Source: Acidobacteriota bacterium
GTDB lineage: Bacteria; Acidobacteriota; Aminicenantia; Aminicenantales; Saccharicenantaceae
Assembly (NCBI GenBank): GCA_028749115.1
Contig: JAQURD010000004.1
Location: 112,082-153,406 of the forward strand
Direction of reading: 5' to 3'
DNA: 41,325 nucleotides
Shown here: one piece after another, positions 1 through 41,325 of the stretch
How the letters are laid out: the number at the start of each line of letters is the position of its first letter
Numbering within the stretch: the first letter of the stretch is position 1
Translations under genes and position numbers: made by a program
Notes under the pieces: generated by a model
Database searches by the model: none
Told to the model about the DNA's origin: nothing
What the model saw: only the letters and a program-made list of their open reading frames with translations

Positions 1-336
1 CCAGGGTTGTTTGCCTGGCTTAAGCCAGATAAGTTCAGCCTGACCTTTGCCGTTGGCGCGGGAATTCCTCTTAAGGGTTCTCCCTGGAAAGCCCTTATTA
101 CGGCCGATCTGCTGGCTAACCTGCATCTGGGTAAAGCTTATATCGGAGTTGGGCCGGGCTTTATAACCAAGGAAGTTGATGGACGTAAAGCTGGAGTGGA
201 TGCTGTTGGTCAGATCGGTTTTACAATTTTTGATAACTATTTGAAAATGGGCCACATCTTCTTTGAATTTAGAGCTCCTATTGGGCGTACCTTTGACAGT
301 CATAAAATGGGTCTAGGCTTTAGATATTGTTTTTAA
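1..336 (+). CDS. C-terminal part of an outer-membrane beta-barrel protein (5' truncated)
   Basis: The reading frame is open from the first base of the window, so the gene begins upstream; a TTG at position 7 is only an internal codon. The visible 111 residues alternate polar and hydrophobic positions, are rich in glycine and aromatics, and end in Arg-Tyr-Cys-Phe. A final aromatic residue closing the last strand is the usual signal for insertion by the Bam complex. The family cannot be named from this fragment. It is followed 16 bases later by a strong intrinsic terminator, so it is the last gene of its transcript. Membrane location is inferred from the strand pattern and terminal Phe. Confidence 0.65.
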   Translation, partial: PGLFAWLKPDKFSLTFAVGAGIPLKGSPWKALITADLLANLHLGKAYIGVGPGFITKEVDGRKAGVDAVGQIGFTIFDNYLKMGHIFFEFRAPIGRTFDSHKMGLGFRYCF

Positions 337-352
337 TTACTGACTTCTAAAC

Positions 353-383
353 AAAAAGGGGCGGATTTTCCGCCCCTTTTTTT
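353..383 (+). terminator. Rho-independent terminator after the beta-barrel gene
   Basis: A 13-bp perfect stem (353-365 with 369-381; core GGGGCGGA/TCCGCCCC) with a 3-nt loop runs into a T tract up to 383. The mirror A tract on the left means it could also stop minus-strand transcripts from the DUF507 genes. Confidence 0.9.
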
Positions 384-564
384 ATGTCTTGACTGGCAAG
401 GTGCCGGGCTGTGAAGACTTCCTCTTATGGAAGGAAGGGCCGTCTGGAAAAGAATTGTGGCCAGTCCGCGAGTGGAAAAACTCCAGCAACTAAAAATTAC
501 ATATAGTTATTAATAATTCTAGAAAGATAAAGTCATAATAGCGGTGGAATCCGAAAGGGCCTGG

Positions 565-852
565 CTATTCAGCTAGCTTGGTAAGTTTGGACAGTTCTTC
601 ATTATAATACTTGCGGTAAAGTATTTCCCACTCCTGCGAGCCTTCTTCTATATGCTTTTTTTGTGAAGTGATTTTTTCCCGAGCTTTACGATCTAGCTGA
701 TCGTAGAATTTCATCTCCTCATCAATAGCCTTAACTATGGTTAAGCGGATTTCATTCGGCTCGTCTAAAAATTCCACCAGATCATTATTATAAAGAGCAT
801 TGACAATTATCTTGGAGAGGTGGTTGATCTTTTCTCTGGATAGGCGGCTCAT
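565..852 (-). CDS. DUF507 family protein (second of a tandem pair)
   Basis: 95-residue charged helical protein starting Met-Ser-Arg-Leu-Ser-Arg-Glu-Lys-Ile-Asn-His-Leu-Ser, the N-terminal pattern of the DUF507 family, with the usual PNEIR segment near residue 33. No signal peptide or membrane segment, so cytosolic. DUF507 has no established function. Its start overlaps the stop of the upstream paralogue by one base (TGATG), so the two are translationally coupled. The two proteins are clearly related at the N terminus (LxxxxIxHLS) but diverged, which would fit a hetero-oligomer; that is inference. Confidence 0.85.
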   Translation of the reverse strand: MSRLSREKINHLSKIIVNALYNNDLVEFLDEPNEIRLTIVKAIDEEMKFYDQLDRKAREKITSQKKHIEEGSQEWEILYRKYYNEELSKLTKLAE

Positions 853-1130
853 CAGATAACAATGTTCCTTTCCTTGGCCAGTTTAGTTTTAATCATTTTG
901 AACATGGTCTGGTACTCAATATTGCCTTTACGTATTTCATCAATGTGCTTATTCAGGATTTCCCTAACTTCCTGGTCCAGTTTGTCTTCCTTAAGAAATT
1001 CTTCTGAAAGCAAATTGACTATTTCTTCCAGCACCCGGCTCTTATCTTCGGCCAGAATTTTACCCTCTTTAATCAGGGTTCTCAAAATTGTAAATGATAG
1101 ATGTTCTATTTGGTTCTTATTTAGCCTCAT
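852..1130 (-). CDS. DUF507 family protein (first of a tandem pair)
   Basis: 92-residue DUF507 protein beginning Met-Arg-Leu-Asn-Lys-Asn-Gln-Ile-Glu-His-Leu-Ser, mostly helical and highly charged, with no export signal. It is first in a two-gene unit with its paralogue. No Shine-Dalgarno sequence is visible before the ATG (upstream bases read AAATAAAGA), and the nearest promoter match at 1140-1168 would place the transcript start only a few bases before the codon, so leaderless or near-leaderless initiation is possible. Function unknown. A plus-strand frame of similar length covers the same bases but lacks family features. Confidence 0.85.
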   Translation of the reverse strand: MRLNKNQIEHLSFTILRTLIKEGKILAEDKSRVLEEIVNLLSEEFLKEDKLDQEVREILNKHIDEIRKGNIEYQTMFKMIKTKLAKERNIVI

Positions 1131-1139
1131 TCTTTATTT

Positions 1140-1168
1140 AAAATACAATAGATAAGGGCAAAATTCAA
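1140..1168 (-). promoter_or_regulatory. Putative sigma-70 promoter for the DUF507 pair
   Basis: On the minus strand TTGAAT (1163-1168), 17-bp spacer, TATTTT (1140-1145). The start of transcription would fall near 1133, three bases before the ATG at 1130. Confidence 0.4.
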
Positions 1169-1232
1169 GGATAGTTGTAAAGAATTTTTAGCAGTGGTTA
1201 AAAATATTGACAGGGCAGGGGAAATTGTGGCT

Positions 1233-2147
1233 TTAGGGTCGAAAAACAACTTCTGGCCAGAAAAGCTTCTCTTTTGAGTCAAACCGGGCGAGGCCAAGAA
1301 GCTGGTTATCCTCTGTCAGAACCCTGAAAATAGCAGGAAGTGGCTGGCTGCTGGGCCGGCTAAGGTCAACTTTTATCAGATAATCAAGCCGTAGACCCCG
1401 GCCGTGTTGGAAATCAGAATGGCCGACGTCATCAACCCGGATGGCAGGATACCAGGCTAAGAGATAATTAAGAGGAATTATGAATTGGGAAGCTAATTTT
1501 GCCTGGTAGAGCTGTTCGATCCGGTCTAAACTATATGCCTCGGCTTCAGAATATGGGCCAACTACCAGGCGTCTCAGCCTGGATAGATGGGCACCACAGC
1601 TAAGTTTTTGGCCCAGTTCATGAGCCAGACTCCGGATGTAGGTTCCGGATGAGCACTCAACCTGAAAACTTATCTGAGGTGGTTGGTAATCTAAAACAAG
1701 AAAACGGTAAACGCTAATTTTCACCGGTTTTAGTTCAGGCGGCTGGCCTTTCCTGGCCAGATCAAAGGCCCGGCGGCCATTGATTTTTTTAGCAGAAAAA
1801 GGTGGAGGCACCTGGTCAATTGTTCCGATGAGAGACTCTACTGCCAGTTGAATTTCTTTGATTTTCGGATAATGCTGGCATTTCCCTCCGACTGGATTTC
1901 CTGAAGAGTCGTAAGTATCGGTTGCCTGTCCCAGAGTTATCTCGCCAGTGTAAGTCTTTTCAACTCCTGAGAGATAAGGGAAAAGCCTGGTGGCCTGGCC
2001 AACCATGATTAAAAGGACGCCAGAGGCCAGTGGGTCAAGGGTGCCGGTATGACCTATTTTTTTTTCGCCAAGGATTTTTCTGAGCTTGAGGACAACATCA
2101 TGAGAAGTCCAGCCGGCAGGCTTATCAATAATGATCAGACCGTCCAT
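1233..2147 (-). CDS. truB: tRNA pseudouridine-55 synthase TruB
   Basis: 304 residues, normal family length. TruB isomerises uridine 55 in the T-loop of tRNA. Visible signatures: the opening GLIIIDKPAGWTSHDVV and GHTGTLDPLASGVL with the catalytic aspartate at residue 38, a central SAKKINGRRAFDLAR block, GTYIRSLAHELG near the active site, and a C-terminal domain of about 70 residues that fits the PUA-like tail. It is the last gene of the nusA operon and starts 5 bases after the nrnA stop. This gene order (rbfA, nrnA, truB) is standard in many bacteria. No anomalies seen. Confidence 0.97.
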   Translation of the reverse strand: MDGLIIIDKPAGWTSHDVVLKLRKILGEKKIGHTGTLDPLASGVLLIMVGQATRLFPYLSGVEKTYTGEITLGQATDTYDSSGNPVGGKCQHYPKIKEIQLAVESLIGTIDQVPPPFSAKKINGRRAFDLARKGQPPELKPVKISVYRFLVLDYQPPQISFQVECSSGTYIRSLAHELGQKLSCGAHLSRLRRLVVGPYSEAEAYSLDRIEQLYQAKLASQFIIPLNYLLAWYPAIRVDDVGHSDFQHGRGLRLDYLIKVDLSRPSSQPLPAIFRVLTEDNQLLGLARFDSKEKLFWPEVVFRP

Positions 2148-2152
2148 CAGGT

Positions 2153-3127
2153 TTATCGCCTGGTTTTGCCTTTGAGGAGATCCTCAATCTCGCCTGGAAT
2201 CCGCTTCAAAAGTTCTTCCAGCTGGCCATAGACGGTAAAACCGGCGGCATTCACATGGCCGCCGCCTCCAAATTTCTCGGCAGCCAGGGCTGCATTGGTC
2301 TGGCCTTTTGAACGGAGACTTACCCTGAACTCGCCGGGCGAAATCTCCTTGAAGAAAATTACCATTTCCACTCCTTTTATTGACCGGGCGAGGGTGGTAG
2401 CATCTTCTATATCTACTTCCTTGAAGCCAAATTCCTCCCGGTCTCTGATCAGCATGGTGATCAGAGCCATATTACCTGCTTCGTTCAGTTGGAGAGTGGA
2501 TAGTATCCGGCCGAGAAGCTTGATTTTTGAGGGTGAATTATTATTGAGTAATTTCTCGGCGACGGCATTGGGACTGGCACCGGATTCAACGAGCTGGTGG
2601 CAGACCTCAAATGTCTGGCCGGTAGTATTGGAAAACTGAAAGGAGCCAGTATCGGAGAATATGGCTGAATAGAGAAAGACGGCTATTTCTGGTGTGATCT
2701 TTATCCCCAGGGGGGCAGCCAGGCCATAAACCATTTCGCCCACAGCTGAGGCCTGTGGGTCAATCCAGTTGAGATCGCCAAAGGGAGAATTTGAATAATG
2801 ATGGTCTATATTAATTTTTGGCAGCCGGCCAATTTTAGTTTGGCCTGATCTGGTCACATCGGCACATTCAAGCAGAATGACCAGATCAAGATCCACCGGG
2901 TCTATCTGTCCAATCTTAATCCTTTTAGTTTCGGAAAATTCAAAGAAAGGAAATGGAAAAGGATCATGACTGACCACCTGAACTTTTTTCCCCAGGAGTT
3001 CGATCATGCCGGCTAGAGCCAGACTCGTATAAATGGCATCGCCATCTGGTCTTAGATGAATCGTGATGGCCACATTTTTTGAGGCGATAATTTTTCTGGC
3101 GATTTCAACTTTTATTGATTGGCTCAT
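2153..3127 (-). CDS. nrnA: DHH/DHHA1 phosphoesterase, NrnA-type oligoribonuclease / pAp phosphatase
   Basis: 324 residues. The family removes the final short oligoribonucleotides and dephosphorylates pAp. N-terminal DHH domain: motif I HLRPDGDA (about residues 24-31), motif III IDHHYSN, and the WIDPQASAVGEMVY block; C-terminal DHHA1 domain with GGGGHVNAAGF. At motif II, where family members usually carry an aspartate metal ligand, this protein reads LLECADVTR with a glutamate at the expected place, and after motif I it has IYTS rather than the usual glycine-containing turn. These may be lineage features. The 5' end overlaps rbfA by 23 bases, supporting coupling. Confidence 0.92.
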   Translation of the reverse strand: MSQSIKVEIARKIIASKNVAITIHLRPDGDAIYTSLALAGMIELLGKKVQVVSHDPFPFPFFEFSETKRIKIGQIDPVDLDLVILLECADVTRSGQTKIGRLPKINIDHHYSNSPFGDLNWIDPQASAVGEMVYGLAAPLGIKITPEIAVFLYSAIFSDTGSFQFSNTTGQTFEVCHQLVESGASPNAVAEKLLNNNSPSKIKLLGRILSTLQLNEAGNMALITMLIRDREEFGFKEVDIEDATTLARSIKGVEMVIFFKEISPGEFRVSLRSKGQTNAALAAEKFGGGGHVNAAGFTVYGQLEELLKRIPGEIEDLLKGKTRR

Positions 3128-3470
3128 TTTTCTTAACTAAAGCAAGCAAACGATCAATTTTTTCTTCCTGATCGACCGAGGTGTCAAGAATAAAAATTAG
3201 CTCGGGATTATATCTTAAATTTAATCTGGCAGCAAGCAACCGCCGGAAATGAGGGGCTTTCTTTTCCAGTAGCTCCAAAACTGGCTGGCGCTTATTTTTT
3301 TCCAGGACAGAAACTGAGATTTTGGCTGTCTTTAAATCAGCTGGCATTTCTACCCCGATCACAGTTAGAAAAGCTGTCATCTCCGGCAATTCGTTAATCA
3401 GATACTGGCTGATTTCCTGCTGAATCAGGTGGCTGACTCTTTTTGGCCGGTAAGAAGATTCTTTCCTCAT
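3105..3470 (-). CDS. rbfA: Ribosome-binding factor A
   Basis: 121 residues, typical length. RbfA binds the 30S subunit during late 16S rRNA maturation. The N terminus (SYRPKRVSHLIQQEISQYL) and the KH-like core (VIGVEMPADLKTAKISVSVL, then the PELIFILDTSVDQEEKIDRLL tail) match the family. It lies between the DUF503 gene (12 bases upstream) and nrnA (23-base overlap), the classical location. The tail after the KH core is short. Confidence 0.95.
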   Translation of the reverse strand: MRKESSYRPKRVSHLIQQEISQYLINELPEMTAFLTVIGVEMPADLKTAKISVSVLEKNKRQPVLELLEKKAPHFRRLLAARLNLRYNPELIFILDTSVDQEEKIDRLLALVKKNEPINKS

Positions 3471-3482
3471 GTCACTTTTCTT

Positions 3483-3764
3483 TCAATATAAGTCCAGTTG
3501 ATGACCGGAGAGCATAGCTTCCGGATAATTATGTGCTTCCTCCAGAATTTTGTCCATGACCTGTCTGACTACCGAGCCCTCACTGTTGACCAGGGCAATG
3601 GCAATTCTTGCCCTTTGCCAGCTATCTTGAAAATCGACCTCAGACACTGAGGCATTAAATCGGTGTTGAATCCGGCCAACAAAGCTGTTAATAAAACGCC
3701 TTTTTTCTTTTAGAGAATGAGAATGAGCCAGGAAAAAATCCAGAGTCAAAACACCAATAATCAT
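3483..3764 (-). CDS. DUF503 family protein (YlxP-like)
   Basis: 93 residues. The start MIIGVLTLDFFLAHSHSLKEKR is the DUF503 hallmark, followed by a ferredoxin-like alternation of strands and helices and the FNASVSEVDFQDSWQRARIAIA core. Relatives sit between infB and rbfA in many genomes and the Bacillus YlxP protein has been linked to ribosome maturation; the exact role is not settled. Here it starts 11 bases after the infB stop and ends 12 bases before rbfA, so it belongs to the operon. Confidence 0.93.
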   Translation of the reverse strand: MIIGVLTLDFFLAHSHSLKEKRRFINSFVGRIQHRFNASVSEVDFQDSWQRARIAIALVNSEGSVVRQVMDKILEEAHNYPEAMLSGHQLDLY

Positions 3765-3775
3765 CTGGCTCTAAT

Positions 3776-5602
3776 TCATACAGGCATGACTTTTTCCCGG
3801 AGGAAAGCTTCCAGAATATCTCCGGGTTGTATGTCCTGAGTTTTTTCCAGCCCGAGGCCGCACTCATAATCCTTCTTAATTTCGTTGACATTCTCTTTGA
3901 GATGTTTCAGAGAAGAAATCCTGGTCTGATATAGAAGCTGATTGTCTCTTATGACTTTAACTTCAGCATTTCTGACTATTTTCCCGTCTATTACCTGACA
4001 GCCAAGGACTGTTCCGACTTTACCTATATTAAATATCTTTTTTACTACTGCCCGGCCCAGGTAGGTTTCTTTAATAACCGGTTCCAGCATCCCGGCCACC
4101 GCTTTTTTCAAATCATCTGTTAGCTGATAAATAATCTTATACAACCGGATTTCAACTTTCTCATTCTGAGCGATGTCCTGAATTTTTGCCGGCATTTTCA
4201 CATTATAGCCGATAATAATTGCTCCAGAAGCCGAGGCCAACAGGACATCAGCTTCAGTTATATTTCCAGTTGAGGCTTGCAGGACGTTAATTTTAACTTT
4301 ATCTGTGCTGAGTGTCGGCAGAAGGCCTTTGAGAACCTCAACTGATCCATTGACATCAGCCTTGACAATGACGGCCAATTCTTTTGTCTGACCTTTTTCA
4401 ATTTTTTTGAATAAATCTTCTAATGTCAGTGGAACCTGCTTTTCCGGACTCTCCTTTTTTGCCCGGGCAATTCTGAATCCAGAAATCCGGCGGGCAATAT
4501 CCATGCCTGGCACAACCTGGAAGAAATTTCCAGCCTGAGGAACATCATTAAAACCAAGAACTTCAACCGGGGCTGATGGTCCGGCTTCTCTGACTGGCTG
4601 GGCGAGTTCGTCAAATAATGCCCGGGCTTTGCCATAAGTCTGCCCGCAGATAAAAGCCTGGCCGGGGGTAAGGGTGCCGAGCTGAACAATAACAGTGGCC
4701 ACGGGCCCTTTCTGGGGATCAAGCCTTGATTCAAGAATGACGCCCTGAGCCGGGACAAAAGGATTTGACTTTAATTCGAGAATATCTCCCAGGAGTAAAA
4801 TCATTTCCAATAATTCATCTATATTCTTCTTTTCTTTGGCTGAGATATCGACACTGATCGTTTTTCCACCCCACTCTTCTACAATTAGCCCTTCTTTAGC
4901 TAATTGTTGCTTGACTCTTTCGGGATTAGCCTCCGCCTTATCAATTTTATTGATGGCCACAATAATGGGGACATTGGCGGCCTGGGCATGGCTGATAGCT
5001 TCTTTTGTCTGGGGCATAACTCCGTCATCAGCCGCCACCACGAGAATAACAATGTCAGTAATCTGAGCTCCTCTGGCTCTTAACTGGGTGAAGGCCTCAT
5101 GGCCAGGAGTGTCAATAAAGGTTATATATCGATTTTTATATTTAACGCGGTAAGCACCGATATGCTGGGTTATTCCCCCTGCTTCTTTTTCCGTCAAGCT
5201 TGAGGATCTGATAACATCGAGTAAAGTCGTCTTGCCATGGTCAACATGGCCCATAATGGTTACAACCGGAGGCCTGAGAATAAGGCTGTCTACTAATTGA
5301 AAAGCTAACTTACGAATATCCTCTTCGAGAGAAACCATTTCGAGGTCAACTTTGATTATGTCTGCTATTACCCGGAGAAGTCCTTCGTCCACCAGATCAG
5401 AAGCAGAGGCATCATAGCCGCGAGCGACGAGATGATCTACCAGGTCTTTTGGCTTAATCTTGAAACGTTCAGCTACATCTTTGACAGTGGAACCTTCCTG
5501 AATATTAACCTTAGGCCTGGGCACTGCCACTGTCTCTGCCTTTGAGACTTTCTTTTTAGTGGTTGTAGATTTAGTTGGTGTTTTATTTTTAGTTTTATTC
5601 AT
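3776..5602 (-). CDS. infB: Translation initiation factor IF-2 (short form)
   Basis: 608 residues, a compact IF-2: the low-complexity Lys/Thr-rich N-terminal extension is only about 30 residues, followed by one IF2_N domain (about 34-85). The GTPase domain has G1 GHVDHGKT (118-125), G3 DTPGH (164-168), G4 NKID (218-221) and G5 SAKE (about 254-257). Domains II, III and IV follow, ending in the Ile/Val-rich C-terminal beta-barrel that binds fMet-tRNA. It starts 14 bases downstream of the nusA stop and has only a weak Shine-Dalgarno sequence, so coupling to nusA is likely. No lesions. Confidence 0.97.
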
Positions 5603-5616
5603 CTTCTATGCTCAGC

Positions 5617-6642
5617 TTATTCTTGTTTAATGGAAATTTTCCAGCCAACCAGCTTACTGGCTAGACGGACATTCATACCCTTCTTGCCGATGGCCAGGGA
5701 GAACTGCTCTTTCTCAACTCTGGCTTCCATTTCTTTGGCTTCTTTATTAGTGATAACCACCCGGTTGATTTTAGCCGGGCTTAAGGCTGCCTTAGCATAG
5801 GCGACCGGATCAGAAGACCACTGGATAATGTCTATTTTTTCCCCTTCCAGTTCTTTCAGAATAGAAAGTATGCGATTGCCTTTAATCCCGATGCAGGCGC
5901 CAACCGGATCAACATCACCATCCTGGCTGTGAACGGCTACCTTGGCTCTTTCTCCCGGCTGGCGGGCGATGTCCTTTATTTTTATTGTCCCGGCAGCAAT
6001 TTCCGGGATTTCAAGCTCGAGTAGCCTGGAAAGAAAACGCGGAGAAGTACGGCTTAAGATAACCTGCGGCCCCCCGGGATTTTTCTGGACCTGAGAAATC
6101 AAAGCCTTGACCAGGTCGCCTGGCCGGAATTCATCTCCAGCTAATTTATCCTTGTTAGGCAGGAAGGCTTCTGTCCGGTTGATTTCGACTACTGTTCCGT
6201 TATCTTCATACCGCCGGGCAACGCCAGTCACGATATCGCCAACCCTGGGAGCAAATTCTCCATAAACCTTTTCCAGCTCGGCATCCCGGACTTTCTGGAG
6301 AATGGCCTGTTTGGCAGCCTGGGCCGCTATTCTGCCCAGAGTTTCAGCCGGCAGCTCAATCTCAATTGTTTTTTCCAGCCGCGCTTCCGGATTATGAATG
6401 AGAGCTTCATCCAGGGAAATTTCCTTAGCTGGATCAGTCACCTCCGGCACGACCTTTTTCAGCGCAAAAACCCGGAGCTCACTTTTTTCCGGCTTGAAAT
6501 CAACCTGAATATCTTCACCCTGGTCAAAAAATCTGGCGGCGGCAATCCGCAATGATTCTTCAATAGCTTTGATAATCACCCGGGGTTCGACACCACGCTC
6601 CTTGCTGAGCTGGTTGATAGTATTCCAAACATTAACTTTCAT
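5617..6642 (-). CDS. nusA: Transcription termination/antitermination factor NusA
   Basis: 341 residues: NusA N-terminal domain (1 to about 125, including VIIKAIEESLRIAAARFF), S1 domain (about 133-200, GDIVTGVARRYEDNGTVVEI), then KH1 and KH2 (GxRGxR-like elements GACIGIKGNRI and AIGKKGMNVRLASKLVGW). It ends straight after KH2 and lacks the acidic C-terminal repeats of enterobacterial NusA, as in most bacteria outside Proteobacteria. It is the first gene of the operon; rimP, commonly just upstream, is not in this window, and miaB takes that place behind its own promoter. Confidence 0.96.
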   Translation of the reverse strand: MKVNVWNTINQLSKERGVEPRVIIKAIEESLRIAAARFFDQGEDIQVDFKPEKSELRVFALKKVVPEVTDPAKEISLDEALIHNPEARLEKTIEIELPAETLGRIAAQAAKQAILQKVRDAELEKVYGEFAPRVGDIVTGVARRYEDNGTVVEINRTEAFLPNKDKLAGDEFRPGDLVKALISQVQKNPGGPQVILSRTSPRFLSRLLELEIPEIAAGTIKIKDIARQPGERAKVAVHSQDGDVDPVGACIGIKGNRILSILKELEGEKIDIIQWSSDPVAYAKAALSPAKINRVVITNKEAKEMEARVEKEQFSLAIGKKGMNVRLASKLVGWKISIKQE

Positions 6643-6650
6643 GCAATATT

Positions 6651-6665
6651 TAATCCTAAGGATTA
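6651..6665. promoter_or_regulatory. Perfect palindrome in the nusA leader
   Basis: TAATCCT-A-AGGATTA is a perfect 7+1+7 palindrome lying between the nusA promoter and the nusA start, 9 bases before the ATG. It could be a small operator or an RNA hairpin near the ribosome binding site. There is no T tract, so it is not a terminator. Confidence 0.4.
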
Positions 6666-6681
6666 TTAAAAATAGAAAAAA

Positions 6682-6710
6682 ATTATATCTTAAATAACTC
6701 CTGGTTGCAA
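6682..6710 (-). promoter_or_regulatory. Sigma-70 promoter of the nusA-infB operon
   Basis: Minus strand TTGCAA (6705-6710), 17-bp spacer, perfect TATAAT (6682-6687), followed by a T-rich start region. Position and orientation suit transcription of nusA through truB. Confidence 0.65.
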
Positions 6711-6728
6711 TTGACCGGGAGAAAATCT

Positions 6729-8060
6729 TCAGGTAGAAACCTCTCCCCGGAGACTATAAGCGCCTGCGCCGGTGATTTTGACTTCGACCAAACCTGGTTT
6801 TACTGGCTGGCTGGAAGAAAAATTTACCACCTGATAGCCTTCATTTCTGCCGGTGAAGAGATTTCCCTTTTTACTGCAGCCAAGGCCCAGCACCTTTTGC
6901 TTCTGGCCAATCATTTTATTATTGAGTTCCAACTGAATTTCTTTTTGACGCCTTTGTAACCGGATGAGCCGCTCTATTTTAACTTCTTCCGGCACATCAT
7001 CCTTTAGCCTGGCGGCTCGCGTCAGTGGTCGCGGGGAATAACGAAATGAGAAAATATTTGTATATTTGACCTGTTCGATGAGCCTCATCGTCTGACCAAA
7101 ATCATCATCCGTTTCACCCGGAAAGCCGACAATGATATCGGTACTCAGGCTGATGGCCGGCATCAGCGATTTCAACCAGCCAATTTTTTGTAAATAATCT
7201 TCAATGGAATAATTACGGTTCATGCTGGCTAGCAGCCGGTTAGAGCCAGATTGGACAGGCAAGTGGAGTTGATGGCAAACTTTTTTTAGCGAGGCCATGG
7301 TTCTGGCCATCTCCAGTGAAAAATTTTTGGGATGAGAAGTCAGGAAGCGGATCCACTTTATTTGTTCAATATCTGATATTTTTTCCAGCAAGACCGTCAG
7401 ATCAGCACCTGATTCCGGATCAAGGTAAGAATTAACATTTTGCCCAAGAAGCTGGACTTCAAGATAGCCGGCTTCAGCTAATTGTCTGGCCTCTTCTATA
7501 ATTGCTCTGAGCGGGCGGTATTTTTCTCTTCCCCGGGTGAAGGGGACAACACAGAAAGTACAGAAATTATTGCAACCTTCCATAATAGTAATATAAGCCG
7601 AGACCTGGCTTTCTCTGACTTCCGGGCTAATGGGCAATTCTACCCACTTCTTTTCCCAGTGACTTAGAACTGCCGGCTCAAGGCATGGCCGGCTCAGAAG
7701 AAAGGGTAGTTCTTGATATTTAGCCGGGCCAACCACCAGATCGAGATAAGGGAATTTAGACAGTAGCTTTTCCCGGTAAAGCTGAGCAACACAGCCCAGG
7801 CAGACAAGGACGGAGCCTTTATTAAGCTTCTGGTCTTTAAGACGTCCCAGATAGGAGAAAAGTTTCTCCACAGACTTTTCCCTGACTGCGCAGGTATTAA
7901 TCAGGATAATGTCGCTGTTCTCAGGCGAGTCAGTCCGGCTGGCGCCCGACTTCGACAGCAGACTGGCCACATGCTCGGAGTCATTGAGATTCATCTGACA
8001 GCCAAAGGTGTGGATAAAAAACTTCTTGCCTTCTAGCATTAATGATCGTCTGACCTCCAT
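6729..8060 (-). CDS. miaB: tRNA-2-methylthio-N6-dimethylallyladenosine synthase MiaB
   Basis: 443 residues. MiaB is a radical SAM enzyme adding a methylthio group to i6A37 of tRNA. N-terminal UPF0004 domain holds the auxiliary-cluster cysteines C21 (TFGCQMNLNDSE), C57 (NTCAVREKSVEKL) and C90 (LGCVAQ); the radical SAM triad is C163, C167, C170 (GCNNFCTFC); a C-terminal TRAM domain covers about 375-440. The NTCAVREK and TFGCQMN forms favour MiaB over MtaB or RimO. The start is uncertain: neither ATG 8060 nor the ATG at 8039 (MLEGKKFF) has a well-spaced Shine-Dalgarno sequence. Confidence 0.94.
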   Translation of the reverse strand: MEVRRSLMLEGKKFFIHTFGCQMNLNDSEHVASLLSKSGASRTDSPENSDIILINTCAVREKSVEKLFSYLGRLKDQKLNKGSVLVCLGCVAQLYREKLLSKFPYLDLVVGPAKYQELPFLLSRPCLEPAVLSHWEKKWVELPISPEVRESQVSAYITIMEGCNNFCTFCVVPFTRGREKYRPLRAIIEEARQLAEAGYLEVQLLGQNVNSYLDPESGADLTVLLEKISDIEQIKWIRFLTSHPKNFSLEMARTMASLKKVCHQLHLPVQSGSNRLLASMNRNYSIEDYLQKIGWLKSLMPAISLSTDIIVGFPGETDDDFGQTMRLIEQVKYTNIFSFRYSPRPLTRAARLKDDVPEEVKIERLIRLQRRQKEIQLELNNKMIGQKQKVLGLGCSKKGNLFTGRNEGYQVVNFSSSQPVKPGLVEVKITGAGAYSLRGEVST

Positions 8061-8084
8061 CCTATTTAAAACTATGACCTGTTT

Positions 8085-8113
8085 ATTATAGCGGAATAAT
8101 CAATTAGTGTGGG
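8085..8113 (-). promoter_or_regulatory. Putative miaB promoter
   Basis: Minus strand perfect TATAAT (8085-8090) with a poor -35 (CCCACA, 8108-8113) at 17 bp. The -10 match carries most of the weight. Confidence 0.4.
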
Positions 8114-8136
8114 CTTCTTTTTAAACCAGGTAATAG

Positions 8137-8151
8137 TGGCCAACTCGGCCA
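8137..8151 (-). terminator. Weak hairpin immediately after recN
   Basis: TGGCC-(5 nt)-GGCCA forms a short stem directly downstream of the recN stop codon on the minus strand. No T tract follows, so termination would be weak or Rho-assisted. Confidence 0.3.
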
Positions 8152-9834
8152 TTAGTGATTGGCCAGATTTTGCTCCAGCAATTCCCGGGCGATTTGCAGG
8201 CTGGCCTCGGTCAAACGGCTGCCAGAAATCAATCTGGCGATTTCTTCCGGCCTTTCGCTTTCCTTTAGCCTTTTGACCAGAGTATAGGTCCTGTCTTTTT
8301 CAGTTTTCTTTTCTATCAGAAAATGATGGTTGGCGGCAGAGGCAATCTGAGGCAGGTGAGTAATACACACCACCTGCTGGTTTCGGGCTAATTGTTTAAG
8401 TTTCCTGGCCAGGAAATCAGCTGTCTTACCACCGATACCTGAATCTATTTCATCAAAAATCATTGTCTTACCAGGATCGCTGGCCTGCCCCAGTACTTTA
8501 AAAGCCAGCATAATCCTGGATAGCTCCCCGCCTGAAGCAATCCGGCGTAACGGTCTGAGCTCTTCGCCCGGATTGGGAGAAAGCAAAAATTCTGCTTCTT
8601 CACTGCCTGTTTCTCTTATCGTTGATAAATCATGGGCATCTGGCTGATAAAGCTTAAATTCGACTTTAAACCGTGCCCGGCTCATGGCCAGTTGTCCCAG
8701 CTCTTTGACCAGCAATTGCTCGAGATCCTTCGCCCGGCGGCGGCGAAGTTCAGATAGCTCCTGAGCTGCCAGGCGGTAGTCAATCAGGGCCTGGCTAATG
8801 GCCTGTTCCAGCTCAGTCTGTTTCCCTTCGCTTACTTCGAGACTCAACTTTTCTTGTTTAATCTGATTTAAATGCTCAAGGACTTCTTCCAGGTTTGATC
8901 CGTATTTCCTCTTCAAACGGTCAAGCTGACTGAGGCGATCTTCAATTTCTTCCAGCCGCCCGGGAGAGGGGGCATATTTATCCCGGAGTTCTATCAGGGT
9001 GTTAGCCAGTTCTTTTAGAAAAATGCTGAAATCATCAAGCTGCTTGCCCGAGTTGCTTAGCTCAGGGAAATAGGTAGCGAGTTCAGCGGTGATAGTCTCA
9101 ATTTTTTTCAGGCCTGCCATCAGTGAATCTTCACTTTCATAAGCTAGATCAATGGCCGAGTTAACCAGCCCGGCAATTTTTTCGGCATTTTTGAGAATAG
9201 ACCTTTCCTGGAGGAGTTCTTCTTCTTCGCCGGGAGCGAGCCCGGCTTCTTCAATTTCTTTTATCTGGAAGTTGATGAAATCAAGCCGTTGGGCCCTGTC
9301 TTTCTGCCTGTTCTCCAGATCTGATTTTTCCCGGCTAAGAGCTTTGATCTTCCCGGCTGACTGCCTAACTCTTTCTCTAAGGTCAGCCGCACCGGCCCAA
9401 TCATCAAGGAATTTTAGATGATTGGAGAGGTCTAAAAGGAAAATGTGGTCATTCTGTCCATAAATATCTATCAGTCTCTCGCCAAGCTCTCTTAACTTTT
9501 TTAAGGGAATTAAAACCCCATTGGCGTAGGCTTTAGTCAAGCCCTGGCTGGATATTGTTCTTTGCAGAAACAGTTGATGATCGCCATCAAGATCAAATTC
9601 AGGTGGGAGTTGTTCCCCGGTTTCGAGATTAAACACTCCTTCGATAGAAGCCTCATCTTTACCAGTGCGGATAAGGTCGGGTGAAGCTTTTTCACCCAGG
9701 AGAAGCTTGATGGCATCAATAATGATCGATTTGCCTGCACCTGTTTCTCCGGTCAGAATGGTAAAGCCGGCAGAGAGCTCTATCTCCACTTCTTCAATCG
9801 TGGCCAGATTTTTTATCCGGAGGTAACGAAGCAT
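8152..9834 (-). CDS. recN: DNA repair protein RecN (SMC-like ATPase)
   Basis: 560 residues, normal length. RecN acts early in double-strand-break repair. Walker A GETGAGKS is at 29-36; a long coiled-coil region covers roughly 150-370; the C-terminal ATPase lobe carries the LSGGE-like signature (IASGGELSRIMLAFK) and Walker B IFDEIDSGIGGKTA, then CITHLPQIAS. It begins 2 bases after the stop of the secreted subtilase and is last in the six-gene block. RecN usually sits near genes such as nadK or argR; the present company of envelope genes is unusual but the spacing indicates co-transcription. Confidence 0.96.
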   Translation of the reverse strand: MLRYLRIKNLATIEEVEIELSAGFTILTGETGAGKSIIIDAIKLLLGEKASPDLIRTGKDEASIEGVFNLETGEQLPPEFDLDGDHQLFLQRTISSQGLTKAYANGVLIPLKKLRELGERLIDIYGQNDHIFLLDLSNHLKFLDDWAGAADLRERVRQSAGKIKALSREKSDLENRQKDRAQRLDFINFQIKEIEEAGLAPGEEEELLQERSILKNAEKIAGLVNSAIDLAYESEDSLMAGLKKIETITAELATYFPELSNSGKQLDDFSIFLKELANTLIELRDKYAPSPGRLEEIEDRLSQLDRLKRKYGSNLEEVLEHLNQIKQEKLSLEVSEGKQTELEQAISQALIDYRLAAQELSELRRRRAKDLEQLLVKELGQLAMSRARFKVEFKLYQPDAHDLSTIRETGSEEAEFLLSPNPGEELRPLRRIASGGELSRIMLAFKVLGQASDPGKTMIFDEIDSGIGGKTADFLARKLKQLARNQQVVCITHLPQIASAANHHFLIEKKTEKDRTYTLVKRLKESERPEEIARLISGSRLTEASLQIARELLEQNLANH

Positions 9835-9836
9835 GT

Positions 9837-11279
9837 TTATTTCAATATATATGGGGCCACAGCCCGCCGGGCATTAATTCTCCCGTAACCAGAAAAGTCA
9901 TCCCGGCCGGCAGCCTCAATATCATCTGGCGAATATTTTATAACTTTCATGATATCAGCAGCGGTCAGCCTGGGCTTGGCTGATTTTATCAGAGCTGCCA
10001 GGCCTGCGACATGAGGGGCGGCCATGGATGTCCCACTGGCAAAAATATACGGCAAATATCCCGGTTCGGTTAGAGCAACGGGATACGTACTGATAATCTC
10101 GACTCCTGGTGCAGCCACATCTACCTCTGGACCATAATTGGAGAAGTAAGCTATCAGGTCATTATAATCGCTGGCAGCTACGGCCAGGCAGTAATTGTCA
10201 TAGGCAGCCGGATAGAGGACTACCGGGCCTGCCTCATTCCCGCTGGCTGCCACCAGAACAATGCCTTTATTGTAAGCATATTTCAGAGCTTCCTCCAGGA
10301 CTTCATCTGGTTCTGTACCGCCCAGGCTCATATTTATGACTCCGACTTTAGCCGGGCCATTAGTATAATCGGCCGCCCAAATCAGAGCTTCAATCAAACC
10401 GGAGTAATCTCCTTCACCTGAGGCATCAAGTATTTTCCCGGGAAGAAGGCGGCAATTCCAGGCCACACCGGCAATACCTTCAGCATTATTAGTTTGAGCG
10501 GCGATAATTCCAGCCACATGAGTCCCGTGTCCGAAATCGTCATAAGCGTCATTGTCGTTATTAATGAAGTCACGACCGTGGTCAATAACTTTATTAGCCA
10601 GATCAGGATGGGTGTAATCTAGGCCACTGTCAAGGACAGCAATTAACATATTTGGGTCACCTTTAACATAATCCCAGGCTCCCGTGGCCTTAATATCAGC
10701 TTGTGGTTTCCCTGTTGGGCTGCCGGGGATAACCAGAACGCCGCCAGGATTTGACAGGGCATACTGAGATTGGAATAACTGATCATTAGGGGTAGCGCAA
10801 AGATGAAGTTTATAGTCCGGACCGGCATAGAGAACATCCGGGTTATTTTTTAAGGCAGAAAGAGTATCTTCAACTGTTACTCCTCTTTCTAACTGAACCA
10901 CATAGACATTAATCCTTGGGATCAAATGGTAGGATTTAGCCTGATAGGCAGCCAGGAGACTATCAGTGGACTGGCTGCTCAACCCCGGTTTGAATTTAAC
11001 CAGGATTTTTTCCTGCGAGTATTTCTGTCCCTGGTTTTTAATCGAGCTATAATCAATAGTTTTGAAGCGGCGAACTTTATTTCCCGGTTTAGTCCGGACA
11101 TTGGTGAGTGTTAATCTTTTTTGGTTCTTATTATAAGCGGCAGCTATTCTTTTTTCTGATTTCTCATTTTGAGCTGATGGATCTGCCTTTCCTGGCCCGA
11201 GTCCTGAAACCAGAAAAACCAGCAAAGCTAAGATTAAGACTAGAAAATTTTTATTTTTGCTTTTATCAGGTCCCCTCAT
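9837..11279 (-). CDS. Secreted subtilisin-like serine peptidase (S8 family)
   Basis: 480 residues. An N-terminal signal peptide (hydrophobic 11-27) is followed by a basic linker, an I9-like inhibitory propeptide (about 88-160, ILVKFKPGL to VLYAGPDYKL) and the catalytic domain (about 195-478). The triad is D217 (AVLDSGLDYTHPDL), H251 (GHGTHVAG) and S418 (SGTSMAAPHVAGLAAL), with oxyanion N348 (AASGN), so it should be active. The propeptide suggests autoprocessing after export. No C-terminal anchor, PPC or sorting domain is visible; the protein ends just after the peptidase fold. It has a good Shine-Dalgarno sequence (GGAG) and starts 19 bases after the beta-barrel gene. Substrate unknown. Confidence 0.95.
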   Translation of the reverse strand: MRGPDKSKNKNFLVLILALLVFLVSGLGPGKADPSAQNEKSEKRIAAAYNKNQKRLTLTNVRTKPGNKVRRFKTIDYSSIKNQGQKYSQEKILVKFKPGLSSQSTDSLLAAYQAKSYHLIPRINVYVVQLERGVTVEDTLSALKNNPDVLYAGPDYKLHLCATPNDQLFQSQYALSNPGGVLVIPGSPTGKPQADIKATGAWDYVKGDPNMLIAVLDSGLDYTHPDLANKVIDHGRDFINNDNDAYDDFGHGTHVAGIIAAQTNNAEGIAGVAWNCRLLPGKILDASGEGDYSGLIEALIWAADYTNGPAKVGVINMSLGGTEPDEVLEEALKYAYNKGIVLVAASGNEAGPVVLYPAAYDNYCLAVAASDYNDLIAYFSNYGPEVDVAAPGVEIISTYPVALTEPGYLPYIFASGTSMAAPHVAGLAALIKSAKPRLTAADIMKVIKYSPDDIEAAGRDDFSGYGRINARRAVAPYILK

Positions 11280-11298
11280 TTTGCTTCTCCTGTCTTAA

Positions 11299-12096
11299 TT
11301 AAAAATCATACGAAAGGCTCAGGCTGCCACTCAAGCCAAACTTGCTGGCCGGATAACATCTGACTACCGGTCTTAAGTAAAGCTTATCAGACAGCTTCCA
11401 ATCGCAGCCAAGAGAGATACCCAGCAGTCCGGATCCTTTGATACTTTTATTTTCTTCACCGTTTAGATCCTCAATTTTTTCAGTCATCTTAAATGTTCCC
11501 CACAGGACAGAAAAGGTGATATCAAGGAAGGGTTCGACGTTCTGGTAACCTTCATAGACAGCAAATAGACCGCCTGAAGCCTGAGCCCAATCCGGTTCGG
11601 CCCCAGCTTCACCGGGGGAGATAAAATCTTCAATTATAAATTTCCTTTTAAAGCCGATCCAGGTGGTAAAATCAGCTGTTAAACCCAGCCTGAAGTCTGA
11701 AATCCTGGTGAGTGGCCAATCAGCTGCCAACCCAAGAATGAGTCCTGTTATGCTGCCTGCCTGATAATCAAGTGTTATCGGTAGCTGGTCAAAAAGCATG
11801 CCGTTCAAGTTGGTATTTCCAGCACCTGCAAAGACGGTGAGATCGACTGTTCCGCCCAGATTTTTCCCGCGGGCTTCTGCCACCAAATTCATACCCTTTA
11901 AAGATGAGGTGGTTGAATCCCATTTGATTCCCCGGTTAAAAAGATCAAATCTCAGGCCCAATTCCCAGCTGGCTGGCTGGTTGAAGTCTGATTCAGCCTG
12001 GAGTTTAACCTGGGTTTTTAATCCAGGAGCCAGGAAAATTATCAGAACGAACATTAACCACAGGCATCTTTGGCCTCTAGATTTTTTAGATAGCAT
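11299..12096 (-). CDS. Outer-membrane beta-barrel protein, unassigned
   Basis: 265 residues with an N-terminal signal peptide (basic start, hydrophobic 13-27) and then amphipathic beta strands separated by polar turns, ending Leu-Ser-Leu-Ser-Tyr-Asp-Phe with the terminal Phe typical of Bam substrates. The gene has a GGAGG Shine-Dalgarno sequence and follows the BamD-like gene by 16 bases. Repeated phrases such as LGISLGCDWKLSDKLYLRPVV resemble small porin-like barrels of 8 to 12 strands, but no specific family is recognised. Encoded next to an assembly lipoprotein, it may be one of that factor's substrates; that is inference. Confidence 0.7.
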   Translation of the reverse strand: MLSKKSRGQRCLWLMFVLIIFLAPGLKTQVKLQAESDFNQPASWELGLRFDLFNRGIKWDSTTSSLKGMNLVAEARGKNLGGTVDLTVFAGAGNTNLNGMLFDQLPITLDYQAGSITGLILGLAADWPLTRISDFRLGLTADFTTWIGFKRKFIIEDFISPGEAGAEPDWAQASGGLFAVYEGYQNVEPFLDITFSVLWGTFKMTEKIEDLNGEENKSIKGSGLLGISLGCDWKLSDKLYLRPVVRCYPASKFGLSGSLSLSYDF

Positions 12097-12112
12097 TTAA
12101 CCCTCCCGGCAA

Positions 12113-12925
12113 CTATTTTGCTGTTTTTTTTATCTGATCAATAATCTTTAATTTATTCTGTGCCTTTTTGACTAATTTGCTATTTGGATAGTCGGTGATA
12201 AGCTTGGTGAAATAGGGAAGCGCCTGTTCGTAGTTTTTAACCTGAAAATAACAGTCAGCCAGATAGAAGTAAACACCATCCATGCCTTTATACTCAGGAT
12301 ATTTCGTTATAATTTCAGATAGCCGGCTGAGAGCTGCCCGGTAAGCCTTGGTTTTGTAATAAAATTCGCCAATTAAAAATTCATGGGCGGCCAGGCGCTG
12401 CTCACAGTCTTTAATTTTTTCCTCGGCTTGTTTGGCATACTCACTGTTCGGGTAATTAGCCGTTACTTTTCTGAATTCTTGCAGAGCCTGAAGAGTCTTT
12501 GTTTGGTCCCGCCCTGGTTTCATTACTTTTTTATAATGGGTCATAGCGATTTGATACTGACAGTAAGGCACTGACGGGCTGGTAGGGTAAAGAGTCATAA
12601 ATTCCCGGTATTCTGCGGCTGCCAGGATGAGATTAGTCTCATCTCCTTTGTTAAAATAAGTATCGGCGATCAATAGCTTGGCTCGCTGGGCATAAAAGCT
12701 TCTGGGAAAAGAATCAATAACCTGCCGTAAAAATAATATTCCTTTTTCCGTATCTTTTTTAAGGTATTGCTGGCCAAGGTTAAAGAGATTTTCATCAGAA
12801 GCAGCTGTTTCTGCCGGCAGGGTCTCAATCAGATTCTTGCTCTTATGGCAGGAAACAGAAAGCAGCATAATAAGAATCATCATGAAAATCATCAGGTCTG
12901 TGACTGATTTTCTTATAGTGTTCAT
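12113..12925 (-). CDS. BamD/YfiO-like outer-membrane assembly lipoprotein (TPR)
   Basis: The start chosen is ATG 12925 (270 residues), which has a GAGG Shine-Dalgarno sequence 5-7 bases upstream; an ATG 24 bases earlier lies inside rpe without one. A signal sequence ends in the lipobox LSVSC with lipidated Cys26. Three or more tetratricopeptide-type repeats follow (ENLFNLGQQYLKKDTEKGI, AAEYREFMTLYPTSPSVPY, YEQALPYFTKLITDYPNSK), the arrangement of BamD, which works with BamA to fold beta-barrels. No BamA gene is in this window, so a CpoB/YbgF-like role remains possible. Confidence 0.85.
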   Translation of the reverse strand: MNTIRKSVTDLMIFMMILIMLLSVSCHKSKNLIETLPAETAASDENLFNLGQQYLKKDTEKGILFLRQVIDSFPRSFYAQRAKLLIADTYFNKGDETNLILAAAEYREFMTLYPTSPSVPYCQYQIAMTHYKKVMKPGRDQTKTLQALQEFRKVTANYPNSEYAKQAEEKIKDCEQRLAAHEFLIGEFYYKTKAYRAALSRLSEIITKYPEYKGMDGVYFYLADCYFQVKNYEQALPYFTKLITDYPNSKLVKKAQNKLKIIDQIKKTAK

Positions 12926-12932
12926 CTTAACC

Positions 12933-13616
12933 TCATTCCTTTGCGGCAATTCGCTGATTGAATTCGCTGGCTATGGTTTTCATCTTTTTTATAGTGGCAA
13001 CTGGATCTTCGGCTGCATAGACAGAAGATCCACAGATGGCTATATTCATGCCAAATTCAAAAAGAGTAGCAAGATTGTCCACTTTAATCCCACCATCCAC
13101 GGCGATTAAAACAGGCAACTTCCGGTCAGCAATCAGGCGGCTCAGGCTTCTGATTTTATTCCTGGTGGCCGGTATGAATTTCTGGCCACCCCAACCCGGG
13201 TTAACAGCCATAATAATAACATAATCCAGTTCTTCCAGCACCTGGCTCAATAAATCTATTGGTGTGGCCGGGTTAATGGCCAGCCCGGCTTTCCGGCCAG
13301 TTTGGCGGATAAGCTGCAATAAGCGATGAGCATGGGCAGTTACTTCCAGATGAAAGGATAGCCAGTCGGCTCCTGCCTCCAGAAAAGCCGGAATTAATTT
13401 TTCTGGATTGTCCACCATAAGATGGACGTTTAAAGGCAGGCTGGTTTTCTCATGGAGATCAGAAACCAGTTTTTCACCAAAAGTAATACTGGGGACGAAG
13501 TGACCATCCATCACGTCCACATGAATCATATCAGCCTGGCCCTGCTCAGCCAGAGCGACCGCATCGCCTAGGCGGGAAAAATCAGCCGATAAAATCGAGG
13601 GAGCAATTAAATACAT
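12933..13616 (-). CDS. rpe: Ribulose-phosphate 3-epimerase
   Basis: 227 residues, TIM barrel. It interconverts ribulose 5-phosphate and xylulose 5-phosphate in the pentose phosphate pathway. Clear motifs: APSILSADFSRLG at the N terminus, the metal/active-site DVMDGHFVPSITFG, NVHLMVDNPEKL, MAVNPGWGGQKFIP and IAVDGGIK. Its start codon abuts the stop of the PASTA gene (TAAATG), and the BamD-like gene starts 7 bases after its stop, so it is an internal operon gene. Confidence 0.97.
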   Translation of the reverse strand: MYLIAPSILSADFSRLGDAVALAEQGQADMIHVDVMDGHFVPSITFGEKLVSDLHEKTSLPLNVHLMVDNPEKLIPAFLEAGADWLSFHLEVTAHAHRLLQLIRQTGRKAGLAINPATPIDLLSQVLEELDYVIIMAVNPGWGGQKFIPATRNKIRSLSRLIADRKLPVLIAVDGGIKVDNLATLFEFGMNIAICGSSVYAAEDPVATIKKMKTIASEFNQRIAAKE

Positions 13617-14342
13617 TTAACGGCTAACCTCCAGATTAATGGGATTTCTTTTTTGAATCGGGTAACCGCCAGGAGGATTCTGTCTGACAATGATCCCTTT
13701 TCCCAGCCCGGGGTAATAGACATGGCGAATGTCCTCTACTTTAAAGCCAGAGGCCTGAAATCTGGGAACAACCTGGTTAACTTTCCGGCCAATTAAATCC
13801 GGCATGAGATAAGTTGTCTCCTTTTCACCCTGGCTGACCAAAAACCCGACAGGCGAATTTTTTTCGACAACGGTATTAGCGATGGGATACTGGGCGATTA
13901 TTCGCCCGGCAGGATGCCGGGGAGTATGGATTTGAGTCAGGAATCCGCGATTGAGCCCTAACTGCCGGAGGATACCGACTGCCTGCTCGAGACTTTTACC
14001 CTTCAATTCCGGAATAATAACCGATTCCTGACCGCTACTGACAATGACAGAAATTGACCGGTTGACTTTTAAACGGGAACCTGAAGCTGGATCCTGGCTA
14101 ATAATCCTTCCCTTGCCAGCCTGATCAGAAAAATAATGACCTGCAATAGATAGGCCGAGATCTCTTTTCTGCAGCTCAATCCTGGCTTCATCGACTGTTT
14201 TTCCGGTGATATCAGGCACATAGACCAGCTCATCGTTGAGGATGATCTGAGAAGAAATGACAGCCCCGCCAAAAAAGAAGATTAAAATAATAACCAGGAA
14301 ACTAATCAGGTCAAGGTACCACAAATAATATTTTTCACCCAT
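13617..14342 (-). CDS. Membrane-anchored protein with three PASTA domains, no kinase
   Basis: 241 residues: a short cytoplasmic start, one membrane helix (about 10-32), then three PASTA repeats beginning VPDITGKTVDEARIELQ, IPELKGKSLEQAVGILRQL and MPDLIGRKVNQVVPRFQ. PASTA domains bind peptidoglycan precursors or muropeptides in PrkC/PknB kinases and PBP2x; here there is no kinase or transpeptidase domain, so the product is probably an extracytoplasmic wall-binding or scaffolding protein. It leads the rpe operon and no good Shine-Dalgarno sequence is visible before the ATG. Function unknown. Confidence 0.88.
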   Translation of the reverse strand: MGEKYYLWYLDLISFLVIILIFFFGGAVISSQIILNDELVYVPDITGKTVDEARIELQKRDLGLSIAGHYFSDQAGKGRIISQDPASGSRLKVNRSISVIVSSGQESVIIPELKGKSLEQAVGILRQLGLNRGFLTQIHTPRHPAGRIIAQYPIANTVVEKNSPVGFLVSQGEKETTYLMPDLIGRKVNQVVPRFQASGFKVEDIRHVYYPGLGKGIIVRQNPPGGYPIQKRNPINLEVSR

Positions 14343-14396
14343 GGGCTATATCTGTCTCAAAAACTCTGTCTGAAAATATGAAATTTATCAGATTTA

Positions 14397-14425
14397 TCTA
14401 TACCATAGATTGGTAACCAAGTAAA
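14397..14425 (-). promoter_or_regulatory. Putative promoter of the PASTA-rpe-recN block
   Basis: Minus strand TTTACT (14420-14425), 17-bp spacer, TATAGA (14397-14402). Four of six matches in each box at ideal spacing; the only reasonable candidate upstream of the six-gene block. Confidence 0.4.
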
Positions 14426-14458
14426 CATGATTAAAGTTGCCTCAGCCGGTGGGACTGG

Positions 14459-14487
14459 TTGAGAGGCTTGTAAAATCGGTTTATAAT
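14459..14487 (+). promoter_or_regulatory. Sigma-70 promoter of the threonine aldolase gene
   Basis: TTGAGA (14459-14464), 17-bp spacer, perfect TATAAT (14482-14487), about 85 bases before the ATG. Eleven of twelve consensus positions match. Confidence 0.75.
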
Positions 14488-14571
14488 GGAAAACTATAAA
14501 ATAATTGAATCCGGTTGCTGGCCGGAAGATTAGAAAATGAATTTGATAGCCATAGAAGAAAGGAGAGCGAG

Positions 14572-15612
14572 ATGAAACCTTTATCTGATTTTCGAAGTGA
14601 TACCGTTACCAGGCCAACAGAAGAGATGAGGCGGGCGATGGCAGAAGCTGAGGTTGGCGACGACGTCTTAGGAGATGACCCTACTGTTCAGAAACTTGAA
14701 GCTCTGGCCGCCTCAATCATGGGTAAAGAAGCCGGACTGTTTGTCCCATCAGGAACAATGGGCAATTCAATTGGCGTCAAAATGTGGACGAAAGATCTGC
14801 AAGAAGTCATCGTTGAGGAAAAGTGTCATATTTATAATATGGAATCAACTCACATGACTTATATTTCCAGGGTAACCCCCCGGCCTTTGACTTCAAAACG
14901 GGGAGCCCTCGACCCGGAGATGGTTCGGTCGAATATTCGTTTGGCCTCAGTTCAGACGCCTGAAACCTCTCTTATCTGTCTGGAAAATACTCATAATAAC
15001 TGGGGAGGAGCTGTTATACCTCTTGAAACTTTTAAGGAAATGAGAAAAATAGCAGATGAATACGGGCTGAAAGTCCATCTTGACGGAGCCCGGATTTTTA
15101 ATGCCAGTCTGGCCTCCGGTGTTCCGGTCAAAGAATATGCTAAGTACTGTGACTCAGTAATGTTCTGCCTGAGCAAAGGGCTTTCATCCCCGGTCGGCTC
15201 GATGCTCGTTTCTGATCGCTCAAAAATTGATTATGCCCGTCGTCTGAGGAAAGTCCTGGGTGGTGGGATGAGACAGGCTGGAGTTCTGGCGGCCTGCGGC
15301 TTAATTTCACTGACTAAGATGGTTGAGCGGCTAAAAGAAGACCATCAGCGGGCAAGAAAGCTGGCTGAGGCCATTCATGATTTACCCGGCATAACCCTTA
15401 ATCCGGCTGAAGTGGAAACCAACATTATTATTTTGTATTTCAATCATCCACGGCTGACTATACCGGGATTGCTGGCTAAACTTAAAGAAAAAGGTATCCT
15501 GGCCCTTGGGGTTTTTGGTGGTGTCCGCTTAGTGACTCACAAAGATGTCGGCGATGAAGACGTGGAAAGGGCGATAAAAGCTTTTAAGGAGATTCTGGCC
15601 ATTTACAACTGA
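14572..15612 (+). CDS. Low-specificity L-threonine aldolase (PLP, beta-eliminating lyase family)
   Basis: The start is ATG 14572, preceded by AGGAG at proper distance, giving 346 residues; an upstream in-frame ATG at 14515 lacks a ribosome site. The enzyme cleaves threonine/allo-threonine to glycine and acetaldehyde. Signatures: DFRSDTVTRPTEEMRRAM at the N terminus, HLDGAR (169-174) and the Schiff-base lysine K202 in CLSKGLSSPVGS, all in fold type I order. Monocistronic by its own promoter, with 164 bases before the next gene. Whether it prefers threonine or another beta-hydroxy amino acid cannot be told from sequence. Confidence 0.93.
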   Translation: MKPLSDFRSDTVTRPTEEMRRAMAEAEVGDDVLGDDPTVQKLEALAASIMGKEAGLFVPSGTMGNSIGVKMWTKDLQEVIVEEKCHIYNMESTHMTYISRVTPRPLTSKRGALDPEMVRSNIRLASVQTPETSLICLENTHNNWGGAVIPLETFKEMRKIADEYGLKVHLDGARIFNASLASGVPVKEYAKYCDSVMFCLSKGLSSPVGSMLVSDRSKIDYARRLRKVLGGGMRQAGVLAACGLISLTKMVERLKEDHQRARKLAEAIHDLPGITLNPAEVETNIIILYFNHPRLTIPGLLAKLKEKGILALGVFGGVRLVTHKDVGDEDVERAIKAFKEILAIYN

Positions 15613-15740
15613 GGTAAACTTGTTTTAACCAGGCGGGCAGTGCATGTCCGGCAATGGTGATCAGCCATAAATCCTGCAAAGTAAGCAGAGTAAAATATAG
15701 ATAAGAATATGAATATCAGGAATGTAAGGAAAAAGAAAAA

Positions 15741-15755
15741 ATTATCATTGATAAT
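15741..15755. promoter_or_regulatory. Perfect palindrome upstream of the dihydrolipoamide dehydrogenase gene
   Basis: ATTATCA-T-TGATAAT, a perfect 15-bp palindrome 21 bases before the ATG, overlapping the AT-rich stretch (TATATAAA) most likely to hold a -10 box. This is the expected position for a repressor operator. Confidence 0.4.
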
Positions 15756-15776
15756 ATATAAATTTAGAAGGAGAAA

Positions 15777-17183
15777 ATGATGGAAAAAAGAAAGCTGGCC
15801 ATTATTGGGGGAGGCCCGGGAGGTTATCTGGCTGCCCTCCGGGCAGTTCAGCTTGGTCTGAGTGTTGTTTTGTTTGAACAGGAAAAGATTGGCGGAATTT
15901 GCATCAATGTTGGCTGTATTCCGACCAAATATCTCCTCCATCAGACGGCCATTTTCCATGAGCTTCAAGGCAATAAGAATCTAGAGGGGCCGGTCTCTGA
16001 GGTTCAGCTTAACTGGCAGAAAGTTCAAGCTGGCAGACAGGGAGTCGTTGACCGGCTGGTCAAAGGGCTGGAATTCTTATTAAGTAAAAATAAAGTGGAG
16101 GTGATCAAAGGAAGGGCCAGATTGACTTCTCAGGGTGAAGTGACTGCCTGGACGTCAGCAGGCGAAATCAAGTTTCAGGCTGATAAAGTTATTCTGGCTA
16201 CAGGCAGCCGGCCAGCAGATTTTCCATTTTTAAGATTTAATGGATACGAAGTAATTTCCAGTACCGAGGCCTTATCCCTGCCTGAAAAACCAAAAAAGCT
16301 TCTGGTGATTGGTGCCGGGGCGATCGGTCTTGAACTTGGTTCAGTTTACCAGCGTCTGGGGACAGAGGTAACTATCCTGGAAATAATGCCTTCTATCCTG
16401 CCCGGAACGGATTTGATAACAGCTCAGCGTTTAGAAAGAATTCTGAAGAGACAGGGACTAAAAATATATCTTCAGATGAAGATAGAATCGGCTGAAGTTT
16501 CCTCTGGCCAGGTGACGCTTAAAGGGCTTTCTCTCCTTGATGGGAAACCGTTTGAATTTACTGCAGAAAAGGTTTTAATCGCTGCCGGGCGTAAGCCAAA
16601 CATGGAAGAGCTTGTCTGGGACGATAATTTACTTCGCAGGCAAAAAGGAAATTACCTGGAAGTCAACAATTGTGGAGAGACTTCTCTGCCGGGAGTCTAT
16701 GCTATTGGCGATTTGACCGGCGGGAAGCTTCTAGCTCATAAAGCCTATCATGATGGACGGGTAGCGGCCGAAAACGCAGGTGGGCTCAAAAGTCAACTGG
16801 ATTATACAGCCCTACCCTCAGCCATATTTACAGAGCCGGAGCTGGCTTCTGTCGGCCTGTCTCAGGCAGAGGCAGAAGCCAAGGGGATAGCTATAAAGAT
16901 AGGGGAGTTTCCGCTGCAGGCGAATGGGCGAGCCTTAACTCTGGACAGTGCAGATGGGTTCATGCGCATTATAGCCGGCCAGGATAATGATGAAATCCTT
17001 GGAGCTCATCTTCTTGCCCCTCATGCGAGTGAGATGCTGCCAGTTCTGACCATGGCTGTTTCACGGCGGCTGAAGATTAAAGATCTTGACTCTATTATCT
17101 ATGTTCACCCAACGTTATCTGAAGCTATTCCTGAAGCTGCCCTGAAAGCCAACAAAGAAGCTCTCCACATTCTAAATTCATGA
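15777..17183 (+). CDS. lpdA: Dihydrolipoamide dehydrogenase (E3)
   Basis: 468 residues, normal length. E3 reoxidises dihydrolipoyl groups of 2-oxo acid dehydrogenase or glycine cleavage complexes using FAD and NAD. FAD-binding GGGPGGYLAA (11-20), redox disulfide C42/C47 in GGICINVGCIPTKYLL, NAD-binding GAGAIGLELGSVYQRLG, FAD-contact YAIGDLTGGKLLAHKA and the C-terminal H444/E449 pair in HPTLSE that completes the active site of the dimer partner. A strong GAAGGAGA Shine-Dalgarno sequence precedes the ATG. No E1, E2 or glycine cleavage gene lies nearby, so its partner complex is unknown. Confidence 0.94.
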   Translation: MMEKRKLAIIGGGPGGYLAALRAVQLGLSVVLFEQEKIGGICINVGCIPTKYLLHQTAIFHELQGNKNLEGPVSEVQLNWQKVQAGRQGVVDRLVKGLEFLLSKNKVEVIKGRARLTSQGEVTAWTSAGEIKFQADKVILATGSRPADFPFLRFNGYEVISSTEALSLPEKPKKLLVIGAGAIGLELGSVYQRLGTEVTILEIMPSILPGTDLITAQRLERILKRQGLKIYLQMKIESAEVSSGQVTLKGLSLLDGKPFEFTAEKVLIAAGRKPNMEELVWDDNLLRRQKGNYLEVNNCGETSLPGVYAIGDLTGGKLLAHKAYHDGRVAAENAGGLKSQLDYTALPSAIFTEPELASVGLSQAEAEAKGIAIKIGEFPLQANGRALTLDSADGFMRIIAGQDNDEILGAHLLAPHASEMLPVLTMAVSRRLKIKDLDSIIYVHPTLSEAIPEAALKANKEALHILNS

Positions 17184-17236
17184 AATTTTAAAAGGCCTAA
17201 AACCCAGAACTTTACCTGACAGACAAATAGCTGCTA

Positions 17237-18721
17237 TCAAGCTTGTTTTGTTTGCTCTGTTATTTCTGGTTTTCTAGCTAGCTTTTCCTTCCACCATGAT
17301 TCAGTTAATTTATGTATGTCATCATCAAATTTAGCCATCTTCTGATAATATTCCGGATCTTCCAGAGCCTGTCTGGCATTTTCATCTTCTGGTTTGATGT
17401 CTGGAGTAAGAATTTTTTCCCGAAAGGATTTATGATTATCTCTAATTGAGCAAGGAGCAAAAAAATTGCCCGGTGGATCACTTAAGTAGCCATATTCTGT
17501 TTGCCACTGCCGGCCACGCTTGAAATAATCGCTCATCAAAGCTTCATCAATGGTCTTGCCCTGCTTATAGAGGTCATACAGGTTGTCCTTATAGTAAGGA
17601 ACGAAAACACACGGCATGATATTTCCGTTCCAGTCAACATAAAAATATCCATTCGGCCGTCCGTAGGCAAGGCAACCGCGGCTGGCAGTCCCGCTATTCC
17701 AGAAATCCCCGATAAAATAACCGCGCTTGAAAAGCATTTCTTCCCATTTGGAAAGGAGTTTTACCCGGTCTTCAGGGCTTAAGGCCAGATCCATAGTATC
17801 TTTAGCCCGGCCAATTGGCATCAAATGGAACATCCACATATAGGTAGCGCCAACTTCATCAAACCAGTATTCGTAAAATCTATCTTCGAGGAGTAGATGA
17901 AAGTTTTCCTTAGTGGCCGTCACTGAAACACCAAAACCTACTCCATACTTTTTGAGATTATTCATATTATTAAGGATTTTCTGGAACATACCCTTACCTC
18001 TTCGCCGGTCTGTTTCGGCTTCATAGCCTTCAATAGAAATAGCTGGAGTTACATTGCCGAGTTCAAAAAGTTTCTGGCAAGTCGTATCATCAAGCAACGT
18101 TCCGTTCGTATAAACCAGAAAAAACATATCGCTGAATTCTTCTGCCAGAGAGAAAAGATCTTTTCCGTTATCCTGCCATAAAAATGGTTCGCCGCCGGAA
18201 ATGACGGTGAAACTTGCCCCACAGATATCACGCATCTCTTTAACCAGCCGCTCGACAATTTCGTAAGGCAAGAAAGCCTGAGCCCGGGCATTGCTGGCGG
18301 CATAGCAGCCGGGGCAATTAAGATTGCATTTTTGAGCCGGGGAGACAGTGCAGAAGCCAGGCGGCTCTATTCCATATTTTTCCCTGTATTTTCTGGCTGC
18401 TTGCCGGCTGCGGCTGGACTCACCCCAGATGCCCCCTCCAAGAGTCTCAGCCACCTTTTTCAGGTAGTCTTTGGAGATAAATCTGCGGTCAAGATTTCTT
18501 ATGCCCAGATTCATCAGATTGATGACATATTGAGCTTCAACAGCAGCCAGATATTCAGATTTTGAACCCTGTTTCATCTCATATTCTCTAAGGCTTTTTC
18601 GCGCCCGGTCAGCAGCAATTTTCAAGGCGGCATTTCTAAGCAGGCTTTTGTTGGCCATAAATTTTAGGGTGCCTTTAGCCAGATTGGTCCTTATTCTGGC
18701 TTTAATTAAATCAGTTTGCAT
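17237..18721 (-). CDS. Radical SAM protein of unknown substrate (SPASM-like C terminus)
   Basis: Starting at ATG 18721, which has a perfect AGGAGG a few bases upstream, the product has 494 residues; an in-frame ATG at 18796, overlapping the stop of the preceding small ORF, would add 25. A helical N-terminal region (1-115) precedes the [4Fe-4S] motif C132, C136, C139 (KCNLNCPGCY), GGEP at 176-179 and the rest of the radical SAM barrel. A C-terminal cysteine region (RGCLAYGRP, GNIMPCVFVPYY, APCSIRDN) probably carries an auxiliary cluster. The family with SPASM-type tails modifies peptides, proteins or lipids. It is last in the TetR operon. The reaction is not identifiable from sequence. Confidence 0.88.
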   Translation of the reverse strand: MQTDLIKARIRTNLAKGTLKFMANKSLLRNAALKIAADRARKSLREYEMKQGSKSEYLAAVEAQYVINLMNLGIRNLDRRFISKDYLKKVAETLGGGIWGESSRSRQAARKYREKYGIEPPGFCTVSPAQKCNLNCPGCYAASNARAQAFLPYEIVERLVKEMRDICGASFTVISGGEPFLWQDNGKDLFSLAEEFSDMFFLVYTNGTLLDDTTCQKLFELGNVTPAISIEGYEAETDRRRGKGMFQKILNNMNNLKKYGVGFGVSVTATKENFHLLLEDRFYEYWFDEVGATYMWMFHLMPIGRAKDTMDLALSPEDRVKLLSKWEEMLFKRGYFIGDFWNSGTASRGCLAYGRPNGYFYVDWNGNIMPCVFVPYYKDNLYDLYKQGKTIDEALMSDYFKRGRQWQTEYGYLSDPPGNFFAPCSIRDNHKSFREKILTPDIKPEDENARQALEDPEYYQKMAKFDDDIHKLTESWWKEKLARKPEITEQTKQA

Positions 18722-18788
18722 GATGGCCTCCTTCTTTATGACTGATTCTTTATCTTTATGATTCATTACGCAGGCAGCATGTCCTGGT

Positions 18789-18959
18789 TTATTCATTATT
18801 CCCTCTCTCCTTCAATTGGTTTATTAAAAACCAATGATACCCCTGCGAAAGAAGTAGATAAGAAATACATCCCAGAAAACTCACACAGACAATCAAAAAG
18901 GGCAGAGCGCGTCCAAAAAAGTTAAAGATAAAAGGGTGGTTTATAATTCCCTCTAGCAT
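18789..18959 (-). CDS. Small membrane protein (56 aa), translationally coupled to the radical SAM gene
   Basis: ATG at 18957-18959 is preceded by AGGAGG at 8 bases, and the frame runs 56 codons. The product has one hydrophobic helix at about residues 18-39 with two cysteines (VCVSFLGCISYLL), flanked by HPFIFNFFGRALP and a polar tail ending KERGNNE. Its stop overlaps the alternative radical SAM start at 18796. The preceding TAG and this ATG are adjacent. No relative is recognised. It may be a membrane partner of the radical SAM enzyme; serving as its substrate is less likely but open. Confidence 0.65.
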   Translation of the reverse strand: MLEGIINHPFIFNFFGRALPFLIVCVSFLGCISYLLLSQGYHWFLINQLKERGNNE

Positions 18960-19013
18960 CTAAACATCCTCCTGCTCTTTTTCTTTTCGCTTGATAAAAC
19001 TAACTACCATCAT
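18960..19013 (-). CDS. Possible 17-residue leader ORF between tetR and the small membrane protein
   Basis: Sequence MMVVSFIKRKEKEQEDV, with GGAG about 10 bases upstream of ATGATG and a stop that directly abuts the next start (TAGATG). The arrangement suggests translational coupling rather than a functional peptide. It carries the Shine-Dalgarno sequence of the 56-residue ORF within its own 3' end. Short length makes this tentative. Confidence 0.3.
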   Translation of the reverse strand: MMVVSFIKRKEKEQEDV

Positions 19014-19027
19014 TGATTGATGTCTCC

Positions 19028-19615
19028 TTAAAATAAAGCAGCCATAATTGCTCCTGATATTTCATCCGGATTAACCTTTCGCTTGAAAAGAGAATATTCC
19101 AGTAGCAAGCCATCCATCATACCGGTTAGTAAAGAAGCATAGGTCCGGCTGTCAATTTTTTTAACTATCTTTTTGCTTTTCAGAACTTCTTCAATAACCG
19201 GTTGGATTAAATTTATTAACTGTCCTCGCAAAGCAGCTATATGTCCAGTAATTTTTTCATCATGTGGGGCAAGCTTAAAAACCAGAGCCTTGGTCAGGCT
19301 TTTTTCTCTAGCTCCGAACTTAAGATAGGCTTTTATTAAATATTCCACTTTTTTGTCAGGAGCCTTCTTGCTTTTCGCCTCAGTCAAAGAGCGGCTTAAT
19401 TCGGTAAAAGCCTCATCGAGGACGTTTTTAAAGATTTCAGCCTTGCCCGCAAAATGATAGTAAAGAGCAGCTTTGGTGACATTGAGCCTGGCTGCAATAT
19501 CACTCATGGATGCTCCCAGATAACCATATTCAGAGAAAAACTGTCTAGCAGTATCAATGATATTCTTCCGGGCCTGTTCACCCGTAATCCTGGCTTGAGA
19601 ACGGTTTCTTGTCAT
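19028..19615 (-). CDS. TetR/AcrR family transcriptional repressor
   Basis: 195 residues. The N-terminal helix-turn-helix (about 10-58: IIDTARQFFSEYGYLGASMSDIAARLNVTKAALYYHFAGKAEIF in pieces) is the classic TetR_N domain; the helical C-terminal half (60-195) is the ligand and dimer domain and resembles the AcrR C-terminal type with KxYLKFGAREKSL and GMMDGLLLEYSLF. First gene of its operon, with the small ORFs and the radical SAM gene behind it. A perfect 16-bp palindrome lies just downstream of its -10 box, so it is probably autoregulatory and controls the radical SAM gene. The ligand cannot be predicted; this subgroup often senses lipophilic or acyl compounds. Confidence 0.93.
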   Translation of the reverse strand: MTRNRSQARITGEQARKNIIDTARQFFSEYGYLGASMSDIAARLNVTKAALYYHFAGKAEIFKNVLDEAFTELSRSLTEAKSKKAPDKKVEYLIKAYLKFGAREKSLTKALVFKLAPHDEKITGHIAALRGQLINLIQPVIEEVLKSKKIVKKIDSRTYASLLTGMMDGLLLEYSLFKRKVNPDEISGAIMAALF

Positions 19616-19643
19616 CTTTTTAACCTCTTGCTAAGTTGACTGA

Positions 19644-19659
19644 CTTACCGATCGGTAAG
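19644..19659. promoter_or_regulatory. TetR-type operator
   Basis: CTTACCGATCGGTAAG is a perfect 16-bp palindrome of the TTACCG-CGGTAA type bound by many TetR family repressors. It sits about +3 to +18 relative to the predicted tetR transcription start. Confidence 0.75.
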
Positions 19660-19668
19660 CTTAACTAA

Positions 19669-19697
19669 AATATAATACAGGTCAGGCAGTCTGTCAA
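19669..19697 (-). promoter_or_regulatory. Sigma-70 promoter of tetR and the radical SAM operon
   Basis: Minus strand perfect TTGACA (19692-19697), 17-bp spacer, TATATT (19669-19674). The palindromic operator follows immediately, a layout for autorepression. Confidence 0.75.
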
Positions 19698-19759
19698 GAA
19701 AAATATTTATAGTTCTAGTTTCTTTGAGTAAAAACATCCAGTCTAAAAGAAAAAAGTGT

Positions 19760-19788
19760 TTGACTAACTTTTTCTTTTATTTTAATAT
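19760..19788 (+). promoter_or_regulatory. Promoter of the malic enzyme gene
   Basis: TTGACT (19760-19765), 17-bp spacer, TAATAT (19783-19788), about 28 bases before the ATG. It lies about 100 bp from the TetR operator and so is not obviously under its control. Confidence 0.55.
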
Positions 19789-19815
19789 CGGGTCTAATAA
19801 AAACAGGAGGTCATA

Positions 19816-21171
19816 ATGGATAAAAAAGTTACAGTAGAAGAACTGCTGGCTAAAGCCGAGCAGCCATCAAAAGATGCAATGCGGCTCCATCCCTTTTATA
19901 AGGGCAAGGTTGGAGTTGCGCTGAAATGCCGTGTGCGCAATTTTCAAGATTTCGCTATCTGGTACACGCCAGGAGTAGCTGCACCCTGTATGGAAATTAA
20001 TAAGGATCTGGAAAAAGCCTATGAAATGACCAACAAGGGTAATTTTGTGGCTGTTATCTCTGATGGAACGCGTGTTCTTGGATTGGGAGATATTGGGCCG
20101 GAAGCAGCCTTACCGGTGATGGAAGGCAAGGCGCTGCTCTATAAATATCTGGGTGGCGTAGATGCTTTTCCGATTTGCCTTAGAGAAAAAGACCCGGATA
20201 AAATCATTTATTTAGTTAAAGCCCTGCAGCCGACTTTTGGCGGAGTAAATCTCGAGGACATTTCTCATCCGAAGTGCTTCCATATCCTTGACACTTTAAG
20301 GGCTGAATGCGAAATTCCAATCTGGCACGATGATCAGCAGGGAACCGCCTGTGTCACGGTGGCTGGCCTGATTAATGCTCTGAAAATTGTCAATAAAAAA
20401 ATTGGGGAAGTTAAGGTAACGGTGGTCGGGTCTGGCGCAGCTGGAATTGCCATAGCGCGGCTCTTAATAGCGGCTGGAGTCAAGGCGGAGAATATGCTTT
20501 CTGTTGACTCGAAAGGTATTCTCTCCAAAGACCGGGCTGACCGGGAGACTTTGCAGACAAAGTATAAGGAAAAATGGGATCTGTGCTTAAAAACCAATCC
20601 TGAGAATAAGCAGGGTGATATGGCTGAAGCCATCAAGGGCGCTGACGTTTTGGTCAGTGTTTCAGCTTCTGGCCCGGGTGTCATCAAGCCGGAGTGGATT
20701 AAAACCATGGCCAGGGATTCCATTGTTTTTGCTGAGGCTAATCCTATTCCTGAAATCTGGCCCTGGGAGGCAAAAGAGGCAGGAGCGAGAATTGTGGCTA
20801 CCGGCCGTTCTGACTTTCCCAATCAGGTCAATAATTCGCTGGGCTTTCCAGGAATTTTCCGCGGCACGCTTGACGTCAGGGCTAAAACAATTACTGATGA
20901 AATGTGCATAGCGGCCGCTAATGAATTGGCTAAAGTGGCTGAAGACCATGGAATTAACGAAGAATATATCATCCCGAATATGGATCAGTGGGAAGTTTTC
21001 CCCAGAGAAGCGGTGGCCGTCGGGCGCAAAGCAGTTGAGCAGGGCGTAGCTCGCAAGGATATTCCAGCTGATGAACTCTACAAGATGGCTGAAATCACTA
21101 TCCGGAAAGCACGACAGGAAGTTCAGCTCTTTATGAAAGAAGGCTTTATTGCCGATCCAGATAAGAAGTAA
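19816..21171 (+). CDS. Malic enzyme (oxaloacetate-decarboxylating malate dehydrogenase)
   Basis: 451 residues, the short prokaryotic form without a phosphotransacetylase domain. It converts malate to pyruvate and CO2 with reduction of NAD(P). Motifs: [13 protein letters not shown] (catalytic Tyr50 region), [13 protein letters not shown] and [12 protein letters not shown] in the N-terminal malic domain, then the Rossmann [13 protein letters not shown] and [15 protein letters not shown], and the [22 protein letters not shown] block. Cofactor preference cannot be decided by eye. AGGAGG lies 5 bases before the ATG, and a strong terminator follows, so it is a single-gene transcript. Confidence 0.95.
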
Positions 21172-21201
21172 GATAAGTAAATAATCAGTTGTAGTTAAGC
21201 C

Positions 21202-21240
21202 AGGGGGCCCGGGTAGAAGGTTCGGCACGGGCCCTTTTGT
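21202..21240 (+). terminator. Rho-independent terminator of the malic enzyme gene
   Basis: A 10-bp stem (21202-21211 with 21228-21237, core GGGCCCG/CGGGCCC) and a T-rich tail (TTTTGTTT). The loop is 16 nt. Confidence 0.85.
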
Positions 21241-21491
21241 TTAAAGGCTGTCTGGCAGATTTGATCTATATCAGGGTTGGAATAAAGGGCTAAAGTCCCA
21301 CTCTTCATTCCCTTAAATTTTTAAATGGTGTTAATTGAATAAGACCAGCAAATAAGAAGAGATAGAATAAAATCACAACCAGTGGACGGGTATAATAGCG
21401 GACAATATAAGCTGAGAAATAGAAAGAAATATTAAGCAAAAATTTGGTAATTTTAAAATAAAAAATCAGAGCCGGAACAAGTATTGAAAAT

Positions 21492-21521
21492 TTGACAACG
21501 CGATTTATTTGTGGTAATAAT
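21492..21521 (+). promoter_or_regulatory. Promoter of the envelope operon
   Basis: Perfect TTGACA (21492-21497), 18-bp spacer, AATAAT (21516-21521). Transcription from here gives a leader of about 240 nt before the lipoprotein ATG at 21771. Confidence 0.55.
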
Positions 21522-21599
21522 TTTAGCGATCTTCTTCACCGGAAGGTTGAAGGAAATAAGAAGGTAATAAGTGAGTGGAGATGGAGAAAATTCTCTACG

Positions 21600-21668
21600 G
21601 GACTTTTTAAGTCCGTCCCAGTAGATTATCAGACAAAAGGTTGTAATCCCTGGTTTTCTCTGATAATC
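21600..21668 (+). promoter_or_regulatory. Structured leader of the envelope operon (two hairpins)
   Basis: Hairpin 1: GGACTT-TTT-AAGTCC (21600-21614). Hairpin 2: GATTATCAGA (21624-21633) pairs perfectly with TCTGATAATC (21659-21668) around a 25-nt loop. They lie between the predicted promoter and the first gene. The rest of 21243-21770 is AT-rich and shows no convincing gene; short frames there lack ribosome sites. No known riboswitch class is recognised. Confidence 0.45.
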
Positions 21669-21770
21669 AGTGGAGGAGAAAACAAGGAAGGAAAGGTTAA
21701 AAAAGCCTGGTTTATTAGAAGCTAAATGGGCCAAATAAATCGTATAAATCATCAGAAAGGAGGAAAGACA

Positions 21771-22367
21771 ATGAAAAATCTGATGAAGATTTCAGTTCTT
21801 GGACTTCTCGTGGTTTTCCTGTTTACCAGCTGCGCCAAACAGCCGACTCAACAAATAAATGATGCTAAGGCGGCTATTGACGCGGTGGTCAATGCGGGTG
21901 GTAATGTCTATGCCAAGGACGAATTGAAAAAGCTTAATGATGATTACAGTGCAGCCATGGATGAAGTCAATGCTCAAGCTAAAAAGCTTTTCAAAAAGTA
22001 TGGCAAGGCAAAAGAGATGCTGGCTAAGGTTAAGACTGATGCCGAAGGTGTTGCCCAGTTAATCCCGGCCAGAAAAGAAGAAGCAAAAAATGATGCAGTC
22101 AATGCCCTGGATGAAGCCAAGGCTGCCTATGATGCGGCTAAGGCTCTCCTCGACAAAGCCCCAAAGGGTAAAGGCACCAAGGCAGACATTGAGGCTATGA
22201 AGTCTGACCTGGCTGGTCTTGAAGCTCAGCTGGCCGAAGTCCAGACGTCAATTGATAACGAAGATTATTTTGGCGCCAGGGATAAGGCTGTTTCCATCAA
22301 GGAAAAGGCTGATGCTATTTCTGAACAGGTTAAAGCTGCTATTGAAAAGGTAAAAGGCAAAAAGTAA
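21771..22367 (+). CDS. Helical lipoprotein related to the N-terminal half of the next gene
   Basis: Start ATG 21771 has AAAGGAGG upstream; 198 residues. A signal sequence ends at the lipobox LFTSC, so the mature protein is lipid-anchored. The rest is Ala/Lys/Glu/Asp-rich, alpha-helical and coiled-coil-like. Residues after the lipobox (QQINDAKAAIDAVVNAG, then VYAKDELKKLNDDY) match in pattern the segment of the downstream transpeptidase that reads EQALWGAGVSIYAPDEFQKY; both resemble DUF4398-type helical repeats. Composition of the C-terminal part (EDYFGARDKAVSIKEKA) also parallels the partner. Probably a periplasmic structural or wall-associated lipoprotein; function not established. Confidence 0.8.
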   Translation: MKNLMKISVLGLLVVFLFTSCAKQPTQQINDAKAAIDAVVNAGGNVYAKDELKKLNDDYSAAMDEVNAQAKKLFKKYGKAKEMLAKVKTDAEGVAQLIPARKEEAKNDAVNALDEAKAAYDAAKALLDKAPKGKGTKADIEAMKSDLAGLEAQLAEVQTSIDNEDYFGARDKAVSIKEKADAISEQVKAAIEKVKGKK

Positions 22368-22412
22368 GAGCGATATTTTACCAAGTAATTTCAGCAGGAG
22401 TAAAGTTGTTTT

Positions 22413-23522
22413 GTGAAGCGGAGAAGAGAACTATCAACCTGGATCTGGATTATTCAGCTTAGCCTGATATTTTTTTCGTCAGGTTGTAAAACACCACCGG
22501 CTCCATCAGAGGTGAGGGAAGCTCAAAGCCAGGAGCAAGCCCTCTGGGGAGCCGGTGTTTCTATTTATGCCCCAGATGAGTTTCAAAAATATGAGCTGGA
22601 TCTGGCTGAAGCCAGGAAGTCTTTGAAGCGGGAAGAGCTTAAAATAGGAATCTTTCGCAACTATGATCTGATCAGGGATAAATTTACCAGGGTGCTGAAG
22701 GAAGGCGAGCAGATAGATCTTCTAATTAAAAATAAAAAAGCTGCTCTATGGAAGGAACTCGACTCCCATCGCCAGCCCTTATATTCAAAGTATGAAACCT
22801 TGAATAGTCTCAGCCTGGAGTTGAATCAGCGGAGATTCTCCCGTCGCTATCTGGCCCAGGCTGATATCTTATTTAAAGAGATTAACCGTTTGGTAGCCGA
22901 TGCCAGATATGATGAAGCCATGGACCGGCTGGAAACCGTCTCCAGCCTGCTCAACCGGGCTGAAAGTATCCTGCGGGAACAGTTAAAGAGGTATATGGAT
23001 CAGAGCGAGATAGCTCAGTGGCGGAAAATGGCGCAGAGAGCGGTGGAGCAGTCAAGAGTTTCCGGTAAGACAGTCATAGTAATAAGCAAACTGGAAAAGA
23101 CACTGACTGTTTACCAGGCTGGTCAACCAGTCAAAACCTGTGAAGTCGGGCTGGGCTTTAATGGCTTAAATGATAAACTGCACGCCGGCGACGATGCTAC
23201 TCCTGAAGGTGATTATCAGATAAAAGAAAAAATAAATGCAGGTAAATATGGTAAAGGCTTGATGATCAACTACCCGAATGAAGAAGATCTGAAAAAATTT
23301 AGCGAAGCCAAGAGAAGAGGATATATTACTCCTGCTACCAGGATAGGTGGCTTAATTGAAATTCACGGCGGCGGTAAAGATGGCCTAACTAAAGGATGTA
23401 TTGCCCTCGACGATAGAGAAATGGATGAACTTTTTGGAATGATTTCGACTGGAACGCAGGTAACGATAGTGGGGACCACTGACCGGAATAATAAGCTTAT
23501 TGGCATATTGAAACGGGAATAA
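22413..23522 (+). CDS. Lipoprotein L,D-transpeptidase (YkuD domain) with helical N-terminal module
   Basis: GTG start (an in-frame stop at 22401 excludes earlier starts; AGGAG lies 13 bases upstream). 369 residues: signal sequence with lipobox FSSGC (Cys25), a helical region (about 33-200) paralogous to the preceding lipoprotein, then a YkuD catalytic domain (about 219-353). H318 in IEIHGGG and the catalytic Cys329 in LTKGCIALDD give the HxG...S/TxGC signature; Thr replaces the usual Ser-His before GC. Such enzymes form 3-3 peptidoglycan crosslinks or attach lipoproteins to the wall. Second gene of the envelope operon. Confidence 0.9.
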   Translation: MKRRRELSTWIWIIQLSLIFFSSGCKTPPAPSEVREAQSQEQALWGAGVSIYAPDEFQKYELDLAEARKSLKREELKIGIFRNYDLIRDKFTRVLKEGEQIDLLIKNKKAALWKELDSHRQPLYSKYETLNSLSLELNQRRFSRRYLAQADILFKEINRLVADARYDEAMDRLETVSSLLNRAESILREQLKRYMDQSEIAQWRKMAQRAVEQSRVSGKTVIVISKLEKTLTVYQAGQPVKTCEVGLGFNGLNDKLHAGDDATPEGDYQIKEKINAGKYGKGLMINYPNEEDLKKFSEAKRRGYITPATRIGGLIEIHGGGKDGLTKGCIALDDREMDELFGMISTGTQVTIVGTTDRNNKLIGILKRE

Positions 23523-23528
23523 GCTAAG

Positions 23529-24179
23529 ATGAAGAATGAATGGTGGAAGTGGCTGCTGGCCATATTTAGCGCTATTTATGTGGCCGGAGCAGTATTGGTA
23601 GCTCTGGCTATTATTGATAATCAGAAATTAACCAGCGAATGGAAGAAAGTTTATCAAGTTCAGCCAGAACCGAAAGGCAGAATTAGCCCTGAGGCTCAAA
23701 ATGCAGCTTTAAAGAAAAAAATACAGAATTATCAGCCAAAGGGCGTTTATATCATGATCGATTCGGCTGAAAATAAATATTATCTTAAAGAAGGAAACAA
23801 AATCTTAAAAGAAGGCCTGGTTTCTACCGGCAGTGGAGAAATTCTGGTTGATCCCAATGGAAAAAGAAGCTGGATTTTTGATACACCTAAAGGGGAGTTT
23901 TTTGTCAAATCAAAAATTCAGAATCCCTACTGGGTTAAGCCTGACTGGGCTTTTATTGAGGAAGGGGAACCTGTTCCGAAAAGAATGGAAGACAGGGTAG
24001 AAGGCGGCGTCCTGGGTGATTATGCTCTCGGATTTGGTAATGGATACTTCCTTCATGGAACTCTTTATACCCGCCTTCTGGGGAGAAATGTCACTCATGG
24101 GTGTGTCCGGTTCGCAGATAAAGATCTTGAGGCAGTTTTCAAAGTATCTAGAATCGGAACTAAAATTTATATTTTCTAA
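23529..24179 (+). CDS. Membrane-anchored L,D-transpeptidase (YkuD domain)
   Basis: 216 residues, 6 bases after the previous stop. One N-terminal membrane helix (about 9-29, preceded by WWKW) anchors a periplasmic YkuD domain (about 71-215). The catalytic signature is intact: H176 in FLHGTLY and THGCVR with Cys192. It would act on peptidoglycan stem peptides. Two active L,D-transpeptidases side by side, one lipid-anchored and one membrane-anchored, suggest distinct crosslinking or attachment steps in one envelope pathway. No LysM or other wall-binding domain. Confidence 0.92.
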   Translation: MKNEWWKWLLAIFSAIYVAGAVLVALAIIDNQKLTSEWKKVYQVQPEPKGRISPEAQNAALKKKIQNYQPKGVYIMIDSAENKYYLKEGNKILKEGLVSTGSGEILVDPNGKRSWIFDTPKGEFFVKSKIQNPYWVKPDWAFIEEGEPVPKRMEDRVEGGVLGDYALGFGNGYFLHGTLYTRLLGRNVTHGCVRFADKDLEAVFKVSRIGTKIYIF

Positions 24180-24195
24180 ATTTGAGATATAAATA

Positions 24196-25077
24196 ATGAA
24201 ACAGGTAACGGCCAGTGATAAAAAAAGAAATTTGGAGAAAAGGGGTTTTAGCCTTTTCTTCTCGGGCTGTCTGATTTTATGCTTGATTGGAAGCCTGGTT
24301 CAGCCTGCTCTGGCTGGAATTGAGGCTGATCATGTAAGCAATAGAGTTATAGCTGGCGGCCAGCAGAAAAAAGCGGAGGTAAAAAAAGAGTTAAGGGCGG
24401 CCAGCCCTGCTTCTCCTAATGAGGTCGGCTCCGAATTGCTTATAGAAAACAAGTTTCTTGAAAAAGAACTGAGTCTAGCGAAAAATCAGAAATATTACTT
24501 TGTCATCAATCTTAAAGATAAAAAAATTGAATTAAGGGTGAGGGGGATGCTCCTTAAAAGCTGGATCGCTAGCCAGATACGCTGTTCTGGCCAGCCATGG
24601 GCACTGTCGGTTATAAGCCTTAATCAAAAATCTGCTCTCAATCCGCCAGAGCGCAAAATGATCCGGCCAGGCGAAGGTGATACGGCAGGGCTTGTCGAGC
24701 AAGATCCTAATATAGATGATAAAGCTAACGGCAATAAAAGCAAAAAAGAGAATACATCCCCTGATTCGCAGCTGGGCGGCAGCAGTGAAAGTTTTCAGCT
24801 CGAAGCCCTGGAAATAACTGATATGCCCGGTAATTATGAACTAATATTTGATAACGGATTGCAGGTTTCTGTCCGTGCAGGAGCAGGAAAAGGTCCAAAA
24901 CTCAGCCGGCTAAAGGAAAATCTATCATGGTATATCTTTTTACCTGTCAAAAATTTCCTCATGAAAAACAAGACTATCAAGCCAAGAATGATCCTGTATT
25001 TTGATCTGATAAGGGACGCCCAGGGGATATACTGGGCATTTATCGATGGTATTCAAGGCATCATCTGGTTGCCTTGA
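24196..25077 (+). CDS. Exported protein resembling a YkuD fold without its catalytic motif
   Basis: 293 residues; basic N terminus and hydrophobic segment (about 17-40, ending near QPALAG) as a signal peptide or anchor. Residues from about 95 read YYFVINLKDKKIELRVRG then LLKSW, close to the first strands of the YkuD domains of the two preceding genes, but there is no HxG...GC signature anywhere. A low-complexity insert rich in Lys, Asn, Asp and Ser (about 155-195) follows, then a beta-rich end. It may be a degenerate transpeptidase acting as a scaffold or regulator; that is inference. Last gene of the operon, with a weak ribosome site. Confidence 0.7.
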   Translation: MKQVTASDKKRNLEKRGFSLFFSGCLILCLIGSLVQPALAGIEADHVSNRVIAGGQQKKAEVKKELRAASPASPNEVGSELLIENKFLEKELSLAKNQKYYFVINLKDKKIELRVRGMLLKSWIASQIRCSGQPWALSVISLNQKSALNPPERKMIRPGEGDTAGLVEQDPNIDDKANGNKSKKENTSPDSQLGGSSESFQLEALEITDMPGNYELIFDNGLQVSVRAGAGKGPKLSRLKENLSWYIFLPVKNFLMKNKTIKPRMILYFDLIRDAQGIYWAFIDGIQGIIWLP

Positions 25078-25085
25078 AAAGATAG

Positions 25086-25110
25086 TTTGAAGTTTTCCTC
25101 TTCAAATTTT
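25086..25110 (+). terminator. Putative terminator of the envelope operon
   Basis: TTTGAAG (25086-25092) pairs with CTTCAAA (25100-25106) around a 7-nt loop and is followed by TTTT. AU-rich stem, so moderate strength. Confidence 0.5.
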
Positions 25111-25170
25111 ATAAGTTCTTGAAAAAAATATATAATGTTGATAATACATAACTTAGGATTACCCAAAAAA

Positions 25171-25191
25171 CTTGACAAGGCAGGACTAATA
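25171..25191. promoter_or_regulatory. Degenerate HAIR-like element overlapping the dnaK -35 box
   Basis: CTTGACA, seven bases, ACTAATA resembles the HspR operator (CTTGAGT-N7-ACTCAAG) at 9 of 14 positions with exact N7 spacing. An HspR-like gene lies in the same operon. Part of the match comes from the -35 hexamer itself, so support is limited. Confidence 0.3.
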
Positions 25192-25200
25192 TAATATATT
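25172..25200 (+). promoter_or_regulatory. dnaK promoter
   Basis: Perfect TTGACA (25172-25177), 17-bp spacer, TATATT (25195-25200), about 35 bases before the ATG. A second weaker set (TTGAAA 25119-25124, TAATAC 25142-25147) lies upstream. Confidence 0.7.
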
Positions 25201-25234
25201 AATATAGAGCTTAACAGAGAACAGGAGGACAAAT

Positions 25235-27178
25235 ATGAGCAAGATTATTGGAATCGACCTCGGTACCACTAACTCAGTTGTAGCGGTTATGGAAGGTGAC
25301 AAGGTAACGGTCATCCCTAATGAAGAGGGCGGCCGGACAACACCTTCAGTTGTGGCTTTTACTCCTAAGGGAGAAATTCTGGTTGGCCAGGTGGCCAAAC
25401 GGCAGAGAGTTACCAATCCTGAGAATACTATTTATTCTATTAAAAGATTCATGGGCCGGCGCTATAATGAAGTCCAGAACGAAATCAAGCAAGTCCCCTT
25501 TAAAGTAATTGAATCGGCTAATGGTGATGTTAGAGTCACGGCTCAGGGGAAAGAATATTCCCCGCCGCAGATATCTGCTTTTATCCTGCAAAAGCTAAAA
25601 AAGGCCGCCGAAGATTATCTGGGTGAAAAAGTTGAAAAAGCTGTGATCACTGTTCCGGCCTACTTCAATGATGCTCAGAGAAAAGCTACCAAGGATGCCG
25701 GCACGATTGCTGGTCTGGATGTAGTCAGAATAATTAACGAGCCTACGGCTGCGGCTCTGGCTTATGGCCTGGATAAGAAAAAAGATGAGATCATTGCTGT
25801 CTATGATTTTGGTGGCGGCACGTTTGACATTTCTATTCTGGAAGTTGGTGAAGGTGTGGTGGAAGTCAAAGCTACTAATGGTGATACTCATCTTGGCGGT
25901 GATGACATTGATCAAAGAGTTCAGGATTGGATCGTCAGCGAATTTAAAAAAGAGAACGGAATAGATCTCAGCCAGGATAAGATGGCTCTTCAGCGGCTGA
26001 AAGAGGCAGCTGAAAAGGCCAAAATTGAGCTTTCGACTATGATGGAAACTGAAATTAACCTGCCGTTCATCACAGCTGATGCTACTGGGCCAAAGCACCT
26101 GCTGATGAAGATTACCAGGGCGAAACTGGAGCAATTAGCTGAAGATCTGGTCAATCGCTCTCTCCCGCCAGTCAAGCAGGCTCTGCAGGATGCGGGCCTG
26201 AAACCAGAGAACATTAACGAAGTTATCCTGGTTGGCGGTCAGACCAGAATGCCTATGGTTCAGCAGCTGGTCCGCGATTTCTTTGGTCGGGAGCCGCATA
26301 AAGGAGTTAACCCTGACGAGGTGGTAGCTGTGGGGGCTGCTATTCAGGGTGCGGTTCTAAGCGGCGAAGTTAAAGATGTACTTCTCCTTGATGTTACCCC
26401 TCTAACCCTGGGGATTGAGACCCTGGGAGGTGTTTTCACCAAAATGATTCCGAGAAATACTACGATTCCAACCAGAAAGAGCGAAATTTTTACCACCGCG
26501 GCTGATAATCAGATGAGTGTTGAAATTCATGTTCTCCAGGGTGAGCGTGAAATGGCAGCTTATAACCGAAGCCTGGGGCGTTTCCATCTTGATGGGTTGC
26601 CGCCAGCTCCCCGGGGTATACCCAAAATTGAGGTAACCTTTGATATAGATGCCAATGGAATTCTCAATGTTTCTGCCAAGGATATGGCCACCGGTAAGCA
26701 GCAGGCCATCACTATTACCGGTCACAGTGGACTGGATGAAAAAGAAATTGAAAAAATGGTCAAGGAAGCTGAGGTCAATGCAGCCGAGGATAAGCGGCGC
26801 CGTGAGATCATTGAAGCCAGGAATCAGGCTGACCAGATGATCTACAGCCTGGAGAAACTCCTTCAGGATAACCGTGATAAGATTCCGGCCGAGGAAGCCA
26901 GTCGCCTCCAGCAAGAAATTGCCAATACGAAAAAAACTATTGAATCCGATAATCTGGACGATATAAAGAAGGCCACAGAATCATTATCCCGGGCTTCACA
27001 CCATATCAGCGAAGTTCTCTACAGTCAGGCCAGCAGCCAGCAACAGCAACAGGCTCAAGGCCAGCCCGGCAGTGATAGTCAGGCTGGAGAGCAGCAGGCG
27101 AGTGGAGACCAGGGCGATGGCCGGGGTGAAGATGAGGTTATTGACGCCGAAGTAGTGGATGATGATAAGAAAAACTGA
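25235..27178 (+). CDS. dnaK: Chaperone DnaK (Hsp70)
   Basis: 647 residues, full length. ATPase domain with [17 protein letters not shown] at the start, [47 protein letters not shown] and [11 protein letters not shown]; then the substrate-binding domain ([17 protein letters not shown], ending with a helical lid) and a Gln/Gly/Asp-rich tail ending in a run of acidic residues and KKN. AGGAGG precedes the ATG. Heads the dnaK-dnaJ-hspR operon. The usual partner grpE is not between dnaK and dnaJ. Confidence 0.98.
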
Positions 27179-27229
27179 GATACCGGCAAGGCAAGCAGAT
27201 TGATGATAGGCCGTTCCGCTGGTCAGAAC

Positions 27230-27252
27230 AGCAGCCGGCGGAGCTGCTTTTA
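27230..27252 (+). terminator. Weak hairpin with T tract between dnaK and dnaJ
   Basis: AGCAGC (27230-27235) pairs with GCTGCT (27243-27248), followed by TTTTAT. It may partially terminate transcripts and lower dnaJ relative to dnaK. Confidence 0.4.
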
Positions 27253-27297
27253 TCTCAGTTAAATGACTGGTCGCAGCCAGTTGAATAGAGGGCGGCG

Positions 27298-28428
27298 ATG
27301 GCCAAGAATTATTATGAAATTCTCGGGGTGCCCAGAACAGCGACGGTAGCCGAGATTAAGAAAGCCTACCGTAAACTGGCCCGTAAATACCATCCAGATT
27401 TGAATCCGGGCGATAAATCAGCCGAGACCAGGTTCAAAGAGATACAAGAAGCCTATTCCGTTCTAAGTGATCCTAAGAAACGGGCCCAATATGACCAGTT
27501 TGGATTTGTAGGTAATTTCCCGCCTGGGGCAGAAGGCAGTCAGGGCGCCGGAGGCGGTGGAGCTGGCCCGTTTAGCGGCGGCTTCGAAGGTTTCGACTTT
27601 TCTGAATATGGAGGCTCGTCATTTCGAGATTTCTTTGAGAACTTGTTTACCAATCAGCGGGAGGAACAGGCAACTGGCCCTCAGAGAGGTGAAGACCTTA
27701 ATTATTCAATGACTATTGGTTTTGCCGATGCCATCAATGGCTTGCAGACGAAACTTAGAATTAACCGCCTGATGCCCTGTTCTCAATGCGGGGGAGGTGG
27801 CTATATCAGTTCTGGCGGGCAGAAAGCCTGCCCTGCGTGTGGTGGTTCTGGCCGGTCTTTTATGCAGCGAGGTTTCATGAAATTTGCGACCACCTGTCCA
27901 GCCTGCCATGGGACGGGGCAGGCGAAGGGACAGGTCTGCCAGGCTTGCCGCGGTGAAGGACGTGTCACGGGATCAGAAACTATAACTGTCCGGATTCCAA
28001 AAGGCGTTGATACCGGTTCGAAAGTTAGAGTTCCAGGAAAGGGTAATGCTGGCCTTAATGGTGGTCCGGCCGGGGATTTATATATTAATCTGTCTGTTAC
28101 CGGTCATCCTTTCTTTGGGCGGGAAGGAACCAATATTTATGCCAGGGTTCCCATTACAGTGCCAGAGGCAACTCTTGGAGCAAAAGTGGAAGTGCCGAGC
28201 ATCTATGGAGAAAAAAGGATCATACGGATTCCACCTGGCACAAAATCTGGTCAAAAGTTCAGGATAAAAGGTGAAGGTGCCCCAATTATTGGCCGGAACA
28301 GCCGGGGTGATATGTATGTTGAGGTCTATATTGTACCGCCTCCTTCAGCAGATCAAAGAGTTAGAGAACTGATGAAAGAACTCGAAAAGTACTATGAGAT
28401 CAATCCCCGGGGAGACCTGGGCAGCTAA
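27298..28428 (+). CDS. dnaJ: Chaperone DnaJ (Hsp40)
   Basis: 376 residues, type I DnaJ. J domain with HPD at 32-34 (stimulates DnaK ATPase), Gly/Phe-rich linker (about 75-115), the zinc-binding region with four CxxCxGxG-type repeats ([32 protein letters not shown]) and the C-terminal substrate-binding domains ([19 protein letters not shown]). The first zinc repeat has a run of glycines. It follows dnaK by 119 bases, spaced by a weak hairpin, and precedes hspR by 30 bases. Confidence 0.96.
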
Positions 28429-28458
28429 GACTGACAAACAGATAAGAGGAGGCTGAAT

Positions 28459-28905
28459 ATGCCGAGAAGAAAAGAAAGCCGGAATGATGAAAGTCAAAAA
28501 TCACAAAAAGGCTATTATCATATCAGTGCTGTCGCCAGGATGTACAATATACATCCCCAGACACTGCGGCTTTATGAACGGGAAGGGCTTATTCAGCCTT
28601 CGCGCAGTGAAGGTAATACCCGCCTCTATACCAAAGATGATTTAGAACGGCTCGAGCTTATCTTGAATTTAATCCGTGATCTTGGCGTTAATCTGGCCGG
28701 AGTTGAAGTCGTCCTGAATATGCGGGAGAAGATGCGGGAAATGGAAAATCAGGTTAATGAGCTTCTAAACTACGTCAGGGATGAATTTTTTCATGGCCGG
28801 GAAGAGGAATTCGAAACCAGGCGGCGCGGTCTGATTCCTGTCACCATGATTAAGCCCATCCCGGTCCGAAAAGAGGAAGTTGATAAGAACTCTCCGGGTA
28901 AATAA
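28459..28905 (+). CDS. hspR: HspR-like MerR family heat-shock repressor
   Basis: 148 residues. The MerR-type winged helix at about residues 20-90 (YYHISAVARMYNIHPQTLRLYEREGLIQPSR in parts, then NTRLYTKDDLERLELI) is followed by LIRDLGVNLAGVEVVLNMREKM, which matches HspR proteins, and a coiled-coil tail. HspR represses dnaK operons through HAIR sites, with DnaK as co-repressor in actinomycetes. Location directly behind dnaK-dnaJ supports the same feedback role here. No canonical HAIR site was found, only a degenerate one over the dnaK promoter. GAGGAGG precedes the start. Confidence 0.9.
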   Translation: MPRRKESRNDESQKSQKGYYHISAVARMYNIHPQTLRLYEREGLIQPSRSEGNTRLYTKDDLERLELILNLIRDLGVNLAGVEVVLNMREKMREMENQVNELLNYVRDEFFHGREEEFETRRRGLIPVTMIKPIPVRKEEVDKNSPGK

Positions 28906-29092
28906 TATTTTGGTAATGACAGCTTGTCGGGCACCTGGCTGGTATTAAGATGACCGGCGAGGAAAGAGAGTATTAACTTAAATCTGGAACCTCTGACCGC
29001 TTCAAGACGTTATATTTATTGAAGCTAAATAGACCTGCCAGTTTTCTGGAAAAAGGCATCAAAAAGTATTACAATAGCGCTGTCAAAAGAGG

Positions 29093-29980
29093 GTGATAGA
29101 AATAAGGCCAGAAGGGACAGGGAAGCGTGAACTGATGAGTTATCAGGATTATTTAGACTCAAGGAATCTTAAGCTTTATCTCGAAGAAATTTCTAAAATT
29201 CCTCCCATAATGGAAGAAGAAGAGAAAGAGCTGGCCGAGAGATTAAAAAAGGGAGACCCGGAAGCTGTAAGACGGCTGATCGAGGGTAATCTGCGCTTTG
29301 TGGTCTCTTATGTGAAAAAGTACCAGGGAATGGGTTTGAGTCTTCTTGATTTGATCAATGAAGGCAACCTTGGGCTGGTAGAAGCTGCTCAACGGTTTGA
29401 TCCGTCGCGTCAGGTAAAATTTATTTCTTATGCTGTCTGGTGGATCAGGCAGGCCATTATTCATGCTCTCTCTCAATATGCCCATCAATTCAATCTTCCT
29501 CAAAAAACTTCTGATAAAATAACCAGAATGAACAGGGAAATCGAATCACTACGGAAAAAATATGGCCGTGAACCAACGAGAGACGAAGTGGCCAGCCACC
29601 TTGATATGACTCCGGAAGAAATAGCTGAGCTGGAGTTAATTCAAGAAAAAGGCCTGTCGCTGAGTGATCAGTTTGGTGATGAAGATAAGATGATGATTGA
29701 GGAACGCCTATCTGACGAACTGGCGCCCTCGGTAGAATACCAGATTATAAAAAATTCCATTGAGCGGCAGGTAAGAGAAGCTTTAAACGAGCTGGATATA
29801 AGAGAAGCCGATGTGCTAAAATTACGTTTTGGAATTGGTGGTGATGATCCTTTAACACTTCAGGAAATTGGAGAACGTCTGGGCCTCACCCGGGAAAGAA
29901 TCAGACAGATTGAACAGAAAGCTATGGAGAAACTGGCCAGATCACAAAGAGTTAAACAACTGAGAGGTTATCTGAATTGA
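29093..29980 (+). CDS. Sigma-70 family RNA polymerase sigma factor (RpoD-like, lacking region 1.1)
   Basis: 295 residues from GTG 29093; an ATG at 29135 (MSYQDYLD) is an alternative start, and neither has a well-spaced ribosome site. Region 1.2 (LKLYLEEISKIPPIMEEEE), region 2 (LRFVVSYVKKYQGMGLSLLDLINEGNLGL and FISYAVWWIRQAI), region 3 and region 4 (DPLTLQEIGERLGLTRERIRQIEQKAMEKL) are complete. Length and lack of region 1.1 indicate a group 2 or compact primary-type sigma factor. It follows the heat-shock operon, so a stress role is possible but unproven. A TGATG overlap couples it to the next gene. Confidence 0.92.
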   Translation: MIEIRPEGTGKRELMSYQDYLDSRNLKLYLEEISKIPPIMEEEEKELAERLKKGDPEAVRRLIEGNLRFVVSYVKKYQGMGLSLLDLINEGNLGLVEAAQRFDPSRQVKFISYAVWWIRQAIIHALSQYAHQFNLPQKTSDKITRMNREIESLRKKYGREPTRDEVASHLDMTPEEIAELELIQEKGLSLSDQFGDEDKMMIEERLSDELAPSVEYQIIKNSIERQVREALNELDIREADVLKLRFGIGGDDPLTLQEIGERLGLTRERIRQIEQKAMEKLARSQRVKQLRGYLN

Positions 29981-30723
29981 TGGAAGAAAAAGTTTGTCCG
30001 CTTTGCCAGGGGACTGGCTGGGTGATAGAACAGCGGTCACGTGGCCCGGTGGCCAGACGCTGTCAATGCTTTGGCCAGAAGCAAGTTCAGGTACTGCTCC
30101 AGCAGGCCCGCATCCCCCGGCGTTATGAAAATTGTACTCTTGAGAATTATGAGATTCATGATCCTTCTCAGGAAGATGCCCTGAAAATATCAAAGAAATT
30201 TGTGAAAAATTTCCCGGCTCAGGATATAGGCCTGCTTTATATCGGGCCTTGCGGCGTGGGGAAAACCCATTTAGCGGTGGCGGTCATAAGAGAGCTAATT
30301 ATTAAAAAAGGAATTTACTGCCTCTTCTATGATTTTCGTGAGCTCATCCGGGATATTCAGAATAGCTACACACCCGAGTCTGAGGTAAGTGAGACTGATA
30401 TATTGGCCCCAGTATTTAACTGCAACTTGCTGGTGCTGGATGAGCTGGGAGCTAAAAGGCCCACGGCCTGGGTAGAAGAAACGATTTTTTATATCATAAA
30501 TTCCCGTTACAACCAGAAGCGGGTGACGATTTTCACCTCCAACTATTTAGATCTGGAGGAAGAACCGGACCGGCGTGATCCATATTATAAAAAGGGCGAT
30601 GAAAGCCTGGTTGACAGGATTGGTGTGCGGTTGAGGAGCAGGCTGTATGAGATGTGCAAAGTAGTCAATCTAGCTGGTAAAGATTATCGCAAAGCGTTCA
30701 GGCAAGCCGGCTACCGCTTTTGA
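29980..30723 (+). CDS. DnaC/DnaI/IstB-like AAA+ ATPase with N-terminal zinc ribbon
   Basis: 247 residues from ATG 29980, sharing one base with the sigma factor stop. An N-terminal cysteine cluster (CPLC at 6-9 and CQC at 28-30) resembles the zinc-binding end of helicase loaders, followed by an AAA+ domain with Walker A GPCGVGKT (89-96) and Walker B NLLVLDELG (149-157), then the sensor FTSNYLDLEEEP and an arginine-rich end (DRIGVRLRSRLYEMCKVV). Related proteins load the replicative helicase or assist IS21 transposases; no IstA transposase is present, so a loader-like cellular role is more likely. Confidence 0.87.
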   Translation: MEEKVCPLCQGTGWVIEQRSRGPVARRCQCFGQKQVQVLLQQARIPRRYENCTLENYEIHDPSQEDALKISKKFVKNFPAQDIGLLYIGPCGVGKTHLAVAVIRELIIKKGIYCLFYDFRELIRDIQNSYTPESEVSETDILAPVFNCNLLVLDELGAKRPTAWVEETIFYIINSRYNQKRVTIFTSNYLDLEEEPDRRDPYYKKGDESLVDRIGVRLRSRLYEMCKVVNLAGKDYRKAFRQAGYRF

Positions 30724-31322
30724 GTGTCGGCCAGCATGTCTTAGAATTGAATCTATCAACACAAAAAACTGCTAAGGTCAGGACGGGATAATATTTCAAC
30801 GCTCTAATCATAGAAATCAATTCTTGGTTATAAGAGCAGAATTTAAAAGGCTGATGCTCAGAAAGATGCGGAGTCAGTTTCCATCAGGCAAGTAATGTGA
30901 AGGTAAAAAAGGCTGGCTGGGGGACATTATATCTACGTTCAATTAAGTTTGGTGGGTAAGTGCCGCTAGGACAGCTTAACCTCAGATAGAATGTTCGTCT
31001 AACATATTTTAGTCATAATTATTTGCAGCCTTTATAAGACTATAATAATTTTTAAACAGTTGCTCAGAGTCAAACTTTTTTGGCTTTATATATACTGGCA
31101 GAATTTTGAAAATGAACTCATTGACTTCTGTCAATAGCAGTAGAGAGATAAGTTTGCCGATAGTTGCCTCCTGGTCAGCCGGTGCCGGTGGCTGTCAGAT
31201 ACTTGTTTAGTCTGCTGGCTACAAAAAGCAACATGAATGTGTTATAGGTATTCCGGCGATACATGGAATGCCTCACTAATAATTAATCTTTCAAGTGTAA
31301 TTAACATTTTTTGCCTCATATA
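30724..31322. other. Long intergenic region before tRNA-Asn
   Basis: About 600 AT-rich bases with no convincing gene on either strand. Two hairpins stand out: ATTGAC-TTCT-GTCAAT (31120-31135, perfect) and a 9-bp stem with one G-U pair (31246-31254 with 31265-31273). No T tract, riboswitch class or repeat recognised. Confidence 0.5.
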
Positions 31323-31351
31323 TTGAAATAGCATAAAAATTTTGCTATAAG
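31323..31351 (+). promoter_or_regulatory. tRNA-Asn promoter
   Basis: TTGAAA (31323-31328), 17-bp spacer, TATAAG (31346-31351); the predicted start is about 7 bases before the mature tRNA. Confidence 0.65.
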
Positions 31352-31364
31352 TTTTGTTGCCTGC

Positions 31365-31440
31365 TCCTCGGTAGCTCAATTGGCAGAGCGGGTGGCTGTT
31401 AACCACTAGGTTGCAGGTTCGAGTCCTGCCCGGGGAGCCA
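31365..31440 (+). tRNA. tRNA-Asn (anticodon GTT)
   Basis: A 76-nt cloverleaf: acceptor stem TCCTCGG/CCGGGGA, D arm AGCTCAATTGGCAGAGC, anticodon loop CTGTTAA reading GTT, T arm GCAGG-TTCGAGT-CCTGC, discriminator G and encoded CCA. A T tract follows the CCA end. A minus-strand open frame crossing it is an artefact of the tRNA sequence. Confidence 0.97.
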
Positions 31441-31605
31441 TTTTTTCCTGCGTTTTTGAGCTGTGTCTGTTTTTTCTTCACTAAAAGATATTAGAACTGG
31501 TTATTAACTTCCACACAAAAAGCCCTGGGTTTACAGATCAATCTCTTTTATAATATGGAAAATAAAGTTGCTTTTGTCCATTAAGTTGATAAAGGAGGTA
31601 TAGGT

Positions 31606-32370
31606 ATGGACCTGTGGAAGTTCTTTGACATCACGCACCGGGAGCACATTTTCTGCAATCCGATGAGTGTTGAGAAACTTGAAGAGCTGATCGCACTTCT
31701 GACTCTGAAACCCGGAGCACGCGTGCTTGATATCGCCACTGGAAAGGGCGAGTTTCTCATCAGGCTGGCAGAACGATACCCGCAAATGACAGGGACAGGA
31801 GTTGATATCTCTCCTTACTGCCTTGCTGATGTCCGCAAGAAGCATCAAGAACGTGTTCCGGAGGCCCAACTCCATTTCCTGGAGATGGACGCGGCCAAGT
31901 ATGTCCCGGAGGCCTTAGGAAGCTTTGATCTGGTAGCCTGCCTCGGTGCGAGCTGGATTTATGGCGGGCATCGAGGGACATTGAATGCGCTGAAAAAGAT
32001 GGCAGCCCCAGAAAGTTGGGTTGTCGTGGGAGAACCTTACTGGCGACAGGAACCAGAAAAAGAGTATTTAGAAGCGATCGGAGTGGCACAGAACGACTTC
32101 GGAACACATTATCAGAATGTGGAGGCCGGTCAAGAGTTGGGATTGGAAGCGGTCTACACACTGGTAAGCAGCCAGGATGACTGGGATAGATATGAAGGGT
32201 TACAGTGGTATGCGGCTGAAACCTGGGCGAGTGATCATCGGGATGATCTAGATGTGGAGACCGTGCTGAAGCGAGTGCGTGGGAGTAAGACAGCCTATCT
32301 GAGGTGGGGACGAGAAACGCTGGGGTGGGCGATTTATGTGTTCAAGAAGGGGGGCCTGGCACATTTCTAG
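31606..32370 (+). CDS. Class I SAM-dependent methyltransferase
   Basis: 254 residues with AAAGGAGG upstream of the ATG. Motif I VLDIATGKGEF (40-50) and the acidic end of strand 2 (GVDIS) bind S-adenosylmethionine; LEMDAAKY and SFDLVACLGASWIYGG complete the Rossmann core. The Cys/Ala-rich loop gives no substrate clue. It resembles small-molecule methyltransferases often annotated generically. Base composition is more GC-rich than the flanking spacers, and it lies just after a tRNA gene and before a GC-rich hairpin string, features compatible with acquisition; this is inference. Confidence 0.88.
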   Translation: MDLWKFFDITHREHIFCNPMSVEKLEELIALLTLKPGARVLDIATGKGEFLIRLAERYPQMTGTGVDISPYCLADVRKKHQERVPEAQLHFLEMDAAKYVPEALGSFDLVACLGASWIYGGHRGTLNALKKMAAPESWVVVGEPYWRQEPEKEYLEAIGVAQNDFGTHYQNVEAGQELGLEAVYTLVSSQDDWDRYEGLQWYAAETWASDHRDDLDVETVLKRVRGSKTAYLRWGRETLGWAIYVFKKGGLAHF

Positions 32371-32379
32371 TTGGCTAAC

Positions 32380-32529
32380 GCCCATTATTGGGCAGGCTCA
32401 CGACGAGCCAGATGAGAAAAGAGGCTTACGGCCTCCTGATAAACCGTTCCACCGGATCGGCGGGGGAAAGCGGCCGCCTCCCGGTGAACTTCACGTTGTC
32501 GGGGGAGCGATGATTGAAAACTCGGTTTT
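32380..32529 (+). other. String of GC-rich hairpins after the methyltransferase
   Basis: Five stems in 150 bases: GCCCA-4-TGGGC (32380-32393), GGCTC-5-GAGCC (32395-32409), GAGGC-5-GCCTC (32421-32435), a nested CACCGG..CCGGTG enclosing GGCGG..CCGCC (32450-32486) and AAAAC-3-GTTTT (32517-32529). The array starts 10 bases after the methyltransferase stop with GGCTAACGCC, reminiscent of a recombination-site end. No protein frame here is convincing. It could be a structured RNA, a cassette-type recombination site or a repeat. Confidence 0.5.
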
Positions 32530-32617
32530 GGCCGCGCTGGATTAACCATTCCCTTAAAAGAAGCTAATATGGTCTACTTTTATAAGATATATTGTCTTTT
32601 AGAAAGTTTTTTGGTAG

Positions 32618-32660
32618 CACATTCGAACATGTGGTTAGGTTAAATTTTGATAATCTAACC
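32618..32660 (+). promoter_or_regulatory. Inverted repeats in the leader of the beta-barrel gene
   Basis: CACAT-6-ATGTG (32618-32633) is followed by a 10-bp stem with one G-T pair, GGTTAGGTTA/TAATCTAACC (32633-32660, 8-nt loop), ending 29 bases before the GTG start. No T tract; operator or 5'-UTR hairpin. Confidence 0.35.
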
Positions 32661-32689
32661 CCAAAAACTTCGTGAAAAGGAGTTAAAAA

Positions 32690-33340
32690 GTGAAAAGACT
32701 GAGCAAAGGGCTTTCCCTGGTAGCGATGGCTGTGTTGTTAGTGGGCCTGCTGACTTCCCCTGCATTTTCAGGTGTTAAGATAGGCGTTAAGGGAGGCTTT
32801 TCTCTGGCTGATCTGACTTTTAAGCCTGAGCCAACTGATTCTCCCCTTACCAGCAAAGCTGGGGCAGTAGGTGGTATTTCCCTGAACGTAGGTATAGCCA
32901 GCTTTTTCAGTTTGCAACCAGAAGTTCTTTATGTTCAAAAAGGAACCAAGGGTTCAGACATCGTAGAAGGAGTAAAAGTCACCGGAAAGTATGAAGTTGA
33001 TTATGTAGAAGTTCCTCTGTTGTTGAATTTTTCCTTTCCGATAGCCGGTTCGTCCTTTGTCCCCTCCATTTACGCCGGGCCCTATTTTGGCTGGAACGCC
33101 AGAGCCAAGATGAAGATGACAGAAGACGGTGTAACCACTACACAAGATTTTAAAGATTCAGTTAAGGACACTGATTTTGGCTTGACTTTTGGTATTGGCC
33201 TCGCCAAGAAAATTGGAATCGGGAAAATTATGCTGGATGTTCGCTATGATCTGGGCTTAACAAATATTGGCGAAGAGATGCAAGAAGGCGAGTCTGTAAA
33301 GAACAAGACCTGGTTGTTTATGCTTGGCTATTATTTCTAA
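32690..33340 (+). CDS. Outer-membrane beta-barrel protein (porin-like, PF13568 type)
   Basis: GTG start with AAGGAG upstream; 216 residues. Signal peptide cleaved near residue 27 (PAFSG). The mature protein is an 8-strand-type barrel: GVKIGVKGGFSLADLTF at the start, then LQPEVLYVQKG, YVEVPLLLNFSF, SIYAGPYFGW, FGLTFGIGLAKKIGIGKIMLDVRYDLGLTNIG, ending MLGYYF. This is the common PorT/OMP_b-brl_2 pattern seen in Bacteroidota and Acidobacteriota. Single gene ended by a strong terminator. Ligand or role unknown. Confidence 0.88.
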   Translation: MKRLSKGLSLVAMAVLLVGLLTSPAFSGVKIGVKGGFSLADLTFKPEPTDSPLTSKAGAVGGISLNVGIASFFSLQPEVLYVQKGTKGSDIVEGVKVTGKYEVDYVEVPLLLNFSFPIAGSSFVPSIYAGPYFGWNARAKMKMTEDGVTTTQDFKDSVKDTDFGLTFGIGLAKKIGIGKIMLDVRYDLGLTNIGEEMQEGESVKNKTWLFMLGYYF

Positions 33341-33368
33341 TTTTTAGCTGCCATCTCATTAGAGATTT

Positions 33369-33405
33369 TAAGGGGAAGGATAGCAATTATCCTTCCCTTT
33401 TTTAT
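33369..33405 (+). terminator. Rho-independent terminator of the beta-barrel gene
   Basis: A 10-bp perfect stem GGGAAGGATA/TATCCTTCCC (33373-33382 with 33388-33397) extended by G-T and A-T pairs, then a T run. Confidence 0.9.
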
Positions 33406-33588
33406 TTGGGACTTGGATTCCTGTCGATTCATGTCTACAGCCGCGCACCTGAAAGACTTGTGCTTTGGGGCAAGGATGAATTGTAAAATCTGATAGGCTT
33501 TTAGCCCGGGTTCCCCCTTTTATGATACCAAGAAGCCGTGGACTTAACCCCTGGAAGCTTCACTTGCTTTTAAGTTGAAATCCTGATA

Positions 33589-33614
33589 TGAGGTGCTTCC
33601 CATAGTTTGGACAG
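33589..33614 (+). repeat. IS3-type terminal repeat relic
   Basis: A 26-nt segment beginning TGAGGTGC and ending TTTGGACAG matches the left end of the IS at 34904-34929 (TGAAATGC ... ACTGGACAG) at 19 of 26 positions, in the same orientation. No transposase is attached, so it marks a decayed or deleted relative. The rest of 33406-33674 holds nothing recognisable. Confidence 0.45.
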
Positions 33615-33674
33615 AAAATAGCTTTATATAAAATGCAGTTTTGATCCATCTGTCTTAAAAATTATCCAAATAAA

Positions 33675-34214
33675 TTATTTTAATTCGTAAGTCAGGTTAA
33701 TAAAGAAACCGAGTTTGTATTTATCCTCACCTATTTGCTGATAACTTAGTCCTCCTCTAAGGGAAATCTTTTTATAAATTATAATCCCTGGTCTCAGGAA
33801 GAACCCGAGTTGTCCTGACTCCGGAAGGATTCCCAGTTTGATTTTGGCACCCAGAACAGGATTGTCAAATTTTCTGGGAATGATTCCGAAGACCAGAGGA
33901 GTAATCCATCCGATATGCTTCCCGTTTTCAGCCCTGGCAAAGCTGTAGACGAGGTTTGGCATGAAAGTGAATCGCACAGGAGAATAGGGCTCGATCATAA
34001 TTTCAAAGTTTCCGGTTTTTTTGTTCTGTACAAGTTCATTGTCCACTGCGTTTATTTCAATTCTGCCAAGGGCATATTCCGTGCTTGAGTAATCAGTTTC
34101 ATCCAGAAACATATCTACGTTAATTGTTGAGAAAGTGTTTGCGAAAGCCTTTAAAGATTTAATTAATTCAATAATGTTGCTTTGCTGACTTTTGGCCAAC
34201 AGAGTAAAAGTCAA
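33675..34214 (-). CDS. Beta-rich C-terminal half of a two-frame gene (probable outer-membrane barrel)
   Basis: 179 residues from a TTG at 34214, which lacks a ribosome site; the frame stays open back to the T8 run at 34237-34244 (A8 on the coding strand), adding KNSAQINKDL in continuity with the upstream gene. The second half shows barrel-like strands (YSPVRFTFMPNLVYSF, ILPESGQLGFFLRPGIIIY, LSYQQIGEDKYKLGFFINLTYELK). It is better seen as the -1 frame continuation of the 34211-34828 gene than as a separate gene. Either programmed slippage, a true mutation or an assembly indel joins them. Confidence 0.55.
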   Translation of the reverse strand: MTFTLLAKSQQSNIIELIKSLKAFANTFSTINVDMFLDETDYSSTEYALGRIEINAVDNELVQNKKTGNFEIMIEPYSPVRFTFMPNLVYSFARAENGKHIGWITPLVFGIIPRKFDNPVLGAKIKLGILPESGQLGFFLRPGIIIYKKISLRGGLSYQQIGEDKYKLGFFINLTYELK

Positions 34215-34828
34215 GTCCTTATTAATCTGAGCGGAATTTTTTTTATTAATGTGAGTTGATATTCATCAATCTTCTGATAGCATTCAAGGATGTCCTTCTC
34301 CAGAGTTTCTATCTTCCAGTTGCGAATCTCAGCCTTAGTCTTTTTGACCTCTTCTTCGTCTTCGTCCGAAGATATCAATTTAAGCGAAGGTATCTGGTTC
34401 GCATATTCAGAAAGATCTCTGACAGAGCTTTTAAAATCAGAAATTAACTTCTGTCCTGGAGTTGCCAAGATTGAGATTTTTAGTGACCCAAATACATCAG
34501 ACAATATTTTAGCTAAATTCAAGGCTGCCTGATAATTTTCTGTCATTCCTCTTTCTATTCCCTTCCATTTGTATTCATAGAGAAGAGGATTAGGATGGTG
34601 AAAATCGATTCTAATTTTTTCGCCACATCTGATTTCAAAATAATGCTTCTTCCCATTTACCAGTGATTGTTCTCCCCTGAAGCTATTATTCCCTAAATCA
34701 AGGTAGGCTTTCATTTCCTTATGGTCAAGAACCAGAGTTACTACCCTTGTTTCTGCCTGGAGCAGACAAGAAAAAGTCACCCAAAAAAGAAAAATCACTA
34801 ACAGGATAGTCAATCCCTTCTTATTCAT
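34211..34828 (-). CDS. Exported protein, N-terminal half of a two-frame gene
   Basis: 205 residues with a signal peptide (hydrophobic 7-20, likely cleavage near LLQAET) and GGAGG before the ATG. The mature part begins with a beta-rich segment (TRVVTLVLDHKEMKAYLDLG) and then a charged helical, coiled-coil region (SDEDEEEVKKTKAEIRNWKIETLEKDILECYQKI in parts). In its own frame it runs only nine codons past the A8 run (IPLRLIRT) before a stop, whereas a -1 shift at A-AAA-AAA continues into the 179-residue barrel frame. Family not recognised. Confidence 0.65.
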   Translation of the reverse strand: MNKKGLTILLVIFLFWVTFSCLLQAETRVVTLVLDHKEMKAYLDLGNNSFRGEQSLVNGKKHYFEIRCGEKIRIDFHHPNPLLYEYKWKGIERGMTENYQAALNLAKILSDVFGSLKISILATPGQKLISDFKSSVRDLSEYANQIPSLKLISSDEDEEEVKKTKAEIRNWKIETLEKDILECYQKIDEYQLTLIKKIPLRLIRT

Positions 34829-34980
34829 TGGCCCCTCCTTTACTTTTACTTTTTATCTGATGAATTCTATTGCTTTACATTTAAAAATAAAAAGCCTCAT
34901 AAATGAAATGCTCCCCAAAAACTGGACAGGGCAATAAGGTGGGAAATGGCCTGCCATAACTCTGGAGGAGGTATGGTAAA

Positions 34981-35274
34981 ATGGCCAGTATGAAAAGGCG
35001 ACAGTATGAAGCGGCCTTTAAGGCACGGGTGGTGCTGGAGGCGGTCAAAGGGGAGAAGACCGTAGCCCAGGTAGCCAGTGAGTATGGGGTTCATCCTAAC
35101 CAGGTTAGGCAATGGAAGGAACATCTGCTGAATGTATTACCGGGGTTATTTTAAGACAGAAGGAAGAAGACTGATGAGGAACGGGACCAGCTAGAGGCGG
35201 AGCTTTTCCAGCAGATAGGGCGGCTCAAGGTAGAGAACGATTGGCTTAAAAAAAAATTTCAGCAGCTTCAGTAG
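34981..35274 (+). pseudogene. IS3-family OrfA (helix-turn-helix), interrupted
   Basis: Start ATG 34981 with GGAGGAGG upstream. The frame reads [42 protein letters not shown] (HTH) and the leucine-zipper-like tail EERDQLEAELFQQIGRLKVE up to TAG 35272-35274, but a TAA at 35152-35154 interrupts it after codon 57. An A9 run at 35248-35256 is the usual site where IS3 elements shift -1 from orfA into orfB. Confidence 0.85.
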
Positions 35275-35999
35275 AGGAGAAGAGGCAGTTGGTGGAGAGG
35301 AATAACGAGGAGATAGCGGTGGCCCGGCAGTGTGAGCTATTAAATCTTCCGAGGTCCTCATAATATTACAGCTCAAGGTTCAATGATGACTTTAATCTTG
35401 AGTTGATGAGGCTTATAGATGAACAGTTTACCAGAGCACCGTTTTATGGGGCAAAGAGGATGATAGCCTGGTTAAGGGCTCAGGGCTATGAGGTAAATCC
35501 CAAGCGAGTCAGAAGGCTTTTCCAGCGTCTGGGGCTTCAGGCCATCTATCCCCGTAAGAGAATAGGTTTTTCCTCTCCTGGTCATAAGCTTTACCCCTAT
35601 CTACTTGAGGGGTGAAGGTAGAGCGACCGGACCAGGTCTGGGGAGCAGACATAACCTACATTCGTTTGGCTCATGGTTTTGTATACTTAGTAGCGGTAAT
35701 GGACTGGTTTAGCCGTTATATTCTGTCTTGGGAACTCTCCAACACGCTGGATTCCAGGTTCTGTGCGGAGGCTGTAAAGGAAGCCCTCTGGACCTCCAGG
35801 CCTGAGATCTTCAACACCGATCAGGGAGTGCAGTTTAGCAGTCAGGAATTTACTGGTCTTCTTCAGGACTCCGAGATAAAGATAAGCATGGATGGTCCGG
35901 GGCCGGATATATGACAACATCTTTGTCGAGCGGTTGTGGCGGACAGTCAAGTATGAAGAGGTCTATCTTCATGAATACCGGGAGACTATGAAAAAGTAG
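35250..35999 (+). pseudogene. IS3-family OrfB (DDE transposase), multiply broken
   Basis: Read from the A9 slippery run, the -1 frame gives EEKRQLVERNNEEIAVARQC and LLNLPRSS, then a stop (TAA 35361-35363) and EQFTRAPFYGAKRMIAWL and the NPKRVRRLFQRLGLQAIYP block. A one-base loss near 35608-35612 shifts to VKVERPDQVWGADITYIR, which has the first catalytic Asp; NTDQGVQFSS gives the second. A one-base gain near 35893 shifts again to YDNIFVERLWRTVKYEE with the Glu, ending at TAG 35997-35999. All three catalytic residues are visible but not in one frame. Confidence 0.85.
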
Positions 36000-36110
36000 A
36001 TGTCAAGGAACCAGATACCTCAGCCAGTTTTATCTTGACATGTGCCAGCCGTTTATGGTATGAACGAGCCACGAAGGGTTCTTTACCCGGGGGAAAGAAA
36101 TCGGCAGTGC

Positions 36111-36189
36111 GGGAAGGAGCCTTCTTTTGTTATCCATAATAAAGAAAAGGCTGTCTTAGTCTTCCTCAGGCGAAACGGCATGTCTCGCC
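36111..36189 (+). promoter_or_regulatory. Folded leader of the secreted peptidase gene
   Basis: An outer stem GGAAG (36112-36116)/CTTCC (36161-36165) encloses GCCTTCTTT (36119-36127) pairing with AAAGAA and GGC (36141-36151, two-base bulge). A second hairpin GGCGA/TCGCC (36169-36173 with 36185-36189) follows, ending about 38 bases before the ATG. No known riboswitch consensus recognised. Confidence 0.35.
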
Positions 36190-36226
36190 AGAAGGAATTT
36201 TTATTTTTTCAATAAGGAGGGAAAAA

Positions 36227-37714
36227 ATGAAGAAGGTTCTTTGGGTTTGTGTTCTTGTAATTCTTGTTTTGTTCCTCTTTTCTTTTAACCTCTCAGGTAA
36301 TGCCCAGCAACAGCAACAGCTCGACAGGATTACTCAATTAGCGAGGAAAGTTCATGGCGATTACCGTTCTCTTGTCACCGTTAGGAGGCTGAATATACCG
36401 GCTGCTGTTCAAGAGCAACAAAAGTTCTTGCTCGAGCAGCCAGAAGTTCAGGATGTGGTCAGGCTCAAAGGTTCAAATCTGATGGTCAGGTTCAAAGATG
36501 GAAATGAACTGCTGATGTTTCTGGGAGAAGAAAGGCTGGGTGATGAATTTGAGAAGGGAGGAGGCTTTGGTGCTCCGCCACCGCAGGTTCAGCAGAATAA
36601 ATTGCAGAGAGTAGAGCAGGCGATAGTCATGATAAGAATGCCCTGTGCAACTAATTCTAACAAGGCTCTCATTTTTGACTGTCTCGAAGATGATTACAAT
36701 GTTATCTCTCCCAAGATCTGGCAACAGGTTAAATCAAATTTAGAAACGCTGGGTTATACGTGCACTGTGTATCTCAATAATAGCGCTAATCTGGCTAATG
36801 CTGCTTTAATTGATGACGGGGAATATGGTGTTGTTTTCCTGCGCGGTCACGGAGGCGATCTGGGAGGAGATTTCGGTTTTTTAGTGAGGCCGTGGTATAC
36901 GAGCTATCCGCCTGCCAATAGCGGTTATACCGGCACGATTCGAGCCAGTGCCTACTGTGCTGCGGCTGGGCAGACACAATTTGGTTATGTCTTCACCGGG
37001 ACATTCAGCTCCACTTACTGGACAAATAAAACTTTTCCTGCTTCACTTTTCTTTCTGGAAAGTTGCCATGGGGCTGATCCTGGTGCCTTGCCCGGCATGC
37101 CTACCTGGACAATCAACCACGGTGCTTCCGTCTGGATTGGCTGGAACGAATCAGTGAGCTTCAACTGCGGTGACAATGGTTCCAAGCTCTTTTTTGAGAA
37201 AATGAAAGACCAGAAAAATGTGGATTACAGTTTAGGCGCGGTGTATGCAACCGGCTGCCGGCCGCCTGAACTTGTCAGCCATCCTTCGGGAAAAGGCAGT
37301 TGCCGTCTAAGTATATGGATTTCTGATCCTAACGAAGCCAGTAGCGTTGATTCCCGCGATTTTAAGCTGGTCAAATTGATAGCTGATTCAACGAATGCTT
37401 ACGTCAGAATAACATTCTATGCTGTGCCCAATTTCAACGAATTTTTCCTTTATGCCGATACGGGAGGAAGTAACGCTGCTGAAATAGCCATCAAGTGCCA
37501 TATGAACAATTTTGAAATCTATACCCAAACTGGTTCTGGCGTTTACGGCAATAAAGTTTTCACGGGCACCCCCTCTATAAGTGGAAATAATTACAGCTTG
37601 ACGATTCCCTGGGCAACAGCATTTGGCACGATTAATACTGTGAAATTCTGGTTGTACGATATGACCAGCCAGGATCGTGCTCCTGATAGTGGTAGCGCTG
37701 TGCTTAAGAAATAA
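36227..37714 (+). CDS. Secreted clan CD (caspase/gingipain-fold) cysteine peptidase candidate
   Basis: 495 residues with AAGGAGG upstream. Signal peptide 1-26 (cleavage near GNAQ), Gln-rich linker, then a module at 58-103 (IPAAVQEQQKFLLEQPEVQD and MVRFKDGNELLMFLGEERL) that recurs in the small lipoprotein 130 bases downstream. The central domain (about 130-345) has a hydrophobic strand ending VVFLRGHGG (H208) and a later strand ending LFFLESCHG (C280), the His-Gly and Cys arrangement of clan CD peptidases such as caspases, C11 and C25. A beta-sandwich-like C-terminal domain (360-495, CBM-like NEFFLYADTGG) follows. Catalysis and substrate are inferred, not shown; the leader is folded and an IS relic lies just upstream. 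Confidence 0.75.
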   Translation: MKKVLWVCVLVILVLFLFSFNLSGNAQQQQQLDRITQLARKVHGDYRSLVTVRRLNIPAAVQEQQKFLLEQPEVQDVVRLKGSNLMVRFKDGNELLMFLGEERLGDEFEKGGGFGAPPPQVQQNKLQRVEQAIVMIRMPCATNSNKALIFDCLEDDYNVISPKIWQQVKSNLETLGYTCTVYLNNSANLANAALIDDGEYGVVFLRGHGGDLGGDFGFLVRPWYTSYPPANSGYTGTIRASAYCAAAGQTQFGYVFTGTFSSTYWTNKTFPASLFFLESCHGADPGALPGMPTWTINHGASVWIGWNESVSFNCGDNGSKLFFEKMKDQKNVDYSLGAVYATGCRPPELVSHPSGKGSCRLSIWISDPNEASSVDSRDFKLVKLIADSTNAYVRITFYAVPNFNEFFLYADTGGSNAAEIAIKCHMNNFEIYTQTGSGVYGNKVFTGTPSISGNNYSLTIPWATAFGTINTVKFWLYDMTSQDRAPDSGSAVLKK

Positions 37715-37844
37715 TTTTGAAGCCATAAGCTCGAGCAGTTTAGACTGAATGGCTTAGACAGAATTTAAATATTGAGGCAGGAATTCGAGTAGATTCAGCG
37801 GGTGAAGGGGTCTATAATTAATAAAGATAATAAGAAGAAGCAAA

Positions 37845-38201
37845 ATGAAAAAAATAGCCTTTTCTTTAATTTTGGCCATACTTTTTTTAGGTTTTTCAGG
37901 TTGCCAGAGGCAAGGAGAGCAGAAGGCCCGTCCTGAGGCAGAAAAGGCAGGGGTAGAAGAGCCAAAAGCAGGAGAAACTGAAATTTTAGGTGTTGAGGAA
38001 ATCGCCAGGCAGGTGCAGGCCAAATATAGCGAGGCCATGGAGAAAAAGCTGCCTAAAGAAGAAGCCCTGAATGAAGCTGTCAAATTTCTCAAGCAGCAAA
38101 AAAATATTAAAGAGGTTAAGATTCTCGGTAGCGATTCAGTCATGGTTTATTTTACAGATGGAAATGAGCTGATGATCATGCTTGGCAAAGACCGAATTTA
38201 A
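37845..38201 (+). CDS. Small lipoprotein sharing the peptidase propeptide-like module
   Basis: 118 residues. Signal sequence with lipobox GFSGC (Cys20), a Glu/Lys-rich linker (21-48) and a C-terminal module (about 73-118: EEALNEAVKFLKQQKNIKEV, then VMVYFTDGNELMIMLGKDRI) that aligns with residues 58-103 of the peptidase 130 bases upstream; shared positions include GS, MV, F, DGNEL, LG and R. The lipoprotein ends exactly at the end of the module. A free-standing propeptide-like inhibitor or folding helper held at the membrane is the simplest idea; unproven. Only a weak ribosome site (AAGAAG) is visible. Confidence 0.75.
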   Translation: MKKIAFSLILAILFLGFSGCQRQGEQKARPEAEKAGVEEPKAGETEILGVEEIARQVQAKYSEAMEKKLPKEEALNEAVKFLKQQKNIKEVKILGSDSVMVYFTDGNELMIMLGKDRI

Positions 38202-38222
38202 AATGGGGAATTTAAAATAGGG
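38194..38222 (+). repeat. Two-unit tandem repeat at the lipoprotein 3' end
   Basis: GAATTTAAAATGGG (38194-38207) is followed directly by GAATTTAAAATAGGG (38208-38222). The first copy supplies the stop codon of the lipoprotein gene. Confidence 0.6.
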
Positions 38223-38568
38223 ACACAATCTATATTTCCAGATTTTTTTGGCCGCAGGGTCATGAACTAAGCTAAAAATATCAATTGGGTTTCAGGTTTT
38301 GAGTTTCTATTAGGGCTTTAGGCACGGATACCTTTTTATGAATGAGGCGTTGCATCCTGATGGGCTTTGTTTTCTGGTCAAAAAGATTATTTCCGTGAAT
38401 TCAAGTGCAATTCCCATATAAGACAGCATTCCTATTTTCTCCCTGGCGTCATCCAGTGGACGATATATGCCCGGAGTGATCAGGCATAAGCAATATCTTG
38501 CCTTTATGCTTTGATCGCAGGTCAACGCTGGATAATTTTCAGGCTTAGAAGCATAGATTAATTTTTTT
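38223..38568. other. Intergenic region without recognised gene
   Basis: About 345 bases between two convergent genes. No supported ORF, RNA gene or intrinsic terminator was found on either strand. The start (GGGACACAATCTATATTTCC) has the look of a repeat-element edge but has no second copy in the window. Confidence 0.4.
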
Positions 38569-40347
38569 CTAAATAAAAATCATCAGAGCTGATCGATCGG
38601 CCCGCTTGTTAGTTTCGGTGAGAACACACATCCTAAAAAATTCTTCCAGAAATTTCTGGAGGGCCTCAAATTCAATCTTGTTATTTGGTACCAAAAGCGC
38701 CTTTCTTAACGAGGCTACAGGCATCGCTCTTTCGTCTGTTATCTCTCTCACCTGAATTTCAACTTCTCTTAACTCAGGTGAGCCAGCCGAATTTATCAGC
38801 AACTTCACTTTTTCCTTTTGGTTCACCCTCTCAGCCACGAATTCTGCTGGCTTCCTGTCTTGTCGTATCAATCCGACATCGATGCCATCTACAGCTACAA
38901 TCTTATCTCCCTTTTTGAGTCCGGCCTGGTACGCTGGAGTATTGTCTTGAACTGAAAAAATGACAGGATAGATCTCTCCCTGGCTGATGGTTGTTCCTAT
39001 GGCCTTTTTACTGAGCCCGGACAGACTGAGGTCAGCATATTTTAAGGCTTCATCATTTGAGCCGAGCCCGGCCTGAATGAAGGCCAGAAATCCAGACAGA
39101 ACCAGATTACCGGGAAAATGGTCTAGAAGATTCTTTACTCTGGCCTGGGCAAATTCATATTTCTGTTGAGCTATCAGTCCATAGACTATTGATAGATCAT
39201 AAGGTAATCTAAACACTTGACAATCAGGTGATCCCATATCTTTGTTGAAAAATCGGTTAAATTCCAGGGCGTTATCCCCGCATTGCTTCTCGGCCAGGGT
39301 GGCAGCCTGATCAAGATTTTTAATCGCTTCTTCATACCTGTTCAGACATAGTTGTGTTAGACCAAGAACGCCGTAGGCCTTATAAAGCTTTCTTTCCGAG
39401 CCAATCTGCAAGCTGATTTTGGCGGCGGAAATGGCATGCAGATAATCTTGCTGACTCATATAGACTTTAGCCAGAGAAAGCCATAGTGAAAAATCGGCAG
39501 ACCTTTTCTTAATCTGCCTTTGTAAGAATTCAATAGCCTTCTCGAACTGTCCACTTTCCAGATAAAGGTTAAGAAGTTTCTCATAGTCGTGACTGTAACT
39601 GTCAGGAAGTTCCAGGGCTTTCTGGTAGGCTTGCTCAGCTTTCTCATAATCAAACCTGTTCGCATATTTATCGCCCAGATCTATCAGGGTCTCTGAATCA
39701 TTATTTTTGGAATGCATCTCCAGGACTTCCTCAAACGAAAAAGAACAGCGGTCGGGCGGTGTAGTACTGGTTTCTAATCCTTCCAGGTAGCAGTAAAAAA
39801 TATATGATTCCCCGCCGGTACGATTAATAATGGCCACGGTTCGGTGTGGAAGATCAGAGCCCGATTTTTCAGCTATAAGTTTTAAAGTGGGATAAAGCGG
39901 GTAACTATGGTCAATTACAGGCGATATATGGCAGCGCCATAAGTTGAAGGCATTATTTAAAGGCAGTGTAGATTTATCATTTAAGAGTTCGGGTTCATAG
40001 CAGGTAAAGGCAAACAGGTCGTTCTTCTCTATACGGCCGTCTTCAACGACTCTTTCCACCCGCTGATAGCCAAAATTTTTTCCTTCGATCGCAATTTTTA
40101 AATCTTTAATCTGGCAATCACCGGTGATGGTAAATTCAACAAAATTATCTTTATTTAAACTGACCTGGATTGCTGACCCATCAACTAACTCTGTTTTTAC
40201 CTGGTAGCCTTTATACTTCTCAATCTGTGGCTGATCTTGTTCTCTATCATTGTTCAGTTCAAAGCCATTGAGGGCATAAAATTGAAGGCAAACAAAAGCA
40301 ATAAGAAACAAAAGCACCCTTGAACTTGATATGTTAGATTTTTCCAT
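38569..40347 (-). CDS. Exported TPR protein with C-terminal PDZ domain
   Basis: 592 residues; GGAGG precedes the ATG. A signal peptide or anchor (hydrophobic 10-27) is followed by a beta-rich region (about 40-205), a tetratricopeptide array (about 210-440: LGDKYANRFDYEKAEQAYQKAL, YLESGQFEKAIEFLQ, ALKYADLSLSGL) and a PDZ domain (about 460-545) with PAYQAGLKKGDKIVAVDGIDV. PDZ plus TPR suggests a periplasmic protein-interaction or protease-adaptor role; no peptidase motif is present. Divergent from the cysteine-rich gene at 40520. Function unknown. Confidence 0.82.
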   Translation of the reverse strand: MEKSNISSSRVLLFLIAFVCLQFYALNGFELNNDREQDQPQIEKYKGYQVKTELVDGSAIQVSLNKDNFVEFTITGDCQIKDLKIAIEGKNFGYQRVERVVEDGRIEKNDLFAFTCYEPELLNDKSTLPLNNAFNLWRCHISPVIDHSYPLYPTLKLIAEKSGSDLPHRTVAIINRTGGESYIFYCYLEGLETSTTPPDRCSFSFEEVLEMHSKNNDSETLIDLGDKYANRFDYEKAEQAYQKALELPDSYSHDYEKLLNLYLESGQFEKAIEFLQRQIKKRSADFSLWLSLAKVYMSQQDYLHAISAAKISLQIGSERKLYKAYGVLGLTQLCLNRYEEAIKNLDQAATLAEKQCGDNALEFNRFFNKDMGSPDCQVFRLPYDLSIVYGLIAQQKYEFAQARVKNLLDHFPGNLVLSGFLAFIQAGLGSNDEALKYADLSLSGLSKKAIGTTISQGEIYPVIFSVQDNTPAYQAGLKKGDKIVAVDGIDVGLIRQDRKPAEFVAERVNQKEKVKLLINSAGSPELREVEIQVREITDERAMPVASLRKALLVPNNKIEFEALQKFLEEFFRMCVLTETNKRADRSALMIFI

Positions 40348-40448
40348 AGCGCCTCCTTCCCTTAGATATTAGAAACCATTGCTGCTATATTCCTACCACA
40401 TTCCCTTATCTTTTTCACCACACTTTTGGCTGAAGAGCCAACAAGTGC

Positions 40449-40475
40449 TTGACATATATATGAATATTTTATAAT
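40449..40475 (+). promoter_or_regulatory. Putative promoter of the cysteine-rich protein gene
   Basis: Perfect TTGACA (40449-40454) and perfect TATAAT (40470-40475) at a short 15-bp spacing; TAATAA (40472-40477) at 17 bp is the alternative -10. Confidence 0.5.
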
Positions 40476-40519
40476 AAATTTTTGAAGTTAAAAAATAAGA
40501 TTAAGCAAAAGGAGGTTGC

Positions 40520-40876
40520 ATGTCAAAATCTATGTATTGCAATCATTGCGGCGTCTATGTGGGTCATTGCGGACATGTACCTGGTGGACTGACCGGTCCC
40601 TCAACTCTGAGCGGGACATGCCGGAATGGACACAAGTTCTCAGTTACGTGCTATGGCGACTGTCTTGGGAAAGAGGGGCAAAAGGAAATAAAGAAGGGGG
40701 CTGTCAAGTGTGATGGCAGCGGGATTATTGTCGTCCAGGTAAAGTATCGCTGTGGAACCTGTGAGGGGTCGGGAAAGGTTCTGGAACAAACCTGTCAAAC
40801 ATGTAGAGGTACCGGGCAGGTAACTGTTCCTGAACAAAGAGATTGTCCAGGATGTGAAAACTGCAGGAAACAATAA
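40520..40876 (+). CDS. Cysteine-rich protein with two DnaJ-type CxxCxGxG zinc repeats
   Basis: 118 residues with GGAGG 5 bases before the ATG and no signal peptide, so cytosolic. N-terminal cysteines C7, C10, C17, then C34, C44, C48 and C64 (CNHC, HCGH, CYGDC) may bind zinc; the C-terminal half has CGTCEGSG (78-85) and CQTCRGTG (92-99), the repeats of the DnaJ zinc domain, and ends CPGCENC. There is no J domain. Such free-standing zinc modules may act as thiol or chaperone cofactors. No named family recognised. Confidence 0.8.
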   Translation: MSKSMYCNHCGVYVGHCGHVPGGLTGPSTLSGTCRNGHKFSVTCYGDCLGKEGQKEIKKGAVKCDGSGIIVVQVKYRCGTCEGSGKVLEQTCQTCRGTGQVTVPEQRDCPGCENCRKQ

Positions 40877-41164
40877 GCTATTCTCTAAAGCCCGGTTTTG
40901 GATTTTATCAAGGTACAGATGTCTGGCCTTTCATTTCAAGTGAAAGCCAGGATCAGCGTTTTCAGCGTTAGTTCACGTGGGTAATGGCAAGGCAAAAGAG
41001 AAACTAAGAGGGGGGAGTTGAACAACGACCAATCTTGAGGGGAAAGGGATATTAAAAATCTTGGGGGGTAATATTGGCGATAGAGCAACTAAGGCCAAAT
41101 CCAGTCTTGCGGCTGGACTTAGCCTGAGGTTGAATGTTAGATAAAATTTAAGGAGGTGGAGTAA
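40877..41164. other. Intergenic region with hairpins
   Basis: No gene seen. A strong hairpin at 40923-40950 (CTGG and CTTTCA pairing with TGAAAG and CCAG, one bulged C, 7-nt loop) follows the cysteine-rich gene but lacks a T tract. TCCAG-8-CTGGA lies at 41100-41117, 48 bases before the next ATG. Confidence 0.4.
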
Positions 41165-41325
41165 ATGATAAGGAAAAAGTTTGTTAAGTCAGGCAAGTGG
41201 AGAACATTAGAATGGTTTTGGAATGTTAAAACTGCAGCTTTTTTTAGAGCGCCTGAAGGTGCTCAAGTAAAAATTCGTTATGACTGGAAGGATCGCCAGA
41301 AAAAAACACTAGATGGGGTAAATTA
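41165..41325 (+). CDS. Hypothetical protein, cut by the window end
   Basis: ATG 41165 is preceded by AAGGAGGTGGAG, a strong ribosome site, and the frame stays open to the end (53 codons). The visible part is basic and aromatic (KSGKWRTLEWFWNVKTAAFF, then KIRYDWKDRQKKTLDG) without a signal peptide. Phrases such as GAQVKIRYDW suggest a beta-sandwich surface protein, but no family is recognised. Confidence 0.6.
   Translation, partial: MIRKKFVKSGKWRTLEWFWNVKTAAFFRAPEGAQVKIRYDWKDRQKKTLDGVN

Follow-up and report, generated by a model that had tools for sequence, protein, structure and literature searches.

In Streptococcus pyogenes the gene of the cysteine protease SpeB is adjoined by that of Spi, which the cited passages of PMC2873492 call a propeptide analogue, and in Bacteroides the small proteins Bfi and Bti, some of them predicted lipoproteins, are encoded beside C10 proteases, as described there and in the cited part of PMC3462683. 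Isolated gingipain propeptides are reported to inhibit their own enzymes in trans, with Ki values of 12 nM and 2.04 μM (cited text of PMC3677877). For clan CD of the cysteine peptidases, the passages used from PMC12445089 list the MEROPS families C11, C13, C14, C25, C50, C80, C84 and C123, give the clostripain motif as His-Gly-(X)n-Ala-Cys, and describe YabG as being, like other clan CD proteases, without sequence homology to other members.

Here we describe a pair of adjacent genes from an Acidobacteriota bacterium, located within a 41,325-nucleotide stretch of contig JAQURD010000004.1 (the window). As in the SpeB–Spi pair, the gene of a putative secreted cysteine protease lies beside a small gene for a candidate propeptide analogue (PMC2873492, in the part cited): the product of the small gene is homologous to the N-terminal pro-region of its neighbour, a region whose position suggests that it would be removed. 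A literature search found no published description of this two-gene cassette.

Two adjacent genes and their shared module

The first gene (36227-37714, + strand) encodes a putative secreted peptidase of 495 amino acids. It consists of a signal peptide (residues ~1–28), a module directly behind it (residues 34–104; 36326-36538, + strand), a variable linker (~105–138), a putative catalytic domain (~139–355) and a predicted C-terminal beta-sandwich (~375–495; 37349-37711, + strand). The second gene (37845-38201, + strand) follows after a gap of 130 bases and encodes a 118-residue protein made up of a lipobox (GFSGC, with Cys20), a linker and a second copy of the module (residues 49–118; 37989-38198, + strand). 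The coordinates of both genes and the length of the gap agree with those in an earlier note on this DNA, as do the positions of His208 within RGHGG and of Cys280 within LESC. Neither protein reached any Pfam or NCBIfam family up to E 1, and a search of solved chains (PDB sequences) gave no convincing match for the peptidase or for the module profile. Just upstream of the pair, at 35612-35914, lies an integrase core (rve) frame of 100 amino acids, apparently an insertion-sequence fragment; a related rve frame is also found within one relative region (L014).

The earlier note had described the shared module as 46 residues long and placed like a propeptide, with the lipoprotein ending where the module ends. 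The likeness and the placement behind the signal peptide both hold, and the homology is longer, covering about 70 residues (34/35–104 of the peptidase and 49/50–118 of the lipoprotein). BLASTP between the two proteins gave 52 bits (E 3e-13) in an alignment that also crosses the signal peptides; once these were removed, the local score was 111, compared to a mean of 28.5 (sd 5.3, maximum 58) for 2000 shuffles. A profile–profile comparison of the two kinds of module returned a probability of 98 and an E of 1.5e-13 over 70 columns. Together, the BLASTP, shuffle and profile–profile scores exclude a chance similarity or low-complexity artefact. The peptidase module is predicted to be helical in its first half and then to form three strands, and the lipoprotein module to form two helices followed by three strands, with a pLDDT of ~92–95 for most of its length and 79 for the last 8 residues. 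Columns that are conserved alike in both kinds of module are mainly hydrophobic, together with a DG turn. T36, H43, D45 and N84 are invariant in the 15 peptidase modules compared, whereas the commonest residues at these positions in the 16 lipoproteins compared are E, E, K and S (four near-duplicate or partial rows were dropped).

The make-up of the lipoprotein is the same in the complete copies: a lipobox, a linker and the module only, with homology reaching the last residues in the window and in 17 of 17 complete copies (two of which have identical modules). In all 17 the export signal ends in a Cys preceded by A, G or S, with the lipobox Cys assigned by script and by eye (by eye where there were several Cys) and without a predictor. 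Judged by its lipobox, the product of the second gene is thus predicted to be a bacterial lipoprotein.

Within its own genome, which is 91% complete, the module was found solely in these two genes. A profile built from both kinds of module matched 4 of 396 genomes of the phylum at E <=0.01, namely the own genome (in two places) and three others with partial matches (E 6e-4 to 0.005), two of them in frames that we interpreted as encoding an FAD-type oxidoreductase and a protein resembling lysine aminomutase, and the third in L094. Apart from these three weak partial matches and a second, partial pair in one genome (G466), the module occurred in the searched genomes as part of the pair, which does not support a widespread repeat unlinked to peptidases, the outcome that the earlier note had named as speaking against its proposal. 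The window lipoprotein matched neither Inhibitor I9 nor any other Pfam propeptide family up to E 1; when 13 lipoproteins were compared with Pfam, the sole inhibitor family to appear was I78, for one member at E 0.064, which we took as chance.

Relatives, gene linkage and module history

A genome-contig scan identified 15 loci, 12 of which encode the full protein, with 49–68% identity overall and 66–77% in the catalytic part. These 12 comprise seven Chlorobiaceae-type records, two Geobacter MAGs, one Deltaproteobacteria MAG, Desulfobulbus rhabdoformis DSM 8777 and one Aminicenantes MAG. In all of them, as in the window, the lipoprotein gene is the next one downstream on the same strand, at a spacing that ranges among the loci from 16 to ~230 bases depending on the start codon chosen. 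At L019 the peptidase gene is cut by the end of the contig, and another contig of the same genome holds the rest together with the lipoprotein gene. L021 was dropped as a pattern artefact, since its match includes a stop as well as the very pattern used for the search. Searches of genomes added three complete pairs, one pair with the lipoprotein off the contig and one with the peptidase split over two contigs. For the close clade as a whole, the lipoprotein gene is next on the same strand in 18 of the 18 peptidases with visible downstream DNA. When the neighbourhoods of 17 regions were compared, the family of the pair was recovered in 16 (in L010 it is hidden by a longer overlapping frame, and three regions extend only ~1.5 kb to each side), and every other family occurred in four regions at most. 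The pair is a real two-gene cassette that is present in several phyla.

Two records, L007 and L019, are titled Deltaproteobacteria yet labelled Myxococcota by the tree tool, and the genome of L019 (G473) is grouped in the class of a Geobacter MAG (G470); the host assignments of both MAGs are uncertain. Directly upstream of the Desulfobulbus pair (L017:3-5242) lie two tandem copies of another gene pair, the second of which, the only copy scanned, encodes FAD, FlpD and ferredoxin domains.

The survey of related genomes suggested in the earlier note bears out the linkage. All the loci except L017 (14 of 15) could be traced to a genome, and 12 of these 14 genomes match the lipoprotein profile, the exceptions being those of L020 and L021. 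Among the 86 genomes of the G469 family, which record and tree labels assign to Chlorobiaceae, the peptidase profile matches 10 and the lipoprotein profile 9, all nine of which are also positive for the peptidase; the tenth peptidase match (G522) is a 29-residue relic only. In the class of G470 (277 genomes) the five genomes with a peptidase match are identical to the five with a lipoprotein match. Over these two groups, 14 of 363 genomes carry both genes, none the lipoprotein alone and 349 neither, with G522 counted among the last; treated as independent draws, such a coincidence has a chance of ~1.6e-25, a figure that the relatedness of the genomes raises. A single peptidase module with a single lipoprotein is the usual complement of the pair-bearing genomes. 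The lipoprotein of G478 lies in two parts at two contig ends, and the lipoprotein profile failed to reach the module of the peptidase in G472.

Two observations concern incomplete copies. The 29-residue stretch in the G469-family genome that has no lipoprotein match (L068:1501-1587) is 97% identical to the peptidase and is probably a relic that persisted after loss of both genes. Besides its complete pair, G466 contains a second lipoprotein gene that follows the C-terminal 85 residues of another peptidase (L047, contig C83).

A distant relative is found in a Pelotomaculum MAG (L020:5044-6555), where a copper amine oxidase N-terminal domain is followed by the module and by pieces of the catalytic domain in a broken frame. 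We found no lipoprotein match in this genome; besides the broken frame, the MAG may be incomplete. Among 113 genomes of its class only this one matched, apart from a single genome in which the match was a C-terminal fragment.

No near relative was found in the window's own lineage. Among 34 genomes of the family the N-terminal part of the peptidase is present only in the own genome, and one other genome matches in the C-terminal domain only; among 94 genomes of the order the other 11 matches are partial (E 0.04 to 0.1), and among 396 genomes of the phylum there is one further peptidase match, again C-terminal only. Searches for a mobile carrier were negative: neither plasmids nor phages matched the peptidase, no plasmid matched the lipoprotein, and none of 57 pattern stretches in viral contigs was confirmed as a peptidase.

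In a tree of 18 peptidase and 17 lipoprotein modules, in which some long rows were flagged, the two kinds fall on opposite sides of a single branch (100/100). Across 15 pairs, peptidase distances and lipoprotein distances are correlated (Mantel r 0.82 for the whole proteins and 0.77 for the modules), a correlation that is also expected from simple joint inheritance. The lipoprotein module diverges faster, with a mean identity of 0.53 versus 0.68 for the peptidase module. The identity of a peptidase module to its own lipoprotein is 0.258, compared to 0.254 for the lipoproteins of other pairs, so that neither gene conversion nor matching within pairs, over and above descent, is indicated. The two-sided tree fits one old duplication, presumably from the peptidase module to the separate lipoprotein, that would have been followed by joint descent and transfer.

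The putative catalytic domain

His208 (codon 36848-36850, + strand) is present in 19 of 19 aligned rows and Cys280 (codon 37064-37066, + strand) in 18 of the 18 that reach this position. The His precedes the Cys by 72 residues in 17 rows and by 71 in one, and each of the two comes after a hydrophobic stretch. The distant Pelotomaculum sequence is informative here: of the His and Cys residues that are invariant in 17 full-length rows, five can be compared with it (H43, C140 and C359 fall outside the alignment), and H208 and C280 are kept, in the motifs GHGG and DAC, whereas H281, C314 and C344 are not. C280 is therefore the only one retained of the three comparable invariant Cys. The arrangement of a His beside Gly and then a Cys, each after a hydrophobic stretch, is the motif pattern of clan CD. 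The invariance of the two residues and their retention in so distant a relative support the His/Cys dyad proposed in the earlier note and constitute good evidence that H208 and C280 form a catalytic dyad; the evidence that the protein is a clan CD peptidase is moderate.

An AlphaFold2 model made with 13 close relatives has a pLDDT mostly below 50 for residues 102–319, and below 50 across 181–319, and the order of strands and helices before His208 in this low-pLDDT model is at most compatible with a caspase-haemoglobinase fold. No Pfam or NCBIfam model of the clan CD families was matched up to E 1 by the window peptidase or 13 members of its family, and none was listed up to E 10 when seven stretches of the catalytic domain were compared, in searches where the HMMER filters discard most matches above E ~0.1. 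The C10 family, to which SpeB and Bfp belong, likewise gave no match for the peptidase or its relatives in Pfam/NCBIfam.

The C-terminal part of the peptidase is predicted to be a beta-sandwich, as the earlier note had it, and finds generic matches only. Other large proteins of the genus and the order that seem to be secreted carry this domain too, at ~29–40% identity (L005, L006), and because of this recurrence it looks like a shuffled extracellular domain.

Possible roles of the pair and comparison with known systems

By analogy with SpeB–Spi, we propose, with about even confidence, that the pair consists of a zymogen-type secreted peptidase and a membrane-held, propeptide-derived partner that is probably its inhibitor. 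In this scheme, for which we infer fold, activity, zymogen processing, inhibition and cellular location, the first gene would encode a secreted cysteine peptidase, probably of clan CD, that is made as a zymogen. The 70-residue N-terminal module would occupy the position of a propeptide, the variable linker would be the likely processing region, and the C-terminal beta-sandwich may bind a surface or the substrate. The second gene would encode a lipoprotein with a relative of the module as its only domain, arising most simply by one old duplication and passed on together with the peptidase gene. The lipidated module would dock on peptidase molecules whose own module was lost prematurely, inhibit them and so protect the producer. 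A propeptide with a propeptide-derived partner is suggested by the module behind the signal peptide, the variable linker after it and the lipoprotein that ends with the module. The proposal as a whole is supported by the homology of the modules, the adjacency in 18 of 18 cases, the rarity of any other neighbour family, the shared presence, the two-sided module tree, the kept H208 and C280, and the precedents. Against it count the low pLDDT of the catalytic domain, the identity between modules that is not pair-specific, the faster divergence of the lipoprotein module, and the Pelotomaculum relative for which no lipoprotein was found.

A bolder extension, which we regard as rather doubtful, is that the pair represents a new clan CD family moving between phyla as a unit of enzyme plus immunity, in which the immunity protein would be a lipid-anchored duplicate of the propeptide and recipients would need both genes, as with toxin–immunity pairs.

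The different residues that are commonest at T36, H43, D45 and N84 indicate that the lipoprotein probably does not reproduce every contact of the peptidase module, and this leaves room for the lipoprotein to be an anchor or a foldase. As an anchor or receptor, it would hold the peptidase at the membrane by contact between modules that serve as pairing domains, with no inhibition. The related modules of both partners, the lipid anchor and the strict linkage all suit this idea, and the conserved residues differ in part between the two kinds of module, as they might between the halves of an asymmetric pair. It accounts less well for the propeptide position before a variable linker and for a lipoprotein consisting of lipobox, linker and module only, and we consider it unlikely. 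A membrane-held foldase we consider unlikely as well, and a little further from our expectation: here the module would be an intramolecular chaperone, and the lipoprotein a second copy that aids folding of the peptidase in trans and then releases it. The prodomains of cysteine proteases can aid folding (as stated in the cited part of PMC12445089), and the genetic evidence is the same as for an inhibitor, but the peptidase already has a module of its own and we found no second copy for the Pelotomaculum relative, although its gene is broken. A last reading, in which the catalytic domain is something other than a peptidase, or a peptidase outside clan CD, and the pair does something else, such as binding a surface polymer, would agree with the absence of a convincing peptidase match in Pfam, NCBIfam or PDB sequences and of a confident fold, but is very improbable given a His and a Cys kept in every row that reaches them (19/19 and 18/18), 71–72 residues apart and behind hydrophobic stretches, which are also the two of five comparable invariant His/Cys residues that the Pelotomaculum protein retains.

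If a peptidase and its propeptide-derived inhibitor are indeed what the cassette encodes, it offers a clean and testable case of an intramolecular regulator turned into a separate, membrane-held partner, the two copies having stayed together in hosts from several phyla. Should the fold be confirmed, the enzyme would also represent a new family of secreted clan CD peptidases without a Pfam model. Since a named strain, Desulfobulbus rhabdoformis DSM 8777, carries the pair, the choice between inhibitor, anchor and foldase can be decided with two small proteins.

Among described systems, those closest to the present pair include SpeB–Spi, of family C10 in clan CA. SpeB is papain-like, whereas the order of the dyad and the motifs in the present peptidase follow the clan CD pattern; Spi is thought to be cytoplasmic, according to the cited part of PMC3462683, whereas the present partner has a lipoprotein export signal; and inhibition has been reported for SpeB–Spi, whereas for the present pair it is proposed. 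The Bfp–Bfi and Btp–Bti pairs of Bacteroides, in which C10 proteases are accompanied by staphostatin-like inhibitors, also combine exported cysteine proteases with small exported partners. As far as the cited parts of PMC2873492 and PMC3462683 describe them, several of these proteases are co-transcribed with their partners, some partners are predicted lipoproteins, protection of the cell has been proposed, and two Bfp genes are on mobile elements. Unlike the present lipoprotein, however, Bfi has no significant identity to propeptides by these accounts, and the Bfp and Btp proteases, unlike the present peptidase, are mostly predicted lipoproteins themselves.

The gingipains RgpB and Kgp (C25, clan CD) resemble the present peptidase in being secreted and in having a His/Cys dyad, an N-terminal prodomain and a C-terminal Ig-like domain. 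Their prodomain has ~200 residues, compared to the 70-residue module here, and the text cited from PMC3677877 mentions no separate gene for a prodomain copy; the present proteins have no Pfam match to C25. With clan CD in general the present peptidase shares a His beside Gly and then an (Ala/x)-Cys, both behind hydrophobic stretches, yet no sequence-level match to clan CD models or solved chains was listed for it. Of the interpretation in the earlier note, the shared module, its propeptide-like place, the gene linkage, the dyad pattern and the predicted beta-sandwich stand, but its claim of a new arrangement went too far, since adjacent propeptide-like or lipoprotein inhibitors are known in other protease families (Spi with SpeB, Bfi with Bfp and Bti with Btp). 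Proteases that have a propeptide-like partner encoded beside them are thus a known kind of system, and what is new is the enzyme family, the lipid-anchored copy of the propeptide and the clan CD pattern.
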